DNA from: Pseudooceanicola nanhaiensis
GTDB lineage: Bacteria > Pseudomonadota > Alphaproteobacteria > Rhodobacterales > Rhodobacteraceae
Assembly: GCF_020171315.1 (NCBI RefSeq)
Contig: NZ_JAIUZP010000013.1
Coordinates: forward strand, 1 to 64,000
Length of the DNA: 64,000 nucleotides
Reading direction: 5' to 3'
Below the pieces are notes generated by a model. That model saw nothing but the letters and a program-made list of their open reading frames with translations, was not told the DNA's origin and ran no database searches. The position numbers were made by a program, and so were the translations under genes. Below are positions 1 through 64,000 of this stretch, one piece after another. The stretch's first letter is position 1; the number at the start of each line of letters is the position of its first letter.

Positions 1-369
1 GCAGTGGCTCTCGCCCCCGCGCCGTCCAGCGCCCCGTCAGCGCCTCAGCGCCGCCGGTGAGGGGCTATTTACGGATAGACCGCAGGACCCGCAAGAGGGA
101 TCTTCAAAAAACTTTCGCACAACGGCGGATGACCCGGCGACAGCTGCGGCTGGCTTGTGCAGCGGATCGGCGGCAAGCCCAGCGATTCAAGGGAAATGCA
201 GGGATAAGGGCCGACAGGCGCGAGAAAGGCGCCCGCCAATCTACCGCTGCGTCAACGGGTTGCGGGGAGAAGGCGGGCAACCGTCAGAAGGTCGGTGCGC
301 CCCGGAAAGAAGCGGATTTTGCGGCGAGTCGGCTGGAATCGGGGCCGGAGACTCGGCCCCGATTGCCTC
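1..369. other. Left-edge region without a confident gene
   Basis: No convincing gene is visible. On the plus strand a short Ala/Pro/Arg-rich frame is open from base 1 and stops at 58-60, so it could be the tail of a gene outside the window, but 19 codons are too few to judge. The remainder is non-coding and ends with the hairpin at 338-363. No partner histidine kinase for the neighbouring response regulator is present here. Confidence 0.3.
338..363 (-). terminator. Hairpin downstream of the response regulator
   Basis: Perfect 10-bp inverted repeat (ATCGGGGCCG and its complement) around the 6-nt loop GAGACT, 6 bp beyond the stop codon of the response regulator. There is no clear U-tract on the minus strand, so it may be a 3'-end stabiliser rather than a classical intrinsic terminator. 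Confidence 0.55.
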
Positions 370-1716
370 TCAGAGGTCTTCGTCGGACCAGAGCGCCATC
401 TTGCGGTCGATGGTCTTGCGGGACACGCCGAGTCGACGTGCGGCCTCGGCCCGGTTGCCGCCGCTGAGATCGAGGATGTGCATCATGTGGCGCTGCATCA
501 CGAGGTCGAGGTTCTCGACCGCCTGCACACCGGTCACCTTGCCGGCGCCCGCGAATTCCTCGGGGAAGGCCCCGAGGATCACGGAGCGTTCGATCAGGTT
601 GCGCAGCTCGCGCACGTTGCCTGGCCAGTCGTAGCGGCGCAGCTTCAGAAGCGTCTCGTCGTTCAGCTTGAGACCCCGCATCCCCAGCGAGGCCTGGAAC
701 TGCGACAGGAAGAGCGCGGCCAGCTCGACGATATCCTCGGAGCGGTCGCGCAGCGGGGGCATCTCGATCTGCATGACATTGATGCGGTGGTAGAGGTCGG
801 CGCGGAACCGGCCCGCCGCGACCTCGGCCTTGAGATCCGCGTTGGTGGCGAAGAGGAATCGCAGGTCGAGGGGGATTTCCCGCGCGGCACCCTCGGGGCG
901 CAAGCGCTGGTCTTCCAGCACGCGGAGCATGGCGGCCTGCAGCGGCTCGGGCATCTGGGCCACTTCATCAAGGAAGAGCGTGCCGCCGTCGGCCAGCAGC
1001 AGGAGCCCGGGCGTCAGCTTGTCGGGGCCATCCACGGTGCCGAACAGTTCCGGCACGATGCGGCCGGGCGCGATGGCGGCGCAGTTGACGGCGACGAAGG
1101 GTTTCTCGGCCCGGTCGGAGAGGCGGTGCAGCTGTCGCGCGGCCAGTTCCTTGCCGGTGCCGCTGGCCCCGGTGAAGAGGACGGGCGTCGGCAGGGGGGC
1201 CAGCTTCTCCAGCATGTCGCGCACCGCGACCATGGGTTCAGACTTGCCAAGCAGCTTGCCGGCGCCCGCCCCGCCCGCGTGCAGTTCGCGCCGCAGGAGC
1301 GTGTTGTCCCGCCGCAGCGAGCGGCGGTCGAGCGCGCGGGCCACGGCGCCGAGGATCTGGTTCGCGCGGAACGGCTTCAGAACGAAATCGCCCACGCCCA
1401 CCCGCAGCGCGGCAATCGCGGTGTCGAGGTCGGCGTAGGCGGTGATCAGGATCGTCTCGGCGAAGAGCCCCTTGCGGCGCTGCTCGTCGAGCCAGTCGAG
1501 CCCGGTGCGCCCGGGCATGATGTTGTCGAGGATGACGAGGTCGTAATGCGTTTCGTCCAGACGGCGGGTGGCCTCGGCGGGCGAGGCCGCCTGTTCCACC
1601 AGCTTGACATGGGGGCCGAGGATCTTGGTCAGGAAGTTGCGCATCCCCGGCTCGTCATCGACCACGAGGATCGAGGCACCGCTGAGCCTGCCGCCGTATT
1701 CATCCCGTCCGTTCAT
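370..1716 (-). CDS. NtrC/HupR-type response regulator lacking the GAFTGA loop
   Basis: A 448-aa three-domain transcription regulator. Residues 15-130 form a receiver domain with acidic pair D20-D21, phospho-acceptor D64 in ILDNIMPG and K114 in VLKPF. Residues about 155-370 are an AAA+ domain with Walker A GASGTGKE (183-190) and a Walker B stretch GGTLFLDE. The C-terminus is a Fis-type helix-turn-helix (NRAEAARRLGVSRKTIDRK). The sigma-54 contact motif GAFTGA is absent: ELFG is followed by a shorter segment, TVDGPDKLTPG. In Rhodobacter capsulatus, NtrC and HupR act without sigma-54, so this protein probably does too. GAGG lies 5 nt before the start. It is last in the formate dehydrogenase operon, so a role in formate or redox control is inferred; no kinase gene is in the window. 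Confidence 0.85.
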   Translation of the reverse strand: MNGRDEYGGRLSGASILVVDDEPGMRNFLTKILGPHVKLVEQAASPAEATRRLDETHYDLVILDNIMPGRTGLDWLDEQRRKGLFAETILITAYADLDTAIAALRVGVGDFVLKPFRANQILGAVARALDRRSLRRDNTLLRRELHAGGAGAGKLLGKSEPMVAVRDMLEKLAPLPTPVLFTGASGTGKELAARQLHRLSDRAEKPFVAVNCAAIAPGRIVPELFGTVDGPDKLTPGLLLLADGGTLFLDEVAQMPEPLQAAMLRVLEDQRLRPEGAAREIPLDLRFLFATNADLKAEVAAGRFRADLYHRINVMQIEMPPLRDRSEDIVELAALFLSQFQASLGMRGLKLNDETLLKLRRYDWPGNVRELRNLIERSVILGAFPEEFAGAGKVTGVQAVENLDLVMQRHMMHILDLSGGNRAEAARRLGVSRKTIDRKMALWSDEDL

Positions 1717-1734
1717 TGCACCTCGTTCCCCGGG

Positions 1735-1860
1735 TCAGTTTACCCGGACGTTCGGGCTGGAGAACACATCCTGCGATGAGAAGTCGAGGGATTCGAGCAC
1801 GTAATGCGCACCGAAGCCGATAATCACGATGGCCGCGAAGCCGCTGAGCATGGCTTTCAT
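1735..1860 (-). CDS. Small membrane peptide (41 aa) in the formate dehydrogenase operon
   Basis: A 41-codon frame. It begins MKAMLSGFAAIVIIGFGAH, a single hydrophobic segment, and ends in a short polar tail with SSQDVFSSPNVRVN. A strong Shine-Dalgarno AAGGAGG lies 9 nt before the ATG. It starts 81 nt after the gamma-subunit stop and ends 18 nt before the response regulator start, so it is co-transcribed with both. I cannot name its function. It resembles a one-helix accessory peptide of a membrane enzyme, and a role in assembling or stabilising the cytochrome b subunit is a guess. Confidence 0.7.
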   Translation of the reverse strand: MKAMLSGFAAIVIIGFGAHYVLESLDFSSQDVFSSPNVRVN

Positions 1861-1900
1861 AGGGGACCCTCCTTGAGGGACAGATAGTGTGAGGGAGAGC

Positions 1901-1924
1901 GCGGCGGGAGTCCTCCCCCGCCGC
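1901..1924 (-). terminator. Intercistronic hairpin after the FDH gamma gene
   Basis: 8-bp GC stem (GCGGCGGG with CCCGCCGC) and an 8-nt loop, between the gamma-subunit stop and the small peptide's ribosome-binding site. It has no U-tract, so partial termination or mRNA end protection is more likely than complete termination. Confidence 0.35.
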
Positions 1925-1941
1925 CGGATCGTGTCAGCGCG

Positions 1942-3171
1942 TCATTCTGCCGGGGTCGCGCCGGACTTGGCCGCCTTCTGGGCCTCCTCCGCCTTGACCT
2001 TGTCGAGCCAGATCGAGTGGTGCTGATGCGCCCAGTTCTCGTCCACCTGGCCCGAGCCCATGGCGTCATAGGCCCCTTCCATGCCGAGCGTCCCGATATA
2101 GATGTGGGCGAGGATCACCACCATCATCGCGAAGGCGACGATCGCGTGCCAGAGCTGCGCGAACTGCATCTCCTCCTGCGGGGCCAGCGTGACGGGCAGC
2201 GGATCGAGGCCGAACCAGCCCGGAACACCCCAGCCGTTGAGGATCTCGAAGGTATGGGCAAAGAGCGGCAGGTCGAAGGGGAAGAGCAGCGACAGGCCCG
2301 AGACCGAGACCGAACCGCCCAGCAGGATGACCGACCAGAAGATGATCTTCTGCCCCGCGTTGAACTTCTTCGCGGGCGGGTGCTTGTTGCCGATGATGCC
2401 ACCGGCCTGCGCGAACCAGGTGATGTCGGTACGGTCGGGAATATTGTGCCAGACCCACATGACGAAGACGAGGATCAGCGCCACCATGAAGGCCCAGCTG
2501 ACGTTGTTGTGGATGTACTTGCCCACGGTCAGGATGGTCGAATTCGCCTCGTGCCCGATGATGTCGATCAGGTAGAGCCGCCCGAAGAGCGTGAAGAGCC
2601 CGGTGATCCCCAGCAGGATGAAAGAGCCCGCCAGCGTCCAGTGCGCCATGCGCTCGATGAACTTGAACCGTTCCACGGTGCGCCCGGCGAGGCCGCCATC
2701 GACGCGGACGCGGCCGCGCAGCAGGTAGAAGACGGCGAGCAGGGCAATGGTACCCAGCAGGGCAAGGCCGCCCCATTTGGCCAGCGTGGTCTTGCGGAAG
2801 GTCTCCCACCAGATGCCGCCGGTCTGGATCAGGTAATCGCCGTTCGGGTTCAGGGTGGAGTTCCGGATATCCCCGTCGGCAAAGCGGATCTGCCGCCAGA
2901 TGTCGCTGTCCGAGAAGGAGCCGAGCGGGGCCATCCCCGGCACGTTCAGCGCATCACCGCCCAGTTCCTCGCTGCGGACCGGGTTGCGGGGTTCCTCGCC
3001 CCGTTGCCGGGCAAGGATGTCTTCGAGGGTCTGGCGACCGGTGCCCGTTGCGGGCGCATTGTCGACCGAGGTACCGGTGACCGGGTCGAGGGTCGCGCGG
3101 TCCTGCGCCCCCGCCGCCATCGGCAGGGAGAGCAGCGTGAGGGTCAGTAGGGCCATCAGGTGGCGCAGCAT
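1942..3171 (-). CDS. Formate dehydrogenase gamma subunit (cytochrome b)
   Basis: About 409 aa. It has a signal peptide (MLRHLMALLTLTLLSLPMAAGA), a periplasmic region of roughly 110 residues, then several membrane helices, including FIERMAHWTLAGSFILLGITG and the stretch around HNIPDRTDITWF. Membrane histidines fit the haem ligands of FdnI/FdoI-type subunits, which anchor the enzyme and pass electrons from formate oxidation to quinone. The start chosen (3171) has GGGAGA upstream; the ATG at 3189 adds six residues but has no ribosome-binding site. It follows the alpha and beta genes on the same strand, separated from beta by a strong hairpin. The long N-terminal periplasmic extension is usual for the alphaproteobacterial form. 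Confidence 0.92.
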   Translation of the reverse strand: MLRHLMALLTLTLLSLPMAAGAQDRATLDPVTGTSVDNAPATGTGRQTLEDILARQRGEEPRNPVRSEELGGDALNVPGMAPLGSFSDSDIWRQIRFADGDIRNSTLNPNGDYLIQTGGIWWETFRKTTLAKWGGLALLGTIALLAVFYLLRGRVRVDGGLAGRTVERFKFIERMAHWTLAGSFILLGITGLFTLFGRLYLIDIIGHEANSTILTVGKYIHNNVSWAFMVALILVFVMWVWHNIPDRTDITWFAQAGGIIGNKHPPAKKFNAGQKIIFWSVILLGGSVSVSGLSLLFPFDLPLFAHTFEILNGWGVPGWFGLDPLPVTLAPQEEMQFAQLWHAIVAFAMMVVILAHIYIGTLGMEGAYDAMGSGQVDENWAHQHHSIWLDKVKAEEAQKAAKSGATPAE

Positions 3172-3333
3172 GGGTTTTCTCCCTGGCATGCTTCAAAGGC
3201 CGCGAAACCCGTGGGGAGCGGGATGTCTCGCGCCAATACGTACAGGCAGGGGGGTCCCCTGCCGCTGTCGGTGCAGTCGCCGGACGGGTTCGGGGCCCCC
3301 TCCGCCGGTCTTGGTCTTGAAATCAGTGGAAGC

Positions 3334-3360
3334 ACCGGGCGGGGTCTGGCCCCGCCCGGT
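3334..3360 (-). terminator. Strong hairpin between FDH beta and gamma genes
   Basis: Perfect 11-bp stem (ACCGGGCGGGG and complement) with a 5-nt loop, 13 bp after the beta-subunit stop codon. It lies in the 201-bp gap 3172-3372, which shows no gene. It could partly terminate transcription and lower gamma expression relative to alpha and beta. Confidence 0.6.
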
Positions 3361-3372
3361 CCGCAAGATGTC

Positions 3373-3966
3373 TTACGGGTTCTTCTTCTCGTAGGCCGTA
3401 CCCCAGCCCCAGGCGCCCGAGCCGAAGCCGCGGGCGACCACGCGCTCGCGGTAGATAGCCGACACCATGTCGCCATCGCCCGCCAGCAGGGCCTTGGTGG
3501 AGCACATCTCGGCGCAGATCGGCAGCTTGCCTTCCGCGATCCGGTTGCGACCGTACTTCTTGAACTCCGCCTCCGAGCCGTTCTCCTCGGGGCCGCCGTT
3601 GCAGAAGGTGCACTTGTCCATCTTGCCACGGGAGCCGAAGTTGCCGGCCTGCGGGTACTGCGGCGCGCCGAAGGGGCAGGCATAGAAGCAGTAACCACAG
3701 CCGATGCAGAGGTCCTTGGAGTGCAGGACGACGCCATCGTCGGTCTGGTAGAAGCAATCCACCGGGCAGACGGCCATGCAGGGCGCGTCCGAACAGTGCA
3801 TGCAGGCGACCGAGATGGAGCGTTCGCCGGGCTTGCCGTCTTCGATCGTCACGACGCGACGACGGTTGATGCCCCACGGCACTTCGTGCTCGTTCTTGCA
3901 GGCGGTGACGCAGGCGTTGCACTCGATGCAGCGTTCGGCGTCACAGAGAAATTTTGCGCGTGCCAT
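3373..3966 (-). CDS. fdh3B: Formate dehydrogenase iron-sulfur beta subunit (FDH3 type)
   Basis: A 197-aa four-cluster ferredoxin-like subunit that carries electrons from the alpha subunit to the membrane cytochrome. Cysteine groups are CIECNACVTACK near residue 13, CMHCSDAPCMAVCPVDC in the middle, CIGCGYCFYACPFGAP, and the later pairs KCTFCNGG and ICAEMCSTKAL, matching a four [4Fe-4S] DMSOR-family electron-transfer subunit. AAGGAG lies 9 nt before the ATG. The gene begins 14 nt after the alpha-subunit stop. It has no C-terminal membrane anchor, unlike E. coli FdnH, consistent with the FDH3 subtype. Confidence 0.94.
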   Translation of the reverse strand: MARAKFLCDAERCIECNACVTACKNEHEVPWGINRRRVVTIEDGKPGERSISVACMHCSDAPCMAVCPVDCFYQTDDGVVLHSKDLCIGCGYCFYACPFGAPQYPQAGNFGSRGKMDKCTFCNGGPEENGSEAEFKKYGRNRIAEGKLPICAEMCSTKALLAGDGDMVSAIYRERVVARGFGSGAWGWGTAYEKKNP

Positions 3967-3980
3967 TCTCTATTATCTCC

Positions 3981-6968
3981 TTACGCAGGCATGATCTTGC
4001 AGAGAGTCGCTTTCGTCTCCTGCATCATGGTGACCGAGTCATAGCCATAGGTCTGGGCCGTGTTGGTGGATTCCCCCAGCACGATCGGATCGGCCCCATC
4101 GGGATAACGGGACCGCAGGTCCTCGCCCTCGAAGTAACCGCCGAAGTGGAAGGGCATGAAGGCCACGCCTTCACCCACCCGTTCGGTGACCATGGCCATC
4201 ACGCGGATCTTCCCGCCTTCCGGACCTTCGACCCAGCACTGCGCCCCGTCACGCACACCGATGTTGTTGGCGTCGCGCGGGTTGATCTCGATGAACATGT
4301 TCTGCTGAAGCTCGGCCAGCCAGGGGTTGGACCGGGTTTCGTCGCCGCCACCCTCGTATTCGACCAGACGGCCGGAGGTGAGGATGATCGGGTAGTCCTT
4401 CGAGAAGTCGTTCTTCTGGATCGACGAATAGAGGGTCGGAACCCGCCAGAAGTCCATCTTGTCGTCGTAGGTCGGATAATCCGCCACGAGGTCGCGCCGG
4501 TTGGTGTAGAGCGGCTCGCGGTGCACAGGCACGGGATCCGGGAAGGTCCAGACCACGCAGCGCGCCTTGGCGTTGCCATAGGGGGCACAGCCGTGGGCGA
4601 TGGCCACACGCTGGATGCCGCCCGACAGGTCGGTCTTCCAGTTCACGCCACCGATCTTGTCCGCCCAGTCGGAGGGATACGGCCCGGTCTGCGATTGCTC
4701 GCCCACCTCGGTATCGGTCTCCGGCCGCGCATCGATATAGCCTGCGACGTATTCGATCATCTTCCGCTCATAGGGCGTCAGATCGCTGTCCCAGCCCAGA
4801 TCGACGAGCATCTGCATCGTGAATTCCGGGTATCCGTCCTGGATCTCCGAACCCACGGTGTAGGTGCCTTCCGCCAGCAGGTTCTGGCCGTCCCGCTCCA
4901 CCCCGTAGCGCGCGCGGAACGGCAGGCCGCCGTCCTTCACCGCAAGAGAGGTGTCATAGAGGTTGGCAGAACCGGGGTGGTTCATCTCGGCGGTCCCCCA
5001 GCAGGGCCAGGGCATGCCGTAGAAGTCACCATCGGCCGGGCCACCCACCGCGCGCAGCGTCGTCTTGTCGAACGTGTGCTGGTTTTCCATGTGCATCTTG
5101 ATCCGCTCCGGGCTCTGCCCGGTATAGCCGACCGTCCACATGCCGCGGTTGAACTCGCGGGTGATGCTTTCGATGTTGGGCTCTTCCTCGCCATCCATCT
5201 CGATGTTGCGCAGCATCCGGTCGGCAAAACCGAACTTCTTCGCGAACTTCGTCATGATGACGTGGTCGGGCAGGCTTTCGAACAGCGGTTCCACCACCTG
5301 CTCGCGCCACTGGAGCGAACGGTTGGAGGCGGTCACCGAGCCGCGGGTCTCGAACTGGCTCGAGGCCGGCAGCAGGTAGACGCCGTCGGTCCGCTCCTGC
5401 AGCACTGCCGAAACGGTCGGATAGGGATCGACCACCACCAGCAGGTCCAGCTTCTCCATCGCCGTCTTCATCTCTTTCAGACGGGTCTGGGAGTTGGGCG
5501 CGTGGCCCCAGAAGACCATGGCGCGGGTGTTGTCGGGCTGATCGAGGTTTTCCTTCGCCTCGAGCACACCGTCGATCCAGCGGCTGACGGTGATCCCCGA
5601 GAGGTTCATCATCGCCTTATCCTTGCCGTCCTTGCCCTTCATCGTGGCAAAGCGGCCTTTCAGCCAGTCGAGGTCTTCCTGCCAGACGCGGGCCCAGTGG
5701 GCCCAGGAGCCGGCGGTCAGGCCGTAGTAGCCCGGCAGCGTATCGGCCAGAACACCAAGGTCCGTCGCGCCCTGCACGTTGTCGTGGCCGCGGAAGATGT
5801 TGGTGCCGCCGCCCGCGGTGCCCATGTTGCCAAGGGCCAGCTGCAGGATGCAGTAGGCGCGGGTGTTGTTGTTGCCGTTGGTGTGCTGGGTGCCGCCCAT
5901 GCACCAGATCAGGGTGCCGGGACGGTTGTTGGCCAGCGTCCGGGCCACGCGATGCACCTGGCTTTCCGGCACGCCGGTCACGCGCTCGACCTCTTCGGGG
6001 GTCCAGCGCTTCACCTCGTCACGGATCTGGTCCATCCCCCAGACACGGGTGCGGATGAACTCCTTGTCCTCCCAGCCGTTCTCGAAGATGTGGTAGAGGA
6101 TACCCCAGACCAGCGCCACGTCCGAGCCGGGCCGGAAGCGCACGTATTCGTCCGCATGGGCCGCGGTCCGCGTGAAGCGCGGGTCGCAGACGATCAGCGG
6201 CGCGTTGTTCTGCTCCTTCGCCTTCAGCACGTGCTGAAGCGAGACAGGGTGCGCCTCGGCGGGGTTGCCACCGATGATGAAGATCGCCCGGCTGTTGTGG
6301 ATGTCGTTGTAGCTGTTCGTCATGGCGCCGTAGCCCCATGTGTTCGCCACACCCGCAACGGTGGTCGAGTGACAGATCCGCGCCTGGTGATCCACGTTGT
6401 TCGTGCCCCAGTAGGCGGCGAACTTGCGGAACAGGTAGGCCTGTTCGTTCGAATGCTTGGCCGAGCCCAGCCAATAGACGCTGTCCGGGCCGCTTTCCTC
6501 GCGGATCGACAGCATCTGGTCGCCGATCTCGTTGATCGCCTGATCCCAGCTGATGCGCTGCCATTCGCCCCCGACCTTCTTCATCGGGTACTTGAGGCGG
6601 CGTTCGCCATGGGCGTGTTCGCGGACCGAGGCGCCCTTGGCGCAATGCGAGCCGAGGTTGAACGGGCTGTCCCAGCCGGGCTCCTGCCCGATCCAGACGC
6701 CGCCCTGCACTTCGGCGATCACGGTGCAGCCCACGGAACAGTGGGTGCAGACCGATTTCTTGGTCACGATGACGCCGGTGGCAACGGCCGAGGCCGCCTT
6801 CGCCTGCGTTACGGTGCCGCCTGTCGCGGCAATGGCGGCAAGGCCGCCGATGGCCAGCCCGGAGCCGCGCAGAAACGCACGGCGATCGACCGAGGCATGG
6901 GCCACGTCAGACAGGATACTTGTCCGCTGGGGGCGTCGCGCAACCCCGTTGGTCTTTTTCCTCAACAT
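3981..6968 (-). CDS. fdhA: Formate dehydrogenase alpha subunit (Mo/W-bis-MGD, cysteine type)
   Basis: About 995 aa from the preferred start at 6968, which has GGGAG upstream; an ATG at 7007 adds 13 residues without one. The N-terminus is a Tat signal (RR at 29-30, then a hydrophobic run), so the folded enzyme is exported. A [4Fe-4S] site uses Cys74, 77, 81 and 109 (VCTHCSVGC and HCAKGAS). The metal ligand lies in ARICHSTTV: Cys199 with the catalytic His200, so the enzyme is not selenocysteine-dependent. The rest is a molybdopterin oxidoreductase fold plus a C-terminal dinucleotide-binding domain (GARCVVW, EINPRDA). It oxidises formate to CO2. A tungstate transporter nearby suggests tungsten may be the metal. 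Confidence 0.95.
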   Translation of the reverse strand: MLRKKTNGVARRPQRTSILSDVAHASVDRRAFLRGSGLAIGGLAAIAATGGTVTQAKAASAVATGVIVTKKSVCTHCSVGCTVIAEVQGGVWIGQEPGWDSPFNLGSHCAKGASVREHAHGERRLKYPMKKVGGEWQRISWDQAINEIGDQMLSIREESGPDSVYWLGSAKHSNEQAYLFRKFAAYWGTNNVDHQARICHSTTVAGVANTWGYGAMTNSYNDIHNSRAIFIIGGNPAEAHPVSLQHVLKAKEQNNAPLIVCDPRFTRTAAHADEYVRFRPGSDVALVWGILYHIFENGWEDKEFIRTRVWGMDQIRDEVKRWTPEEVERVTGVPESQVHRVARTLANNRPGTLIWCMGGTQHTNGNNNTRAYCILQLALGNMGTAGGGTNIFRGHDNVQGATDLGVLADTLPGYYGLTAGSWAHWARVWQEDLDWLKGRFATMKGKDGKDKAMMNLSGITVSRWIDGVLEAKENLDQPDNTRAMVFWGHAPNSQTRLKEMKTAMEKLDLLVVVDPYPTVSAVLQERTDGVYLLPASSQFETRGSVTASNRSLQWREQVVEPLFESLPDHVIMTKFAKKFGFADRMLRNIEMDGEEEPNIESITREFNRGMWTVGYTGQSPERIKMHMENQHTFDKTTLRAVGGPADGDFYGMPWPCWGTAEMNHPGSANLYDTSLAVKDGGLPFRARYGVERDGQNLLAEGTYTVGSEIQDGYPEFTMQMLVDLGWDSDLTPYERKMIEYVAGYIDARPETDTEVGEQSQTGPYPSDWADKIGGVNWKTDLSGGIQRVAIAHGCAPYGNAKARCVVWTFPDPVPVHREPLYTNRRDLVADYPTYDDKMDFWRVPTLYSSIQKNDFSKDYPIILTSGRLVEYEGGGDETRSNPWLAELQQNMFIEINPRDANNIGVRDGAQCWVEGPEGGKIRVMAMVTERVGEGVAFMPFHFGGYFEGEDLRSRYPDGADPIVLGESTNTAQTYGYDSVTMMQETKATLCKIMPA

Positions 6969-7134
6969 GGTTCTCACTCCCTGGGTGGCAGGAACTGAGC
7001 CCTGCACCTGGTGGCTATGAATGTGGCAAGGGCAGTCGGGCGTCTCGCAACCAGTCGTCTCTTGCCGGGTCGTCCGGTCCGGGGTTCCCGGGCCTGGCTA
7101 TGTCATCGGCCTGCGCGGCGGCAGGCAGGGCCCG

Positions 7135-7335
7135 TCAGAAACGGGCGGCGGCGTAATAGGCGCGGGTGTGCGCCGTATCCTGCATCCCGTCCTTCGACAG
7201 GTCCGGGTCCATCGGGGCGGCATCCGCCTCGGTCCCGGTGGTGGCGACGGCAATCGCCGCCAGCGGCGCGGCGGTGCCGGCCAGTTTCAGGAAATCGCGC
7301 CGGCCCTTGTCGGCCCGTTCGGTCTTTCCGGTCAT
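7135..7335 (-). CDS. Tat-leader small protein of formate dehydrogenase clusters
   Basis: 66 aa. The N-terminus carries a twin-arginine signal (GRRDFLKLAG followed by an alanine-rich hydrophobic stretch). The remainder is short and polar and ends in HTRAYYAAARF. This matches the family annotated as formate dehydrogenase region TAT-targeted protein, found just upstream of alpha subunits. GGGGAGGA precedes the ATG at 7335; longer upstream starts lack a ribosome-binding site. The function is not established; accompanying the alpha subunit during export is a plausible inference. Confidence 0.8.
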   Translation of the reverse strand: MTGKTERADKGRRDFLKLAGTAAPLAAIAVATTGTEADAAPMDPDLSKDGMQDTAHTRAYYAAARF

Positions 7336-7422
7336 GAGAGTCCTCCCCTTGCTGGTTGCCCTCTGTGAAGGTACGCGACAACGCACCGGTCGCGGGCCCG
7401 TCGGCCCGCCAGATCGCGGGGG

Positions 7423-8037
7423 TCAGCCCGCGCTCATTCGAAATCCTTCGGCCTCGACCTGCATGAAGCAGCGCCCCACCGTGCCCACCGGCACGTAGAA
7501 GACCGAGTTCTTGGCCCCTTCGAGATCGGCAAAGAAATGCCCCGCCCAAGGCGCGATGTGCCGGTTGAAGAAGTCCCGCTGCTGGGTCAGCGTCGCCGGC
7601 GCGCCGAAACGGCCCACGATCATCGCGCCCATCATCTCCATCAGCGAACCGATGTTGTCTTCCGGCTCAAAGACGTTCTCGGCCCGGGCCAGCCCGCGGG
7701 CCTGCATGTCCTGCCGCAGCACCGCCAGCGGCTTCTCGTTCAGGAAGCCGGTGAGGTAGTAGCTGGCATAGGGCAGCAGCTCGCCCCGGCCAAGGCCGAT
7801 GAAGAGCCGGTTGAACTCGCTCTGCACGGTCTTGGGCTTGCTCAACCGCGCCAGCTTGGCCAGCGTGGAGATGCCCTGCCCCAGCTCGCTCTGGTCGCCC
7901 TGAAGCCCGGCGGTCTGCTCCAGCAGCATCCCGTCCGGCGGGCCCGACAGCAGCACGCCAAGGAAATTGTAGAGGTCCGCGCGCAGGCGGTCCTCCTCCG
8001 CGATACGGCTCTGCGTGGCTTCGCGCGTCTGGCTCAT
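7423..8037 (-). CDS. TorD/DmsD-family chaperone for formate dehydrogenase
   Basis: 204 aa, entirely soluble and mostly helical, with TorD-family features such as RADLYNFLGVLLS at the N-terminus and EFNRLFIGLGRGELLPYASYYLTG in the middle. Family members bind the Tat signal and the apo form of molybdoenzymes, guarding export until the cofactor is inserted. Its position in the operon, two genes before alpha, makes the FDH alpha subunit the expected client. Its ATG overlaps the stop of the preceding DUF3306 gene, so the two are translationally coupled. Confidence 0.85.
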   Translation of the reverse strand: MSQTREATQSRIAEEDRLRADLYNFLGVLLSGPPDGMLLEQTAGLQGDQSELGQGISTLAKLARLSKPKTVQSEFNRLFIGLGRGELLPYASYYLTGFLNEKPLAVLRQDMQARGLARAENVFEPEDNIGSLMEMMGAMIVGRFGAPATLTQQRDFFNRHIAPWAGHFFADLEGAKNSVFYVPVGTVGRCFMQVEAEGFRMSAG

Positions 8038-8660
8038 GCCGTGGTCTCCTTCGCCGTCATATCCTGTGTCGGGGCCTCGAAGCGGAACTGCATCCGGCGG
8101 AACCGCGGCGGCAGGGGCTCTGCCTCGAGCTCCTCCGGCGCGTCCGCGAGGCCCATGGCCTCCGAATTGTGTCCGATGGGCGCCGCAGGCTCTGCCTCCG
8201 TCACCCGGACCGAGCTTGCCTCGGCCGCGATCTCCGCGATCTCATCCTCGGCCGCCTCGTCCTCGACCGCCTCGGCCACCTGTTCGATCTGCTGCGCGAA
8301 ACCGCGCCCGACTTGGTAAAGCGTCTGCACCGCCCGCGGCGTGACGCCTACACCGGTGAAATCCTCGTCGTAGTCGTTCAGCCCGTCGAGGCAGGCCAGC
8401 ACCGGGTTCGACCGCCACAGCGTGCGCAGCGCGCGCCGCTTCAGCCGCTGCGGCAGGTCCGCGGCCAGGAAGGCGCGCAGCTCTTCGCCGCCCGTCAGGG
8501 TTTCCGGCTCGGGCAGGCCAAGCTCGGCCAGCAGCTCCTCGTCGGTCTTTGCCTCCAGCTCGGCCTCGTGGGCCTGCGCCACGGCCTGCTGTTCGGCCTC
8601 CACCTCGCGGCGGGCTTCCGCGGCGACGGCCTGACGGCGACGGGTCCAGAAACTGCTCAT
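8034..8660 (-). CDS. DUF3306 protein
   Basis: 208 aa. The N-terminus (SSFWTRRRQAVAAEARREVEAE) is basic then acidic and probably helical. The core has the DUF3306 signature LKRRALRTLWRSNPVLACLDGLNDYDEDFTG (part of a longer block), followed by an acidic, low-complexity tail rich in Glu and Ala and a closing segment near PPRFRRMQFRF. It has no membrane helix or signal. DUF3306 and DUF3305 genes are paired in formate dehydrogenase clusters of Alpha- and Betaproteobacteria; their biochemical role is unknown. It overlaps both neighbours by four bases. Confidence 0.82.
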   Translation of the reverse strand: MSSFWTRRRQAVAAEARREVEAEQQAVAQAHEAELEAKTDEELLAELGLPEPETLTGGEELRAFLAADLPQRLKRRALRTLWRSNPVLACLDGLNDYDEDFTGVGVTPRAVQTLYQVGRGFAQQIEQVAEAVEDEAAEDEIAEIAAEASSVRVTEAEPAAPIGHNSEAMGLADAPEELEAEPLPPRFRRMQFRFEAPTQDMTAKETTA

Positions 8661-9227
8661 TGCATCCGCCTCCGCTGCAGCGCGGGCGAGGCATAGACAT
8701 CGCCCATGCCGCCGATGCGCGGATCGCCGATACCGTCCTCGACCTTGTCCATCCGCTCCTTGTGGCGGCGGCGCTTCACGAATTCCTCGTCCTCGTGGAA
8801 CAGCTCCACGAATTCATGCACCCAGGCCAGCAGGCCCGGGGTCATGGCGACCTTCTCGACGACCTCTTCGCCGGTGTCGCAGTAATCTTGCGCCTCATAG
8901 GGCGAGGCCGTGATCAGAAGCACCTCGAAGGGATGCGCCGGGGTCTCCGGCTTCGGGCGCATGATCACGTAGACGCAGGGCACTTCGGCGCCGAGGCCGT
9001 GAACATACGCCTCCGTCTCGGCTCCGAAGAGTTCCAGCGTCACGGTGGCGGCGTGGAATTCCACGACCTCGCCCTCGCGGCGCAGCTCCCGCCAGTGGGC
9101 GTCAGCGGCCCCAGGCAGGATCGAGGTCGCCTTCCACGCATACTTTGCCCAACGCGTCACGCCCGGCTGTCGCTTGATGACGACGCCGACGGGCATGTTC
9201 CGGTAGGGTTTCAGATCTTGGGTCAAT
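8657..9227 (-). CDS. DUF3305 protein, first gene of the formate dehydrogenase operon
   Basis: About 189 aa with the DUF3305 core (MPVGVVIKRQPGVTRWAKY near the start, later VYVIMRPKPETPAHPFEVLL and VHEFVELFHEDEEFVKRRR). Two starts are possible: a TTG at 9227 with GAGGAA upstream, preferred here, or the ATG at 9197, which has no visible ribosome-binding site. The open frame continues far upstream, but that stretch lacks typical codon use and would run into the promoter. The function is unknown. It overlaps the DUF3306 gene by four bases and heads the minus-strand operon, with the divergent polyferredoxin operon on the other side of a 340-bp promoter region. Confidence 0.8.
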
Positions 9228-9567
9228 GCTCTTCCTCGCAGGGCCTCAAAATGAAGGGTTCGATGAAATGGCGAAAGGTGAAACCAGAAGGTGCCTACAA
9301 AATCGTCATGCTTCGGGACGTTCTGGCCGGGTCGGCGGAGTCCCGCGGGGACGAAGGGACATTCTGTCCATCTTGAGCATTTTACTCTGAATACGGAGGC
9401 ATACCGAATCAGATCGGCCCTGCCGCGAATCACCCGTGCATCGCAGCCCCGATGCTGCATTTGCAGCATCGGGAATCCTGTTGAAGCCGGTCCGGAAAAC
9501 TGGCTAGCCTGCCCACGCGACCGCGCCAGAGCAGGCCGAAACGGGGCCTGAGCCAGGGGATGAGAAC
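9228..9567. other. Divergent promoter region of the two FDH operons
   Basis: No gene is visible. The region separates the minus-strand structural operon from the plus-strand accessory operon and must hold both promoters. Its main feature is the 26-bp palindrome at 9448-9473. No FNR-type TTGAT-N4-ATCAA box was found by eye. Confidence 0.5.
9448..9473. promoter_or_regulatory. Near-contiguous 12-bp inverted repeat, probable operator
   Basis: Left arm CCCGATGCTGCA (9448-9459) and its exact complement (9462-9473) are separated by only two T residues. A 2-nt loop is too tight for an RNA hairpin of full length, and dyad symmetry in a divergent promoter favours a dimeric regulator's binding site. 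It lies 95 bp before the polyferredoxin ATG. The binding protein is unknown; the response regulator at 370-1716 is one candidate. Confidence 0.5.
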
Positions 9568-11526
9568 ATGGCCAAGACACTGATAACATGCGATTGTCTG
9601 GGGACTCAGACGATTGACGCCGCAGGCCTCGCCAAGGCCACCGGCTTGCAGGTCTCTGCCCCCTGTTCGGCGCTCTGCACCGCCCAGATCGACCGCGCGG
9701 TGACCGCGCTGACCGAGGGTGACGCAGGGGACACGATTTTTTGCTGCACGCAAGAAGCACGCACCTTCCAGGCCCTCGCGGAGGAGCTGGAGGTAGAGGC
9801 CCCTGCCCTGCTCGACCTGCGGGACCGGGCCGGATGGTCGGCAGATCCCGCCCCGAAACTGGCCAAAATGTCCGCCCTCGCCGCCGAGGCCCTGCTGCCC
9901 GCCGCGCCCGAGCGGATGCTGGATGTCACCTCTCACGGGTTGTGCCTGATCCTCGGCCCGGCGGAGGCGGCGCTGGAGGCCGCGGCGCAGCTCAAGGACC
10001 ACCTCGGGGTGACCGTCCTGCTGGAGCGCGCGGAGGACATTCCCGACACCCGCGATTTCGACGTGATCGTCGGCCGGTTGCGGCAGGCGAAAGGCGCGCT
10101 CGGCCAGTTCGACATGACGATCGACGCGCTCCAGATGGTGGACCCCGGCGGGCGCGGCAGCTTCACCCTCAGCGCGCCGCGCGACGGCGGGCAGAGCCAA
10201 TGCGACGTGATCCTCGACCTGCGCCGCGCGCCGCCGCTCTTCCCGGCGCATGAGAAACGCGAAGGCTACCTGCGTGCCGATCCGAACCACCCGCAGGCCG
10301 TCGCCGCCGCCGTGTTGGCCGCCTCGCATCTGACCGGCACCTTCGAAAAGCCGCTCTACATCCGGGTCGAGCCGCTGCTCTGCGCCCATTCCCGCGCCGG
10401 GCAGACCGGCTGCACCCGCTGCCTCGACCTCTGCCCCACCGGCGCGATCCTGCCCGACGGCGACCACGTGACCATCGACCCGATGATCTGCGCGGGCTGC
10501 GGCGCCTGCTCCTCGGCCTGCCCCTCGGGGGCGGTCAGCTACGACGCGCCGCCGGTGGACATGACGATGCGCCGGGTTCAGACGCTGGCCAAGGCCTACC
10601 TTGACGCGGGCGGCACCGCGCCGCGCCTGCTGGTCCACGATGCCCACGGGGCCGAGATGATCCGCCTCTCCGCCCGCCATGGCCGTGGCCTGCCCGCCGA
10701 CGTGATCCCGCTGGAAATGTCCGCCATCGGCGCCTTCGGCCATGCCGAGGCGATGGCGGCGCTTGGCGCGGGCTTCGCCGCGCTGACCCTGCTGCCCGGC
10801 CCCGGGGCCGACCGTGACGCCATGACGGCGCAGGTCGCCCTTGCCTCGGCGCTCGCAGGCGGGGGCCGCGTGGCTGTCCTCGACACCTCCGATCCCGATG
10901 CGCTCTCCGACGCGCTCTTCGGGGTCGCGGTGCCTGCGCCCGTGACGACCCCGGTCCGCCCCATGGGCACCCGGCGCCAGATCACCCGTCAGGCCGCCCG
11001 CGCCCTGCACCCCGAAGGCGGCACCCTGCCCCTGCCCGAGGGCGCGCCCTATGGCGCGGTGCTGGTGAACACCGAGGCCTGCACGCTCTGCCTCTCCTGC
11101 GTGTCGCTCTGCCCCTCCGGTGCGCTTGGCGACAACCCGGACCTGCCGCAGCTGCGCTTCCAGGAGGACGCCTGCCTGCAATGCGGTCTCTGCGCCCATG
11201 TCTGCCCCGAGGATGCCATCGCCTACGAGCCGCGCCTGAACCTCGACGAAAGCGCGCTGTCGCAGGAGATCCTGAACGAGGAGGAGCCCTTCGCCTGCGT
11301 CGAATGCGGCACGCTCTTCGGGGTGAAATCCACCATCGACCGGATCACCGAAAAGCTGCAGTCTCACTCCATGTTCGCCGATGGCGAGCGGCTGCGAATG
11401 ATCCAGATGTGCGATGACTGCCGGGTGAATGCGCAGTATCACGCCCAGAACAACCCGATGACCGGCGCCCCCCGCCCGCGGCCCCGGACCACCGACGATT
11501 ACCTGTCCAAGCGGCGCGACCATTGA
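9568..11526 (+). CDS. Large polyferredoxin-like [4Fe-4S] protein of the FDH cluster
   Basis: 652 aa, soluble, with no signal peptide. The N-terminus has CDCLG and SAPCSALCTAQI. Four ferredoxin-like groups follow: a CxxCxxxCP with a more distant first Cys (GCTRCLDLCPTGAI), then CAGCGACSSACPSGAV, CTLCLSCVSLCPSGAL and CLQCGLCAHVCPEDAI. The C-terminus has two CxxC pairs (CVECG, CDDC) suggesting a zinc or Fe-S knuckle. A role as cytoplasmic electron carrier or Fe-S/cofactor assembly scaffold for formate dehydrogenase is inferred from its place as first gene of the divergent accessory operon. Comparable proteins accompany FDH in many Rhodobacteraceae, but I know of no assigned function. Confidence 0.85.
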   Translation: MAKTLITCDCLGTQTIDAAGLAKATGLQVSAPCSALCTAQIDRAVTALTEGDAGDTIFCCTQEARTFQALAEELEVEAPALLDLRDRAGWSADPAPKLAKMSALAAEALLPAAPERMLDVTSHGLCLILGPAEAALEAAAQLKDHLGVTVLLERAEDIPDTRDFDVIVGRLRQAKGALGQFDMTIDALQMVDPGGRGSFTLSAPRDGGQSQCDVILDLRRAPPLFPAHEKREGYLRADPNHPQAVAAAVLAASHLTGTFEKPLYIRVEPLLCAHSRAGQTGCTRCLDLCPTGAILPDGDHVTIDPMICAGCGACSSACPSGAVSYDAPPVDMTMRRVQTLAKAYLDAGGTAPRLLVHDAHGAEMIRLSARHGRGLPADVIPLEMSAIGAFGHAEAMAALGAGFAALTLLPGPGADRDAMTAQVALASALAGGGRVAVLDTSDPDALSDALFGVAVPAPVTTPVRPMGTRRQITRQAARALHPEGGTLPLPEGAPYGAVLVNTEACTLCLSCVSLCPSGALGDNPDLPQLRFQEDACLQCGLCAHVCPEDAIAYEPRLNLDESALSQEILNEEEPFACVECGTLFGVKSTIDRITEKLQSHSMFADGERLRMIQMCDDCRVNAQYHAQNNPMTGAPRPRPRTTDDYLSKRRDH

Positions 11527-11546
11527 GCCCTTCGAAGGAGAGACCC

Positions 11547-11734
11547 ATGAGCGACGATTTCAACATGTCGATGCGCAAGTTCCTGAAACAGGTCGGCGTG
11601 ACCTCGCAGCAGGCGATCGAGGAGGCCATGCGCGGGGCCGAGACCAGCGGCAAGAGCTTCCCGGTCAAGGCCGTGATCACCATCCCCGAGCTTGGCCTGA
11701 CCCATGAGGTCACCGGCGAGATCAAGGGGCAGGA

Positions 11735-11738
<4 letters not shown>
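11547..11738 (+). CDS. DUF6494 family small protein
   Basis: 63 aa: MSDDFNMSMRKFLKQVGVTS followed by an Ala/Glu helix and a short beta-rich end (ITIPELGLTHEVTGEI). AAGGAGA precedes the ATG. The start is 20 nt after the polyferredoxin stop, and its stop overlaps the Mrp start (ATGA). The family is short, cytoplasmic and of unknown role, typically next to an Mrp-like ATPase in FDH clusters. A small adaptor for the Fe-S carrier is a guess. Confidence 0.75.
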
Positions 11739-12810
<1,072 letters not shown>

Positions 12811-12814
<4 letters not shown>

Positions 12815-13524
12815 GCACGGAGGCCCTCAGCTTCCCCCCGCTGATGTACGGCGAGGAGGTGCCCTCGGACGCGTTCAACCACGCCTGCATGAAGGCGATG
12901 ATGGGCTGCGACGCGGGCCTCGTCGCCTATGCGGCAGAGCGGAACCGGGTCGAGGCGGCGCTCGTCTTCGCGCCCGAGGTGCCGCTGATGCGGGCCATGA
13001 CCATGCTGCCGCTCTGCGGGGTCGGGTTCCAGAACGCGCTTGGCGCGCTCGCCCCGCCCGAGGTCGCTGTGCACCTTGGCTGGGACGGGACGATCTTCCT
13101 GAACGGCGCGCGCTGCGGCAGCTTCCGCTGCATGGCGTCCCGCACCGTGCCGCAGGCGGCCCCTGACTGGCTGGTGGTGGGCTTCTCCCTGCCGCTCTGG
13201 CCCGAGGATGACCGCCCGGCGGGCGAGCGCCCGGACCAGACGACGCTCTATGCCGAGGGCTGTTCGGAAGTGTATCCCCTGCCGCTTGTCGAGGCCTGGG
13301 CCCGGCACACGCTGCACCAGCTGAACCGCTGGGAGCAGGACGGCCCCCGCGCGCTTGCCGCCGAATGGCGCGGGCTGGCGCAGGACATGGGCGAGGATGT
13401 GACCCGAAACGGCGTCTCAGGGACGTTTCTGGGCGTGGACGAGGACTTTGGCATGCTGCTGCGCGACGCCGAGGGCACGACGCATCAGATCCCCCTGACG
13501 ACCCTGCTGGAGAAAGCCCCATGA
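12811..13524 (+). CDS. Biotin/lipoate ligase-like protein with DUF4444 domain
   Basis: 237 aa. Residues 10-170 resemble the biotin/lipoate protein ligase fold (LVAYAAERNRVEAALVFAPEVPL, then HLGWDGTIFLNGARCG and WLVVGFSLPLWP). The end (NGVSGTFLGVDEDFGMLLRD) matches the C-terminal DUF4444 domain. The usual RRxSGGG/GxGAV motif of true lipoate ligases is not seen, so catalytic ligase activity is doubtful. It starts within the Mrp stop codon and ends overlapping the next gene, so all are coupled. A role in formate dehydrogenase maturation is inferred only from context. Confidence 0.7.
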
Positions 13525-14030
13525 GCGCCCTGCAACTGGCCCGCGCGATCCATTTCGACGAAAGCGACATGCGCGTCTTCGCCAGCCCGGCCCGGACCGG
13601 CGAATGGTGCCTGTCAGGCGGGTTCGAGTTTTCGGACTGGACCGAGGGCGACCTGACCGGCAAGGCCCGGCAGGCGTTCTCGAACGGCTGGCTGGGGCTT
13701 GAGACCTTCGGGCGGGTGACTTTCGTCGCGGTGACGCAGATCGAACCGGGCGAGATGGAGCGGCTGACCGACATGCTGGCCGCGCATTTCGTGACCTACT
13801 ACGGCGCACCCTCGGCCGAGGCCGCCCGCCCGGTCGCCGCCGAGGAACTGGCCCAGATGGCCGAGCTCTGCGCCGGGCATCCAGCGAACACGCTGCTGAC
13901 CGTCGCGCGGGAGCTGACCGAGGCCGGTGTACGCGAGAGCTTCCGGGTGATCGAACCGCAGGAGGCGGAGCTGGACCTCTTCGCGGTACACGGCTCGCTG
14001 GATGATCCGCATGAGGGGCATGGGCACTGA
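13521..14030 (+). CDS. DUF6505 family protein
   Basis: 169 aa, soluble. It begins with MSALQLARAIHFDESDMRVF and contains EWCLSGGFEFSDW, WLGLETFGRVTFVAVTQI and a final His-rich tail (DDPHEGHGH) that could bind metal. It is the last gene of the accessory operon, overlapping its predecessor by four bases. The family is restricted to alphaproteobacterial FDH neighbourhoods as far as I know. The function is unknown; the His-rich end would fit a metal-handling or cofactor-insertion helper, but that is speculative. Confidence 0.72.
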   Translation: MSALQLARAIHFDESDMRVFASPARTGEWCLSGGFEFSDWTEGDLTGKARQAFSNGWLGLETFGRVTFVAVTQIEPGEMERLTDMLAAHFVTYYGAPSAEAARPVAAEELAQMAELCAGHPANTLLTVARELTEAGVRESFRVIEPQEAELDLFAVHGSLDDPHEGHGH

Positions 14031-14210
14031 GGGGCTGGAAGGGAAGCCTCCGCCGCAAGCCCTGAGCGAATGCGCGGCCGCCTCTAGGACAGCGGGGTTC
14101 GAGAGCGCTAAGCAGACATCAAATCTAGGGCGCGAGACCGTGGGTCAGCGCTTACTGCCTTGGCACCGCTCACGGCGATCCCCAGAGCAAACCCTCTCCA
14201 GAGAACGCCC

Positions 14211-14289
14211 GCCCGGCCTCGGGCCGGGCAGCGCCGTCCCGCCCCCATGGGGCGGTGCTTATGCGCCACCCCGCGGGACGTCGCTGCCC
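14211..14289. repeat. Overlapping, mutually exclusive stem-loops (REP-like element)
   Basis: A small hairpin (GCCCGGCC, loop TCG, GGCCGGGC; 14211-14229) shares bases 14226-14229 with a long hairpin whose outer arms are GGGCAGCG (14226-14233) and CGCTGCCC (14282-14289). Inner arms CGTCCCGC (14235-14242) and GCGGGACG (14273-14280) follow, and a further imperfect stem closes on the loop TTAT. The two structures cannot form together. It looks like a dispersed intergenic repeat, or a switch-like RNA if transcribed. Confidence 0.5.
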
Positions 14290-14417
14290 TTCGTGTTTCA
14301 CTATGCCCGAGGCAGGCGACAAACAGGTGGGCGATTTATCACCGGAAGAGCAACTTCGAGAGCAATTGTGCAGCGGATGACCGAAAACAGCCTCTACACC
14401 GCCCCACAGACACGAAA

Positions 14418-14445
14418 ACGGCCGCGCGATCTTTCGCGCGGCCGT
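14418..14445. terminator. Bidirectional rho-independent terminator
   Basis: Perfect 12-bp stem (ACGGCCGCGCGA and complement) with the 4-nt loop TCTT, preceded by an A-tract and followed by a CTCTTTT tract. It therefore works as an intrinsic terminator in both directions, ending tupA on the minus strand and any readthrough on the plus strand. Confidence 0.85.
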
Positions 14446-14477
14446 CTCTTTTCATCCTGCCACGGCAGGCCGCCGGA

Positions 14478-15290
14478 TCACTCGGCGTTCGCGTTGAAGA
14501 CGAAGAGCGTCTCGCCGTTGATCGTGTAGCCGTTGATAAGCTCTTTCGCGCGGTCCGACACCAGCCACTTCTCCAGCTTGTCCACCAGCGCGGTCTGGAC
14601 ATGGGGGTGCAGCTCGGGGTTCACGGGCAGGTAGGCGTATTGGTTGAAGAGCACCGGATCGCCCGCATAGAGCAGCGCGAGGTCGGCCTTGTTGCCGAAG
14701 TTCAGCCAGCTGGCGCGGTCGGCGAGGATATAGGCGTTCATGCCCGCCGCGGTGTTGAGCGCGGCGCCCATGCCGGCACCGACGGCGCTGTACCATCTGC
14801 CGAAGCCCGCGACGTCGAGGTCGGCGGCCTTCCAGAGGCTCAGCTCCTTCTTGTGGGTGCCGCTGTCGTCGCCGCGGCTGACAAAGGCCGCCTCGGCGCC
14901 GGCGATGTCCTTCAGGGCCTCGACCGCGCTCGCGTCATCCTTGATGCCCGCGGGATCCTCCTTGGGGCCGATGAAGACGAAATCATTGTACATGATCTCG
15001 GTCCGGTGGGTGCCGAAGCCGCCCGCGAGGTACTTCTCCTCGGCGGGACGCGAGTGCACGAGGATCGCATCCACGTCGCCCTGTTCGCCCAGCTTGATCG
15101 CCTGACCGGTGCCCACGACCAGCAGTTGCACCTCGAGGTCGAGGTCCTTCTTGATCTCGGGCAGCAGAACGTCTGCCAGACCCGAGTTGTTGAACGACGT
15201 GGTGACGGCCATCTTCATCACGTCGGTGGCTTGCGCGGCGGTGGCCATGACGGCCAGGGCGGCGCCCAGCATCAGCTTTTTCATCATCAT
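14478..15290 (-). CDS. tupA: Tungstate ABC transporter substrate-binding protein
   Basis: 270 aa with a cleavable signal peptide (MKKLMLGAALAVMATAAQA). The mature protein starts near TDVMKMAVTTSFNNSGLADVLLP: the TTS-x-x-x-SGL motif is the TupA version of the oxyanion-binding loop. Later blocks VGTGQAIKLGEQGDVDAILVHS and FVSRGDDSGTHKKE are also TupA-like, distinguishing it from ModA. It captures tungstate in the periplasm with high affinity. Three ATG codons are in tandem at the start; GAGGAG lies upstream and the start overlaps the tupC stop. It is last in tupBCA and ends at a strong terminator. Confidence 0.9.
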   Translation of the reverse strand: MMMKKLMLGAALAVMATAAQATDVMKMAVTTSFNNSGLADVLLPEIKKDLDLEVQLLVVGTGQAIKLGEQGDVDAILVHSRPAEEKYLAGGFGTHRTEIMYNDFVFIGPKEDPAGIKDDASAVEALKDIAGAEAAFVSRGDDSGTHKKELSLWKAADLDVAGFGRWYSAVGAGMGAALNTAAGMNAYILADRASWLNFGNKADLALLYAGDPVLFNQYAYLPVNPELHPHVQTALVDKLEKWLVSDRAKELINGYTINGETLFVFNANAE

Positions 15291-16000
15291 TCGACTATGT
15301 CTCCTCGTAAAAATGCGCGGGCCTGTGGGGTCGCAGGTCCGTCGAAAAAGGCCCCGGCAGGGCCGCTGTCATGGATGCGGCCCCGGAACAGGAACAGCAC
15401 CTCATCGGCCAGGCGACGCGCCTGGCCCATATCATGTGTGGACATCACCAGCCGCGTACCGCGGTCGCGCGCGGCCAGCAGGATCTCCTCGATCTCGCGC
15501 ATGGCGCGCCCGTCGAGAGAGGCGCAGGGTTCGTCCAGAAACAGCACATCAGGCTCGATGATCAGTGCGCGGATCAGCGCCAGCTTCTGCTGTTCACCAC
15601 CCGAGAGCACGGTGGCAGGCCGGTCCAGCAGCGCCCCTAGCCCGACCTGATCGGCCCAGTCCGCGGCGCGCGCCCGGGCCTCGGCCCTTGCGACGCCCCG
15701 GATGCGCAGCGGATAGGCGGCGTTGTCGAGAACGCTCCGGCGCAGCATGACAGGGCGCTGGAAGACGAAGGCCTGCGCGTGGCGGGCCTCCTCGATCGGG
15801 CAGGCCCATTGGATCGTGCCGGAGGAGAGCCGCGCGATCCCGTGCAGCAGCGACAGGAAGCTGGTCTTGCCGGACCCGTTGGGGCCGATCACCACGGTGA
15901 TCCCCTGCCCTTCAAGGCGGAGAGACACAGGGCCGACAAGGGTCTGACCGCGCTTGCGGCTGACGGCCTCGGTCACGGTGAGAGGCAGCAGTTTGCTCAC
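15287..16000 (-). CDS. tupC: Tungstate ABC transporter ATP-binding protein
   Basis: 237 aa, a single ABC ATPase domain. It has Walker A GPNGSGKTS, a Q-loop in AFVFQRPVMLRR, the signature LSGGEQQKLALIRAL, Walker B DVLFLDEPCASLDG and a switch histidine in MSTHDMGQA. It has no C-terminal Mop/regulatory domain, unlike ModC, which agrees with TupC. It energises the TupB channel at the inner membrane. It overlaps tupB and tupA by four bases each, so the operon is fully coupled. Confidence 0.9.
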   Translation of the reverse strand: MSKLLPLTVTEAVSRKRGQTLVGPVSLRLEGQGITVVIGPNGSGKTSFLSLLHGIARLSSGTIQWACPIEEARHAQAFVFQRPVMLRRSVLDNAAYPLRIRGVARAEARARAADWADQVGLGALLDRPATVLSGGEQQKLALIRALIIEPDVLFLDEPCASLDGRAMREIEEILLAARDRGTRLVMSTHDMGQARRLADEVLFLFRGRIHDSGPAGAFFDGPATPQARAFLRGDIVE

Positions 16001-16701
16001 CAGCGGCCCCCCCGTTCCGTGCGGCCCAGCCAGTGGATGCCGAGGTTCACCGCCACCGCGAGGCCGATCAGCACGAAGCCAAGCGCAAGCGCGAGGGCGA
16101 ATTCGCCCTTGCCGGTCTCCAGCGCGATGGCCGTGGTCAGCACCCGGGTGGCGTGGTCGATGTTGCCACCGACGATCATGATCGCCCCCACCTCGCCGAT
16201 GGCGCGGCCAAAGCCCGCGAGGGCGGCAGTCAGCAGGGCGCGGCGGCTGTCCCAGATCAACGTGTGGATCTTCTGCCGCTCGGTCACGTTCATCGAGATC
16301 AGCAGGTCATGATACTCAGCCCACAACTCCCGCAGCGACTGATGCGCGATGGAGGCGATGAGCGGCACGATGATGATCGTCTGGGCGATGATCATGGCCG
16401 TGGGGGTAAAAAGCAGCCCCAGCACGCCAAGCGGCCCGGAGCGCGACAGGAGAACATAGACGATCAGGCCCACGACCACCGGCGGCAGCCCCATCAACGC
16501 GTTCAGCAGGGCGATGATCGTCCGGCGCCAGCGGAAGCGACGCACCGCCAGCATGGCGGCCAGCGGGAAGGCGATGAGCGAGGCGACGACGAGCGCGGAA
16601 AGCGTGACGCGGAGGGAGCGCAGGGCGATTTCGACCAGCTCGGGGTCAAACGTCACCATCAGCCAGAAGGCCTGTGACAAACCGCTCCAGAGATCGACCA
16701 T
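15997..16701 (-). CDS. tupB: Tungstate ABC transporter permease
   Basis: 234 aa with about five membrane helices and the inner-membrane component (EAA-like) loop RRALLTAALAGFGRAIGEVGAIMIVGG shortly before the last helices, as in TupB/ModB permeases. N-terminal MVDLWSGLSQAFWL is amphipathic. GGAGG lies 6-10 nt before the ATG. First gene of the operon, with a structured leader of about 160 nt. It forms the tungstate channel; the nearby formate dehydrogenase is the obvious consumer of tungstate. Confidence 0.9.
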   Translation of the reverse strand: MVDLWSGLSQAFWLMVTFDPELVEIALRSLRVTLSALVVASLIAFPLAAMLAVRRFRWRRTIIALLNALMGLPPVVVGLIVYVLLSRSGPLGVLGLLFTPTAMIIAQTIIIVPLIASIAHQSLRELWAEYHDLLISMNVTERQKIHTLIWDSRRALLTAALAGFGRAIGEVGAIMIVGGNIDHATRVLTTAIALETGKGEFALALALGFVLIGLAVAVNLGIHWLGRTERGGRW

Positions 16702-16860
16702 GGGCCGATGTTCCTCCCTCGTCCCGCCCGCTGGGGCGGGGTCATTTCCACGTCCGCGGACACTGTCAGGAAGCCCGTCATGCTGCCAGCCCCCGTGACG
16801 GGGAAAACGTCAAACGGGACAGTCTGACCAGATCTAACTGATGCGCCCCCCTGATGTAGT
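16702..16860 (-). promoter_or_regulatory. Structured leader of the tungstate transporter operon
   Basis: The region upstream of tupB contains a hairpin with arms CCCGTCA/TGACGGG (16774-16802), the 10-bp palindrome GTCCGCGGAC (16752-16761) and a GC hairpin CCCGCCC/GGGCGGG (16723-16740) directly before the Shine-Dalgarno sequence. Such a leader could respond to tungstate or cofactor level, but I could not match it to the Moco/Tuco riboswitch consensus by eye. Confidence 0.35.
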
Positions 16861-16882
16861 CAAAATGTCCACTTCACGCGCA

Positions 16883-16911
16883 ACGGCCCGCCGCGCGGGG
16901 CGACGGGCCGT
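16883..16911 (-). terminator. Hairpin after the TTT permease gene
   Basis: 8-bp stem (ACGGCCCG with CGGGCCGT) around a 13-nt loop, 26 bp beyond the stop of the large permease gene. There is no U-tract on the minus strand, so termination strength is uncertain. Confidence 0.45.
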
Positions 16912-16936
16912 CTGTGTGTGAGTGGTGGGGGGGGGA

Positions 16937-18424
16937 TCAGGCGGCCTTGGGCGCCTTGAACCGCAGGAAGTAGATGAAGAGCGCGGTCATGGCATAGAGG
17001 CCGAGGCTGATCGGGCTGGAGAAGAAGGTCATCACGTCGCCATTCGAGGTGATCAGCGCCCGGCGCATGTAGAGCTCCAAGTAGGGGCCGAGGATGATCC
17101 CCATCAGCATCGGCACCAGCGGGTAGGACATCAGCCTGAGCGACCACGCGAAGATCCCGATGGCAAGCGCCATCCACATCTGGAAGACCGAGTAGGTCGA
17201 GGCATAGGTGCCGACCATGGCGATCATCGCGATGAAGGCATAGAGCACGCCCCGGTTCATCCGCGCCAGCCAGATGTAGTAGGGGCCGAAGACGAGGACC
17301 GAGAGGAAGACGAAGACCGCCGCCACCATGAGCGCCGCGAACATCGGCGCGATCGTGGCCATCTCGTTGGTCAGCAGGCCCGGGCCGGGCACGAGGCCGT
17401 GGATCAGCAGCACGCCGAAGATGATCGCCGTCACGCTGTCGCCGGGGATGCCCAGCGTCAGCAGCGGCACCACGGCCCCGCCGCACATGGCGTTGTTGGC
17501 CGATTCCGCCGCCGCGAGCCCCTCGTGGGAGCCGTTGCCGTATTCCTCGGGCTTCTTGCTGACGCGCTTGGCCTCGGCATAGGCCACGAAGGAGGCCATG
17601 GAGGCACCGCCACCGGGCAGCATCCCGATCAGCACGCCGATGACCGAACTTTTGACATAGGTCCAGAAGCCGATCTCGCGCACTTCCTTCCAGTTCGGCC
17701 AGAAGTCCTTGTGACGCACCTTGAAGGCGGGCGTGTCCTCGACCGTGCGCGGCTTGGAGCCGCCCTGCAGCAGCAGCTCGCAGATCGCGAAGAGGCCGAT
17801 CACCGCGGGCAGCAGCTGCACGCCCTCGATCAGGTTGTAGCTGCCGAAGTCGAAGCGCCCCTGCGCCACCATGTTGTCGAAGCCCACGGTGGAGATCATC
17901 AGCCCCAGCGAGACTGTGACGAGGCTTTTCCAGATCGAGCCCTTGGCCACGATGACCACCGTCACCACCGCCATGAAGACGAGGGCGAACTTGTCCGGGG
18001 TGCGGAACATCAGGGCGAATTCGCTCATCGGCACCGCCACGAACATCAGCACCGCGGCGCCAAGCACACCGCCGATGGAGGAGGCGAGCGCATCGAGGCT
18101 GAGCGCCTTGGCCCCGTGGCCGCGTTTCATCAGGGCATAGCCCTCCATCGTCGTGATCGCGCCGGAGGCCGCGCCGGGGATGTTCACCGTGATCCCGGTG
18201 ACGGAGCCCGCGTAGATCCCCGACATGAAGATTGCCATCACCATGACGAGCGCGTTGGTCAGCTCCATCGCGAAGGTGAAGGGCAGCAGCAGCGCAATCG
18301 CCAGCGTGGCCGTCAGCCCGGGAATCGCCCCGAAGACGAGGCCCATCAGGAAGCCGCCGACGAGGTAGAGGAAGGTCTCGGGGTTGGCGAGGGCGGCAAA
18401 GCCCCCCATGAGTTCGGCGAACAT
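16937..18424 (-). CDS. TTT transporter large permease (TctA family)
   Basis: 495 aa with about 11-12 membrane helices. The family marker GAIPGLTATLAIALLLPFT occurs near residue 32, with GAASGAITTMEGYALMKRG and the second internal-repeat motif GMLPGGGASMASFVAYAEAKR around residues 270-290. It forms the main channel of a sodium- or proton-driven tripartite tricarboxylate transporter. Its start overlaps the small-subunit stop (TGATG). Substrate cannot be read from sequence; the context (aconitase X, PrpD) suggests an organic acid or amino-acid derivative. Confidence 0.93.
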   Translation of the reverse strand: MFAELMGGFAALANPETFLYLVGGFLMGLVFGAIPGLTATLAIALLLPFTFAMELTNALVMVMAIFMSGIYAGSVTGITVNIPGAASGAITTMEGYALMKRGHGAKALSLDALASSIGGVLGAAVLMFVAVPMSEFALMFRTPDKFALVFMAVVTVVIVAKGSIWKSLVTVSLGLMISTVGFDNMVAQGRFDFGSYNLIEGVQLLPAVIGLFAICELLLQGGSKPRTVEDTPAFKVRHKDFWPNWKEVREIGFWTYVKSSVIGVLIGMLPGGGASMASFVAYAEAKRVSKKPEEYGNGSHEGLAAAESANNAMCGGAVVPLLTLGIPGDSVTAIIFGVLLIHGLVPGPGLLTNEMATIAPMFAALMVAAVFVFLSVLVFGPYYIWLARMNRGVLYAFIAMIAMVGTYASTYSVFQMWMALAIGIFAWSLRLMSYPLVPMLMGIILGPYLELYMRRALITSNGDVMTFFSSPISLGLYAMTALFIYFLRFKAPKAA

Positions 18425-18885
18425 CAGAATTGGCCCTCGGGCAGGAAGAGTTCGAAGAGGGTGACGAAGAAGAGCCAGCCCGCAGCCGCGATGCCGGCCG
18501 CGATCAGCGCCGAGGTCAGCAGCGCCTTCACCGGCCCCAGACGCTCCTGCTCGAAGAGCCAGGCCACGCCGAAGGCATAGAGCAGCGTCGCGATCCAGTA
18601 TCCAAGCGGCTCGAAGGCCCAGACGAAGCCGCAGGTCAGCGCGATCAGCGCCACGGTGCGCAGCGAGAAGTTGGCGTCCTCGTCCTCTTCATGGTCAGCG
18701 GTGCCGCGCAATTCCTGCACCAGCACCCCAAGGGCCCCGACCCCCAGCGTCAGTACGAGGATCAGCGGCATCAGGGAGGGCCCCGGCTCGCCACTGGAGA
18801 AGGGCAGCGGCAGCAGCAGCGCCTGCTGGAGGTAGGCCGCGTCGAGGGCGAGGATCAGGAGCGCGAAGAGCGCCTGTCGTGTCAT
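18424..18885 (-). CDS. TTT transporter small permease (TctB family)
   Basis: About 153 aa from the ATG at 18885; a longer frame (to 18978) would include a basic, non-hydrophobic stretch without a ribosome-binding site. Four hydrophobic segments are visible (QALFALLILALDAAYLQQ, LMPLILVLTLGVGALGVLV, TVALIALTCGFVWAF and the region after GPVKALLTSALIAAG), with a polar loop HEEDEDANF, a standard TctB layout. It partners the large permease it overlaps by one base. A strong hairpin separates it from the binding-protein gene. Confidence 0.85.
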   Translation of the reverse strand: MTRQALFALLILALDAAYLQQALLLPLPFSSGEPGPSLMPLILVLTLGVGALGVLVQELRGTADHEEDEDANFSLRTVALIALTCGFVWAFEPLGYWIATLLYAFGVAWLFEQERLGPVKALLTSALIAAGIAAAGWLFFVTLFELFLPEGQF

Positions 18886-18989
18886 CGTCAAGGGAGGAGC
18901 CTTTCCCGGAAAGTGATCGGGCGGGAGGTCGCCGGTCAGCCTGCGCCATCGCGGCACGGCCCGGCGGGTGCGCGGCACCCGGTCCGCGG

Positions 18990-19020
18990 GCGACCCGGCC
19001 GCAGGGCACGGCCGGGTCGC
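18990..19020 (-). terminator. Attenuating hairpin between binding protein and permease genes
   Basis: Perfect 12-bp stem (GCGACCCGGCCG and complement) with a 7-nt loop, in the 162-bp gap between the TTT binding-protein stop and the small permease. Placed like this it would let the binding protein be made in excess over the membrane subunits. Confidence 0.65.
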
Positions 19021-19047
19021 GGGTCTTTGGGCAGCGTCAGGCGCGGA

Positions 19048-20031
19048 TCACTCCAGCACGCCCGCCGCCTTCAGCTTGTCCAGCAGGGCAAGCGCGCGGG
19101 TCTGGGTGCGTTCGACGTAGGCCTCGGTCTCGGGGCCGTCCATCCAGTAGGCGTTCATGCCGGTGTCGGCGGCCTTCTGCTGGAACTCGGGATCGTCGAA
19201 GGCGGCCTTGAAGCCTTCGGTCAGCTTGACCTTGACCTCGTCCGGGGTGTCGGCGGGAACGGCCAGCACGCGCATACCGCCCCAGATCACGTCATAGCCC
19301 AGTTCCTTGAAAGTCGGCACGTCGGGCAGGCTGGGATCACGTTCCGAGCCCATGACCGCCAGCACCTTCACCTGACCGGCCTCGGCGGCGGAGGAGACGG
19401 TGGCGTAGCTCAGGCTCGCCGCGTCGTTCTCGCCCGAGATCAGCGCCTCGCGCTGTTCGGCAGAGCCGTTCGGGAAGGGCACGTGGTTCAGCTCGACCCC
19501 CAGTTGCTCGGCCATGTCGAGCGCGTGCAGGTGCCAGATGCCGCCGATGCCGGAATCCGACACGGTGACTTCGCCCGGCTCAGCCTTGGCGGCGGCGATG
19601 AAATCGTCCAGCGTTTCCCAGCCGGTGTCGGCGTTCACTGCCAGCACGGTGGGATAGAGCGTGACGTTGGCAAGGTAGCTCAGCGTCGAGGTGTCATAGC
19701 CCGGCACGAGGTTCTTGTAGGGCACGGTGATCATGCTGTCCCAGGTCAGCGAGCCGATGGTGTAGCCATCGGGACGCGACTTCATCAGGCGCATGGTGCC
19801 GACGCCCGATTGCGCGCCGGTGACGTTCTGGGTGCGGATACCCACGCCGAGCGGCTTCTCTGCATATTGCAGGAAGGTGCGCATCACGGTGTCGGTGCCG
19901 CCGCCCGCGCTCCAGGGCATGATGTGGGTGATATCCTTGGTGGGGAAATCCTGCGCGGCCGCGGTCAGGGTCGATGCGGCAAGCAGCGCTGCGCCGGTCA
20001 GGGTCGTGAAGAGACCTTTGGCGAAAGTCAT
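19048..20031 (-). CDS. TTT transporter substrate-binding protein (Bug/TctC family)
   Basis: 327 aa with a signal peptide (MTFAKGLFTTLTGAALLAAS up to TAAAQD). The mature protein shows Bug-family features: ITHIMPWSAGGGTDTVMR, the ligand loop NVTGAQSGVGTMRLMKSRPDGYT, and VSDSGIGGIWHLHALDMAEQLG. It captures the substrate in the periplasm. It starts the operon and is divergent from the VOC gene; operator A lies between them at 20118-20137, so both are probably controlled by the GntR regulator at 27.2 kb. Confidence 0.93.
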   Translation of the reverse strand: MTFAKGLFTTLTGAALLAASTLTAAAQDFPTKDITHIMPWSAGGGTDTVMRTFLQYAEKPLGVGIRTQNVTGAQSGVGTMRLMKSRPDGYTIGSLTWDSMITVPYKNLVPGYDTSTLSYLANVTLYPTVLAVNADTGWETLDDFIAAAKAEPGEVTVSDSGIGGIWHLHALDMAEQLGVELNHVPFPNGSAEQREALISGENDAASLSYATVSSAAEAGQVKVLAVMGSERDPSLPDVPTFKELGYDVIWGGMRVLAVPADTPDEVKVKLTEGFKAAFDDPEFQQKAADTGMNAYWMDGPETEAYVERTQTRALALLDKLKAAGVLE

Positions 20032-20117
20032 GTGAGGGACCTCTCTGTTGTGGTTGCGCGGGCTCCGGTGTTTCGGATCCGCCGGTCGTGGCGCGCCTGC
20101 TTCAGCAGGTCGCTATT

Positions 20118-20137
20118 TGTATACAACACAATATACA
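20118..20137. promoter_or_regulatory. Operator A of the TGTATA-N8-TATACA regulon
   Basis: Perfect dyad TGTATA-CAACACAA-TATACA between the divergent TTT transporter operon and the VOC gene. It also contains the 10-bp palindrome TTGTATACAA (20117-20126), which fits the YGT...ACR pattern of GntR/FadR-type sites. One of four copies in this island. Confidence 0.75.
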
Positions 20138-20208
20138 GACAAGAGTGCATTGCAACGGTTTTTCCCACGGCGCATTGTGGCAGCCGCCAGAAAGTCAGGA
20201 GACGGCCC

Positions 20209-21081
20209 ATGAAAACAGCCAATCTGCCCGCAGCCGGAGAGGTCTCGCTCGATCACTCGGGGCATTTCGTGGCCGATGCCGATGCTGCGCGGGCCGCGCT
20301 GGAGGGGCTGGGGTTCACGGTCACGCCGCTCTCGGCGCAGGTCCAGCCGGATCCGGAGACCGGCGAGGAGCGCCTGACCGGCACCGGCAATATCTGCGTC
20401 ATGTTGCCCGAGGGCTATCTGGAGATTCTCGTGCACACCGCCGACACCGCCATCGGGCGCGAGTTCATGGCAGCGCTGGACCGGCGCGCAGGCCTGCACC
20501 TTGCCGCCTTCGGCGTGACAGATGCCGCCGCGCGTCATGCGGAGCTGGAAGCTGCGGGCCTCGACATGCGCCCCTTGGTGCATTTCTCGCGCGAGGTGGC
20601 GACCGAAACGGGGCAGGAAACCGCCGCTTTCACCGTCGCCCGCCTCGCTGCCGGGGTGATGCCCGAAGGCCGCATCCAGATCCTGACCCATCACAACGAG
20701 CCTGCCCTCTGGCAGCCCCGCTACACGACCCACGCCAACGGCGCGCAGGCGCTTGCGGCCATCGTCCTCTCCGCCCCCGATCCCGTGGAGACCGCGGCAC
20801 GGTTCGCCCGCTTCCTCGACCGTCCCGCCCTGCCCCACGGCGCCGGGCTGTGCATCGCCCTCGACCGGGGCGCGCTGGAGATCCTGCCGGAGGCGGAGGC
20901 CACCGCCCTTGTCGGGGAAGCGGTCGAGCCCGGTCGCTCCTGCTTCGTCGGGCTGCGGGTCACGCTGGCCGATCCTGCCGTGCTTGCGGACAGGCCCCGG
21001 GCGCGGCAGGTGGGCAACAGCCTCGTGCTGCCGTTCGGTGCGGCCCTCGGCCCCGGTGTCTGGCTCTTCGATCGCGCCTGA
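20209..21081 (+). CDS. VOC/glyoxalase-like domain protein
   Basis: 290 aa from the ATG at 20209 with AGGAGA upstream. The pattern is that of a PF13468-type glyoxalase-like protein: SLDHSGHFVADADAARAALEGLGF at the start, GTGNICVMLPEGYLEILVH in the first module, then a second module with AIVLSAPDPVETAARFARFLDRP. Candidate metal ligands are His (LDHSGHF) and Glu (YLEIL). The reaction is unknown; VOC proteins perform isomerisations, lyase and ring-cleavage reactions. It is alone on its strand and controlled by operator A. A second VOC protein of related design is at 39.9 kb. Confidence 0.82.
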   Translation: MKTANLPAAGEVSLDHSGHFVADADAARAALEGLGFTVTPLSAQVQPDPETGEERLTGTGNICVMLPEGYLEILVHTADTAIGREFMAALDRRAGLHLAAFGVTDAAARHAELEAAGLDMRPLVHFSREVATETGQETAAFTVARLAAGVMPEGRIQILTHHNEPALWQPRYTTHANGAQALAAIVLSAPDPVETAARFARFLDRPALPHGAGLCIALDRGALEILPEAEATALVGEAVEPGRSCFVGLRVTLADPAVLADRPRARQVGNSLVLPFGAALGPGVWLFDRA

Positions 21082-21085
21082 GCCC

Positions 21086-21850
21086 TCAGCCGCCCGCAAA
21101 GCTGCGCGGGCGCAGACCGGCATGGAACCACGTGACCATGGAATAGATGTCGTAGACCGGCAGGCCGGTCGCGGCCCGCACCGCGGCGGAATAGGGCGAC
21201 ATGTTGGTGCATTCCAGCACGATGGCGCCCACGTCGGGGTTCCGGGCCACCAGCCGCTCCGCCGCCGCGACCACGTCGGCGCAGGCAAGCGCGAGGTCGA
21301 GGTCGTCCTTCTCGGCCTTGATGATGGTGCGGAAGAATTCCACCCCGCCCTCGGTCCCTGTGACGGGGGTATCGAGCGGCACGCCGATCCCTTCCAGATG
21401 CGCAGGCGTCAGACCGGCGGCGTTGATGGTGACGATCCCGGGCCGCTTGCCCGGCGGCAGGGTGGCCTGCACCCAGGGCACCTGCATCATCGAGGAGGTC
21501 GCCACCGGCACGCCCACCGCCGCCGCCAACTCCCGCTGGTAGATCGACAGGAAGCCGCAGTTGGTGGTGATCGCCTCAGCCCCAAGGTCCACGAGATCCC
21601 GCGCGGCACCGATGAAATCCTCGAGCAGGCCCCGCGCCCCGTCACAGACCACCCGGTCCGGGCTGGCGCCGCGCACGATCCGGTAGACCACCGGGAAGGG
21701 CCATGTACCGGCATGGCCCATCTCGCCGTAGACCCGGGCAAAGCGGGCCTCCAGCATCAGGATCCCGAGGGGGGCGCCGTAAAGCGCCTTGCCACCCTGC
21801 GCGACGGTTTCGCCGGGGGCGCCGTAGGGGCGGACAGGATCGCGCATCAC
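21086..21850 (-). CDS. Aspartate/glutamate/hydantoin racemase-family protein
   Basis: About 254 aa. Two cysteines expected as catalytic acid/base pair are present: ITTNCGFLS (N-terminal half) and VLECTNMSPYS (C-terminal half), characteristic of the Asp/Glu racemase superfamily. GTG at 21850 or ATG at 21847 can start it; either overlaps the upstream stop. Members racemise amino acids or hydantoins or act as maleate isomerase or arylmalonate decarboxylase. Together with the FAD dehydrogenase just upstream it suggests D/L-amino-acid interconversion. It is the last gene of a five-gene operon and converges on the VOC gene with a 4-bp gap. Confidence 0.82.
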   Translation of the reverse strand: MMRDPVRPYGAPGETVAQGGKALYGAPLGILMLEARFARVYGEMGHAGTWPFPVVYRIVRGASPDRVVCDGARGLLEDFIGAARDLVDLGAEAITTNCGFLSIYQRELAAAVGVPVATSSMMQVPWVQATLPPGKRPGIVTINAAGLTPAHLEGIGVPLDTPVTGTEGGVEFFRTIIKAEKDDLDLALACADVVAAAERLVARNPDVGAIVLECTNMSPYSAAVRAATGLPVYDIYSMVTWFHAGLRPRSFAGG

Positions 21851-23106
21851 GAGAACCGTGCGGCCGCGAATGGGGTGAGGTCAATCTCCGGCGTCTCGCC
21901 GGTGACGAGTTGCGCCGCCAGCCGCCCGCTGCGCGCGGAGGAGACGAGGCCCACGTGCCCGTGGCCGAAGCAATGCACCACGCCCTCCGCGCCGCTGGCC
22001 TTGGCGATGACCGGCTTGCCATCGGGGGTGCTGGGACGCAGGCCCAGCCAGACCTTGGCGTCGCTGGTGTCGAGCCCGGGGAAGACCGCACCGAGGTGGG
22101 TGCGCATGATCTCGGCCCGGCGCCAGTCGGGGCTGGCATCGGGGCTGGCGATCTCGACCTGACCGGCGCAGCGGATGCCGGTGGAAAGCCGCGTCACCAC
22201 CACCTTGCGATCGCCCACCATGACGGAGGTCGTGGGCCCCGGCAGGTTCGCCCCGCCCTCAACGGTCACGTGATAGCCCCGCTCGCTCTCCAGCGGGACG
22301 CGGTCACCGGCCTTGGCCGCAAGGGTCGCAGACCGTGCGCCCATGGCGATCACGGCAGAGCCGCAGGAGATATCCCCCTGCGAGGTTTCGACCGCCACCA
22401 GCTTGCTACCCTCGACCCGCAGGCCCGTGGCGCGGGCGGCGATCTGGCGCGCACCCATGGTCCCGGCATAGGCCACCAGTGCCGCGCAATAGGCCCCGGG
22501 GTTCAGGCACTGCCCGGCCTCGGGCACGTTGACGGCAAAACCATACTCCTTCGCAAGGTCGGGCTGGCGCCGTGCCAGTTCCTCCGCCTCGATCTCCTCG
22601 CAGGTGATGCCCAGGTCGCGCCGGATACGCCAGCCCAGGCCATCGGCCTCGTAGCCCGCCCGGTCGCGATAGACATGCATCAGCCCGCTGGTCGCGTTGA
22701 TCAGCTCCGGCACCCCCGCCCGCGCGGCCATCTCTGCATGCAGCTGCGGCGCGTCCTTCAGCAACGTGCGCAGCTCAACCGCGATCTGGCGCAGCTTGGC
22801 CTCCGACGATCCGGCGGCGAGGTAGCGCAGCAGCCACGGCAGCACCTTGGGCAGGTAGGCGGGCCGCAGGCTCAGCGGCCCCAGCGGATCGCGCAGCCAT
22901 TTCGGCACCTGTTTCCAGACCCCCGGCGAGGCGGGCGGCGTCACCGAATGTGACGAGAGCCAGGCCGCGTTGCCATAGGTCGCCGCCTGTTCACCACCCG
23001 GCGGGCCCGGATCGACCAGCACGACCTTCAGCCCGCGCTCTGCCAGCTGCACCGCCGTCTGGGCGCCGATCACCCCGGCCCCGATCACCGTCACGTCTGC
23101 CTTCAT
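21847..23106 (-). CDS. FAD-dependent amino acid dehydrogenase (DadA-like, DAO family)
   Basis: About 419 aa. The Rossmann motif VIGAGVIGAQTAVQLAERG lies at residues 6-24, and the acidic end of strand two is VVLVDPG. The family block GLRPSTPDGKPVIAKA and C-terminal GHGHVGLVSSARSG are DadA-like. It probably oxidises a D-amino acid or cyclic amine to an imine/2-oxoacid and feeds electrons to the respiratory chain; cytoplasmic, possibly peripheral on the membrane. GGGAGAC precedes the ATG at 23106; the longer frame adds an Arg-rich leader without a ribosome-binding site. Partner genes are the racemase and aconitase X. Confidence 0.85.
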   Translation of the reverse strand: MKADVTVIGAGVIGAQTAVQLAERGLKVVLVDPGPPGGEQAATYGNAAWLSSHSVTPPASPGVWKQVPKWLRDPLGPLSLRPAYLPKVLPWLLRYLAAGSSEAKLRQIAVELRTLLKDAPQLHAEMAARAGVPELINATSGLMHVYRDRAGYEADGLGWRIRRDLGITCEEIEAEELARRQPDLAKEYGFAVNVPEAGQCLNPGAYCAALVAYAGTMGARQIAARATGLRVEGSKLVAVETSQGDISCGSAVIAMGARSATLAAKAGDRVPLESERGYHVTVEGGANLPGPTTSVMVGDRKVVVTRLSTGIRCAGQVEIASPDASPDWRRAEIMRTHLGAVFPGLDTSDAKVWLGLRPSTPDGKPVIAKASGAEGVVHCFGHGHVGLVSSARSGRLAAQLVTGETPEIDLTPFAAARFS

Positions 23107-23175
23107 CTGTCGTCTCCCGCCGGCACCACGCCGTGCCCTAGTTCTGGCCCCCGCGCGGGCGGCCGACAATCTCTC

Positions 23176-23586
23176 TCATCCCCGGGTGATGCGTCCCGTG
23201 GTGCCATCGACCTGCAACGCCTCTCCGCTGCGCAGCGCCTCCCAGAAGGCGGGCTCCGGCGCGACGAGCACCGGCACCTCCGCGAGGAAGGCGCCCTGCG
23301 TCACGGAGGGGTCCGGCATCTCGCGCAGGATCAGCGCCGCCGGATGGGTGCCGTGGACCTTCAGCTGGTAGAGGAACCGCCACGCCCCGGCAGAGCCCCG
23401 GCTCGCGGGCAGCACCAGCACCCTTCCCGCCACGCTTTCGCCCAGCAGGTCGCTGGAACGGCCCACCACCCGGCCCGAGCGGATGTCGAGATCACCGAGG
23501 AAGGAGAGCGCCGTCTGCGAGACGAGCGCCGCGCCCGCGGCCTGCCCTTTCACCACGCCGCGCGCCTGCCAGCTGGCCTCACCCAT
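23176..23586 (-). CDS. Aconitase X small (swivel) subunit, DUF126
   Basis: 136 aa matching the DUF126 swivelling domain: RGVVKGQAAGAALVSQTALSF near residue 9, GDLDIRSGRVVGRSSDLLGESVAG, then VLVLPASRGSAGAWRFLYQL. The catalytic serine of the family lies in the PASRGS loop. With the adjoining large subunit it forms a two-chain aconitase X enzyme. Characterised relatives are cis-3-hydroxy-L-proline dehydratase and phosphomevalonate dehydratase. The gene overlaps the large subunit by eight bases. Confidence 0.88.
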   Translation of the reverse strand: MGEASWQARGVVKGQAAGAALVSQTALSFLGDLDIRSGRVVGRSSDLLGESVAGRVLVLPASRGSAGAWRFLYQLKVHGTHPAALILREMPDPSVTQGAFLAEVPVLVAPEPAFWEALRSGEALQVDGTTGRITRG

Positions 23587-24844
23587 TGCGCCGCCTCCGG
23601 GGCAGGAACCGCCCCGTCACGGCGGACTCCACCGCCAGCTCGCTGGTGGTGAAGAGCGTCGGGCACTGGATCATGTCGCGCACGTAGTGGGCCTGTTTCG
23701 CACTGTCGACGAGGATCGTCCGCAGCTTGGGCGGCGTCACCTTCAGCGCCGGATCGGGCGAACAGGTGCAGGCGAAATGGCACGAAATCGGGCAGGTGTC
23801 CGTCACCACCCGCGCCCCCGCCGCCAGCATCGGCGCCAGCAGCCCCGCGTCCCGCGCCATCTGGCGCACCGCGCGGCTGGTGGTGACCCAGAGCTCGACA
23901 CCCTCCGCCACCCGCTTGCCGGTGAGCAGGGCCGCGTAATGCTTCATCTCCTCGAAGGAGGCATGGGGACAGCCGAGGTGCACGAGGTCAAAGCCCGCCT
24001 CTGCCCCGGTGCAGAACCCGTCGAAGACCTGCGCGATATCGGCCTCGCGGATCTCGACCTCGGGCAGTCCGAGGGCATCGGCCTCCGCGCCAAAGGGCGG
24101 CGTCACGCCGGGGACAATGAACATCGCCACCCCGCCGGAGGTCGCCATACCCACCCCCATCGCGTCGAGGTCATCCAGCGTGGGCCGCGGGACAAGGCCC
24201 CGGATCAGCGGCACGCCGCTGCCCACCGCTGCCCCGATGGCATAGCCAAGCGCGGTGAACTCCGCCGTGCCCTGCGGGCAAGCGGTGACCGTCACCCGGT
24301 GGGTGGGCTGGCGGTTGCGATCCAGATGCAGGCCGAAGCGCGGGTAGCGCCCGGTCATCCCGGCATAGACGGCAAAGAAGCCGTCGCGGTTCGACCGCGC
24401 GCCGAGGACGGAATTCGCAAAGACCGTCACGCCGCTTTCGATCGAGGCGATATGCATGTTCCACGTCGGCCAGTGTCCGGCCCAATAGGGCGTGCAGGTG
24501 AAGGAGGTGGCGCTGCCCATGGCACGATGCGCGGCCTCGGCCCGTTTCTGCAGCAGGCCGAGCGCCTCGGGCGCGCCGGTGCCCTGCCAGTCGCCCATGT
24601 CGGCATTGGCGATATTGGTGGAGACGGGCACGACCATCTTCGCGCCCTGCGCCGCCGTCGCCTCGATCAGCTCGACGTCGCCCTTGTAGAGTGCCATGCC
24701 CGCGTGGACATGGGCATAGCCGATCTCGACCATGTCGGGGGCGTCATAGGCCTCACCCAGCTGGACCAGCGCCTCCATCGCCTGCCGCGCGGCATCGCCT
24801 TCGGCACCGTCGAGCAGGGCAAGATCGCGGTCCGACAGCTCCAT
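23579..24844 (-). CDS. Aconitase X large (catalytic) subunit
   Basis: 421 aa with the AcnX domain over almost the whole length. Cysteines expected to bind the iron centre occur in SFTCTPYWAGH, HLGCPHASFEE and the C-terminal cluster TDTCPISCHFACTCSPDP. The family member cis-3-hydroxy-L-proline dehydratase converts its substrate to pyrroline-2-carboxylate; phosphomevalonate dehydratase is the archaeal counterpart. The two-chain layout and amino-acid context favour a hydroxyproline-type dehydration, but a pyrroline-2-carboxylate reductase of the usual kinds is not in the operon. It starts three bases after the aspartate-dehydrogenase-like stop. Confidence 0.87.
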   Translation of the reverse strand: MELSDRDLALLDGAEGDAARQAMEALVQLGEAYDAPDMVEIGYAHVHAGMALYKGDVELIEATAAQGAKMVVPVSTNIANADMGDWQGTGAPEALGLLQKRAEAAHRAMGSATSFTCTPYWAGHWPTWNMHIASIESGVTVFANSVLGARSNRDGFFAVYAGMTGRYPRFGLHLDRNRQPTHRVTVTACPQGTAEFTALGYAIGAAVGSGVPLIRGLVPRPTLDDLDAMGVGMATSGGVAMFIVPGVTPPFGAEADALGLPEVEIREADIAQVFDGFCTGAEAGFDLVHLGCPHASFEEMKHYAALLTGKRVAEGVELWVTTSRAVRQMARDAGLLAPMLAAGARVVTDTCPISCHFACTCSPDPALKVTPPKLRTILVDSAKQAHYVRDMIQCPTLFTTSELAVESAVTGRFLPRRRRNG

Positions 24845-24847
24845 GGT

Positions 24848-25666
24848 TCAGCTGCCGATCCTGAGCGTCGCATTTTGCCGGCGCAGCGCGGCAAGGATGC
24901 TGAGGGCCACCACCATGCTGGTGCGGTTGTTCTGCGGCGAGGGGTAGTTCTGCGAGGTCATTTCGAGCGAGACGGAACTGGCCTCGACGCTCAGCGTGTG
25001 GCGCGCGCCGGGCAGGGTGCCGTCGGCGCGGATGCGCACCTGTGTCCGGTCCAGCCCGATGCCAACGAGGCCCAGCGTCACCGCCACGTTGAAGTGGCGC
25101 GGAAAGTGACCCGCCGCCTCGCGGGCGCTGCCCTCGAAGACAGGCACCGGCCCGGTTTCGGCGGCGGCAAGGTCGATGCCGTTCTCGTGGATGAAGGGCT
25201 CATGGGCGAAGGAGGCGGGCGCGATATGCGAGGTCAGCGTGACGGAGGTGATCTCGTCCTCCGAAGCAGCGCGGATGATGTCGAGCCCCGGCAGCGTGCC
25301 GCCCGCGATCTGAAGCGTCGCGCCCGCGGCCTCGGCGATGTCGATGAGGTCGAGGTTCACGGCAAGGGCGCCCACGCTCACCGCCACCACGTGGCCGCCC
25401 GCGCGCAAGGCCGGCTCCACCACGTCGCGGAAGCCATCATAGGTGGCGCATTCCACGAGGATCGCGTCGTAGCTTGGCGCCTCCGAGGCCGAGATGACGG
25501 GCACATCCAGCCCGAACTCTGCCGCCTTGGCCCGTGCCTTGGCATGATCCCGCGCAGCGATGGCCACGATCCGGATCGCCCCTGTCGGGTCCGCGGCCAG
25601 CTTGGCAGCGATCTGCTGCCCCACGTTGCCGAAGCCCCCCAAAACGATCCGCGTCTCGCCCGCCAT
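24848..25666 (-). CDS. Aspartate-dehydrogenase-like NAD(P) oxidoreductase
   Basis: 272 aa. The N-terminal Rossmann domain begins RIVLGGFGNVGQQIAAKLAA. The C-terminal half follows the L-aspartate dehydrogenase pattern, with a histidine in EPFIHENGIDLA and the region AAGHFPRHFNVAVTLGLVGIG. L-aspartate dehydrogenases convert oxaloacetate plus ammonia to aspartate or the reverse via iminosuccinate; this protein may act on another amino or imino acid, for example reducing the imine made by the FAD enzyme. First gene of the minus-strand operon; operator B lies upstream, shared with the divergent PrpD gene. Confidence 0.8.
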   Translation of the reverse strand: MAGETRIVLGGFGNVGQQIAAKLAADPTGAIRIVAIAARDHAKARAKAAEFGLDVPVISASEAPSYDAILVECATYDGFRDVVEPALRAGGHVVAVSVGALAVNLDLIDIAEAAGATLQIAGGTLPGLDIIRAASEDEITSVTLTSHIAPASFAHEPFIHENGIDLAAAETGPVPVFEGSAREAAGHFPRHFNVAVTLGLVGIGLDRTQVRIRADGTLPGARHTLSVEASSVSLEMTSQNYPSPQNNRTSMVVALSILAALRRQNATLRIGS

Positions 25667-25714
25667 ATGCCTGCCTGCTCCATCAAAGTCTTGACTGATT
25701 TCTGTACTCTGTCA

Positions 25715-25734
25715 TGTATACAAATAAATATGCA
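25715..25734. promoter_or_regulatory. Operator B of the TGTATA-N8-TATACA regulon
   Basis: TGTATA-CAAATAAA-TATGCA, one mismatch from the perfect dyad, in the 105-bp gap between the divergent aspartate-dehydrogenase-like operon and the PrpD gene. The core TGTATACAA is identical to operator A. Confidence 0.7.
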
Positions 25735-25771
25735 AGTTTAAATCCTCCCGTTTTCTCCCGAAGGACCCGCC

Positions 25772-27157
25772 ATGAGCGACCGCGCCCCCCTCACCCGTAC
25801 CCTTGCCGCCTATATCGCGGGCTTCACCCCCGACGCCCTGCCCGCCGAGGTGATGGACTACACCCGCGTGCTGGCGAAGGACGGGATCGGCGTGCTCTAT
25901 GCCGCGACCCATGAAAGCGTGACCGCCGCGCAGGGCATCTGCGATTTCGTCGAGGAGATCGCGGGCCCCGGGGCCTGCACGCTGATCGGGCGTAACCGCA
26001 AGGTAGACCCGGTGAGCGCGGCGCTGGCCAACGGGACGCTGGGCTATGCCGCCGATTTCGAACCGCACCACCCCGAGGCGATCCTGCACCCGATCGCGGT
26101 GATGATCCCCACCGCCCTCGCCCTGTCGGAGGCCGAGGGCCGCACCGGGGCCGAGGCGCTGGCCGCCGTGGCGCTTGGCTGCGAGATGACCTACCGCGCT
26201 TCCATGGCGATGAACCCGCGCGAGCTTTACGACCGCGGCTTCCACCCCTCCGCCATCGCGGGCAGCTTCGGCGCGGCCGCCGCCGCTGCCTTCCTGCTGG
26301 GGCTCTCCGAGGAGCAAACCGTGCGGGCGCTTGGCCTTGCCGGGCTTCAGACCTCGGGCCTGCTGGCCTGGCAGGATGACCCACGCGAGGATGCCCGCCC
26401 GTTCCAGATGGGCCTTGCCGCGCGCAACGGCGTCATGTCCGCGATGCTGGCGAAACGCGGCTTCGGCGCGCCGGACCGGATCTTCGACGGCGGCCACGTG
26501 GTGCTGGAGGCCTACAGCGACGTGGCCGTGGCCTCGAAGCTGACCGAGGGCCTCGGCACCGTCTGGGACGGGGTGATGGAACTGGCGATCAAGCCCTATT
26601 CCTCGGTCTCCTTCCTGCATCCCGCGCTCGACGCCCTCGTCGGCCTGCTCGACGACAACGCGCTGACCTCGCAGCAGATCGAGAAGATCACCCTGCGCTT
26701 TGCCGAGGCCGGGGCCCATTGCGTCGATGACAACCCGCTCAAGGGCCACTCGGCCCAGTATATCCTGCCGGTGCGTGCGGCGATGGGGCGGCTGTCCTTC
26801 CTCGACCTCTTCATCGACCGGCGCGAGAGCGACCCGGAGGTTGCCCGCCTTGCCGCCAGTGCCGAGGTGATCCGCGACACCGGCGCCTTCAACGACGCCT
26901 TCCCCGATTTCTACATGGGCGAGATCCTCCTGACGCTGACCGACGGGCGCGTCCTCTCGGCCACCTCCAAAGTCGCGCGCGGCTATCCCGAACAGCCGCT
27001 TGCGCAGGCGGAGCTGGACCGCAAGTTCGAGGAGGTCACCGCCACCGTCTGTTCCCCCGCGCGCGCCAAGGCACTGGCGGAGGCTGCCGAAACGCTCTAC
27101 AGCGCCGCGGATGTAAGCACGCTGACCGCCCTTCTGGCACAGGCGCCCGATGCCTGA
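25772..27157 (+). CDS. MmgE/PrpD family protein
   Basis: 461 aa, a full-length MmgE/PrpD domain: TRTLAAYIAGFTPDALPAEV at the N-terminus, GTLGYAADFEPHHPEAILHP in the region of the active site, and a hot-dog-like small domain from about residue 270 (IKPYSSVSFLHPALDALVGL). Characterised members are 2-methylcitrate dehydratase, cis-aconitate decarboxylase and iminodisuccinate epimerase; the substrate here is not evident. SD-like GAAGGACC precedes the ATG. It leads the plus-strand unit PrpD-GntR-SDR under operator B. Confidence 0.88.
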   Translation: MSDRAPLTRTLAAYIAGFTPDALPAEVMDYTRVLAKDGIGVLYAATHESVTAAQGICDFVEEIAGPGACTLIGRNRKVDPVSAALANGTLGYAADFEPHHPEAILHPIAVMIPTALALSEAEGRTGAEALAAVALGCEMTYRASMAMNPRELYDRGFHPSAIAGSFGAAAAAAFLLGLSEEQTVRALGLAGLQTSGLLAWQDDPREDARPFQMGLAARNGVMSAMLAKRGFGAPDRIFDGGHVVLEAYSDVAVASKLTEGLGTVWDGVMELAIKPYSSVSFLHPALDALVGLLDDNALTSQQIEKITLRFAEAGAHCVDDNPLKGHSAQYILPVRAAMGRLSFLDLFIDRRESDPEVARLAASAEVIRDTGAFNDAFPDFYMGEILLTLTDGRVLSATSKVARGYPEQPLAQAELDRKFEEVTATVCSPARAKALAEAAETLYSAADVSTLTALLAQAPDA

Positions 27158-27190
27158 GACCCGCGGCCGGTTGACGCCCAAGCGCGACAG

Positions 27191-27210
27191 TGCATACAAA
27201 TTGGAATACA
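27191..27210. promoter_or_regulatory. Operator C (GntR autoregulatory site)
   Basis: TGCATA-CAAATTGG-AATACA, two mismatches from the consensus dyad, 24 bp before the preferred start of the GntR gene. As the weakest copy and closest to the regulator, it fits negative autoregulation. Confidence 0.6.
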
Positions 27211-27234
27211 TAAAAAGATCCGAGGATGCGGACG

Positions 27235-27930
27235 ATGGCCAAAGAGACGAAACCCGCAAAGGCAGGCACCCCGATGTCCTCGTCTCACCGGGCGCACGCG
27301 CAACTGCGCGAACAGCTTCTCAGGTCGAAGTTCCTGCCGGGTCAGAAGATCAACGAGGTGGAGATCGCCACTTCGCTCGAGATCAGCCGCACCCCGCTGC
27401 GCGAGGCGCTCAACCGGCTGGTGGCCGAGGGGCTGCTGGTCGATCGCGGGCGCGGCTTCTCGGTGCCGGGGCTGGAGCCGGAGATGGTCTTCGACCTCTT
27501 CGAGGCAAGGGTCGAGATCGAATGCGCCACGGTGCGCCTTGCCTGCGAGCGGGCCGAGGAGGCCGAGCTGGAGGCGCTGTCGGATTTCCTGAAGGAGAGC
27601 ATGGCCGAAAGCCCCGATGCCTCCGTCGACCGGCTGATCGAGCTGGACATCCGCTTCCACGACACGATCGCGGAACTGGCCCGCAACAAGGTGCTGCGGC
27701 AGACGCTCTCCAATCTCAACGACCGGATTCACCTGATCCGCTGGATCGCCATGGAAGGCCGGCGCGAACGCACCCAGAGCCAGCACCGCGAGATCCTCGA
27801 CCATATCCGCGCCCGCGACACCGCGGGTGCCATCGCCGCCATGCGGGAGCATATCCTGCATCGCAACGAAGACATCCTCGAGGCGATCAAGGCCGCCTAC
27901 GGGCATGTCTACACCCGCTCCTCCGCCTGA
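27235..27930 (+). CDS. GntR-family regulator, FadR subgroup (FCD domain)
   Basis: About 231 aa. The N-terminal winged helix has SHRAHAQLREQLLRSKFLPGQ, INEVEIATSLEISRTPLREAL and LVAEGLLVDRGRGFSVPG. The C-terminal FCD ligand domain has the metal-site histidines/acid in LDIRFHDTIAELARNKVL and SQHREILDHIRARD. The ATG at 27235 lies 9 nt after GAGG; the ATG at 27226 abuts GAGG and is less likely. It is probably the regulator of all promoters carrying TGTATA-N8-TATACA at 20.1, 25.7, 27.2 and 28.9 kb, releasing them when the pathway's acid is present. Confidence 0.9.
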   Translation: MAKETKPAKAGTPMSSSHRAHAQLREQLLRSKFLPGQKINEVEIATSLEISRTPLREALNRLVAEGLLVDRGRGFSVPGLEPEMVFDLFEARVEIECATVRLACERAEEAELEALSDFLKESMAESPDASVDRLIELDIRFHDTIAELARNKVLRQTLSNLNDRIHLIRWIAMEGRRERTQSQHREILDHIRARDTAGAIAAMREHILHRNEDILEAIKAAYGHVYTRSSA

Positions 27931-27976
27931 GCCCTGACGGGCTTGGGGCGGCCACTCTCAAAGAGGACGTGACCCC

Positions 27977-28717
27977 ATGACCCGATACATCGTCATCGGC
28001 GCAGGCTCCGGCATCGGTGCCGCGCTTGCCCGCCAGCTTGCCGCGCCCGAGGTGGAGCTGCTGCTCCACACCGGCTCCAACGGCGACCGCCTCGCCCGCG
28101 TCGCCGCGGATTGCGAGAAGGCCGGCGCCAAGGTCTTTACCTGCCTCGGCCTGACCGAGGATCCGGCGCTGGTCGAGGGGATCGCCGGCTGGCTGGCAAC
28201 GGTGCCCGAGGGCGGCCTCAGCGGCTTTGCCTTTGCCGCCGGCTACGCCAAGCTCGGCACGGTCGAGACGACGGACCCCGAGGCGCTGCGCACCGCGCTC
28301 GACGCGATGCCCATGGCGTTCCAGCGGCTCTGCACCCTCGTTGCGCCGAAACTGGCCGAGGGCCGGGGCCGCATCCTCTGCGTCAGCGCCTTCGGCGCCC
28401 ATCGCGCCAAGACCCACAGCTATGCCCCCACCGCCCCGGCCAAGGCGGCGCTGGAGGCGCAGGTGCGCGTCTTCGCTGCCAACCTCGCCCCGCGCGGGAT
28501 CACGGTAAACGCGGTCGTGCCGGGCTTCATCTCCAAGGAGGCGGGCACGCCCTCCTCCCTCACGCCCGAGCAATGGGCCGAGGTCACCGCGACCATCCCC
28601 ATGGCGCGGTTGGGGCAGGCGGCGGAAGTCGCGGCGACGGCGGCCTTCCTGCTCTCGGAACCGGCGGGCTATGTCACCGGACAGTGCCTGCATGTGAACG
28701 GCGGCCTGACGCTCTGA
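27977..28717 (+). CDS. SDR-family oxidoreductase with displaced catalytic tyrosine
   Basis: 246 aa classical-length short-chain dehydrogenase. The cofactor motif is GAGSGIGAA (residues 8-16), the catalytic Ser is S137 in CVSAFGAH and Lys is K156 in APAKAALEA. The expected Tyr at K-4 is replaced by Thr152, and the nearest Tyr is Y149, seven residues before Lys. The NNAG motif is changed to FAAG. The C-terminal VPGFI and YVTGQCLHVNGG are normal. Dehydrogenase activity is therefore uncertain. It follows the GntR gene after 46 bp and is probably co-transcribed. Confidence 0.85.
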   Translation: MTRYIVIGAGSGIGAALARQLAAPEVELLLHTGSNGDRLARVAADCEKAGAKVFTCLGLTEDPALVEGIAGWLATVPEGGLSGFAFAAGYAKLGTVETTDPEALRTALDAMPMAFQRLCTLVAPKLAEGRGRILCVSAFGAHRAKTHSYAPTAPAKAALEAQVRVFAANLAPRGITVNAVVPGFISKEAGTPSSLTPEQWAEVTATIPMARLGQAAEVAATAAFLLSEPAGYVTGQCLHVNGGLTL

Positions 28718-28737
28718 CGCCGCCGTCGGGCACCCAA

Positions 28738-28780
28738 GACTTTTCTAAAAGTCCTGGGAAAAGTCTTCGAAGACTTTTCC
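28738..28780. terminator. Tandem inverted repeats around GACTTTT
   Basis: A first hairpin (GACTTTT, loop CT, AAAAGTC; 28738-28753) is followed at once by a perfect 24-bp palindrome at 28757-28780 (arm GGAAAAGTCTTC and its complement). The two share the heptamer GACTTTT. The T-rich arms can terminate transcription in both directions, after the SDR gene on the plus strand. Such double repeats look like a dispersed intergenic element. Confidence 0.6.
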
Positions 28781-28869
28781 GCGCCGGTTGAAAGGGAGGC
28801 CCTCAAGTGCCTCCTGCCCCACCCCTCGCGGAAAAGCCGATCTGCCCCATTGCGCGCTGTCGACGTTTC

Positions 28870-28889
28870 TGTATACAAATAGATATACA
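28870..28889. promoter_or_regulatory. Operator D of the TGTATA-N8-TATACA regulon
   Basis: Perfect dyad TGTATA-CAAATAGA-TATACA, 85 bp before the TPP enzyme start. Its spacer differs from operator B's (CAAATAAA) at one position. An open frame runs through it, but the operator marks this stretch as upstream non-coding DNA. Confidence 0.75.
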
Positions 28890-28974
28890 CGAACAGGTCC
28901 CCCGGTGCCCTGCCCCCGCAGACACCGGCGGGCCCGGACAGGCCGAAAGAATGGGCCGACAAGGAGAGACAGAC

Positions 28975-30666
28975 TTGGAAAACACGCTCAACGGCGCCGA
29001 AGCCATGGTGCGGATGCTGGAGGCCCAGGGTGTGGATCACATCTTTGGCCTCTGCGGCGACACCACCCTGCCCTTCTATGACGCGATGCACCTGCTTGAT
29101 CACAAGATCAACCATGTGCTAACCCGCGACGAACGCAGCGCGGGCTACATGGCCGACGGCTATTCCCGCGTCACCGGCAAGCCGGGCGTCTGCGAGGGGC
29201 CGTCGGGCGGCGGTGCCACCTACATCCTGCCTGGGCTGATCGAATCCTCCGAAAGCTCCTATGCCACGCTGGCGATCACCACCGACATCTCGGTCTCGAC
29301 CTATGGCAAGTATCCCCTGACCGAGGTCGATCAGGAGGCGCTGATGCGCCCGCTGACCAAGTGGAACACGGTAATCAAGCAATCCGCCCATATTCCCCGC
29401 ATGGTCCGCGCCGCCTTCCGCGCCATGACGACCGGGCGGCCCGGCTCGGCCCACCTCGGCCTGCCCTATGACATCCAGTACGACAGCGTGGACCCCTCCG
29501 ACATCTGGGCCGATCCCCGCACCGCGACCTATCCCGCCTATACCACCGGGCCCGATACCGGCTCGATCGAGGCAGCGGTGGACGCGATCCTGTCCGCCAA
29601 GAAACCCCTGATCGTCTGCGGCGGCGGTGTCGTCGTGGCCGGTGCCATGGATGAGCTGGACCGCATCGCCACCCGTCTGGACATCGCGGTTGCCACCTCG
29701 ATCTCGGGCCAGGGCTCGCTGGCCGATACGCACCCGAATGCGCTTGGCGTCGTGGGCTCCAACGGCGGCACCGACCAGACCTGGGAAATGATGCAGGCCG
29801 CTGACCTGATCGTCTTCATGGGCTGCCGCGCCGGCTCCACCACCACCGCCCGCTGGGAGGCCCCCAGCGTTGGCACCCGGATCGTGCATTTCGACGTCGA
29901 TCCCATGGTCATCGGGGCCAACCTGCCGACCGAAGTCGGCGTCGTCGGTGACCTGCGCATGTCGCTCGCCATGGTCAACGCCGAGCTCGACCGCCGCGCC
30001 CAGGGCACCTCGACCTTCGGGGGCGCCGCCGCCGTGGCCGACATCAAGCGCCGCAAGTTCGAGATCTTCGACCGCATCGCGGCCGAGGACAACCGCCCGA
30101 TCCGGCCCGAGCGCGTGATCTCGGACCTGATGAAGGTGCTGCCGCCGGATGCCACCGTCGTCTCCGATCCCGGCACCTCCTGCCCCTATTACTCGGCCTA
30201 CTACCAGCAGCAGCTGGCGGGGCGCTACTTCATCACCAACCGCGCCCACGGCGCGCTCGGCTATTCCATGGCGGCCTCGCTGGGGGCATGGCATGGCCGT
30301 CCCGGCAGCAAGACCGTGGCGCTGATGGGTGATGGCTCCTTCGGCTTCACCGTGGGCGAGCTGGAAACCGTCTGCCGCGCGCGGGCGCCGATCACCTTCG
30401 TGGTCTTCTCGAACTCCAACTTCGGCTGGATCAAGGCCAGCCAGATGGCCGACAAGGGCTCGCGCTACTACAACGTGGATTTCGGCCGCGTGGATCAGGC
30501 CGCCGTGGCCGCGGCCTATGGCGTGAAATCCTGGCGCGTCGAGGACCCGGCCGATCTGGAGCGGGTGCTGCGCGAAGCGGTGAACCACGACGGGCCGACG
30601 CTGGTGGACGTGATCACCCAGCCGCTGGAAGAAGCCAACGCGCCGGTGCGCCGCTGGATGGGCTGA
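28975..30666 (+). CDS. Thiamine-diphosphate-dependent decarboxylase/lyase (acetolactate synthase-like)
   Basis: 563 aa from a TTG start with AAGGAG 8 nt upstream. The three-domain layout is canonical: a PYR domain with the activating Glu in LTRDERSAGYMADGYSR, a central domain around LIVCGGGVVVAGAM, and a PP domain with GDGSFGFTVGELETVCRA and the downstream Asn (VVFSNSNFGW) for Mg-TPP binding. It lacks an ilvN partner nearby, so a catabolic decarboxylase or lyase acting on a 2-oxoacid is more likely than branched-chain synthesis. Separately promoted from operator D and ending at a strong terminator, it may be the last step of the island's pathway. Confidence 0.87.
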   Translation: MENTLNGAEAMVRMLEAQGVDHIFGLCGDTTLPFYDAMHLLDHKINHVLTRDERSAGYMADGYSRVTGKPGVCEGPSGGGATYILPGLIESSESSYATLAITTDISVSTYGKYPLTEVDQEALMRPLTKWNTVIKQSAHIPRMVRAAFRAMTTGRPGSAHLGLPYDIQYDSVDPSDIWADPRTATYPAYTTGPDTGSIEAAVDAILSAKKPLIVCGGGVVVAGAMDELDRIATRLDIAVATSISGQGSLADTHPNALGVVGSNGGTDQTWEMMQAADLIVFMGCRAGSTTTARWEAPSVGTRIVHFDVDPMVIGANLPTEVGVVGDLRMSLAMVNAELDRRAQGTSTFGGAAAVADIKRRKFEIFDRIAAEDNRPIRPERVISDLMKVLPPDATVVSDPGTSCPYYSAYYQQQLAGRYFITNRAHGALGYSMAASLGAWHGRPGSKTVALMGDGSFGFTVGELETVCRARAPITFVVFSNSNFGWIKASQMADKGSRYYNVDFGRVDQAAVAAAYGVKSWRVEDPADLERVLREAVNHDGPTLVDVITQPLEEANAPVRRWMG

Positions 30667-30689
30667 GCCCCGGCCCTGCGCTGAAAACG

Positions 30690-30723
30690 AAAAGCCCCCC
30701 GGCGGAAACGCCGGGGGGCTTTT
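30690..30723. terminator. Strong bidirectional rho-independent terminator
   Basis: 15-bp perfect stem (AAAAGCCCCCCGGCG and complement) with a GAAA tetraloop. It has an A-tract on one side and a T-tract on the other, between the convergent TPP enzyme and M20 genes, and so ends transcription in both directions. Confidence 0.93.
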
Positions 30724-30744
30724 CTGTCAGCCTGTCCTGCCGGG

Positions 30745-31911
30745 TCAGAGCGGCAGGCGCTGCCGCACCAGCGTGGTCCAGTAGGAACAGCCCCAGGCGA
30801 TCACGTCATCGTTGAAGTCATAGAGCGGGTGATGCAGGTCCGCCGAAGGGCCGTTGCCGATCTTGATCATCGCGCCCGGCACCTCGTTCAGCATGAAGGA
30901 GAAATCCTCGCCCCCCAGCGTCGGCACCATGTCCGTGGATACGGCAGCTTCGCCCGCCACTTCGCGGGCAGCGGCGGCGGCCAGCTCGGTCTCCAGCTCG
31001 TGGTTCACGGTCACCGGGTAGTGGCGCAGGTATTCGATCGTGCCCTTGCCGCCGAAGGCCGCGGCGACATGTTCCACCATCGTGGTCAGCCGCTCTTCGA
31101 CCAGATCGCGCACCTCTTCGCGCAGGGTGCGCACGGTGCCCGTCATCTCCACCGCCTGCGGGATCACGTTGAAGGCATTGCCCGCATGGATCGTGCACAG
31201 CGACACGACGGCACTGTCCATCGGGTCCATGTTGCGCGAGGTGATCGTCTGCGCGCCCTGCAGCAGCGCGGCCGCAACCGGCATCGGGTCGATGGCGAGG
31301 TTGGGCATGGCGGCGTGACCACCCTTGCCGGTGATCGTGATCTTCACCTCGTCGACCGAGCCCATGATCGGCCCCGGCGCCAGCGTAAACTGGCCCACCG
31401 GCAGGTTGGGCTTGTTGTGCATCCCGTAGACCTCGTTGCAGGGCCAGCGGGTGAAGAGGCCGTCATCGATCATCGCCTTGGCCCCGGCGCCGCCCTCTTC
31501 AGCGGGCTGGAAGATCACGATGACCGTCCCGTCAAAGGCGCGGCTTTCGGCCAGATGCTTGGCGGCCCCCAGCAGCATGGTGGTGTGCCCGTCATGGCCG
31601 CAGGCGTGCATCTTGCCCTCGACCAGCGAGGCGTGGGGCACGCCGGTCTCTTCCTTGATCGGCAGGGCGTCCATATCGGCGCGCAGGCCGATCATCCGGC
31701 CAGAGGCATTGCTCTGCCCCTTGATCACACCCACGACGCCGGTGCGCCCGATGCCCTCGTGCACTTCGTCCACACCGAAGGCGCGCAGCTGCTCGGCCAC
31801 GTTCGATGCCGTACGGTGCACCTCGTAGAGCAGCTCAGGGTTCTGGTGCAGGTCGCGGCGGAATTCGGTGAGGGCGGCGATCTCCTTCGCCACCCAGTTC
31901 TCGACGGCCAT
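30745..31911 (-). CDS. M20 family amidohydrolase (HipO/aminoacylase type)
   Basis: 388 aa. Metal-binding residues of M20D enzymes are visible: MHACGHDGHTTMLLGAAKHL, the general-base Glu pair in FQPAEEGGAGAKAMIDDG, the histidine of MHNKPNLPVG and the C-terminal TLGGEDFSFML. The family hydrolyses N-acyl or N-carbamoyl amino acids and related amides in the cytoplasm. AAGGAGG lies 6 nt before the ATG, inside the end of the ATC-hydrolase-like gene, one base upstream. The pairing suggests it acts on the product of that enzyme. Last gene of a seven-gene operon. Confidence 0.9.
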   Translation of the reverse strand: MAVENWVAKEIAALTEFRRDLHQNPELLYEVHRTASNVAEQLRAFGVDEVHEGIGRTGVVGVIKGQSNASGRMIGLRADMDALPIKEETGVPHASLVEGKMHACGHDGHTTMLLGAAKHLAESRAFDGTVIVIFQPAEEGGAGAKAMIDDGLFTRWPCNEVYGMHNKPNLPVGQFTLAPGPIMGSVDEVKITITGKGGHAAMPNLAIDPMPVAAALLQGAQTITSRNMDPMDSAVVSLCTIHAGNAFNVIPQAVEMTGTVRTLREEVRDLVEERLTTMVEHVAAAFGGKGTIEYLRHYPVTVNHELETELAAAAAREVAGEAAVSTDMVPTLGGEDFSFMLNEVPGAMIKIGNGPSADLHHPLYDFNDDVIAWGCSYWTTLVRQRLPL

Positions 31912-31912
31912 G

Positions 31913-32419
31913 TCAGGCCTCCTTCTTCATGCGGTAACGGAAGTCGCAGTGGCTGGCGCCCTTCATGATCGTCTGGGTCCGGGTCATCTCGATCTCCGGG
32001 TTATAGCCGATGCAGAAGTCGCCATCGCGGTTGCACGAGAGCAGGTGGCCGATGTCGCCCAGACCCATCTCCTTGTACATCTCCGCATAGCGGCACTTCA
32101 CGACGTTGAAATCCATCTTCTCCTCGGACATCTCCAGCGTCTCGATGCGCAGGGCGTCCTCGCGGGTCCAGTTCGGCTGGATCGCGGCGAAATCGGTCAG
32201 GTCGGGCGCGTGGCCCAGTTCCTCGGCCAGCATCTGGCCCTGTTCGATCGCGGACTTGGAGCAGGCCGCGCCGATCACGGCCTCGGCCTCCTCGCGGCCC
32301 GTGCGCTCGGTGATCACGTCGAGAACGTGCTTCAGCATCATCGCCTCGATCCGGCGGCGCAGCAGGATGGGAATGTCGTTGAGGGTCATACCCTCGGTGG
32401 GGGTCTCGGGGCTTGCCAT
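31913..32419 (-). CDS. L-2-amino-thiazoline-4-carboxylate (ATC) hydrolase-family protein
   Basis: 168 aa. The conserved C-terminal region KCRYAEMYKEMGLGDIGHLL followed by SCNRDGDFCIGYNPEIEMTR and the closing HCDFRYRMK matches the ATC_hydrolase family (PF14196). In Pseudomonas the enzyme opens the thiazoline ring of L-ATC to N-carbamoyl-L-cysteine, which an amidohydrolase then cleaves to cysteine. Here an M20 amidohydrolase follows after one base, matching that two-step logic. Substrate in this organism is unproven; family members are diverse. It lies between the amidohydrolase and an FAD amine oxidase. Confidence 0.78.
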   Translation of the reverse strand: MASPETPTEGMTLNDIPILLRRRIEAMMLKHVLDVITERTGREEAEAVIGAACSKSAIEQGQMLAEELGHAPDLTDFAAIQPNWTREDALRIETLEMSEEKMDFNVVKCRYAEMYKEMGLGDIGHLLSCNRDGDFCIGYNPEIEMTRTQTIMKGASHCDFRYRMKKEA

Positions 32420-32433
32420 GGGGGTTGGCTCCG

Positions 32434-33732
32434 TCAGAGTTTGAGTTCCTGGTGATCCTTGCGCTTGAGCCAGGCAAGGTAAGAGGGCGCGACCCGGCGG
32501 ACGATGGCGTGGGCCGGGAAGGGTTTCGGCTCGGTCACCGGCAGGGCCAGTTCCTCCACCGCCTGCCCCGTGGCCGCACGGGCCAACTCGCGCCCCAGCG
32601 ATGTGCCAAGCGCGACGCCGCGCCCGTTGCAGCCGATCCAGGCCCAGCCGTCCTGGCCCAGGCTGTGGATGCGCGGGAAGCGGTCCCAGTTCATGCCGAT
32701 GTAGCCGGACCAGACATGGGTCATCTCGGGCAGGCCCATCTCGGGGAAGGAGTCGGCCAGGCTGGCGGCGGCCTTCTTGCGCACGCGGTTGGCCACGTCC
32801 CAGCTGCCCATGACGGCGCCGCCGGTGATCAGCCGGTTGCGCGCGTCATAGCGGAAGAAGCGCAGGTCGCCCCGCGTGTCCGACACCGCCTGCCGGCCCG
32901 GCAGGATCGTCTTGCGCAGGTTGTCCCCCAGCGGCTCGGTCGACATCTGCCAGCTGAGCACGGGCACCACCGAATGCGCGATCCGTGGCGCCAGCCCGGG
33001 GGACAGCTCGCCGGTATAGGCGTTGGAGGCCATGATCAGCGCGCGCGCCTTCAGCGTGCCCTGCGCGGTCTTCAGCACCCATTGCGCGCCCTCGCGGGCG
33101 AAGGAGATCACCGGGCTTTCCTCGTGGATCACCGCGCCGGTGGCTTCCGCCGCGCGGGCCAGTTCACGGGCAAAGGCCAGCGGATTGATATGCCCGCCGG
33201 TGGGATTGTACATGCCGCCGTACCAGGCGGAAGAGCCGAGCAGCGCCTCGGTCTCCTCGCGGCCCTTCAGCTCGGCCGGGAAGCCGTATTTTGTCCACGC
33301 CTCGACACGCTTCTGCGAAAGCTTCACCCGGCCCGGGCTGTGCGCAGGCTGGAACCAGCCGGCCTGCTCGGCCTCGGCCTTCATGTCGAATTCCCGCGTC
33401 AGGTCAAAGAGCACGTCGGCGGAATTGCCGATCAGGTTCACCATCCGCCGCCCGGCATCGCCATAGCGGCTGACCCAGACGTCCGGCTCTGCCGAGGTGA
33501 GGATCGGGATCACCTGCCCGTTGTTGCGCCCCGAGGCGCCCCAGCCCACGGCCTTGCCCTCCAGCACGGTCACCGCATGGCCGCGGCGCGCGGCCTCCAG
33601 CGCGGCGGAGAGGCCGGTGAAACCGCCGCCGATCACCGCCACATCGGTCTCGGCCGTGCCGGTCAGCGCCGGGGCGGGGGTCCGTTCGGGCGCGGTCGCG
33701 GCCCAGAGGGAGGGGGGGAACTCTACGGCCAT
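32434..33732 (-). CDS. FAD-dependent amine oxidoreductase (PuuB/DAO family)
   Basis: About 432 aa from the ATG at 33732, which has AAGGAG 9 nt upstream. The N-terminus carries PPSLWAATAPERTPAPALTG, typical of gamma-glutamylputrescine oxidase-like proteins, then the FAD motif DVAVIGGGFTGLSAALEAARRG and ASGRNNGQV, a good match to the covalent-like DAO group. GHINPLAFARELARAAE and WSGYIGMNWDRFPRIH occur further on. It probably oxidises a secondary amine or cyclic amino acid using O2 or a quinone. Located in the operon between the transporter and the ATC-hydrolase-like gene. Confidence 0.85.
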   Translation of the reverse strand: MAVEFPPSLWAATAPERTPAPALTGTAETDVAVIGGGFTGLSAALEAARRGHAVTVLEGKAVGWGASGRNNGQVIPILTSAEPDVWVSRYGDAGRRMVNLIGNSADVLFDLTREFDMKAEAEQAGWFQPAHSPGRVKLSQKRVEAWTKYGFPAELKGREETEALLGSSAWYGGMYNPTGGHINPLAFARELARAAEATGAVIHEESPVISFAREGAQWVLKTAQGTLKARALIMASNAYTGELSPGLAPRIAHSVVPVLSWQMSTEPLGDNLRKTILPGRQAVSDTRGDLRFFRYDARNRLITGGAVMGSWDVANRVRKKAAASLADSFPEMGLPEMTHVWSGYIGMNWDRFPRIHSLGQDGWAWIGCNGRGVALGTSLGRELARAATGQAVEELALPVTEPKPFPAHAIVRRVAPSYLAWLKRKDHQELKL

Positions 33733-33802
33733 CTCGGTGGCTCCTTGGTCAATCGGAAGCGGCGCGCCCATGCGGCGCGCCGGGAACGGGCGGCAGGCGG
33801 GC

Positions 33803-35446
33803 TCAGGCCGCGTCGGTGCGGATCACCGGCGGCGTCCAGTCGCGCCCCGGGATGGAGGACAGCAGCTTCTGCGTATAGGCATGCTGCGGGTTGGCAAAGA
33901 CCTCAGCCGTGGGGCCGCTTTCGACGATCTCGCCCTTCTGCATGACGATGATCCGGTCGCAGAGTTGCGCCGCGACCCGCAGGTCGTGGGTCACGAAAAG
34001 CAAAGACAGGTTCAGCCGGTCGCGCAGGTCCGCCAGCAGCTTGAGCACCTGCGCCTGCACCGAGACATCCAGCGCCGAGACGGGTTCATCCGCCACGATC
34101 ACCTTCGGCTCCAACGCGAGCGCCCTTGCAATCCCGATCCGCTGCCGCTGCCCGCCGGAGAATTCATGCGGGAAGCGGCTGGCCGAGGCGGGCGACAGCT
34201 CCACCAGTTCCAGCAGGCGGCGCGCATCGGCGCGGGCCTTGGCCGGATCGGCGCCATGGACAATCGGCCCCTGCGCGATCAGGTCCACCACCCGCTTGCG
34301 CGGGTTAAGCGAGGCCATGGGATCCTGAAACACCATCTGGATATGCTTGCGCATCTCGCGCATCTCGCGCGGGGAGAGCGCCAGCAGGTCCTTGCCGTCC
34401 ATCTCCACCTTGCCCGCGTCGCATTCCAGCAGGCGGGTCACGATGCGCGACACGGTCGTCTTGCCCGAGCCGCTTTCGCCCACGACGCCCAGCGTCTCGC
34501 CCTGCCGCAACTCGAAGGTCAGGTCCTTGACCGCCGTCACCGCCTTGCGCTTGCCCGACAGCATCCCGCCGCGCGCGGCAAAAGTCTTCTTCAGCCCCGT
34601 GCCCTTCAGCACCACCGGCGCGGTGGAGGGCACCTTGAGCGGTGGCGGCGTCAGCGCGGGCACTGCGCCGATCAGGGCACGGGTGTATGCGTGCTGCGGG
34701 TTGTTCAGCACCTCGCTCGCCGGTCCCTGCTCGACAAGGATGCCCTTGCGCAGCACGGCGACCTTGTCGGCGATCTCGGCCACGACGCCGAAGTCATGGG
34801 TGATGAACAGAACGCCCGCGCCTTCCTGCTCCTGCAACTCGCGGATCAGCTTGAGGATCTGCAATTGCGTCGTCACATCGAGCGCGGTGGTCGGCTCGTC
34901 CGCGATGATCAGCTTGGGCGAGAGAGAGAGCGCCATGGCGATCATCACACGTTGCCGCTGCCCGCCCGAGATCTGGTGCGGATAGGCGTTGTAGGCCGAG
35001 GGCGGATCGGGCAGGTGCACCCGCTCCAGCATCTCGATGGCGCGGGCACGGCGCTCCTTGCGCGACATCTTGGTGTGCAGGCGCAGCACCTCGTCCAGCT
35101 GCCAGCCCACGGTCTTCTGCGGGTTCAGCGCCGTCATCGGCTCCTGAAAGATCATCGCGATGTCGCGGCCCCGGATCTGGCGCATCTCGGTCTCGGACTT
35201 CGCGACGATCTCCTCGCCGCGGAACTTGATCGAGCCTTCGGCGACATGGACATGCGGTTCGGGCAGCAGGCGCATGATCGCGCCCGCGCTCAGCGACTTG
35301 CCCGATCCGCTCTCACCCACGAGGCAGACGATCTCTCCGGGGTTGATCTCGAGGTCGAGCCCTTCGAGCGCATAGGGCCGGTCGGACCCTTTCGGCAGGG
35401 CGATCTTCAGCCCGCTGATCTGGAGGACAGGGGTCGTCTCGGTCAT
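33803..35446 (-). CDS. Dipeptide/oligopeptide ABC transporter, fused dual ATPase (DppD-DppF type)
   Basis: 547 aa with two complete ABC ATPase domains in one chain: Walker A GESGSGKS near residue 43 and GESGSGKT near 326, signatures [15 protein letters not shown] and [15 protein letters not shown], Walker [15 protein letters not shown] and [14 protein letters not shown]. Each half ends with the oligopeptide-type tail ([30 protein letters not shown]). The first start overlaps the permease stop by four bases; a longer upstream frame overlaps the permease and is rejected. The fusion drives the DppB/DppC-like channel. Confidence 0.92.
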
Positions 35447-36318
35447 TTCTTCTGCCTCGGATTGAGCGCGTCGTTCAGCCCCTCGCCCACGAGCGAGAAG
35501 GACAGCACGGTGAGGACGATGGCGATGCCGGGGAAGACGGCGCAATAGGCCGCGGTGCGCAGCACCGACCGCCCCTGCCCGATCATGTTGCCCCAGCTGG
35601 CATAGTTCGGATCGCCGAGCCCGAGGAAGGCGAGCGCGCTTTCCAGCAGGATCGACAGCGCCATGAGGACCGAGGCATAGACCACGATCGGCGGCAGGGC
35701 GTTGGGCAGGATCTCGCGGAAGATGATCGAGGCGTTCGACACCCCGAGGTTGCGCGCCGCATCGACGAATTCCCGGCCGCGCAGCGACATGAACTCGGCC
35801 CGGACCATACGGGCCGGTGCGGTCCACGACACGATCCCGATGGCCAGCGTGATCCATTCGATCTTGGAGCCCATGATCGCCACCAGCGTCAGCAGCAGCA
35901 CGAAGTTGGGGATCGTCTGGAAGGCCTCGGTCACGCGCATCAGCACGTCATCGACCCAGCCGCCGAAGTAGCCCGCAAGCGCGCCGATCAGCACACCGAT
36001 GCCGATGGCGACCAGCGTCGCCACCACGCCGATCATCAGCGAGATCCGCGCGCCGTAGAAGATGCCCGAGAAGATGTCGCGGCCCAGCTGGTCGGTCCCC
36101 AGCGGCGTGGCCCAGTCGGTCAGCGGCGGGGTCAGCGGCGCGCCCGCGCGGCGCAGCGGATCGCCCGGATCGACGATGCCGGCGGTCAGCGCCATCAGCA
36201 GCACGATCACGAAGAGCGCCAGCCCCAGCAGGGCGGCCCGGTTTCGCTTGTAGCGGCGCCAGAAGACGATCAGGCGCGGCGGCTCGGCGGGGGCGAGATC
36301 GGTGTCGAGAGTGGTCAT
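35443..36318 (-). CDS. Dipeptide-type ABC transporter permease (DppC family)
   Basis: About 291 aa from the ATG at 36318, which overlaps the upstream permease stop. It has an N-terminal cytoplasmic stretch, a first helix (ALLGLALFVIVLLMALTAG), the DppC-type periplasmic segment with PLGTDQLGRDIFSGIFYG, then five further helices with the EAA loop REFVDAARNLGVSNASIIFREILPNA. It pairs with the DppB-like subunit to form the channel for a peptide or other amide compound. Confidence 0.92.
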   Translation of the reverse strand: MTTLDTDLAPAEPPRLIVFWRRYKRNRAALLGLALFVIVLLMALTAGIVDPGDPLRRAGAPLTPPLTDWATPLGTDQLGRDIFSGIFYGARISLMIGVVATLVAIGIGVLIGALAGYFGGWVDDVLMRVTEAFQTIPNFVLLLTLVAIMGSKIEWITLAIGIVSWTAPARMVRAEFMSLRGREFVDAARNLGVSNASIIFREILPNALPPIVVYASVLMALSILLESALAFLGLGDPNYASWGNMIGQGRSVLRTAAYCAVFPGIAIVLTVLSFSLVGEGLNDALNPRQKK

Positions 36319-37304
36319 GCGAGTTCGATCCGGCTGTCGAGACGGGCATAGAGCACGTCGGTGAGGAAGTTCACGACCACGACGATGATGGAGCACAGGA
36401 AGATGATCCCCATCAGCGTGTTCATGTCGCGCTGCACGACGGACTGCGAGGCCAGCTGCCCCAGCCCCGGCAGGGTGAAGATCGTCTCCACCACGACGGA
36501 ACCGCCGAGCACTGTGGAGAATTGCAGGCCCAGCAGGGTGATCACCGGCAGCAGTGCGTTGCGCATGATGTGGTGGATCATCAGGCGGAACTCGCCCGCG
36601 CCCTTGGCCCGCGCGGTGCGCACGAAGTCGAGGTCCGCGACCTCCAGCACCGTGGCGCGCATCAGCCGCATGTAGAAGGAGAGATAGATCAGCGACAGCG
36701 CCGCCGTCGGCATGATCAGGTGCAGCGCCACGTCCACCACGTGATCCCAGCCGGTGTAGAAGCCGGCGATGGTCTTGATCCCGCCCACCGGCAGCCAGCC
36801 CAGCTTGACCGAGAAGAGGTAGATGAAGAGCAGCGACAGGAAGAAGCTGGGCGTCGCATAGAACACCAGCCCCAGCGTCGAAATCAGGTTGTCAGTCAGC
36901 GAATAGGCCTTGCGCGCGGCAATGGCGCCAAGGGCGATCCCGAGGGTGAAGGCGAGGCTCAGCGAGGCGGCCATCAGCATCAACGTGGTGCCCAGCCGGT
37001 CCATCAGCACGACCGAGACGGGCTGTTCATAGACGAAGGACCAGCCTAGGTCGAAGGTCGCCAGCTTGGCCATGTAGCGCCACAGCTGCACCCAGACCGG
37101 CTGATCGAGGCCGTATTCGGCCCGCATCCGGGCGATATAGGCCGCATCGGCCCCGCCCATGTCGCCGACGAGCGCATCGACCGTGTCACCAGGTGCCAGC
37201 TTCAGCAGCAGGAAGGTGGCGACCATGATCAGGATGATCACCGGCACCGCCTGCAACAGCCTGCGCAGCGCATAGGCAAAGACGGGAGGGAGGCCAAAAC
37301 TCAT
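36315..37304 (-). CDS. Dipeptide-type ABC transporter permease (DppB family)
   Basis: 329 aa with six membrane helices. The N-terminus (YALRRLLQAVPVIILIMVAT) and the following FLLLKLAPGDTVDALVGDMGG are DppB hallmarks. The cytoplasmic EAA loop is LDFVRTARAKGAGEFRLMIHHIMRNALLPV, and it ends in a final helix with LTDVLYARLDSRI. It is separated from the binding protein gene by a hairpin. Confidence 0.92.
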   Translation of the reverse strand: MSFGLPPVFAYALRRLLQAVPVIILIMVATFLLLKLAPGDTVDALVGDMGGADAAYIARMRAEYGLDQPVWVQLWRYMAKLATFDLGWSFVYEQPVSVVLMDRLGTTLMLMAASLSLAFTLGIALGAIAARKAYSLTDNLISTLGLVFYATPSFFLSLLFIYLFSVKLGWLPVGGIKTIAGFYTGWDHVVDVALHLIMPTAALSLIYLSFYMRLMRATVLEVADLDFVRTARAKGAGEFRLMIHHIMRNALLPVITLLGLQFSTVLGGSVVVETIFTLPGLGQLASQSVVQRDMNTLMGIIFLCSIIVVVVNFLTDVLYARLDSRIELA

Positions 37305-37357
37305 GTATTCTCATCCGTGCAGAAGACGTTGGGCGCAGGGGAGGCGCGCCCCGGAAA

Positions 37358-37382
37358 GGCGCGGGCGTGATCCGCCCGCGCC
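37358..37382 (-). terminator. Hairpin between binding protein and DppB-like permease
   Basis: 10-bp GC stem (GGCGCGGGCG and complement) with a 5-nt loop, 18 bp after the binding-protein stop. On the minus strand a short T-tract (TTT) follows. It probably reduces transcription into the permease genes. Confidence 0.65.
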
Positions 37383-37400
37383 GCTGTCAAGGACCGTCGA

Positions 37401-38996
37401 TTACTGGTCGATCCAGAGGTCGTACCAGCTGGAGGAGTTCCAGCGCGGTGTATTGTGGTGGTTCTTCAGCTTCTTCGAAGTGACCGAGATGAAGGGGTGC
37501 TCGATCGCGAAGATCACCGGCAGCTTGTCCATCGATTGCTTCTGCAGCTCGTGGTACATCTCGGCCCGCTTGGCGGGGTCGAGTTCCGAGGCCGCGTCGT
37601 CGATCAGCTGATCGACTTCATCGTCCTGCCAGCCGAACTGGTTCGTCCAGGGCGAACCCGCCGGCTGACCGGAGCGCAGCCAGACGGTGGTCGACACCGC
37701 AGGGTCCGAGCGGAACTGGTGCCAGCCGTTCGCCGTGTCGAAATCGTGGTCGCGATAGACGCCGGTCAGGAAGCCGGGCGCATCGTTCTGCAGCAGCTCC
37801 ACGTCGATGCCGATCTCGGCCATGGCCTGCTTGTAGTACTCCGACCACAGCTGCGTGTATTCACCCCAGGGCGCCGGACGGTGCCGCAGCTTGAAGCGGA
37901 AGCCATCGTCCTTCACCGGATAGCCCGCCTCGTCCAGCATCTTCTTGGCCAGCTCGGGATCGTAGTCGTAGGTGGTGACGTCGTCGGTGTAGTTCACCCC
38001 GCCCGCGGAGGGGATCAGACCCCGGCCCGGCTTGGCGAAGCCGCGCATGATGGTCTCGATCGCATAGTCGATGTCGAGGCCATGATACATCGCCTGCCGC
38101 ACCTTCAGGTCGGCAAGGATCGGGTTGCGGTGGTTGAACTCGATGGTCGAGTGGGCGACGTTGTTCTCGTAGCCCTTGGTGCCCACGTCGAACCGGTCAT
38201 CCTCGGACAGGCGCGAAATGTCGGCCAGCGAGATGCCGATGAAACCGGACTCCATGGTTTCGCCCGCCTCGATGGCGGCCGCCGCGGCGGAGGGGTCTTC
38301 GATGAACCGCCAGACGATCCGGTCGAGGTAGGGATATTCCTCCCCGCGCCAGTAGTCGTCGTTGCGCTCGGCGATCACGTATTGGCCGCGCTCATATTCC
38401 ACGAACTTGAAGGGGCCGGTGCCCACAGGCGCGGTGTTGTGCGGGTTCTGCATGATGTCCGTGCCCTCGTAGAGGTGCTTGGGCACGGGGTGACCGAGGT
38501 CGGGCATGGCCGCCACGAAGAGCTGCAGCGGCATCGGCTTGGAATAGTTGAAGACGGCGGTATGGGGATCGGGGCAATCCACCGATTCCAGCGCGGCCTG
38601 CAGCGAGGAGGAGTAGTTCAGCAACTCCTTCCACATGTTCATCGCGGTGAAGGAGACGTCGTCGCAGGTGAAGGGCTCGCCATCGTGCCAGTTCACGCCT
38701 TCACGCAGCTTCAGCGTGATGTGCAGACCGTCCTCGGAGGAGGACCATTCCGTCGCCAGCACCGGCACGTAGCCGTCGTAGGACAGGTCGATCAGCGGCT
38801 CGATGATCTTGCCGGTGATGTAATAGACGCCGGTCGAGGCGCGCAGCGCGGGGTTCAGGATACGCTGTTCCCCCTTCATCTGGATGATCGCCGTGCCGCC
38901 CTTCTTGACCTCTTCGGTCTGCGCCTTGACCGCCGGGGCGGCCAGCGCCCCCGCGGCAGCCAGCGCCAGGCCCAGGGGCCTCAGATGTCGTTTCAT
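37401..38996 (-). CDS. ABC transporter substrate-binding protein (SBP_bac_5, DppA type)
   Basis: 531 aa with a signal peptide (MKRHLRPLGLALAAAGALAAPAVKAQ). Family blocks include LNPALRASTGVYYITGKIIEPL, GLHITLKLREGVNWHDGEPFT and HNTAPVGTGPFKFVEYERGQ. It captures a peptide, amino-acid derivative or similar ligand in the periplasm for the permeases downstream. Strongest expression is expected because it is first in the operon. Promoter sequences lie in the 194-bp gap to the divergent SDR gene. Confidence 0.92.
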   Translation of the reverse strand: MKRHLRPLGLALAAAGALAAPAVKAQTEEVKKGGTAIIQMKGEQRILNPALRASTGVYYITGKIIEPLIDLSYDGYVPVLATEWSSSEDGLHITLKLREGVNWHDGEPFTCDDVSFTAMNMWKELLNYSSSLQAALESVDCPDPHTAVFNYSKPMPLQLFVAAMPDLGHPVPKHLYEGTDIMQNPHNTAPVGTGPFKFVEYERGQYVIAERNDDYWRGEEYPYLDRIVWRFIEDPSAAAAAIEAGETMESGFIGISLADISRLSEDDRFDVGTKGYENNVAHSTIEFNHRNPILADLKVRQAMYHGLDIDYAIETIMRGFAKPGRGLIPSAGGVNYTDDVTTYDYDPELAKKMLDEAGYPVKDDGFRFKLRHRPAPWGEYTQLWSEYYKQAMAEIGIDVELLQNDAPGFLTGVYRDHDFDTANGWHQFRSDPAVSTTVWLRSGQPAGSPWTNQFGWQDDEVDQLIDDAASELDPAKRAEMYHELQKQSMDKLPVIFAIEHPFISVTSKKLKNHHNTPRWNSSSWYDLWIDQ

Positions 38997-39190
38997 GATG
39001 CGTTACTCCCAGTCGGATCGGGCCCTGAGGGCCACTTTCATCTTTTCGTGAGGGTAAACTGATCTCCCCCTGCGATCCAAGTCAACAGCAATCCCACGAT
39101 TCACCCCAAACAGGTCAGTTTTGACTATGAACGTCACATTCCGTGGTATAGCGTGACGCAAATTGGAAGATTGGCAGGGGGATTATTCTG
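38997..39190. promoter_or_regulatory. Divergent promoter region with an inverted repeat
   Basis: It lies between the binding-protein operon and the SDR-VOC-Lrp operon. A TTGACT element (39121-39126) could be a -35 box for the plus strand. CGTCAC (39132-39137) and GTGACG (39153-39158) form a dyad with a 15-bp spacer over the putative promoter, a possible Lrp-type or other repressor site. Confidence 0.4.
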
Positions 39191-39895
39191 ATGCGTGAAT
39201 GTGTCTGGATCACCGGTGCGGGCTCTGGCATCGGGGCCGCCATGGCGCAGGCCTTTGCCGCCGCGGGCTATGCCGTGGCCCTCACAGCGCGGCGTCCCGA
39301 AACCCTTGAAGAGGTCGCCGCCACCCTGCCCGAAGGGGCCGCGCTGATCGTCCCCGGCGATGTCACCGACCGCCCCGGCATGCAGGCCGCCGCCGAGGAG
39401 ATTGCCGCCTGGGCCGGTGGCATCCACGTCCTGTGCAACAACGCCGGGCTGAACATCCCCAAGCGCACCTGGGCCGATCTCGACTGGGAAAGCTGGGACC
39501 GCGTCATCGACGTGAACATCACCGGCGCGCTCAACGTGATCGCCGCCTGCCTGCCGATCATGCGGGCGCAGCAGGACGGGGTGATGATCCACACCTCCAG
39601 CTGGGCCGGGCGGTTCCACTCCCCCGGCGGCGTGGTCTACGGCGCCTCGAAACATGCGCTCTCCGACATTTCGGCCAGCCTGAACGATCAGGAGGGCCGC
39701 AACGGCATCCGCTCCACCGCGCTCTGCCCCGCCGAGGTCGCGACGCCGCTGCTGCTGAAACGCCCCGGCTTCGACGCCTCCACCATGGCGCAGATGATCC
39801 AGCCCGAGGACATGGCCAAGACCGCCCTCTTCGTGGCCCAGATGAACCCCGGCATCTCGATGCCCGAAATCACGCTGGCGCCCCTGCGCCGCTGA
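39191..39895 (+). CDS. SDR-family oxidoreductase
   Basis: 234 aa with all classical SDR elements: cofactor motif ITGAGSGIGAAMA (residues 7-19), LCNNAGLNI (81-89), catalytic Ser in IHTSSWAG, and Tyr150/Lys154 in YGASKHA. The short length and C-terminus without VNGG are slightly reduced. It probably oxidises or reduces an alcohol or ketone with NAD(P). It has no ribosome-binding site better than GGGG before the ATG. First gene of an SDR-VOC-Lrp operon; substrate unknown. Confidence 0.9.
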   Translation: MRECVWITGAGSGIGAAMAQAFAAAGYAVALTARRPETLEEVAATLPEGAALIVPGDVTDRPGMQAAAEEIAAWAGGIHVLCNNAGLNIPKRTWADLDWESWDRVIDVNITGALNVIAACLPIMRAQQDGVMIHTSSWAGRFHSPGGVVYGASKHALSDISASLNDQEGRNGIRSTALCPAEVATPLLLKRPGFDASTMAQMIQPEDMAKTALFVAQMNPGISMPEITLAPLRR

Positions 39896-39918
39896 CCAAC
39901 CAGAAAGAGACCCCTCGC

Positions 39919-40779
39919 ATGACCCACCCCGTCAAAGGCATCGACCATTGCTTCGCCCTCGTGAACGACCTCGACAAGGCGGCCAAGCAATACGAGGCCC
40001 TCGGCTTCACGCTCTCCCCGCGCGGTGAACATTCCGCCGCCAAGGGCACCGCGAATTACACCATCATGTTCCCCGAGGATTACTTCGAACTCCTCGGCAT
40101 CCTGCAGCCGACCGAGTTGAACGCCTCGCGCCGCGAGATCCTCGAGACACAGGGCGAAGGCCTGCATGCCATCGCCTGCCGGATCGGCGATGCCGCAGAG
40201 GCCGCCAAGGAGCTGGAGGCTCTCGGCCTCGCCACCATGGGCCTCGGCAGCTTCTCGCGCCCGGTGCCCCTGCCCGATGGCTCCGAAGGCATCGCCGCCT
40301 TCTCCACCGTCTCCTTCACCCCCGCCGACACGCCCCTCGGCGTGGTCTTCATGTGCCAGCACAAGACCCGCGAAACCGTCTGGCTACCGGAACTGCTGGA
40401 GCACGCCAACACCGCCTGCGGCCTCGGCGCGATCCTCGCCCTCTCCGACACGCCCCCCGAGACCGGCGCCGAGTTCGCCAAGCTCTGGGCCGCCGGGACC
40501 GTGACGCCCATCGAGGGCGGCTGTGAAGTCACCACCGGGCCCGACTCGGCGCCGCTGATCCTGCTCACGTCCGAGGCGATGGCCGCCGCCTATCCGGGTG
40601 CCGATCTCTCCGCCACGGCGCAGGGCGCCTTCACCGTGCTGCGGGTCAAGGTCTCGGACATGGATGCGGCCGCGCTCTGCCTCTCCAAGGCCGGAATCAC
40701 CCCGCTGCAAACCGCCGCCGGCCTCGCCGCCGCCCCGGAATACGCCTCTGGCGTGATCGTGGAGTTCGTACCCGCATGA
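39919..40779 (+). CDS. VOC/glyoxalase-like domain protein
   Basis: 286 aa. MTHPVKGIDHCFALVNDLDK starts the first module, with YTIMFPEDYFELLGI carrying a likely metal-binding Glu; the N-terminal His is in GIDHC. The second module includes LGVVFMCQHKTRETVW and ends in ASGVIVEFVP. AAGAGA upstream is a weak ribosome-binding site. It belongs to the same PF13468-like group as the VOC gene at 20.2 kb but is only moderately similar. Its stop overlaps the Lrp start, so the two are translationally coupled. Confidence 0.85.
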   Translation: MTHPVKGIDHCFALVNDLDKAAKQYEALGFTLSPRGEHSAAKGTANYTIMFPEDYFELLGILQPTELNASRREILETQGEGLHAIACRIGDAAEAAKELEALGLATMGLGSFSRPVPLPDGSEGIAAFSTVSFTPADTPLGVVFMCQHKTRETVWLPELLEHANTACGLGAILALSDTPPETGAEFAKLWAAGTVTPIEGGCEVTTGPDSAPLILLTSEAMAAAYPGADLSATAQGAFTVLRVKVSDMDAAALCLSKAGITPLQTAAGLAAAPEYASGVIVEFVPA

Positions 40780-41288
40780 CGACACCGAAGCGCCGCAAGA
40801 CAGGGACCAAACCCGTCGAAAGCATCACCTTCGACGAAACGGACCAGCGTATCCTCGCCATCCTGCAACAGGACAGCGACACGCCGGTTCAGGCGATTTC
40901 CGAGGCCGTCGGCCTCTCTGCCAATCCCTGCTGGCGGCGCATAAAGCGGATGGAGGAGGCCGGCGTGATCAAGCGTCGGGTGGCGCTGGTCGACCAGACC
41001 CGCGCCAACGTCCCCCTCACCGTCTTCATCGGGGTCAGCACCCCCCGGCACGAAATCGACTGGCTGCGCCGCTTCCGCGAACTCATCGACGAGATCGACG
41101 AGATCGTGGAAGCCTACCGGCTGACCGGGACGGTGGACTACATCCTCAAGGTCGTGGCGCCCGACATGGAAAGCTATGACGCCGTCTACAAGCGGATGAT
41201 CGAGCGGCTGGACTTCAGTCAGGTGAATTCGATGATTTCGATGGAAGAGCTGAAGTTCACCACCGCCGTGCCGACCCAGTACCTCTGA
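40776..41288 (+). CDS. Lrp/AsnC-family transcription regulator
   Basis: 170 aa. HTH: DETDQRILAILQQDSDTPVQ then ISEAVGLSANPCWRRIKRMEEAGVIKRR, a full AsnC-type winged helix. The ligand-binding RAM domain covers the second half (VPLTVFIGVSTPRHEID and AYRLTGTVDYILKVVAPDME). A basic, Lys/Arg-rich N-terminal extension of about 20 residues precedes the HTH. Coupled to the VOC gene, it probably regulates its own operon and perhaps the divergent peptide-transporter operon in response to an amino acid. Confidence 0.9.
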   Translation: MTTPKRRKTGTKPVESITFDETDQRILAILQQDSDTPVQAISEAVGLSANPCWRRIKRMEEAGVIKRRVALVDQTRANVPLTVFIGVSTPRHEIDWLRRFRELIDEIDEIVEAYRLTGTVDYILKVVAPDMESYDAVYKRMIERLDFSQVNSMISMEELKFTTAVPTQYL

Positions 41289-41307
41289 GCCCGCCCCCAG
41301 TGGTAGG

Positions 41308-41333
41308 CCCACGGATCGTTCCCACGGATCGTT
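41308..41333. repeat. Perfect tandem 13-bp duplication
   Basis: CCCACGGATCGTT occurs twice in direct succession (41308-41320, 41321-41333) between the Lrp gene and prolyl aminopeptidase. It looks like a slippage duplication with no evident function. Confidence 0.6.
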
Positions 41334-41458
41334 CCCTGTGCGATCCCGCCGCGCGCCCGCACGAAATGCCTGCCATCAGCACGCTTTCTGCGCCCGCCCC
41401 CTTGTCCCTGCCCGCGATCCCCCCTTCAGTGGCGCCGGATGCAGGACAGGAGACGGCA

Positions 41459-42433
41459 ATGACCGCGCAGCCCGGACAATACCCCGAGATCGAGCCCTAC
41501 CAGACCCACCGGATCGCGGTCGACGCGCCCCATGAACTCTATGTCGAGGAAAGCGGCAACCCGGACGGCATTCCCGCGCTCTTCCTGCACGGCGGCCCCG
41601 GCAGCAGCGCCAAGCCCGGCGCCCGCCGCGCCTTCGATCCCGAACGCTTCCGTATTGTCCTCTTCGACCAGCGGGGCTGCGGCAAGTCCACGCCCTCCGC
41701 CGATCTGACCGACAACAACACCGATGCCCTGATCCGCGACATCGAGACGATCCGCGAAACACTCGGCATCGACAAATGGCTGGTCACCGGCGGCAGCTGG
41801 GGCAGCTTCCTGTCGCTGGCCTATGCCATCGCCCACCCCGACCGCTGCCTCGGCCTGCGGCTCTCGGGTGTCTTCACCGGCACGAAGGCCGAAAGCCGGC
41901 ACTGGTTCCACGGCATCGGCGATCTCTTCCCCGAGGCCTTCGACGACTTCGAAGGCTTCATCCCCGAGGACGAGCGTGACGACCTGCAGCGCGCCTATTA
42001 CACCCGCCTCGTGGACCCGGACCCGGCGGTGCACCTGCCCGCCGCCGATCACCTGCGCGGCTTCTCGGCCCGGACCCAGACGCTGGTGCCGAACCCTGCG
42101 CATATCGCCACGCTGACGCAGCCCAAGGCGGCGCTGGAGGTCTCGCGGCTCTTCACCCACTACGGGGTGAACGGTTTCTTCCGGCCCGAGGGCTACCTGC
42201 TGGCAAACGTGGACAAGATCCGGCACCTGCCCTGCGAGATCGTGCAGGGCCGCTACGACGTGGTCTGCCTGCCCAAGGTGGCCTGGGCGCTTGCCAAGGC
42301 CTGGCCCGAGGCGACCTTCACCATGGTGGACCTCGCCAATCACGTCGCTTCCCCTGCTGCGCCGGATCTCGACCACGCCATGCGCGCCGCGACGGACCGG
42401 CTGGCGGACAGGCTCGCCCCGGTCGCGGGCTAG
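41459..42433 (+). CDS. pip: Prolyl aminopeptidase
   Basis: 324 aa alpha/beta hydrolase of the S33 peptidase family. The oxyanion region is ALFLHGGPGSSAKPGARRAFDP, the DQRGCGKSTP motif follows, and the nucleophile is in VTGGSWGSFLSLAYA. The late Asp/His pair is in QGRYDVVC and DLANHVAS. It removes N-terminal proline from peptides in the cytoplasm, which fits the peptide-type importer nearby and any proline-related catabolism. GGAGA precedes the ATG; an upstream extension of the frame has no ribosome-binding site. Confidence 0.93.
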   Translation: MTAQPGQYPEIEPYQTHRIAVDAPHELYVEESGNPDGIPALFLHGGPGSSAKPGARRAFDPERFRIVLFDQRGCGKSTPSADLTDNNTDALIRDIETIRETLGIDKWLVTGGSWGSFLSLAYAIAHPDRCLGLRLSGVFTGTKAESRHWFHGIGDLFPEAFDDFEGFIPEDERDDLQRAYYTRLVDPDPAVHLPAADHLRGFSARTQTLVPNPAHIATLTQPKAALEVSRLFTHYGVNGFFRPEGYLLANVDKIRHLPCEIVQGRYDVVCLPKVAWALAKAWPEATFTMVDLANHVASPAAPDLDHAMRAATDRLADRLAPVAG

Positions 42434-42491
42434 GCGGGCGACCCGGGGGCGACCGGAAGCGGGTGGTCCCCGTCTCTTTGCAACCGGGCCC

Positions 42492-43658
42492 CTACTCCCG
42501 CCGGTAGCGCTCCAACACGCGGTCCGCCTGCGCAAGCGCCGCATCCAGCTCTGCCATCGCCTCGGAGACCGGCGCACCGGGGGCCAGATCCGCCAGCGAT
42601 GTGGCGCCCACCTCCGGCGGCGCCTCGGCCGTGCGGGGCGCGCCGATCCCGCCCGCCCGCTGCCGCAACCGCTCTGCCAGCGTCGGCACCGCCCAGACAC
42701 GGTAGGTCCGGCGCGGGGTGATCAGCGCCAGCAGCCCGATCTCCTCCGCCTCCTGCATCAGGTAAAGCGCGGCGCGGGGGCTGACGCCAAGCCTGTCGCG
42801 CACATGGCCGCTGGTCAGGATCGGTTCCGACAGCGCCAGTTCCACCAGATCGCGCAGCCGCGACTTGCCATGCCGCGCCCCGGCCGCCGCGCGCATCCCG
42901 TCCCGCCAGCGGCGCAGCACCGGCAGCATCCCGACCGAGCGATCCAGTTCCGCCAGCAGCCCCTCGGCCAGATCCTGCATCCCCGCCGCGCTCACCGGCG
43001 ACCACGGCCGGAACCGTCCCTGCGTCAGCGCCAGCGAGGGCGTCAGGATCCACGTCGCCTCGATCCGCCGCAGCATCCCGTCTAGCCCGGCATCGTAGCG
43101 CGCCCGCCCCTCGCCCGCGCCGCGCAGGGCGTGATCCGCCGCAAGAAACACCAGCCGCTCCGCCGAAGGCGCGCGCCCCATCGTCCCCAGCCGGAACAGG
43201 CAGGCCGCCCGCAATGCACCCAGAAACGGCGTCACCGCGGCACCTCCCCCACCGATCGCGGCAGCGATCCCGGCAAGGTCCGGGCTGTCGTCGATGTCGC
43301 TTTCCCGCTGGATGGTCACCGCCGCGCGCCAGCAGCGGCCCAGCACCGCTTCCGGATCGGCGTAGAGGTCCCCCGGTGCGCTCACCACCCGCAGCAGGTC
43401 GGACGCGGCCTGCGTGCCCCGCGCCACCTCCGCCGTCGTTGCCCGGTTTTCGGTATGGTGGCGGACCACGTCGCCCTCGAAGACATGGATGTCCTCCAGG
43501 GTGACCGAGCGCGTGACCTCGGCCAAGGCGGTCTGCGCGCGCCAGGCATGGCCCAGCTCCGGATCGGCGGCAAAGGCGCCCTGAAGCCGGGCCGCCCGGG
43601 TCTCCAGCGCCAGCAACAGCAGAACCAGCGCCTCCCCGCGTCCTTCGCCCGCTCTCAT
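42492..43658 (-). CDS. Plasmid-type HTH protein (DUF1612/RHE_PE00001-like)
   Basis: 388 aa from the ATG at 43658. The N-terminal half is helical with ALVLLLLALETRAARLQGAF and SVTLEDIHVFEGDVVRHHTE; the C-terminal third contains a winged helix (EPILTSGHVRDRLGVSPRAALYLMQEAEEIGLL) and a final coiled stretch. Proteins of this layout are common next to repABC cassettes of rhizobial and roseobacter plasmids and are called DUF1612 or RHE_PE00001 family; the function is unknown, perhaps DNA binding in plasmid maintenance. Family assignment rests on my recollection of the pattern and is tentative. Confidence 0.5.
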   Translation of the reverse strand: MRAGEGRGEALVLLLLALETRAARLQGAFAADPELGHAWRAQTALAEVTRSVTLEDIHVFEGDVVRHHTENRATTAEVARGTQAASDLLRVVSAPGDLYADPEAVLGRCWRAAVTIQRESDIDDSPDLAGIAAAIGGGGAAVTPFLGALRAACLFRLGTMGRAPSAERLVFLAADHALRGAGEGRARYDAGLDGMLRRIEATWILTPSLALTQGRFRPWSPVSAAGMQDLAEGLLAELDRSVGMLPVLRRWRDGMRAAAGARHGKSRLRDLVELALSEPILTSGHVRDRLGVSPRAALYLMQEAEEIGLLALITPRRTYRVWAVPTLAERLRQRAGGIGAPRTAEAPPEVGATSLADLAPGAPVSEAMAELDAALAQADRVLERYRRE

Positions 43659-43746
43659 GGCTCCCGCAGCCCCTTTCCGAAAAGATCCGTACAGCCACAG
43701 CCTAACAGATTTGAGCGCAAATATATCGGGTGTATTTGCGGCTGCC

Positions 43747-44097
43747 TCAGGACCCGGCCAGCAACCGCAGCAGGATACGCGCGTCGTGGTCCTGACCGCC
43801 AAAGAAGACCGCCAGCACATCCAGCCGTTCCGCCTCCTCGTCGAGGGCGAAATAGAAGATCGCGCGGTCCTTGGTCACGTGGCGGATGTTGGGCCCCAGG
43901 TCCGGCCGCCGGGTGCCCTGATAGGGCGCCTGCCCCAGCCGCTCCATCGCGTCCAGTATCGCCCCGATCCGCCGCGCGGCAATGGTAAAGGCCTCCTCGG
44001 GCGGTTCGCCGAGCGCCTCGGCGCTCTGCGCGATGAAGTCGAAGATCAGCTCCAGATCCCGCGCGACCCCCGCCGCGCGGCGGACATCAAAGACCAC
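43747..44097 (-). CDS. parE: RelE/ParE-family toxin
   Basis: 116 aa with the ParE/RelE fold pattern: an N-terminal helical pair (AGVARDLELIFDFIAQSAEAL), a central RRIGAILDAMERLGQAPYQGT and a beta-rich C-terminal region (IRHVTKDRAIFYFALDEEAERLDVLAVFFGG). Toxins of this family block gyrase or cleave mRNA. Its start lies within the antitoxin gene (11-bp overlap). Beside repABC it probably acts in post-segregational killing. Confidence 0.85.
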   Translation of the reverse strand: MVFDVRRAAGVARDLELIFDFIAQSAEALGEPPEEAFTIAARRIGAILDAMERLGQAPYQGTRRPDLGPNIRHVTKDRAIFYFALDEEAERLDVLAVFFGGQDHDARILLRLLAGS

Positions 44098-44344
44098 GGG
44101 CGGCGCGCTTGCGGGCGATCATCTCCTCGGCCTCGCGCCGTCCCTGCGCAAGGCTCACGCCCGGCTCGCCCCGGCGTTGCTCCAGCAGGGCGCGCAAAGC
44201 CTCGGTCGTGGTGCTCTCCTGCCGCATCAGTTCCAGCCCGTGCTGGACCACGGCGCTCACGCTCGGGAATCGCCCCTCCAGCACCAGTTGGCGGGCATAG
44301 GCGTCCTGTGCGTCGGTCAGGGAAACGGAGGATTTCACACTCAT
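44087..44344 (-). CDS. parD: ParD-type antitoxin
   Basis: 85 aa. The N-terminus is a ribbon-helix-helix (SVKSSVSLTDAQDAYARQLV and SVSAVVQHGLELMRQ), and the C-terminus is a charged toxin-binding tail (LAQGRREAEEMIARKRA). It neutralises the toxin and represses the pair. The dyad at 44356-44376, just upstream of the ATG, is the expected operator. Confidence 0.87.
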   Translation of the reverse strand: MSVKSSVSLTDAQDAYARQLVLEGRFPSVSAVVQHGLELMRQESTTTEALRALLEQRRGEPGVSLAQGRREAEEMIARKRAARGL

Positions 44345-44355
44345 GACAGCTCCAG

Positions 44356-44376
44356 ATATGCTACTCAGTAGTATAT
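44356..44376. promoter_or_regulatory. Probable ParD operator
   Basis: ATATGCTACT and AGTAGTATAT flank a single C, a dyad with one mismatch, 11 bp before the antitoxin ATG. RHH antitoxins bind short palindromes in this position. It is AT-rich in an otherwise GC-rich stretch. Confidence 0.6.
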
Positions 44377-44560
44377 GCGGCCCGTGGCCGCGGGGTCAAC
44401 CGGCGCGGCACGCCCGTGGAAACCACCCATTTCCCGTGATTTAGTCAAAAAACCTTGCAAGATCACGTATCGATCGGCAATAGTCACGAAAAAGCGGCGG
44501 AACACGCCATATTCCGTGAACACGACACGGTAACCGAGCAGCATACGAGGCGTCTGGCAC

Positions 44561-45748
44561 ATGCAGGATAGCATCGACCACGAAGACCTGAATACCGTCA
44601 TTCGGCAACATTCCGAATGGCTCACCGCGCAGCTCCATGCGCAGGCCGAGAGCCTCTTTCCGCCCGATGCGTCGAAAGAGATGCGCAAGTTCACCTCGGG
44701 CGAGGCCGCGGCCCTGCTGGGCGTGGACGACAGCTACTTGCGCAAGCTCCACCTTGACGGCAAGGGCCCCTCGCCCGAACTGACCCCGGGCAACCGGCGG
44801 CTCTATTCCGTCTATGATCTGCACGAGTTGCGGATCCTGCTGGAAAAGACCGCCCGCAAACCCGGTGACTACCTGCCCGGGCGCCGCGACGGCGATCACA
44901 TGCAGATCATCGGCGTGATGAACTTCAAGGGCGGCTCCGGCAAGACGACGAGCGCCGCGCATCTCGCGCAGCGCCTTGCCCTGCTGGGCTATCGTGTCCT
45001 TGCCATCGACCTCGACCCGCAGGCCTCGCTCACCGCGCTGCATGGCGTGCAGCCGGAATTCGACCTGCCCGATGGCGGCACGCTCTATGACGCGATCCGC
45101 TATGACGACCCGGTGCCGATCGCGGACGTGATCCGCCCCACCTATATTCCCGGTCTCGACCTGATCCCCGGCAACCTCGAACTCATGGAGTTCGAGCATG
45201 AGACCCCCCGCGCCCTCGCGCAGGGCAATGCCGGGCTGTTCTTCTTCCGGGTGAAGGAGGCGCTCGCGCAGGTGGATGACCGTTACGACGTCGTCGTCAT
45301 CGACTGTCCGCCGCAACTGGGCTTCCTCACCATGTCGGCGCTCTCTGCCGCGACCGGCGTGCTGGTGACGATCCACCCCGAAATGCTCGACGTGATGTCC
45401 ATGTCGCAGTTCCTGCGCATGACCGCGGACCTGATGGACGTGATCGCCGAATCGGGCGCCGACATGAAGCACGACTGGATGCGCTACCTGCTCACCCGGT
45501 ACGAGCCGACCGATGCGCCGCAGAACCGTATCCTCGCCTTCCTGCGCACCATGTTCGGGGACAAGGTCCTCAACGCACCGATGCTGAAATCCACCGCCAT
45601 CTCCGATGCCGGCCTCACCAAGCAGACCCTCTACGAGGTCGAGCGCAGCGCCTTCACCCGCGCCACCTACGACCGCGCGCTGGAAAGCCTGAACGCCGTG
45701 AACGACGAGATCGCGGAACTGATCCAGCAGACCTGGGGGCGGAAATGA
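44561..45748 (+). CDS. repA: Plasmid partitioning/replication ATPase RepA (ParA family)
   Basis: 395 aa. Residues 43-90 form a MerR-like helix-turn-helix (FTSGEAAALLGVDDSYLRKL, NRRLYSVYDLHELRILLEKT). The ParA ATPase follows with deviant Walker A KGGSGKTT (123-130), IDLDPQASLTAL and VVIDCPPQLGFLTMSALSAA. It moves plasmid copies apart with RepB and represses the repABC promoter. The upstream 185 bp hold the operator region: CCGTG and CACGG flank 7 bp at 44513-44529, and CACG motifs recur. repA and repB overlap by four bases. Confidence 0.95.
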   Translation: MQDSIDHEDLNTVIRQHSEWLTAQLHAQAESLFPPDASKEMRKFTSGEAAALLGVDDSYLRKLHLDGKGPSPELTPGNRRLYSVYDLHELRILLEKTARKPGDYLPGRRDGDHMQIIGVMNFKGGSGKTTSAAHLAQRLALLGYRVLAIDLDPQASLTALHGVQPEFDLPDGGTLYDAIRYDDPVPIADVIRPTYIPGLDLIPGNLELMEFEHETPRALAQGNAGLFFFRVKEALAQVDDRYDVVVIDCPPQLGFLTMSALSAATGVLVTIHPEMLDVMSMSQFLRMTADLMDVIAESGADMKHDWMRYLLTRYEPTDAPQNRILAFLRTMFGDKVLNAPMLKSTAISDAGLTKQTLYEVERSAFTRATYDRALESLNAVNDEIAELIQQTWGRK

Positions 45749-46737
45749 GCGAGAACCGCAAGAAACGCATGTCGATGCTCGACAGCCTCGCCTCGGCGGG
45801 GGCGCAGTCGGGTGCACCGATGATGGCCACCAACCGCGCGCTGCGCTCGGCCCGCGATGCCGTGGACAGTCACCGTGTCTGGGAACTCGACCCCGACGTG
45901 GTGGACGATGTCCGCACCCGTGACCGGCTCAACCCGGCCGATGTGGCTGACCTGCGCGCCTCGATCGAGGTGAACGGTCAGTCCGTGCCGATTCTGGTCC
46001 GGCGCCATCCTGAGTTCGATGGCCGTTACCTGCTGGTCTATGGCCGCCGCCGGCTCGAAGCGGTGCGCACCTCCGACAAGGTCGAGAAGGTCCGCGCCCT
46101 CGTGGCCAACCTCGATGACCGGGCCGCCGTCACGGCGCAGATCTCCGAGAACATGGCCCGGCGGGATCTCTCCTTCATCGAGAAGGCGCTTTTCGCCAAG
46201 GAACTCATCGCGCAGGGCTTCGGCAACCAGAGCCAGGTGGCCGAGATCCTCACCGTGACCAAATCCTCTATCTCCATGGCGCTCTCGGTCGCCGATGTGA
46301 TCGGCAAGGATCTGGCAGAGGCGATCGGCCCCGCCCATGGCATCGGCCGTCCCCGCTGGGAGGCCCTCGTTCGCCGGATCGAGGAGCTTGACGCCGATCC
46401 CGCCGACCTCGTGCATATCGCGAACGCGGTGCACGACGCCGCCGAACTGGCCCTGGTGAAGGGTGAGGCAGTGCCCGAAGACGTCTCCGTCGCCGCCTTC
46501 GAGGCGGTGGTGAAACGGCTCGGCACCGCGCCCAAGCCGGTCAGTACCCCGAAACCCCCTGCGGCCAAGCGCCGGACCCTCACGGTGGACGGCCGCAAGG
46601 CCGGATCGCTGAAGCGGACCGCCAAGGGCCTCGCCCTGGACCTCGAAGAGCCCGGCTTTGCCGACTGGATCGAGCGTCAGGCGCAGGACGTCATTGAAGA
46701 GCTTCACGCCCGCTGGAAACGCGGCGCGGAAGACTGA
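45745..46737 (+). CDS. repB: Plasmid partitioning protein RepB (ParB family)
   Basis: 330 aa. The ParB nuclease-like domain begins near residue 50 (NPADVADLRASIEVNGQSVPI) with GRYLLVYGRRRLEAVR, then ISENMARRDLSFIEKALFAKE, and a helix-turn-helix (QSQVAEILTVTKSSISMALSV). The C-terminal part is a dimerisation segment with a basic linker (KPPAAKRRTLTVDGRKAGS). It binds the parS palindromes found after repC. The start overlaps the repA stop, as is usual. Confidence 0.95.
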   Translation: MSENRKKRMSMLDSLASAGAQSGAPMMATNRALRSARDAVDSHRVWELDPDVVDDVRTRDRLNPADVADLRASIEVNGQSVPILVRRHPEFDGRYLLVYGRRRLEAVRTSDKVEKVRALVANLDDRAAVTAQISENMARRDLSFIEKALFAKELIAQGFGNQSQVAEILTVTKSSISMALSVADVIGKDLAEAIGPAHGIGRPRWEALVRRIEELDADPADLVHIANAVHDAAELALVKGEAVPEDVSVAAFEAVVKRLGTAPKPVSTPKPPAAKRRTLTVDGRKAGSLKRTAKGLALDLEEPGFADWIERQAQDVIEELHARWKRGAED

Positions 46738-46774
46738 GCAGCAACGAAAACAAATCAGGAGGCACGAGCCGGAC

Positions 46775-46813
46775 AAAAAGAAAGGCCCCGCAAAGACAAC
46801 GCTCCACGAGACC
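46775..46813 (-). terminator. Terminator of the candidate antisense RNA
   Basis: Read on the minus strand, GGTCTCGT and GCGGGGCC pair over 8 positions (three G-U pairs) and are followed at once by TTTCTTTTT. This is the layout of an intrinsic terminator pointing toward repB, as expected for a repABC antisense RNA. Confidence 0.55.
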
Positions 46814-46890
46814 TCACTTGTTTCTAGCACCTTCAAGGTAGTGGTCGGAGCCAGCAACCGCAAGTCCAAAGTGATTCGCGGCGCGGGTAA
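46775..46890 (-). ncRNA. Candidate counter-transcribed RNA (incA-like) between repB and repC
   Basis: repABC cassettes carry a small antisense RNA between repB and repC that limits repC expression. The 175-bp gap here contains, on the minus strand, a terminator-like structure at its 3' end (46775-46813), and the sequence has self-complementary stretches such as ACCTT-C-AAGGT. The 5' end is not defined; the upper limit is a guess, and RNA size is probably below 100 nt. Confidence 0.45.
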
Positions 46891-46912
46891 TTTTTGTCTT
46901 CGTGAATGAAAA

Positions 46913-48124
46913 ATGGGTTATCACCCCGTCACGCCCTTTGGGCGGCCGGTGGAGTCTGTCCGGGAGGTTCTCTCCGCCCGGCAGTCCGCCAAGGAAACCG
47001 CTTACCCGTCTCACAAGCAGGCCCCCTGCCCGCTCGACAAGTGGCAGATCCTCCGGGACCTGACCACTGCGCGCGCGGCCTACGGTCTCAGCGACCGGGA
47101 CCTGACCGTGCTTCAGGCGCTGATCAGCTTCCATCCCGCGACGCAGCTGGAGCCTTCGGCCAGCCTCGTCGTGCACCCCAGCAACGACTCGATCTGCGAA
47201 CGGGCCCATGGGATGGCGAATTCCACGATGCGCCGGCACCTCGCCCGGCTGATCGACAACGGCCTCCTGATCCGCCGCGACAGCCCGAACGGCAAACGCT
47301 ACGCGCGCCGCATGGCCGGTCAGAAGATCGCCTTCGGCTTCGACCTCCGCCCCCTCCTCCTCCGCGCCGCCGAATTTGCCGAGCGCGCCGAAGAGACCCG
47401 CCGCACCGAGGACCGCCTCCGCACCCTGCGCGAGAGCGTCAGCCTGCTGCGCCGCGACCTCGCCGCCCTCGCAGCCCTTGGCCAGTCCGAACAGCCCGAC
47501 GTCGGCCACTGGGATGCTCTCTCGGACCTCGCCCACCTCAGCGCCCGGCAGATGCGCCGGAAGCTCGACCAGGACAGCCTGACCCTTCTGCACGACCAAC
47601 TCCGCCTCGCCGTGGAGGAAGCCGTCCGCCGTCTCGACCGCCAAGCAGACGAACTGAGCACCATCCCCGCCCAAAATGAGCAGCACCAACAGAGTTCAGA
47701 TAAAGATCTCTCTGACTCTGAATCCGTGGCCGAGATCGTCGAGATGGACTCCCGGCCCATTGCGCCTGCCAAGCCCGCGCCGAATGCTGAGAAGAAGCCC
47801 GCCGTCGTGCCACCGCTCCGGCTGGTACTGGACGCCTGCACAGAGCTGGCGAATTTCACGCCCGACGACATCAGGAACTGGCCCGATCTCATCATGGCGG
47901 CTGAGCGGATACGGCCCATGACCGGTATTTCCGAGTCCGCCTGGGGCGAGGCGAAACATGTGATGGGGCCGGTTCAGGCCGCCGTGGCGCTTGCCGCGAT
48001 GCTGGAACGGTTCGGCGCGATCCGCAACCCCGGGGGCTATCTGCGCCACCTGACGCGACAGGCCGAGGCTGGGACGTTCTCCACCACGCGGATGGTCTTG
48101 GCCCTGAAGCCGGCGGCGGCGTGA
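46913..48124 (+). CDS. repC: Replication initiator RepC
   Basis: 403 aa. The N-terminal domain includes the RepC signatures WQILRDLTTARAAYGLSDRD and LTVLQALISFHP, then HPSNDSICERAHGMANSTMRRHLARL, a winged-helix DNA-binding region. A Glu/Arg-rich coiled stretch (150-215) leads to a variable low-complexity linker (residues about 250-290) and a C-terminal RepC domain (DDIRNWPDLIMAAERIRPMTGI). It initiates replication at an origin inside its own gene. The start has weak ribosome binding; translation is controlled by the antisense RNA. Confidence 0.95.
   Translation: MGYHPVTPFGRPVESVREVLSARQSAKETAYPSHKQAPCPLDKWQILRDLTTARAAYGLSDRDLTVLQALISFHPATQLEPSASLVVHPSNDSICERAHGMANSTMRRHLARLIDNGLLIRRDSPNGKRYARRMAGQKIAFGFDLRPLLLRAAEFAERAEETRRTEDRLRTLRESVSLLRRDLAALAALGQSEQPDVGHWDALSDLAHLSARQMRRKLDQDSLTLLHDQLRLAVEEAVRRLDRQADELSTIPAQNEQHQQSSDKDLSDSESVAEIVEMDSRPIAPAKPAPNAEKKPAVVPPLRLVLDACTELANFTPDDIRNWPDLIMAAERIRPMTGISESAWGEAKHVMGPVQAAVALAAMLERFGAIRNPGGYLRHLTRQAEAGTFSTTRMVLALKPAAA
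47671..47723. other. AT-rich segment in repC, putative origin of replication
   Basis: The linker of repC is encoded by a stretch clearly richer in A and T than the surrounding gene (ending in AGTTCAGATAAAGATCTCTC). In characterised repABC plasmids oriV lies in an AT-rich part of repC. Assignment by position and composition only. Confidence 0.45.
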
Positions 48125-48127
48125 GCG

Positions 48128-48143
48128 TTTCACAGCTGTGAAC
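48128..48143. promoter_or_regulatory. parS-like palindrome, copy 1
   Basis: TTCACAGCTGTGAA palindrome with a T instead of G in the first position of the repABC consensus GTTNNCNGCNGNNAAC, four bases after the repC stop. Binding site for RepB. Confidence 0.75.
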
Positions 48144-48166
48144 TTTTTCGCCCCGGCCGCCGGAGG

Positions 48167-48182
48167 GTTCACAGCTGTGAAC
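48167..48182. promoter_or_regulatory. parS-like palindrome, copy 2
   Basis: GTTCACAGCTGTGAAC, a perfect 16-bp palindrome fitting the repABC parS consensus GTTNNCNGCNGNNAAC at all fixed positions. It is spaced 39 bp from copy 1. Together they form the centromere of the replicon. Confidence 0.85.
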
Positions 48183-48377
48183 TTCGCCGATGGCTGATCT
48201 GAATCCCTCCGACTTCGTTAAGCAAGCGATCCAACGACGTCCCCATCGGATCGAGGCCTCGCATTCCACCGCGCTGCGTCACGCGCATGGCGGGCATTCC
48301 GAAGAGGGGCTCCTTTTTTCTGCACCTGCAGCATAGGTAGGCCGCAACAGAAAATCGACCGACCCGAGGTATTCATC

Positions 48378-48575
48378 ATGGCCATCGCAGCCAACACCAC
48401 CCGTTTCCAATCCGACCGCGCCCCCGGCGTGATCACCCGCTTCTTCGAGGCCTTCGGCAGCGCCCTGCGCGCCCACCGTCTGTGCCACGAACTCTCCTCG
48501 CTGACCGACGCCCAACTGGCAGGCATGGGCCTCAAGCGCGAAGAGATCCCGGCCTACGTCTTCCGGGCGCTCTGA
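48378..48575 (+). CDS. DUF1127 family small protein
   Basis: 65 aa. C-terminal DUF1127 motif: LRAHRLCHELSSLTDAQLAG and MGLKREEIPAYVF. Roseobacters often carry many of these short arginine-rich proteins, linked in some Alphaproteobacteria to RNA handling and phosphate or stress responses. The upstream 195 bp (48183-48377) after parS contain its promoter. A terminator follows at 48672. Its role on this replicon is unknown. Confidence 0.8.
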   Translation: MAIAANTTRFQSDRAPGVITRFFEAFGSALRAHRLCHELSSLTDAQLAGMGLKREEIPAYVFRAL

Positions 48576-48671
48576 GACCGCGTCACCCGGAGGGGCTGCT
48601 GGAGGTTGGCCGTCGGGCCGATCTCGCGTCCGATCCTCCGGGCCCCTGACGATCCTGCCGTGAAGGCATAG

Positions 48672-48698
48672 AAGGCCGCGCACCGTCGCGGCCTTTTT
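48672..48698 (+). terminator. Rho-independent terminator after DUF1127 gene
   Basis: 9-bp stem (AAGGCCGCG and complement) with a 6-nt loop, followed by TTTTT. About 97 bp beyond the DUF1127 stop, it separates the replicon core from the next module. Confidence 0.85.
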
Positions 48699-49186
48699 CT
48701 TTGTCTGCTGACAAGGGGACGGGCGTGCCGCGGTTGCGCTGCGCCATCCCGATGAACGGTCGCCAAGCCCGACGGCTTGGTTGTTCGCTGGCTGGTGAGA
48801 TCGGGATGGGAGGACAGTTCTTCGCGTCGAGACGATGAGGCCGTTCGGACAAGATGGTGCCCGCCGGGGGAGGTGTTGCGGCGACCGGGTCAGCTGAAGG
48901 GGAGACGCCTGTGAGGTGGGGTGTTGCGTGAGTGGTGACCTTGGCAAACCTCACAGCGGGATGAGGACCGGGCCGTCGGAGCAGAGAGGCAGGAGCGAAG
49001 CTGGGCCGAAGCCGGCCCCGGGGAGGCGCGGCCTTGGGCTCCGTCTGGCAGCTCGAACAGGATCGGGGAGGCGCTCAGGTTCGCTCTCTGGGGCGGGGCG
49101 TGAGGCTCTGAGGGGCTCTTGGAACGCGCTGAGAGGCTGTGGCGAATTTGATTGATCAGGGCATTAATCAAAGTGATTATGCCGCA
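48699..49186. other. Gene-free stretch between replicon core and LysR gene
   Basis: No ORF with convincing codon use or a ribosome-binding site is seen on either strand in about 490 bp. Only the LysR-type dyad at its right end is recognisable. It may be a remnant region or hold unseen small RNAs. Confidence 0.5.
49147..49172. promoter_or_regulatory. LysR-type dyad upstream of the regulator gene
   Basis: TTTGATT (49147-49153) and AATCAAA (49166-49172) form a perfect 7-bp inverted repeat with 12-bp spacing, of the T-N11-A kind bound by LysR proteins, 14 bp before the start. Likely autoregulatory. Confidence 0.55.
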
Positions 49187-50176
49187 ATGCGCATTGGTTT
49201 CGACTTCGCTGATCTGGAGGCCTTTCTCGTGCTCTACGAGACGGGGTCCTTCGTTGCGGCTGCGCGGCACCTTGGACAATCGCAATCCTCGATCACCCGG
49301 CGGGTCCGCAAGCTGGAGGAGGAACTGGGCACGCGGCTCTTCGAGCGGACGACGCGCTCTGTCCGGCCGACGCAGGCGGCGCGGCAGTTGCGGGGCAGGG
49401 CGCAGGCGATGATGGACGAGGCGCGCGGCACGCTGCGCGCGCTCCGGGACGTGGGGCCGGGGACGGGCGCCCGCGCGATGGTGACCTTGGCGCATCTGCC
49501 CGGAACGGGGCCCGGCGTGGTGGACCCGGTGCTTGGCCTCTACGGCGCTGCGCAGGACGCGGCGCGGGTGCGGCTGCTGGAGCTGCCCGCGGAGGCCGTG
49601 GCAGAGGCGGTGCGGGAAGGCACGGCGGAGATTGGGATCACCGGGATGGGGGCCGATCTGTCGGGGCTGACGGGTGAGACGCTGGGTGAGGACCGGATCG
49701 GTCTGGTGATGCTGGCGGATCATCCCATGGCGGGGGAGGGGCCCCTGAGCTGGGAGGCGCTGGAGGGGCAGCGCCTGATCCTGACCGCGCCGGGCGGGGC
49801 CGATGGGACCGGGACCGGCCGCGAGGGGACTGGTTCGACTGGCATCGACAGGCCGGGTACCGACAGCTCTGGCATCGACAGGGCCGGGATCGACGCGGTG
49901 GTTGCGGAGCGGGTGCCGGGGCTCCTCTGGCGCCATGAGGTGCCGGGCGCGTCCCGCGCCCTGGAGCTGGTTCGGGCGGGGCTGGGGGTGGCGCTGCTGC
50001 CCCGGGCCGCCGTGCCCCTGCGCGATGGTAGCGGGCTGGCGTGGCGGGCGCTGGAGGCGCCGGTGGTTGCGCGGAGGCTGGCGCTTGTGACGCGGCCGGG
50101 GGGGGCACTGTCGGAGGCCGCGCAGGCGCTCTGCGCGATGATCCGGGAGGGGGCCACGGGGCGCGGCGGCCTCTGA
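49187..50176 (+). CDS. LysR-family regulator with a repetitive Gly/Asp-rich insertion
   Basis: About 329 aa. The N-terminal HTH (DFADLEAFLVLYETGSFVAA and LGQSQSSITRRVRKLEEELG) and linker helix are typical. The effector domain contains a low-complexity insertion near residues 205-240 (TGTGREGTGSTGIDRPGTD and following) encoded by tandem GGCATCGACAGG units. The family's second domain is otherwise recognisable (RALELVRAGLGVALLPRAAV). There is no clear ribosome-binding site. No metabolic gene is adjacent on the same strand; it converges on the ABC operon, so its target is unclear. Confidence 0.82.
   Translation: MRIGFDFADLEAFLVLYETGSFVAAARHLGQSQSSITRRVRKLEEELGTRLFERTTRSVRPTQAARQLRGRAQAMMDEARGTLRALRDVGPGTGARAMVTLAHLPGTGPGVVDPVLGLYGAAQDAARVRLLELPAEAVAEAVREGTAEIGITGMGADLSGLTGETLGEDRIGLVMLADHPMAGEGPLSWEALEGQRLILTAPGGADGTGTGREGTGSTGIDRPGTDSSGIDRAGIDAVVAERVPGLLWRHEVPGASRALELVRAGLGVALLPRAAVPLRDGSGLAWRALEAPVVARRLALVTRPGGALSEAAQALCAMIREGATGRGGL
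49803..49899. repeat. Imperfect tandem repeats inside the LysR gene
   Basis: GGCATCGACAGG-CCGGG occurs at 49841-49857 and, with one extra G, at 49871-49888, a 30-bp period; related GGGACC/GACTGG units precede it. They encode a Thr/Gly/Asp-rich insertion, kept in frame. Confidence 0.6.
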
Positions 50177-50236
50177 CCGGGGATGAGGGGCTGCGAAAGA
50201 GCGTTTCAGGCTCTGTTGCGCCTCTCAGAGACGAAA

Positions 50237-50260
50237 CTGCCCCGCACGAGGGCGGGGCAG
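50237..50260. terminator. Hairpin between convergent LysR and ABC permease genes
   Basis: 9-bp stem (CTGCCCCGC and complement) with a 6-nt loop, between the stops of the two convergent genes. No good T-tract, but the position favours a bidirectional terminator. Confidence 0.6.
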
Positions 50261-50284
50261 GTGGCGTTCAAAGGGTGGCCTCTC

Positions 50285-51037
50285 TCAGCGCACGGCGGCG
50301 TAATAGGCGACCTTGCGTTCGAGGTAGGCCAGAAACTCCGAAATGCTGAAGGCGAGCGCGAAGAGCACCAGCAGCACGGCCCAGAAATGCGCCATCATGA
50401 AGTTCGTCGAATAGAGCTCGAAGAGCGCGCCGAAACCGGCGATGGAAATCAGCAGTTGGCCGATGATCACGCCCTTCACGGCGCGGATGATGCCGATGCG
50501 GATGCCGCCGAGGATCTCGGGCAGGGCGGCCCAGAGGTAGACCTTGAAGAAGGCCTCCAGCGGCGAGGCGCCGAAGGAGCGGGCCATTTCCACCAGCGAG
50601 CGGTTGATCTGGCGCACCCCGGTGCGCGCGTTCAGGATGATGATCCAGATCGCGAAGAGCGCGGTGGTGATGATGATCGACTTCATCCCGAAGCCGAAGA
50701 GCACCATGAGCACCGGCACGAGGGCCGTCAGCGGCGCGCTGAGGAAGACGTTGACCCAGGGCAGTAGCAGCTCATCCAAGAGACGCGAGCGGCCCATGAG
50801 GATGCCCGTGGGCACGCCGATGAGGATGGAGAAGAAGACCCCCATCCCGAAGGCATAGGCCGTCTCTCCGAGGGCGGAGAGGAAGCTGGGCGTGCCGATG
50901 ATCGTGACGAGGGTGCGGACGACCTCGCTCAGCGGGGGCACGAAGAAGGTGAGCTCTGCCTGTCCCACGACCTCCCAGAGCAGGCCCCAGAGGATGAGCG
51001 AGGACATGGCGGGCAAGTTGATGCCGAAGAGTTTCAT
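50285..51037 (-). CDS. ABC transporter permease (nitrate/taurine/NMT1 type), second of two
   Basis: 250 aa with about six helices (MSSLILWGLLWEVVGQAEL onward). It carries the EAA-type loop GVRQINRSLVEMARSFGASPLEAFF, and the C-terminal FMMAHFWAVLLVLFALAFSI forms the last helix. It belongs to the SsuC/TauC-like family that imports sulfonates, nitrate, pyrimidine precursors and similar compounds. It is last in its operon and starts three bases after the ATPase stop. Confidence 0.9.
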   Translation of the reverse strand: MKLFGINLPAMSSLILWGLLWEVVGQAELTFFVPPLSEVVRTLVTIIGTPSFLSALGETAYAFGMGVFFSILIGVPTGILMGRSRLLDELLLPWVNVFLSAPLTALVPVLMVLFGFGMKSIIITTALFAIWIIILNARTGVRQINRSLVEMARSFGASPLEAFFKVYLWAALPEILGGIRIGIIRAVKGVIIGQLLISIAGFGALFELYSTNFMMAHFWAVLLVLFALAFSISEFLAYLERKVAYYAAVR

Positions 51038-51040
51038 GGC

Positions 51041-51850
51041 TCACTCCACGTAGCTGCGCAGCGAGGCCCAGATGTCATCGACGATGTCGAGATATTCGGG
51101 ATCGCGGCGGATGCTGTCGGCGGATTTCTGGCGGAAGCCGGTGGGGCGGATGATCTCGGACACCCGCGAGGGGCGGGGCAGGAGGATCGCGATCTGGTCC
51201 GAGACATAGACCGCTTCCTCGATGGAGTGGGTGACGAAGATGAAGGTCTTGTTCTCGTTCTGCACCAGCGACAGGAGGTCTTCCTGGAACTTGCGGCGGG
51301 TCTGTTCGTCCACGGCCGAGAAGGGCTCGTCCATCAAGAGCACCTGCGCATCGACCGAGAGGGCGCGCGCAAGGCCGACCCGCTGGCGCATCCCGCCCGA
51401 GAGTTCGTGCGGATAGGCCTGTTCGAAGCCCCCAAGCCCGACCTCGCGGATGTAGCGCGCGGCAATATCCTCACGCTCGGAGCGTGCGACGCCGCGCAGT
51501 TCCAGCCCGAAGGCCACGTTGCGCAGCACGGAGGCCCAGGGCAGCAGCGCGAAGTCCTGGAACACGAAGGCGCGGTCGGGCCCGGGGCCGGTGACGGGCT
51601 TGCCGTTCACCGTGACCTCACCCGAGGTGGGCGGCAAAAGGCCCGCGATGATCTTGAGCAGGGTCGTCTTGCCACAGCCGGAGGGGCCGAGCAGCGAGGT
51701 CAGCTGCCCGCGCGGGAACTCCAGCGTCATGTCCTTCAGCGCCTCGACGGAGCCGTAGGTCTTGCAGATGTTGCGCGTGGAGACGGCGATATCGTCCGGC
51801 ACCGGCTGCGCATGCTTGAAGGCTTCAATCTGAGACATAGCCACGGTCAT
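51041..51850 (-). CDS. ABC transporter ATP-binding protein (SsuB/TauB/NrtD type)
   Basis: 269 aa. Walker A GPSGCGKTT, Q-loop in VFQDFALLPWASVLRNV, signature LSGGMRQRVGLARAL, Walker B VLLMDEPFSAVDEQT and switch His in FVTHSIEEAVYVSDQ, plus a final segment REIIRPTG-like (RVSEIIRPTGFR). It energises the paired permeases. The start (ATG at 51850, AAGGGG upstream) overlaps the first permease by 26 bp; an internal ATG (51838) is an alternative. Confidence 0.92.
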   Translation of the reverse strand: MTVAMSQIEAFKHAQPVPDDIAVSTRNICKTYGSVEALKDMTLEFPRGQLTSLLGPSGCGKTTLLKIIAGLLPPTSGEVTVNGKPVTGPGPDRAFVFQDFALLPWASVLRNVAFGLELRGVARSEREDIAARYIREVGLGGFEQAYPHELSGGMRQRVGLARALSVDAQVLLMDEPFSAVDEQTRRKFQEDLLSLVQNENKTFIFVTHSIEEAVYVSDQIAILLPRPSRVSEIIRPTGFRQKSADSIRRDPEYLDIVDDIWASLRSYVE

Positions 51851-52586
51851 TCCCCTTGAAGAGATGTTTTTCGGTGCGCTCCAGCAGGTTCAGGAAGAGA
51901 ACCGCCAGAACGATGATCGAGAAGATCGCCGCGTACATGCTGGGGTAGTCGGCGATCGACCGGCTGAAGGTGATGATGTCGCCCACGCCGGTGGGGGTGA
52001 TCTTGAGCTCGGACAGGATCGCCCCGATGAAACCGGCCGAGATCCCCAGCCGCAGGCCAGAGAAGATCAGCGGCGAGGCGGCGGGGATGATGATCTTGAA
52101 GAGCATGTCGATGCGCGTGCCCATGAAGGAGCGGCACATGGCCTTGATGTTCTCGGGCGTGTGGCGCACGGCGCCTGCCGTGTTCAGCACGATGACGGGC
52201 ATCGCCATGATGCAGACCACGAAGACCTTGGAGGTCAGCCCGATGCCGTAGGCCATGACGAGAAGCGGGATCAGAGCCGCAAGCGGGGCCGATTGCATGA
52301 CCACGAAGATCGGCGAGAAGAGCCAGTCGAAGACCCGGCTGAGGCCGATCCAGATGCCAAGCGCGATGCCGAGCACGGTGGAGATGGCGACGCCGGTGAC
52401 CAGCGGTTTCAGGGTCTCGGCATAGGCCACGAAGAGCGAGCCGTCGATGATCATGCGCCAGAGCGCCGCCACCGAGTCGAGGAAGGTGGGAAAGGCATAG
52501 CTGACAGGGATCCTGCCGGCGATTTCCCAGGCCCCGAAGAGGATCAGGGCGGAAAGCAGTTTGAGAAACAGCGGACGATAGACCAT
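51825..52586 (-). CDS. ABC transporter permease (nitrate/taurine/NMT1 type), first of two
   Basis: 253 aa. The first helix is LKLLSALILFGAWEIAGRIPV, with the EAA-type loop GAVRHTPENIKAMCRSFMGTRID followed by LFKIIIPAASPLIFSGLR. Together with the other permease it would form a hetero-dimeric channel, less usual than one homodimeric permease in this family. It lies downstream of the substrate-binding protein with a hairpin between. Confidence 0.9.
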   Translation of the reverse strand: MVYRPLFLKLLSALILFGAWEIAGRIPVSYAFPTFLDSVAALWRMIIDGSLFVAYAETLKPLVTGVAISTVLGIALGIWIGLSRVFDWLFSPIFVVMQSAPLAALIPLLVMAYGIGLTSKVFVVCIMAMPVIVLNTAGAVRHTPENIKAMCRSFMGTRIDMLFKIIIPAASPLIFSGLRLGISAGFIGAILSELKITPTGVGDIITFSRSIADYPSMYAAIFSIIVLAVLFLNLLERTEKHLFKGNDRGYVSD

Positions 52587-52685
52587 CGCGCCCTCCCTTC
52601 ATCTGTCCAGTGATGGGGTCGGGGGCCGGAGGTGGGATCCGGCCTCCAAGGGTAACGGGCGGGGGGCTGCCCCGCGGCAGGGGAG

Positions 52686-52704
52686 GGGGCCGGTGTGCGG
52701 CCCC
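52686..52704 (-). terminator. Hairpin between binding protein and first permease
   Basis: 6-bp GC stem (GGGGCC with GGCCCC) and 7-nt loop, 6 bp after the binding-protein stop. The gap 52587-52710 is rich in G runs and has no gene. Weak evidence; may be a partial terminator. Confidence 0.4.
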
Positions 52705-52710
52705 GCCCTG

Positions 52711-53691
52711 TCACTCGGTCGCCGCGTCGAGCGGGGCGAAGTACCAGAAGTCGTTGATGTCGAGGCTGGCGGGATCGCCGTCGAGCTGACCCGCGGCGCT
52801 GTACCATTCGATATCGGCCTTGGCCGCGCGGCGCCCGCCGCCATCCATGCTGTAGAGCCCGCCCTTCACCGCGTCGGCGTAGTAGCCGTCGAGGTTGCCG
52901 AGCAGTTCCGGCGGCAGCCGCCCGATGGGCCCGTCGGGATCGGTCTCGCGCCGGATCACGGTGGGGTCCTCGGCCATGTCGCGGTAGACGCTGACGAGGG
53001 CATCGACGAAGGTCTGCACGTCCTCGGCATGGTTCTGGATCCAGTCGAGGTTGGCAAAGAGCGCCTCGTCGCTGGCGTCCACGTCGAAGAGGTCGAGGAC
53101 GTTGAACCGATCCGCCGCCGGGCCGCGCATCAGCTTGTTGGTGTTCGACAGGTCGATGATCGTGGCATCGGCCTGACCGCCCAGCAGGGCCGCAACCCGG
53201 TTCGAGGAGCCGGGCACGTAGGAACGCTTGCCGAACTTGATGCCGAGGCGCTCCTCGATCACGTTGGCGATGGCATCGGTGCCACCGCCGCGCGAATGCA
53301 GCAGGATCGGTTCCCCGTCGAGGTCCTCGAGCTTGTCATAGGTCTTGGTGGTGACCGGGAAGAACTTCAGCTTGGAGAGCTGGAAGATGATCCGGATCGG
53401 CGCCCGCGAGCGCTGCATGGCCGAGTAGGGGGTGCCGAAGCCGATATCCATCTGGCCGCTGAGCACTGCCTGAATGGCCAGTTCCTCGTCCGAGAAGGCC
53501 GTCCACTCGTAGTCGAGCCCGTTGGCCTTGGCCCGGTCGAGCGCCACGAAGAAGGCGGCCATCTCGTCCGAGGGGGTTTCGGCGAGGGCGATCTTGATCG
53601 TCTCCGCCTGCGCCGTGGTAGGCGTAATACCCGCCCCGGCGATGAAGCTGGCAGCCGCGAGGGCCGCCACCGATTTCAGTAGCGTTTTCAT
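52711..53691 (-). CDS. ABC transporter substrate-binding protein (NMT1/SsuA type)
   Basis: 326 aa with a signal peptide (MKTLLKSVAALAAASFIAGA up to TAQAE). The mature protein has IKIALAETPSDEMAAFFVALDRAKANGLDYEW, typical of the NMT1/THI5-SsuA group, then AVLSGQMDIGFGTPYSAMQRS and the ligand loop LLHSRGGGTDAIANVIEERL. It captures a small ligand such as a sulfonate, nitrile, pyrimidine or carboxylate for the permeases. First gene of its operon; a GntR gene is 116 bp upstream on the same strand. Confidence 0.88.
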   Translation of the reverse strand: MKTLLKSVAALAAASFIAGAGITPTTAQAETIKIALAETPSDEMAAFFVALDRAKANGLDYEWTAFSDEELAIQAVLSGQMDIGFGTPYSAMQRSRAPIRIIFQLSKLKFFPVTTKTYDKLEDLDGEPILLHSRGGGTDAIANVIEERLGIKFGKRSYVPGSSNRVAALLGGQADATIIDLSNTNKLMRGPAADRFNVLDLFDVDASDEALFANLDWIQNHAEDVQTFVDALVSVYRDMAEDPTVIRRETDPDGPIGRLPPELLGNLDGYYADAVKGGLYSMDGGGRRAAKADIEWYSAAGQLDGDPASLDINDFWYFAPLDAATE

Positions 53692-53807
53692 GTTTTTCTC
53701 CTCCCATTGTCACGGCGTCCCTCTCCTCCCAAAGCGGAGCGCCGATCTGTTGCGGCGGGGTCTCCCGTCCCCTTGGCCGCGTCATCCCGTCTCTGTCAGA
53801 GTGTCGG

Positions 53808-54479
53808 TCAGATCTCCCCGAAAAGGCGCCCCGAGACCGAGCCGATATGCCGCCGCATGGCGTCATGGGCCCCGTTCGGGTCGCGGTTGCGGATCGCGTC
53901 GGCAATCGCGCGGTGTTCTGCGAAACTGGTGTGGCTGCGCGGCGGCCTTTCGGTGGTGCGGACCACCGAATTCCACGCCACGGCGCGCTGCACCCCGTTG
54001 AGCTGCCGGAAGAGCGCGACCAGCAGCGGGTTGTCCGTCGCCTCGGCGATGGCGTGGTGCAACTGGTCGTCGAACTCCTCGTAGGTCTCCCAGTCGGGCG
54101 CTTCCTCGGCGCCGAGGATGGCCGCGTCGATCCGGGCGAGCGCCTCCTTGGAGGCATTCACCGCCGCCTCGCGGGCGATGGCGGGTTCGATGCTCATCCG
54201 GGCGCGCATCATCTTGACCGGGGTCAGCTGGCGGCTGACCTCGTCGAACCACGGCATCGGCGCATCGGCGGGCCGCTCCTCGGCAAGGAAGGTGCCCTTG
54301 CCGACGTGGCGCCAGATCACGCCCTCCTGCTCCAGCGTGTCGAGGGCCCGGCGCAGCGTCGCGCGCTTCAGCCCGAGCGCCTCTGTCAGCACCCGTTCGG
54401 GCGGCAGCCGGTCGCCGGGGGCGAAGTTTCCGTCCGCGATATAGGCCTTGAGGCTGGAAAGGGGCGTGGTCTGGTTCAT
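53808..54479 (-). CDS. GntR-family regulator, FadR subgroup (FCD domain)
   Basis: 223 aa. The winged helix is at the N-terminus (SSLKAYIADGNFAPGDRLPPERVL, LGLKRATLRRALDTLEQEGVI). The FCD domain includes WETYEEFDDQLHHAIAEATDNP with metal-binding Asp/His, and SHTSFAEHRAIADAIRNRDPNG. It is divergent from the FAH-family gene and lies beside the ABC operon, so it probably controls both. TTGRTCG repeats in the intervening 184 bp are its likely binding sites. Confidence 0.9.
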   Translation of the reverse strand: MNQTTPLSSLKAYIADGNFAPGDRLPPERVLTEALGLKRATLRRALDTLEQEGVIWRHVGKGTFLAEERPADAPMPWFDEVSRQLTPVKMMRARMSIEPAIAREAAVNASKEALARIDAAILGAEEAPDWETYEEFDDQLHHAIAEATDNPLLVALFRQLNGVQRAVAWNSVVRTTERPPRSHTSFAEHRAIADAIRNRDPNGAHDAMRRHIGSVSGRLFGEI

Positions 54480-54509
54480 GGTCCGTCGCTGCTGGCGTCA
54501 AAGGGCGCG

Positions 54510-54621
54510 AATTGGTCGATCAATTCCGGCGATATGCCCCGAGTATTGCCCGGATTCGCCAAATATCAACCAATAAATTCGCTTTGGTCGGGATTGATTG
54601 CAATTGATCGTGGATTGGTCG
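54510..54621. promoter_or_regulatory. Cluster of TTGRTCG repeats between GntR and FAH genes
   Basis: TTGGTCG or TTGATCG occurs at 54512-54518, 54584-54590, 54604-54610 and 54615-54621. The first is inside the dyad AATTG-GTCGAT-CAATT (54510-54525). Four copies within 110 bp of AT-rich divergent promoter DNA suggest cooperative GntR binding. Confidence 0.6.
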
Positions 54622-54663
54622 CGATTTATGAATGGTACAACGAATCGCAGACAGGAGAGCGGC

Positions 54664-55350
54664 ATGACTGACTATGTTATTGATAAGGTAGAGGTTCCGA
54701 CGATCCCCGTGGCGGGAAGCGACGCGGTGTTCCCGGTGCGCCGGGTCTATTGCATTGGTCGGAATTATGCCGCCCACGCCATCGAGATGGGCCACGATCC
54801 CGACCGCGAGCCGCCGTTCTTCTTCCAGAAAAACCCCGACAACCTCGATGCCTCGGGCGAGTTCCCCTACCCGGTGAAGAGCGAGGACGTGCACCACGAG
54901 GCCGAGATGGTCGTGGCGCTGAAATCGGGCGGCAAGGACATCCCCGTCGAGAGCGCGCTGGACCATGTCTATGGCTATGGCCTGTCGCTGGACATGACGC
55001 GCCGCGACCTGCAGGGCGTGGCCAAGAAGATGGGGCGGCCGTGGGAAATCGGCAAGGCCTTCGAGCGCTCCGCCCCCGTGGGTCCGCTGCACCCGGTGAG
55101 CGCGGTGGGCCATCCCACCGAGGGCCGCGTCGCGCTGGAGGTGAACGGCGAGCTGAAGCAGGAAGGCGACCTGAACCAGATGATCTGGAAGGTGCCGGAA
55201 ATGATCTCCTACCTGTCGGAGTATTTCGAGCTGGCGCCGGGCGACGTGATCATGTCGGGCACGCCCTCGGGCGTCGGGCCCGTGGCCAAGGGCGACGTTA
55301 TGAAACTCTCCATCGAGGGCCTGGGCGAGATGACGGTGACCGTGGTCTAA
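54664..55350 (+). CDS. Fumarylacetoacetate hydrolase-family protein (fumarylpyruvate hydrolase-like)
   Basis: 228 aa from the ATG at 54664 with CAGGAGAG upstream. The FAH core is clear: VYCIGRNYAAHAIEMGHDPDRE, PPFFFQKNPDNL, metal ligands in HHEAEMVVAL and LDMTRRDLQ, and MSGTPSGVGPVAKGD near the end. It is closest in layout to NagK-type fumarylpyruvate hydrolases of gentisate degradation, but ring-cleavage partners are absent here, so acylpyruvase activity on another substrate is possible. Controlled with the ABC importer by the divergent GntR regulator. Confidence 0.88.
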   Translation: MTDYVIDKVEVPTIPVAGSDAVFPVRRVYCIGRNYAAHAIEMGHDPDREPPFFFQKNPDNLDASGEFPYPVKSEDVHHEAEMVVALKSGGKDIPVESALDHVYGYGLSLDMTRRDLQGVAKKMGRPWEIGKAFERSAPVGPLHPVSAVGHPTEGRVALEVNGELKQEGDLNQMIWKVPEMISYLSEYFELAPGDVIMSGTPSGVGPVAKGDVMKLSIEGLGEMTVTVV

Positions 55351-55373
55351 GATCACGGTCCATGTTGGGCAGG

Positions 55374-55400
55374 ACGGTCCGGAGGTTTCCTCCGGGCCGT
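55374..55400 (+). terminator. Rho-independent terminator after FAH gene
   Basis: 12-bp stem (ACGGTCCGGAGG with CCTCCGGGCCGT, one G-U pair) with a TTT loop, followed by TTCTGTTT. It ends the FAH gene before the convergent LysR gene. Confidence 0.8.
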
Positions 55401-55440
55401 TTCTGTTTGCGGGGCTGACGTGAAGACCGGGGCAGGGGCC

Positions 55441-56334
55441 TCAGTCGTGATCGTCGCGGGGGCGGCCGGCCTCGCGCACCGCTTCGGAGAGGCGGACCAG
55501 CACCTCGCCCCGGGTGGAATGGGGGCTTTGCACGATGCCGAGCCTGCGGTGAATCGGCGGGTTGCCGAAGGGGAACCATCCCAGCGAGGCGGTGATCGCA
55601 TCCTGCAGCACCGCGTAGGGCACTATGGCAAAGCCGAGCCCCGCCTGCACGCAGCCGATCACCGAGGTCATCGTGTTGACCGAAACGACCTGTTCCGGCG
55701 CGGCGCCGAGGCGGGCGATTTCGGTGTCGATCTGGCGCGCCAGTGGCACCTGCGTACGGTAGCGGATGTAGGGGATGCTGCGGACCACCTCGGCCAGCGA
55801 GCGGCTGAGGGTGCCGGGCGGGGTGATCACCACCAGCATCTCCTTCACCACCTCGGTCCAGTAGAGGCTGGGCGGCACGGCCACGTGATCGGCGACGAGG
55901 GCGGCGTCGAGCTGCCCGGTTGCGACCTCGTTCATCAGCTCCTCGGACATGCCGATGCGCATCCGGAAGGTCAGTTCGGGATAGAGCGGGCGCAGCGTGG
56001 CAAGGGCCCGGGGCAGGATCGATTGCGCTCCGGTGCGCAGCGATCCGATGGCCAGCGTGCCGCGCACTGCGCCGCCGCCGGGGGCGGCCCTGGCCTCGTG
56101 CACCAGCTGCAGGATCGTCCGGGCCGAGCGCACCATCTCGGCCCCCTTGGCGGTGAGCGCGGGCGGGCGGCGGGAGCGGTCGAAGAGCGGCGCGCCGATC
56201 TCCTCCTCCAGCGCGCTGATCTGCTGGCTGACAGCTGAGGCGGTGAGATGCACCTCGCGCGCGGCGGCGGCGAAGCCGCCGTGCTGCACGATGGCGAGGA
56301 GGGTCTGAAGCTGGCGGGTGTCCATGACACTCAT
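55441..56334 (-). CDS. LysR-family regulator of the second TTT module
   Basis: About 297 aa from the ATG at 56334 (MSVMDTRQL; MDTRQL at 56325 is an alternative). The HTH is MDTRQLQTLLAIVQHGGFAAAA and VHLTASAVSQQISALEEEIG. The effector domain has GTLAIGSLRTGAQSILPRALATL and the return segment VSVNTMTSVIGCVQAGLGFAIVP. It is divergent from the second TTT transporter operon (124-bp gap), which it probably activates in response to the imported acid or gamma-glutamyl compound. Confidence 0.88.
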   Translation of the reverse strand: MSVMDTRQLQTLLAIVQHGGFAAAAREVHLTASAVSQQISALEEEIGAPLFDRSRRPPALTAKGAEMVRSARTILQLVHEARAAPGGGAVRGTLAIGSLRTGAQSILPRALATLRPLYPELTFRMRIGMSEELMNEVATGQLDAALVADHVAVPPSLYWTEVVKEMLVVITPPGTLSRSLAEVVRSIPYIRYRTQVPLARQIDTEIARLGAAPEQVVSVNTMTSVIGCVQAGLGFAIVPYAVLQDAITASLGWFPFGNPPIHRRLGIVQSPHSTRGEVLVRLSEAVREAGRPRDDHD

Positions 56335-56457
56335 GTTAAGCAAAACTGGAATTGATGCCAAGTATTACGCGCTTTGTGTGGGTCTGTCTTGTGTTAGCTG
56401 TATACCGCAACCAAAACGCCCGGCGGTCCACGTCGGGCCCCTCTAGGGAGATCTCGA

Positions 56458-57405
56458 ATGACGATCCGTGCGGGCCTTGCAGCTCTCTTCACCGCCGCCA
56501 CTCTGGTCGCGGCCCCTGCCTCGGCGCAGGACTACCCCGATCACCCCGTTGAATTCATCGTGCCCTGGTCGCCGGGCGGTGGGTCGGACACGCTGATGCG
56601 CCTGATCGCAGGCAATGTCGCGCCCTACCTCGGCACCGAGATGCCGATCATCAACATGCCCGGCGTCGGCGGCACCGTCGGCCTGCGCGAAGCCTCGCGT
56701 CGCGCGGCGGACGGCTACACCATCAGCCAGGTCCACGAAGGCCTGCTGGTCGCCCATGAAACCGGCATCACCGAGCTCAACTGGGACAGCTTCGACCCGA
56801 TCGCGCTGATGACCGCCTCGCCGCAGTACCTCGTCGTGCACCCGACCGAGGACTACAGCGACTTCAACGAATTCGTGGAGTTTGCCAAGGCGCACCCCGG
56901 CGAGATCACCATCGGCGTGACCCTGGGCGGCGTGCCGCACCTGCACGCGGCGATGATCGAACAGGCCTATGGCCTGCAGTTCCAGTACGTCGGCTATGAA
57001 GGCACCGGCGAGCGCGTGCGCGCCCTCGTGGGTGGCAACCTCGACGCCGCCATCGGCGACATCTCCTCTTCGCTGCAGTTCGTCGAGAACGGCGACCTCC
57101 AGTTCCTCGCCGTCGGCTCGCCCGAGCGCATGGCTGCCACGCCCGACGTGCCGACCTTCATGGAACTCGGCTCGGACCTCGAGCTGAACGTGACCCGCGG
57201 CATCGTGATGCCCAAGGGCGCGCCGCAGGAGGCAAAGGACAAGCTGGAAGCCGCGCTGGAGGAACTCTCCAAGGATGCGACCTACATCGAGCAGACCAAC
57301 AATGCCGGTGCGGAAGTGATGTTCCGCGGCCAGGAGGGCTATGCCACCTACCTGAGCAAGCTGGATGAAACCGTGAAATCGCTGTCGGAGGTCCTCGCAC
57401 CGTGA
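56458..57405 (+). CDS. TTT transporter substrate-binding protein (Bug/TctC family)
   Basis: 315 aa with a signal peptide (MTIRAGLAALFTAATLVAAPASAQD). Bug-family blocks: VEFIVPWSPGGGSDTLMRLI, NMPGVGGTVGLREASRRAADGYT and ITIGVTLGGVPHLHAAMIEQAYG. It binds a carboxylate-containing substrate in the periplasm. First gene of a transporter-hydrolase operon; its end overlaps the small permease start by four bases, so no attenuating hairpin separates them, unlike the first TTT operon. Confidence 0.93.
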   Translation: MTIRAGLAALFTAATLVAAPASAQDYPDHPVEFIVPWSPGGGSDTLMRLIAGNVAPYLGTEMPIINMPGVGGTVGLREASRRAADGYTISQVHEGLLVAHETGITELNWDSFDPIALMTASPQYLVVHPTEDYSDFNEFVEFAKAHPGEITIGVTLGGVPHLHAAMIEQAYGLQFQYVGYEGTGERVRALVGGNLDAAIGDISSSLQFVENGDLQFLAVGSPERMAATPDVPTFMELGSDLELNVTRGIVMPKGAPQEAKDKLEAALEELSKDATYIEQTNNAGAEVMFRGQEGYATYLSKLDETVKSLSEVLAP

Positions 57406-57917
57406 GCGAAAACGGCTTCAACAAGGAGCAGGCGCGGGAGGCGGGCGAGATCGCCCGCCTCCTCAGCTACGTCCTGATCCTGATCGCTTCCGTGGCCCTC
57501 TTCCTCTCGGCCGCCGCTATTCCGACCACACGGTTCGAGCGGCTGGGAGCAGGGGCCTTTCCCAAGATCGTCTTTGCCGGTCTCGCGCTGATGGCCGTGG
57601 TCGCCATCGTCGACGCGCTGCGCAAGATCCCCACCGATGCCTATGGCCGGTTCGCGGCCGAGACGGTGGCCTGGGCCAAGCGCCGCTCGCTGGTCTTCGT
57701 CTGCCTTGCCGCCTTCGGCATCTACATCGTGGCGATCCCCGTCCTCGGGTTCTCGATCGCCAGCTTCGTCTTCATTCTTGCGGTGGAACTCGTGCTGATG
57801 CCCCGCAGCCCCAAGACGCTGATCATCGCCGTCATCGCGGCCGCGGTCTTCTCCTTCGGGCTGAACTGGCTCTTTGCCGAGGTCTTTACCGTCTTCCTGC
57901 CGCGCGGGGTGCTGTGA
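57402..57917 (+). CDS. TTT transporter small permease (TctB family)
   Basis: 171 aa. Four hydrophobic segments are visible: LSYVLILIASVALFLSAAA, IVFAGLALMAVVAIVDALR, SLVFVCLAAFGIYIVAIPVL and IIAVIAAAVFSFGLNW. TctB proteins have this form. Overlaps the binding protein and ends one base before the large permease ATG; probably translated together. Confidence 0.87.
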   Translation: MSENGFNKEQAREAGEIARLLSYVLILIASVALFLSAAAIPTTRFERLGAGAFPKIVFAGLALMAVVAIVDALRKIPTDAYGRFAAETVAWAKRRSLVFVCLAAFGIYIVAIPVLGFSIASFVFILAVELVLMPRSPKTLIIAVIAAAVFSFGLNWLFAEVFTVFLPRGVL

Positions 57918-57918
57918 C

Positions 57919-59436
57919 ATGGAAGATTTCCTCTCCGGTCTGACGCAGATCTTCACCTTCGCCACGCTGATCTACATGCTGGCGGGCTCCGTCGCGGGCA
58001 TCATCGCCGCGGCGATCCCGGGCTTTACGGTCACCATGGCGATCGTGCTGACCCTTCCGCTGACCTTCACGATGGAGCCGCTGCAAGGCATCGCCGTGAT
58101 GCTCTCGGTCTATGTGGGCGGCTATACCGGCGGCCTGATCTCGGCCGCACTGCTGGGCATCCCCGGCACGCCGTCCTCGGTCGCCACCACCTTCGACGCC
58201 TTCCCCATGGCGCGGAAGGGTGAACCGGGCCGCGCGCTCTCGCTGGGGGTCTGGGCCTCCTTCTTCGGCACCGTCATCTCGACCGTGGTGCTGATCGTGG
58301 CGGCGCCGCCGCTGGCGATCTTCGCGGTCAAGCTGGGGCCGTGGGAATACTTCTCGCTCATCGTCTTTGCGCTGACCATCGTGGCCAGCCTCGTGGGCGA
58401 CAGCGTGATCCGCGGGATGCTGGCCGGCCTCATCGGCCTTGCGATCTCGACCGTGGGCCCCGACCCGATGATGGGGCGTCCGCGCTTTGACTTCAGCATC
58501 GAGATGCTGGAGGCGGGGCTGCCTTTCCTCGTGGTGCTGATCGGGATCTTCGCGATCTCGCAGCTGGCCTCCGAGGTCGAGGACAAGAGCGAGGTCCGGT
58601 CGGGCAATGCGCTCGTCACTGGCGCCATCGACTTCCAGACCTGGAAGGTGATGAAAGAGGTGCTGATGCGGCCCGTGAACCTGATCCGCTCCTCCATCGT
58701 GGGGGTTTTGATCGGGGCGCTGCCGGGGGCCGGGGGCTCGATCGCGAACCTCGTGGCCTATGACCAGGCGAAACGCGCCAGCAAGGACCCGGACAGCTTC
58801 GGCAAGGGCAACCCCGACGGCGTCGTGGCCTCGGAGGCGGGCAACTCCGCCACCGCGGGCGGCGGTCTGATCCCGCTGATCGGCCTCGGCATTCCGGGTT
58901 CGGCGGTGGATGCGATCCTGATGGCCTCGCTCATGGTGCACGGCATCTCGGTCGGGCCGCGGCTGATCATGGATCACGGCGATCTGGTCTATGGCATGTT
59001 CATCGCCATGGCTGTGGCTTCGCTGCTGATGCTGATCGTCTCGGTGCTGTCGATGCGGCTCTTCCTGCGGGTTGCGACGGTGCCCAAGTGGCTGATCGTG
59101 CCGGTTGTGATGGTTTGTTGTGCTGTTGGCTCCTTCGCCCTCAATAACCGGGTTACCGATCTGTATTTGCTGGGCTTTATCGGCGTGGCTGGATACGTTC
59201 TGCGGGCGCTCGGCTACTCGCTTGCCCCGCTGGTTCTGGGCGTGATCCTCGGACCCATTGCCGAGACCAACCTGCGCCGCGCCCTGATGACGGACGGCGA
59301 TCCGACGCTCTTCGTCACGCGCCCGATCAGCCTGCTGTTCCTCATCGCCGCGGTCCTGTCGATCGCATGGGCCATCCGTGGCCATCTGAAGCAACGCAAC
59401 AAAGCCAAGAGGTCCTCCGATGCAGCTGCGTCATGA
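57919..59436 (+). CDS. TTT transporter large permease (TctA family)
   Basis: 505 aa from the ATG at 57919, one base after the TctB stop. The TctA repeats are seen as AGIIAAAIPGFTVTMAIVLTLP (near residue 29) and GVLIGALPGAGGSIANLVAYD (about 270-290), with AALLGIPGTPSSVATTFDAFP near 75. About 12 helices. It forms the channel; the following GGT-like gene starts within its final codons. Confidence 0.93.
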   Translation: MEDFLSGLTQIFTFATLIYMLAGSVAGIIAAAIPGFTVTMAIVLTLPLTFTMEPLQGIAVMLSVYVGGYTGGLISAALLGIPGTPSSVATTFDAFPMARKGEPGRALSLGVWASFFGTVISTVVLIVAAPPLAIFAVKLGPWEYFSLIVFALTIVASLVGDSVIRGMLAGLIGLAISTVGPDPMMGRPRFDFSIEMLEAGLPFLVVLIGIFAISQLASEVEDKSEVRSGNALVTGAIDFQTWKVMKEVLMRPVNLIRSSIVGVLIGALPGAGGSIANLVAYDQAKRASKDPDSFGKGNPDGVVASEAGNSATAGGGLIPLIGLGIPGSAVDAILMASLMVHGISVGPRLIMDHGDLVYGMFIAMAVASLLMLIVSVLSMRLFLRVATVPKWLIVPVVMVCCAVGSFALNNRVTDLYLLGFIGVAGYVLRALGYSLAPLVLGVILGPIAETNLRRALMTDGDPTLFVTRPISLLFLIAAVLSIAWAIRGHLKQRNKAKRSSDAAAS

Positions 59437-61009
59437 TCCCGTCTACCCCTCCCGCCGCTCCCCTGTGCTGGCGGAAAACATGGTCGCCACCTCGCAGCCG
59501 CTGGCGACGCAGGCCGGTCTGACGATCCTGCAGCAGGGCGGCAACGCCGTGGACGCGGCCATCGCCACCGCTGCGGCGCTGACGATCGTCGAGCCCACCG
59601 GCAACGGGCTTGGCTCCGACGCCTTCTGCATCCTCTGGGACGGCAAGCAGCTGCATGGCCTGAACGCCTCGGGCCGTGCGCCGGTCGCCTGGTCGCCCGA
59701 GCGGTTCCCGAACGGGATGGTGCAGCATGGCTGGGATTCGGTCACCGTGCCCGGCGCCGTCAGCGCCTGGGTCGCGCTCTCCGAACGCTTCGGCAAGCTG
59801 GGCCTCGCCACGGTGCTGGCGCCCGCGATCCGCTACGCGGAAGAGGGCTTCCTCGTCTCGCCGGTGATCGCCGCGCTCTGGGAGAAGGGCGCCAAGACGC
59901 TCGGCCACCAGCCCGGCTTCGCCGAGACCTTCATGCCCGGCGGCCGTGCCCCGAAGGCGGGTGAGCGGTTCCGCAACCCCGGTGCCGCGCGCACGCTGCG
60001 CCTGATCGCCGAGACCAAGGGCCGTGCCTTCTACGAGGGGGAGATCGCGGAAGAGATCGCCGCCTTCGCCAAGGCCCATGGTGGCGCCATGACGGTCGAA
60101 GATCTGGCGGCCCACGAGGCCGACTGGTGCGGGACCATCTCGCAGAAGTTCGACGACGTGGAACTGCACGAGATCCCGCCGAACGGGCAGGGGATCGCGG
60201 CGCTGATGGCGCTCGGGATGCTGCAGCACACCTCGATCCGCGACCACGGGCCGGATGACCTGACGGCGGTGCACCTGCAACTGGAGGCCATCAAGCTGGC
60301 CTACAGCGACATGCACGCCTATGTCGCCGACCGCCGCTTCATGACCGAGGTGGACGAGACGGCGCTGCTGGATGCCGATTACCTCAAGTCCCGCGCCGCG
60401 CTGATCGACCCGACCAAGGCGCAGGACTTCGGTCCCGGCGCGCCCAAGCAGGGCGGCACTGTCCTGATGAGCACCGCCGATGCCTCGGGCATGATGGTGA
60501 GCTTCATCCAGTCGAACTACGCCGGTTTCGGCTCTGGCGTCGTGGTGCCGGGCACGGGTGTGTCGCTGCAGAACCGTGGCTTCGGCTTCACCACCAAGGA
60601 AGGCCACCAGAACCAGGTGGCGGGCGGCAAACGTCCGTTCCACACGATCATCCCGGGCTTCGCCATGAAGAACGGCGCGCCGCTGATGGCCTATGGCATG
60701 ATGGGTGGCCCGATCCAGGCACAGGGGCATCTGCAACTGCTGCTGCGCACCCAGCTTTGGGGGCAGGATGTGCAGGTCGCGGCGGATGCGCCGCGCTGGC
60801 GGATGATCTCGGGCCTCGACGTGGCCTGCGAGCCGACCATGGACGCCAATCTGCTGGCGGGTCTGGAAGGGCTGGGCCACAAGATCACGGTCGAAAGCCC
60901 GGACAACGCCTTCGGCTTTGGTGGGGCGCAACTGATCCATCGGCTGGAAGACGGCGGCTATGTCGCTGGCTCCGATCCGCGCAAGGATGGTCAGGCCGCC
61001 GGGTTCTGA
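59420..61009 (+). CDS. Gamma-glutamyltransferase-family Ntn hydrolase, cytoplasmic
   Basis: 529 aa without a signal peptide, so cytoplasmic like YwrD-type or oxamate-amidohydrolase-type members. GGT features: ATQAGLTILQQGGNAVDAAIA, GNGLGSDAFC and the autoprocessing site with nucleophile Thr in KQGGTVLMSTADASGMMVS, then the GVSLQNRG loop and GGKRPFHTIIPGFAMKNG. It starts 17 bp inside the TctA gene, so it is translationally coupled to the transporter. It therefore probably hydrolyses the amide or gamma-glutamyl bond of the imported compound. Confidence 0.9.
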   Translation: MQLRHDPVYPSRRSPVLAENMVATSQPLATQAGLTILQQGGNAVDAAIATAAALTIVEPTGNGLGSDAFCILWDGKQLHGLNASGRAPVAWSPERFPNGMVQHGWDSVTVPGAVSAWVALSERFGKLGLATVLAPAIRYAEEGFLVSPVIAALWEKGAKTLGHQPGFAETFMPGGRAPKAGERFRNPGAARTLRLIAETKGRAFYEGEIAEEIAAFAKAHGGAMTVEDLAAHEADWCGTISQKFDDVELHEIPPNGQGIAALMALGMLQHTSIRDHGPDDLTAVHLQLEAIKLAYSDMHAYVADRRFMTEVDETALLDADYLKSRAALIDPTKAQDFGPGAPKQGGTVLMSTADASGMMVSFIQSNYAGFGSGVVVPGTGVSLQNRGFGFTTKEGHQNQVAGGKRPFHTIIPGFAMKNGAPLMAYGMMGGPIQAQGHLQLLLRTQLWGQDVQVAADAPRWRMISGLDVACEPTMDANLLAGLEGLGHKITVESPDNAFGFGGAQLIHRLEDGGYVAGSDPRKDGQAAGF

Positions 61010-61032
61010 GCCTGTCGATTGTGAGATGAGAG

Positions 61033-61061
61033 GAGCCTCCGCCGGGTGCGGGGGCTCTTTT
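61033..61061 (+). terminator. Rho-independent terminator after GGT-like gene
   Basis: 10-bp stem (GAGCCTCCGC with GCGGGGGCTC, one G-U pair) and 5-nt loop, followed by TTTTCGTTT. About 24 bp beyond the stop codon. Confidence 0.85.
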
Positions 61062-61373
61062 CGTTTGGGGGTGGGTCAGTCTCTAAACTGCCGTGCAGAG
61101 CCTGAACTCACGGTGCACCAAACGGGTGAACCGTCGCGGACACCACGAAGCCGCGCAGTGCCGGCGCGCGCGGGGGCGATCCGAACCCCTCTGGCCACCA
61201 CTTTATGGTAGCCAAGCTTGTCCCTCCCTCTCGAGGGACGGCCCAGCCTCACCAAATCGCCGCCGCGTGGGGGCGCGCCGGCGATGCGCGGCGGCCTGCG
61301 GCCTTGCTCCGCGCTGGAGATAGTCGGTGCCGGGGCTTAGGGGGCGCTGCGGATTAGTGGTCGTAATGCATGA
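61062..61373. other. Gene-free stretch with several small inverted repeats
   Basis: No gene is seen. GGCCACCA and TGGTAGCC (61193-61213) and GTCCCT/AGGGAC (61220-61239) form small dyads, and the local GC is very high. It was examined for a tRNA because GATCCGAACCCC recalls the complement of a T-loop, but the stems do not pair. Confidence 0.4.
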
Positions 61374-61400
61374 GAAAGGGCGGCGCGAGGCCGCCCTTTC
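61374..61400 (-). terminator. Terminator of the GST gene
   Basis: Perfect 11-bp stem (GAAAGGGCGGC and complement) with a 5-nt loop, 18 bp beyond the GST stop on the minus strand. The stem ends with CCCTTTC and is followed by TCATG, a modest T-rich end. Confidence 0.7.
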
Positions 61401-61418
61401 GCCTGAAACAGGGACGCG

Positions 61419-62033
61419 TCAGCGCTGCATCAGATGCGCCACGGCCGCATGCGACGGCCGGGCGCGGACGCGGTCCAGATGCGCCGCGAGGTTCTCGGGC
61501 AGGGTCACGCCGTCGCCGTCGGCCCAGCGGGAGGTGAAGTAGAGCGCGGCATCCGCGGCGGAGAAATCGCCCAGCAGGTACTCCTGCTCGCCCAGCATGT
61601 CGGAGAGCAGTGCAGAGGCCTGCGCCACCTGCTCATGCCCGTGGGCCGAGATCGCCTCATGCGCGGAGGCGTCCTCGACGAAACGGGCGGGCCGCTTGAT
61701 GAAGCTGTAGCCACGCATGTGGAGCGAGGCGACGATATAGTCCATCGCCGCGCAGAGCTGTGCCCGGGCCAGCGGATCGGCGGGGGCCAGACCGGCCTCG
61801 GGGTGGGTGTCGACGATATATTGCGCGATCGACTGGAACTCGGTCAGGACGGTGCCATCGTCGAGACGCAGCGCGGGGATCTTGCCCTTGGGGTTCAGCG
61901 CCAGGTAGCTCTCGGTCCGGTGCGCGCCCTCGATGATCGGCAGCACCTCGACCTCGTAGTCGGCGCCGACTTCCTCCAGTAACAGCAACAGGCCGTTCGA
62001 ACAGCTTCCGGGCGAATGAAACAGGGTGATCAT
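61419..62033 (-). CDS. Glutathione S-transferase family protein
   Basis: 204 aa from the ATG at 62033 with GAGGAG upstream. The N-terminal thioredoxin fold (ITLFHSPGSCSNGLLLLLEE) has Ser/Cys near residues 7-10 as candidate catalytic residues in the beta-class style, and LNPKGKIPALRLDDGTVLTE and SIAQYIVD form the glutathione site. The C-terminal helical domain is complete. Substrate unknown; detoxification or glutathione-dependent turnover of a catabolic intermediate is possible. It stands alone between modules. Confidence 0.9.
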   Translation of the reverse strand: MITLFHSPGSCSNGLLLLLEEVGADYEVEVLPIIEGAHRTESYLALNPKGKIPALRLDDGTVLTEFQSIAQYIVDTHPEAGLAPADPLARAQLCAAMDYIVASLHMRGYSFIKRPARFVEDASAHEAISAHGHEQVAQASALLSDMLGEQEYLLGDFSAADAALYFTSRWADGDGVTLPENLAAHLDRVRARPSHAAVAHLMQR

Positions 62034-62161
62034 GGGGCTCTCCTCTGCGCGACATGCGCAGGCCCGGCATACACCACGGCGGGCCGCCTGTCCGTAGCCG
62101 TAGGCGCAGGGGCGGGCGTGCCGGGGTGCGGATCGGCCCCGGTGCCTGTGCGCGCGCCGCT

Positions 62162-63040
62162 TCAGGGCCGCGGGGTCAGGCTTTCGGCCTGCTGGAAGAA
62201 GGCATCGACGATCTGGCCCGAGGTCTCGGTCAGGCTGAACACCGTCTCGTGGATCGTGAGCCCCCGCATCTCGGCAATCGGCAGACGGGCGACGCCGTCG
62301 CTGCGGCTGGTGGAGCCCTGCCAGAGGAAGCCGATGCCAAGGCCGTTGGCCACCGCCTCGTAGAGCCCGTCGCGGGCGTCGAGGGTCAAGAAGGGCCGGG
62401 GCGAGAGACCGGCGCGGGCGAACATCCGGTCCACCGCCCGTTGGGTTGAGGAGCCCGAGGCGCGGAAGATCAGCGGCTCGTCGCAGAGCATCTGGGCCGT
62501 CACCTCCCCTACCCGGGCGAGGCGATGCCCCAACGGGGCAATGGCCACGACGCGGGCGGCGGCGAGGTGGGCGCGGCGGAAGCGGGGATCGGCGGGCACG
62601 TCCGGCAGCACGCCGATGTCGCATTCATGGGTCAGCACCGCGCGGGTGATCTTGGCGTGCGATCCGGTTTCGACCTTCAGCGTCACGCCGGGATAGGCGC
62701 GGTGGAAGGCCGCGACGAGCGCCATGCCCGGCATCGCATTGCCGAGGCCCACGATGATCTGCCCCTCGCGCAAGGAGGATCGGGAGAGCAGGAGGCGTTC
62801 GGCCTCGGCCCGGGCCTCGGCCATGCGTTCCGCCGAATCGCAGAGTTGCAGGCAGAGATCTGTCGGCAGCAGCCGCCCCGATTCGCGCCGGAACAGGCGG
62901 ATGCCGAATTCCTGTTCCAAACCACGCACTTGGGCGGAAATGTTGGGCTGCGTGACCGCGAGCGCCCGCGCGGCGGCGGCATAGGAGCCGCTCTCGGCCA
63001 CGGCCCGCACGGCATCCAGTCTTTGGGGGGAGAGGGCCAT
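62162..63040 (-). CDS. LysR-family regulator
   Basis: 292 aa from the ATG at 63040, with GGAG 7 nt upstream. HTH: MALSPQRLDAVRAVAESGSY and LAVTQPNISAQVRGLEQEFG. The effector domain begins GQIIVGLGNAMPGMALVAAFHRAYP, with CDIGVLPDVPADPRF. It is divergent from the HAD phosphatase/ABC operon (130-bp gap) and probably controls it. Confidence 0.9.
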   Translation of the reverse strand: MALSPQRLDAVRAVAESGSYAAAARALAVTQPNISAQVRGLEQEFGIRLFRRESGRLLPTDLCLQLCDSAERMAEARAEAERLLLSRSSLREGQIIVGLGNAMPGMALVAAFHRAYPGVTLKVETGSHAKITRAVLTHECDIGVLPDVPADPRFRRAHLAAARVVAIAPLGHRLARVGEVTAQMLCDEPLIFRASGSSTQRAVDRMFARAGLSPRPFLTLDARDGLYEAVANGLGIGFLWQGSTSRSDGVARLPIAEMRGLTIHETVFSLTETSGQIVDAFFQQAESLTPRP

Positions 63041-63064
63041 TTGCAAACTCCGGCTTTGGTTTCC

Positions 63065-63081
63065 CCAAGGTCTAGCCTTGG
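63065..63081. promoter_or_regulatory. CCAAGG-N5-CCTTGG dyad in the LysR/HAD promoter
   Basis: Perfect 6-bp inverted repeat with 5-bp spacer between the divergent LysR and HAD genes, 25 bp from the LysR start. Candidate LysR or autoregulatory binding site. Confidence 0.45.
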
Positions 63082-63170
63082 TTCGTGTCGGCCCTGTTAC
63101 AAAGCGCGGTCATTCCTCTCTCCAGCAGCGGGCGCAAGACGGCCCCTGCACAGACGCAGGAGAGACAGAC

Positions 63171-63926
63171 TTGGCCGCCGTCACGACATCGACCGTTCCG
63201 ACCACCCGACGCCTTGCAAAGCTTGACCCCCGAGCGGTGCAGGAGGCGCGGATCGTGCTGTGCGATCTGGACGGGTGCCTGATGTCCGAGGGGCGGCTCT
63301 TCGAGGAGACGGCGGAGTTCGTCGAAGGATGCGGCGACCGGCTCCGCGTCGTCTCGAACCGGTCCGACAGCACCGCCGCGGCCCTGTCCCGGCAGCTGTC
63401 GGACCTCGGCCTCTCCGTCCCGCCCGCGCATATCCTGATGGCGGGGGAATTCACGCTGCAGCATTTCGCGCGGCAGGGGCTGCGCCACCTGACGCTCTGC
63501 GCCGCACCGGTGCTGGTGGCGCGCGCCCGGGCGATGGGGCTGGTGCCCGACGCACGGGAGCCGGAGGCGGTGCTGCTGTGCCGCGATCCCGGTCAGAACG
63601 TCGATACGCTGGGCCCGCTGCTGGCGCAGTTGGCGCGCGGTGTGCCGCTCTGGGTCGCGAACGAGGATGTCTCGCATCCCGATCACGCGGGCCAGCCGGT
63701 GGCCGAGACCGGCGCGCTGCTGGCCGCGCTGCGGGCGATCCGCCCCGGGCTGGCGTGGCGCAGCCTTGGCAAACCCTATGCCCCGATGCTGACCCATGCG
63801 CTCGCCGAGGCCGGGCTGCGGGCCGAGGACGCGATCTTCGTGGGCGACAACGTGCAGACGGACGGGCGGGCCGCCTCGGCGGCGGGCATGTCCTTCATCC
63901 ATATCCACCGGAGGGCCGGACAATGA
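63171..63926 (+). CDS. HAD-IIA family phosphatase (NagD/PGP-like)
   Basis: 251 aa from a TTG start with AGGAGA upstream. Motif I is LCDLDGCLMSEG with the nucleophilic Asp, motif II is VSNRSDST, and the late GKPYAPML and FVGDNVQTDGRAASAAG are HAD-IIA signatures. It dephosphorylates a small metabolite. It is the first gene of an operon whose next gene is a dipeptide-type permease (overlap of four bases), so the product of the phosphatase could be related to an imported phosphorylated compound. Substrate unknown. Confidence 0.87.
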   Translation: MAAVTTSTVPTTRRLAKLDPRAVQEARIVLCDLDGCLMSEGRLFEETAEFVEGCGDRLRVVSNRSDSTAAALSRQLSDLGLSVPPAHILMAGEFTLQHFARQGLRHLTLCAAPVLVARARAMGLVPDAREPEAVLLCRDPGQNVDTLGPLLAQLARGVPLWVANEDVSHPDHAGQPVAETGALLAALRAIRPGLAWRSLGKPYAPMLTHALAEAGLRAEDAIFVGDNVQTDGRAASAAGMSFIHIHRRAGQ

Positions 63927-64000
63927 TCCCCTACCTTCTCCGCCTCGTCGTGAAGGCGGCGGTGACACTCTTTGCCATCGTCACGGTGACCTTCGTGGCG
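63923..64000 (+). CDS. Dipeptide-type ABC transporter permease (DppB-like), partial
   Basis: Only the first 26 codons are in the window: MIPYLLRLVVKAAVTLFAIV and further hydrophobic residues, the N-terminal helix of a DppB/OppB-type permease. It starts within the stop of the HAD gene (ATGA overlap) and runs off the right edge. Family call is tentative because little is visible. Confidence 0.6.
   Translation, partial: MIPYLLRLVVKAAVTLFAIVTVTFVA

Follow-up and report, generated by a model that had tools for sequence, protein, structure and literature searches.

Within one 9-kb locus of the window (the whole stretch of DNA that was analysed, 64,000 nucleotides), four promoters carry variants of one dyad, TGTATA-N8-TATACA, and one of the four belongs to a gene for a GntR-type regulator. 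This raises the question of what the operator unit is, which protein binds it, and how far its regulon extends. An earlier note on this DNA had read the dyad as the operator of a complete, self-contained regulon under the local GntR protein. The genes concerned are as follows.

16937..20031, minus strand: tctA-tctB-tctC, putatively a tripartite tricarboxylate-type transporter, in line with the naming in the earlier note; same gene order in relatives
20209..21081, plus strand: VOC/glyoxalase-like protein (Pfam PF13468), divergent from tctC
21086..21850, minus strand: Asp/Glu racemase-family protein (PRK07475), final gene of the leftward AspDH operon
21847..23106, minus strand: DadA-like FAD D-amino-acid dehydrogenase, scoring under the equivalog cut-offs
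23176..24844, minus strand: two-subunit aconitase X (swivel 23176-23586, large subunit 23579-24844)
24848..25666, minus strand: aspartate-dehydrogenase-like (AspDH) protein, opening gene of the leftward operon under operator A
25772..27157, plus strand: MmgE/PrpD-family protein; nearest solved relatives IDS-epimerase and cis-aconitate decarboxylase
27235..27930, plus strand: FCD-type (VanR-group-like) GntR regulator (Pfam GntR and FCD)
27977..28717, plus strand: SDR dehydrogenase, downstream of GntR
28975..30666, plus strand: TPP-dependent enzyme of the acetolactate-synthase-like kind, conserved partner of the GntR regulator

No NCBIfam model matched tctA-tctB-tctC at 1e-20, and aconitase X is akin to cis-3-hydroxy-L-proline dehydratase with a score under that model's cut-off. 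The racemase-family and D-amino-acid-dehydrogenase-like proteins and the TPP enzyme are likely partners; a literature search found no pathway name.

The four sites are real. At 20118-20137, 25715-25734, 27191-27210 and 28870-28889 the dyad has 0, 1, 2 and 0 mismatches, just as the earlier note had counted, and each site lies, as it also said, in the promoter of a distinct unit (before tctC/VOC, the AspDH operon/PrpD, GntR and the TPP enzyme). No dyad match was seen upstream of the SDR gene. With up to three mismatches, the dyad occurs 10 times in the window versus 0.60 expected, and 0 of 100 shuffles reached 10. The scan of the whole genome that the earlier note had called for gave a divided answer. 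At no more than one mismatch it is specific: three places were found in 4.82 Mb (30 contigs), all three in the 9-kb locus, versus one for a reversed control pattern. At two mismatches, 11 places versus 14 for the control were obtained, and the dyad was rejected as a genome-wide detector at that setting; the site at the GntR gene therefore stands on conservation rather than on score. This site is indeed the weakest, with the most mismatches and two weak units. A scan of related genomes had also been called for. There, dyad counts at up to one mismatch equal those of the reversed control (2 and 2 in G215, 2 and 2 in G397, 1 and 1 in G332), so that in these genomes position, not number, is the evidence.

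The positions were informative. The cluster and its four sites occur in Maritimibacter alkaliphilus (L017), Chachezhania sediminis (L018), C. antarctica (L019) and Pseudooceanicola pacificus (L020). Across six genomes (the window, these four and L027), 23 of the 24 expected sites are present, the missing one being the GntR site of L027. The GntR-gene site was found in L017-L020 and in L028, and L029 has a differing two-unit sequence. The cluster is rearranged in G511, G397 and G332. The tct genes of G511 have moved to a position after the TPP gene and retain their site, and the GntR site is lost. In G397 the DadA-racemase pair is split off with its own site, and TPP-VOC lie on another contig with a three-unit site. 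In the 18 kb of G332 that were read, GntR, TPP and racemase are retained, and the first two of these have sites. No dyad with one mismatch or fewer was found in G192 and G519, same-genus genomes without a GntR match, or in G014, which has PrpD and AspDH relatives and no GntR match in the 20 kb read. As judged from the sequences, most sites are conserved and travel along with relocated genes.

The element exceeds the 20-bp dyad, because two overlapping matches that the earlier note had missed (25703-25722 and 28858-28877, sharing the cores at 25715 and 28870) are kept in relatives. The phylogenetic footprint consists of the palindrome TGTATACA flanked by weaker TGnATnCA-like units 12 bp to each side. 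By this alignment TGTATA-N8-TATACA is the wrong unit: the dyad spans two adjacent units of an array phased at 12 bp. The four arrays are as follows.

20118..20149, operator C, tctC/VOC divergent promoter: three 12-bp-phased units, TGTATACA-acac-AATATACA-gaca-AGAGTGCA, of which the first 20 bp are the dyad of the earlier note
25703..25734, operator A, AspDH operon/PrpD divergent promoter: TGTACTCT-gtca-TGTATACA-aata-AATATGCA, of which the earlier note had 25715-25734
27191..27210, operator D, GntR promoter: a weak pair of units, TGCATACA-aatt-GGAATACA
28858..28889, operator B, TPP-enzyme promoter: TGTCGACG-tttc-TGTATACA-aata-GATATACA, of which the earlier note had 28870-28889

Operators A, B and C have three units each and the GntR gene has two; a three-unit array was considered there and found unsupported. 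In the aligned promoters of operators A and B, a conserved left arm (TGTACTCT, TGTCGAC) precedes TGTATACA by 12 bp and a right arm follows it by 12 bp; the core of operator A is identical across 7 aligned genomes. The third unit of operator C ends in GAGTGCA, 12 bp further on, and its right arm (20142-20149) is conserved; all three units are present in L017-L020 and L027. The strong unit TGTATACA reads GT-AT-AC, with GT and AC 2 nt apart. This fits the FadR-subfamily operators, described in excerpts of PMC4494728 as palindromes with GT and AC 2-3 nt apart. The N8 dyad is unsuited to a regulator of this (FCD) subfamily because its GT and AC would stand 14 nt apart.

The exact core TGTATACA occurs 12 times in the organism's own genome. 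The three occurrences in the locus each have a 12-bp neighbour. An arm rule (TGT/TGC at -12, or ACA/GCA ending the +12 unit, judged by eye from printed flanks) held for 0 of the 9 cores elsewhere, of which C7:92582 has TG alone at -12, and a wider regulon in this genome was rejected accordingly. A search for the core together with its right arm, allowing one mismatch, gave seven matches, five in the locus (three exact) and two outside it (C6:252001 and C7:92570), versus two for the control; no cluster genes were found beside the two outside matches. In relatives, single-mismatch matches to core plus right arm outside the cluster numbered 2 in G215, 2 in G511, 4 in G332, 1 in G397 and 1 in G519. 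The one inspected in G511 precedes a second racemase/DadA-like pair, and G511 has a further dyad match at C90:5837. One on contig C7 of G332 is adjoined by M20-, OppDF- and OppA-like genes of the window's neighbourhood, matching at 28-54%. The remaining three that were inspected (two in G332, one in G397) had no matching gene alongside.

The candidate binding protein is the regulator encoded in the middle of the locus. It matches PF00392 (1.9e-14) and PF07729 (2.4e-29), both above cut-off, and thus belongs to the FCD subfamily; its start at 27235 has stronger ortholog support than 27226. Numbered from 27226, recognition-helix residues S54, R55, T56 and R59 are invariant in 21 sequences, as are D141, H145, H187 and H209, which align with the same residues of TM0439 (3fms). 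The ligand set of metal-binding FCD regulators (Asp or Asn, with three His) is therefore present, and a metal site is predicted. A structure model (mean pLDDT 85.6) has Atu1419 (rank 1) and PmiR as its best fold matches. Its helix segments, partly split, are 85-109, 112-126, 134-151, 155-167, 169-178, 180-195, 199-210 and 214-233. The VanR group of FCD regulators has an effector domain with six helices rather than seven. In a phylogenetic tree, 27 regulators form one clade (100/100) separate from 29 FCD paralogs of the same genome, which has 31 FCD-domain matches; the 31st, without a locus, is omitted from the tree. Within the clade, the regulators of the window's lineage and those of the module described below are sister groups, mostly about 38-44% identical to each other.

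Relatives of the TPP enzyme were sought in 390 genomes of the order and 385 of the class (E up to 1e-200), and were found in 70 and 25 of them, 94 in total with the window counted once. Among the first 54 loci, exact TGTATACA lies upstream of the TPP gene, 38-105 bp from its start, in 27 of 30 genes at 77% identity or more and in 5 of 24 below 77%; the 27 include five of the window's lineage, the window among them. In the 62-locus set, 33 core-bearing loci contain GntR, and in 32 of these it is oriented divergently from TPP. A GntR/TPP-enzyme module thus occurs across the order and the class, and the window locus is an expanded case of it. The description "complete, self-contained" holds for the organism's own genome as far as it was searched.

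The 12-bp phase recurs outside the window's lineage, in two sets of promoters whose core is perfect by selection. The first came from 27 cores, of which 17 remained after thinning to a flank similarity below 60%. In it, TG/CA frequencies at -24, -12 and +12 were 0.50, 0.47 and 0.59 against a background of 0.05, every other offset was at most 0.24, and 0 of 2000 flank shuffles were as high at ±12. G stands at +13 in 12 of the 17. The second set (n = 13) agreed at ±12, with 0.46 at -12 and 0.54 at +12. Against the phase, its value at -24 was weak (0.27, the same as at -36), and the unphased offset -19 reached 0.35. It comprises 12 new genomes and one, G766, common to both sets, and was not thinned against the first.

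Regulator and core were then compared at 90 of the 94 TPP loci (62 and 28); the window, G215, G511 and G332, all of the window's lineage, were left out. A core was called when exact TGTATACA lay within 250 bp upstream of TPP, and a regulator when tblastn exceeded 101.3 bits to any of ten reference GntRs, a line 10 bits above the best own-genome paralog. Both were present in 54 loci, the core only in 4, the regulator only in 1, and neither in 31. The last 28 loci brought no exception (21 with both, 7 with neither). Because the loci are akin by descent, a Fisher value on these counts overstates the strength and is no true probability. The four genomes with a core and no regulator in the fetched stretch (G397, G418, G413 and G501) have the regulator elsewhere, by genome-wide profile search (E 1.7e-93 to 1.5e-100), and in G642 (L173) the regulator is present with no clear core. 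Six genomes have a TPP gene at least 70% identical and no core. The regulator profile gave nothing in four of them and 2.1e-36 and 3.0e-36 in two, the level of secondary matches in other genomes, versus 1e-93 to 1e-100 for the true regulator in the same-family genomes searched. The best array score upstream of TPP was 13-18 in these six, versus 21-28 in 31 genomes with the core.

These data bear on three other explanations. That one GntR dimer binds each 20-bp dyad, with nothing outside it of relevance, is unlikely: two of the four sites are perfect and the right-hand box is present at all four, but conservation extends to the left arms at 25703 and 28858 and to the right arm at 20142-20149, the module promoters have a G at +13 and conserved units at -12 and -24 that such a dyad fails to predict, and its 14-nt gap is at odds with the 2-3 nt of FadR-subfamily sites (PMC4494728, in excerpts). 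The sites could instead be bound by a different regulator, either another FCD protein of the genome, which has 31 candidates by domain match, or a member of another family. The SRTPxREAL helix is common in the regulator family, which is a point in favour of this idea. We consider it very unlikely, since the core keeps company with this GntR clade, both in their joint presence (54 of 90 loci) and in their joint absence (31), the six coreless genomes with a TPP gene at least 70% identical give 2.1e-36 at best, and the 29 examined paralogs fall outside the clade.

The element might also be chiefly a promoter, with a -35 TTGAC and a -10 resembling TATACA, and the 12-bp units mere by-products. TTGA[CT] does stand at -33..-22 of the core in 14 of 37 core-bearing loci, versus 12 of 470 background windows. 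A promoter, though, does not predict units at -24, -12, 0 and +12, and the units are missing where the regulator is missing though the TPP gene remains; we give this explanation hardly any weight. No consensus sigma-70 promoter was found in 20000-29000.

We regard it as probable that the FCD-type GntR protein (27235-27930) uses the four sites as its operators, each built as a TGnATnCA-like array at 12-bp pitch, and this protein very probably controls the four marked gene groups. Of the earlier claim of a local regulon under the local GntR, the regulon finds good support in conservation, gene moves and regulator-site co-occurrence, and the operator geometry is replaced. The regulator would control its own gene, tctCBA and VOC, the AspDH-AcnX-DadA-racemase operon and PrpD, and the TPP enzyme. 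The sequences themselves show that the arrays exist, are conserved, keep phase and co-occur with the regulator clade; binding, cooperativity and repression we infer; most likely, several repressor dimers bind the units cooperatively. Each operator would offer a single strong palindrome (TGTATACA) next to between one and three weaker units. The strong unit would hold one dimer, or half of a dimer of dimers, and further dimers would be recruited to the weak units; at 12-bp pitch, neighbouring dimers would be rotated about 50 degrees to each other. As the array in some promoters stands directly 3' of a -35-like TTGAC, the complex would exclude RNA polymerase there. The complex would be released by an effector, probably a small carboxylate bound at the metal site that the conserved Asp and three His residues make up.

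A more specific proposal is offered tentatively and with some doubt: that the clade's dimers lie side by side as a short filament on palindromic units at strict 12-bp pitch, up to four, with one strong nucleator, and that operators were gained at new promoters in one lineage, the TPP-enzyme regulator thereby capturing an aconitase-X/PrpD/transporter pathway.

There is nothing unusual in a local FCD regulon, and additional boxes near GntR sites are already known. Our searches brought up no strict 12-bp array of up to four units with a clade-wide link to a single TPP enzyme: a 12-bp-phased GntR array was not found in the main texts of the one collection covered, and TTGTATACAA was absent among the matches listed. 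TGTATACA appears together with a GntR protein in PMC7797058 (in excerpts). The regulator-operator family is now recognisable from sequence in many alphaproteobacteria. It also lends itself to testing what the weak additional boxes near GntR sites do, a question that a 2015 survey did not settle.

Among known systems, PmiR of Pseudomonas aeruginosa (PDB 7xp0/7xp1) is alike in fold (TM 0.73/0.85 for 7xp0). It acts with methylcitrate genes, which include a PrpD, and its regulon is different. The repeats bound by E. coli NanR, also an FCD GntR, are spaced at 8-9 bp, unlike the 12 bp here. NanR is alike in that its (GGTATA)3 operator has three repeats on which three dimers bind cooperatively (PMC8012715, in excerpts). 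It is unlike in that its repeats are direct (PMC4494728, in excerpts), whereas those here are palindromes, and in that its cooperativity requires a 32-residue N-terminal extension (PMC8012715).

Atu1419 of Agrobacterium fabrum (PDB 6za3), a VanR-group FCD GntR about 27-30% identical to the window's regulator, is alike in fold and in the recognition-helix residues S-R-T-x-x-R. By alignment, the window's regulator keeps the Ser, Arg, Thr and Arg residues with which Atu1419 contacts ATGTATACAT, and we count the Atu1419 operator, ATGTATACAT versus TGTATACA, as a likeness (PMC7797058, in excerpts). According to the same excerpts, Atu1419 regulates hydroxycinnamate genes and has a metal site with three histidines, as predicted here. 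Its two palindromes stand 190 bp apart with looping proposed, in contrast to the 12-bp phase of the present arrays, and atu1420 has a palindrome and a degenerate palindrome 109 bp apart (PMC7797058). Extra half-sites 7-12 nt from the centres of GntR sites, whose role the authors left open, are alike in that weaker boxes flank a strong palindrome on one or both sides (PMC4494728, in excerpts). Unlike those half-sites, the neighbours described here often carry both TG and CA, keep a fixed 12-bp pitch, and run to as many as four units in a row.

Relatives of the racemase, AcnX (aconitase X), AspDH, PrpD, TPP and VOC genes were found grouped at one locus of another family (L164, in genome G672). 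Neither this GntR nor the core, the strong palindromic unit, was found in the stretch read there: the pathway may occur under other control. In genome G397, a good two-unit site was present at G397:C3:257937 (L187). No cluster genes were found near this site, which is possibly a further regulon member.

The 20-bp stretch GAGTGCATTGCAACGGTTTT, at 20143-20162 of the window, was identical in all six aligned genomes; it shares bases with the last unit of operator C (tctC/VOC) and then extends past it, and may belong to the tctC promoter. Operator B (TPP-enzyme promoter) is also directly preceded by CATTGCG. The SDR-TPP spacer (28736-28780) contains AAGACTTTT as inverted repeats, which the alignment showed in the window and the relative L017 and not in the other four genomes.

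Two other genes of the window were recorded:

53841-54212, minus strand, second FCD-domain regulator (FCD-domain search)
31913-32419, L-2-amino-thiazoline-4-carboxylic acid hydrolase family protein (PF14196)

In the tree, the former falls outside the clade of operator-linked GntR regulators. The latter has genes for an M20 amidohydrolase and an ABC transporter of the oligopeptide type as neighbours, and no TGTATA-N8-TATACA dyad was found near it with up to two mismatches allowed.

In three scanned module loci outside the window's lineage (L098, L110 and L113), a TRAP-type solute-binding protein lies close to TPP and DadA, whereas the window lineage carries tct genes at the corresponding place.
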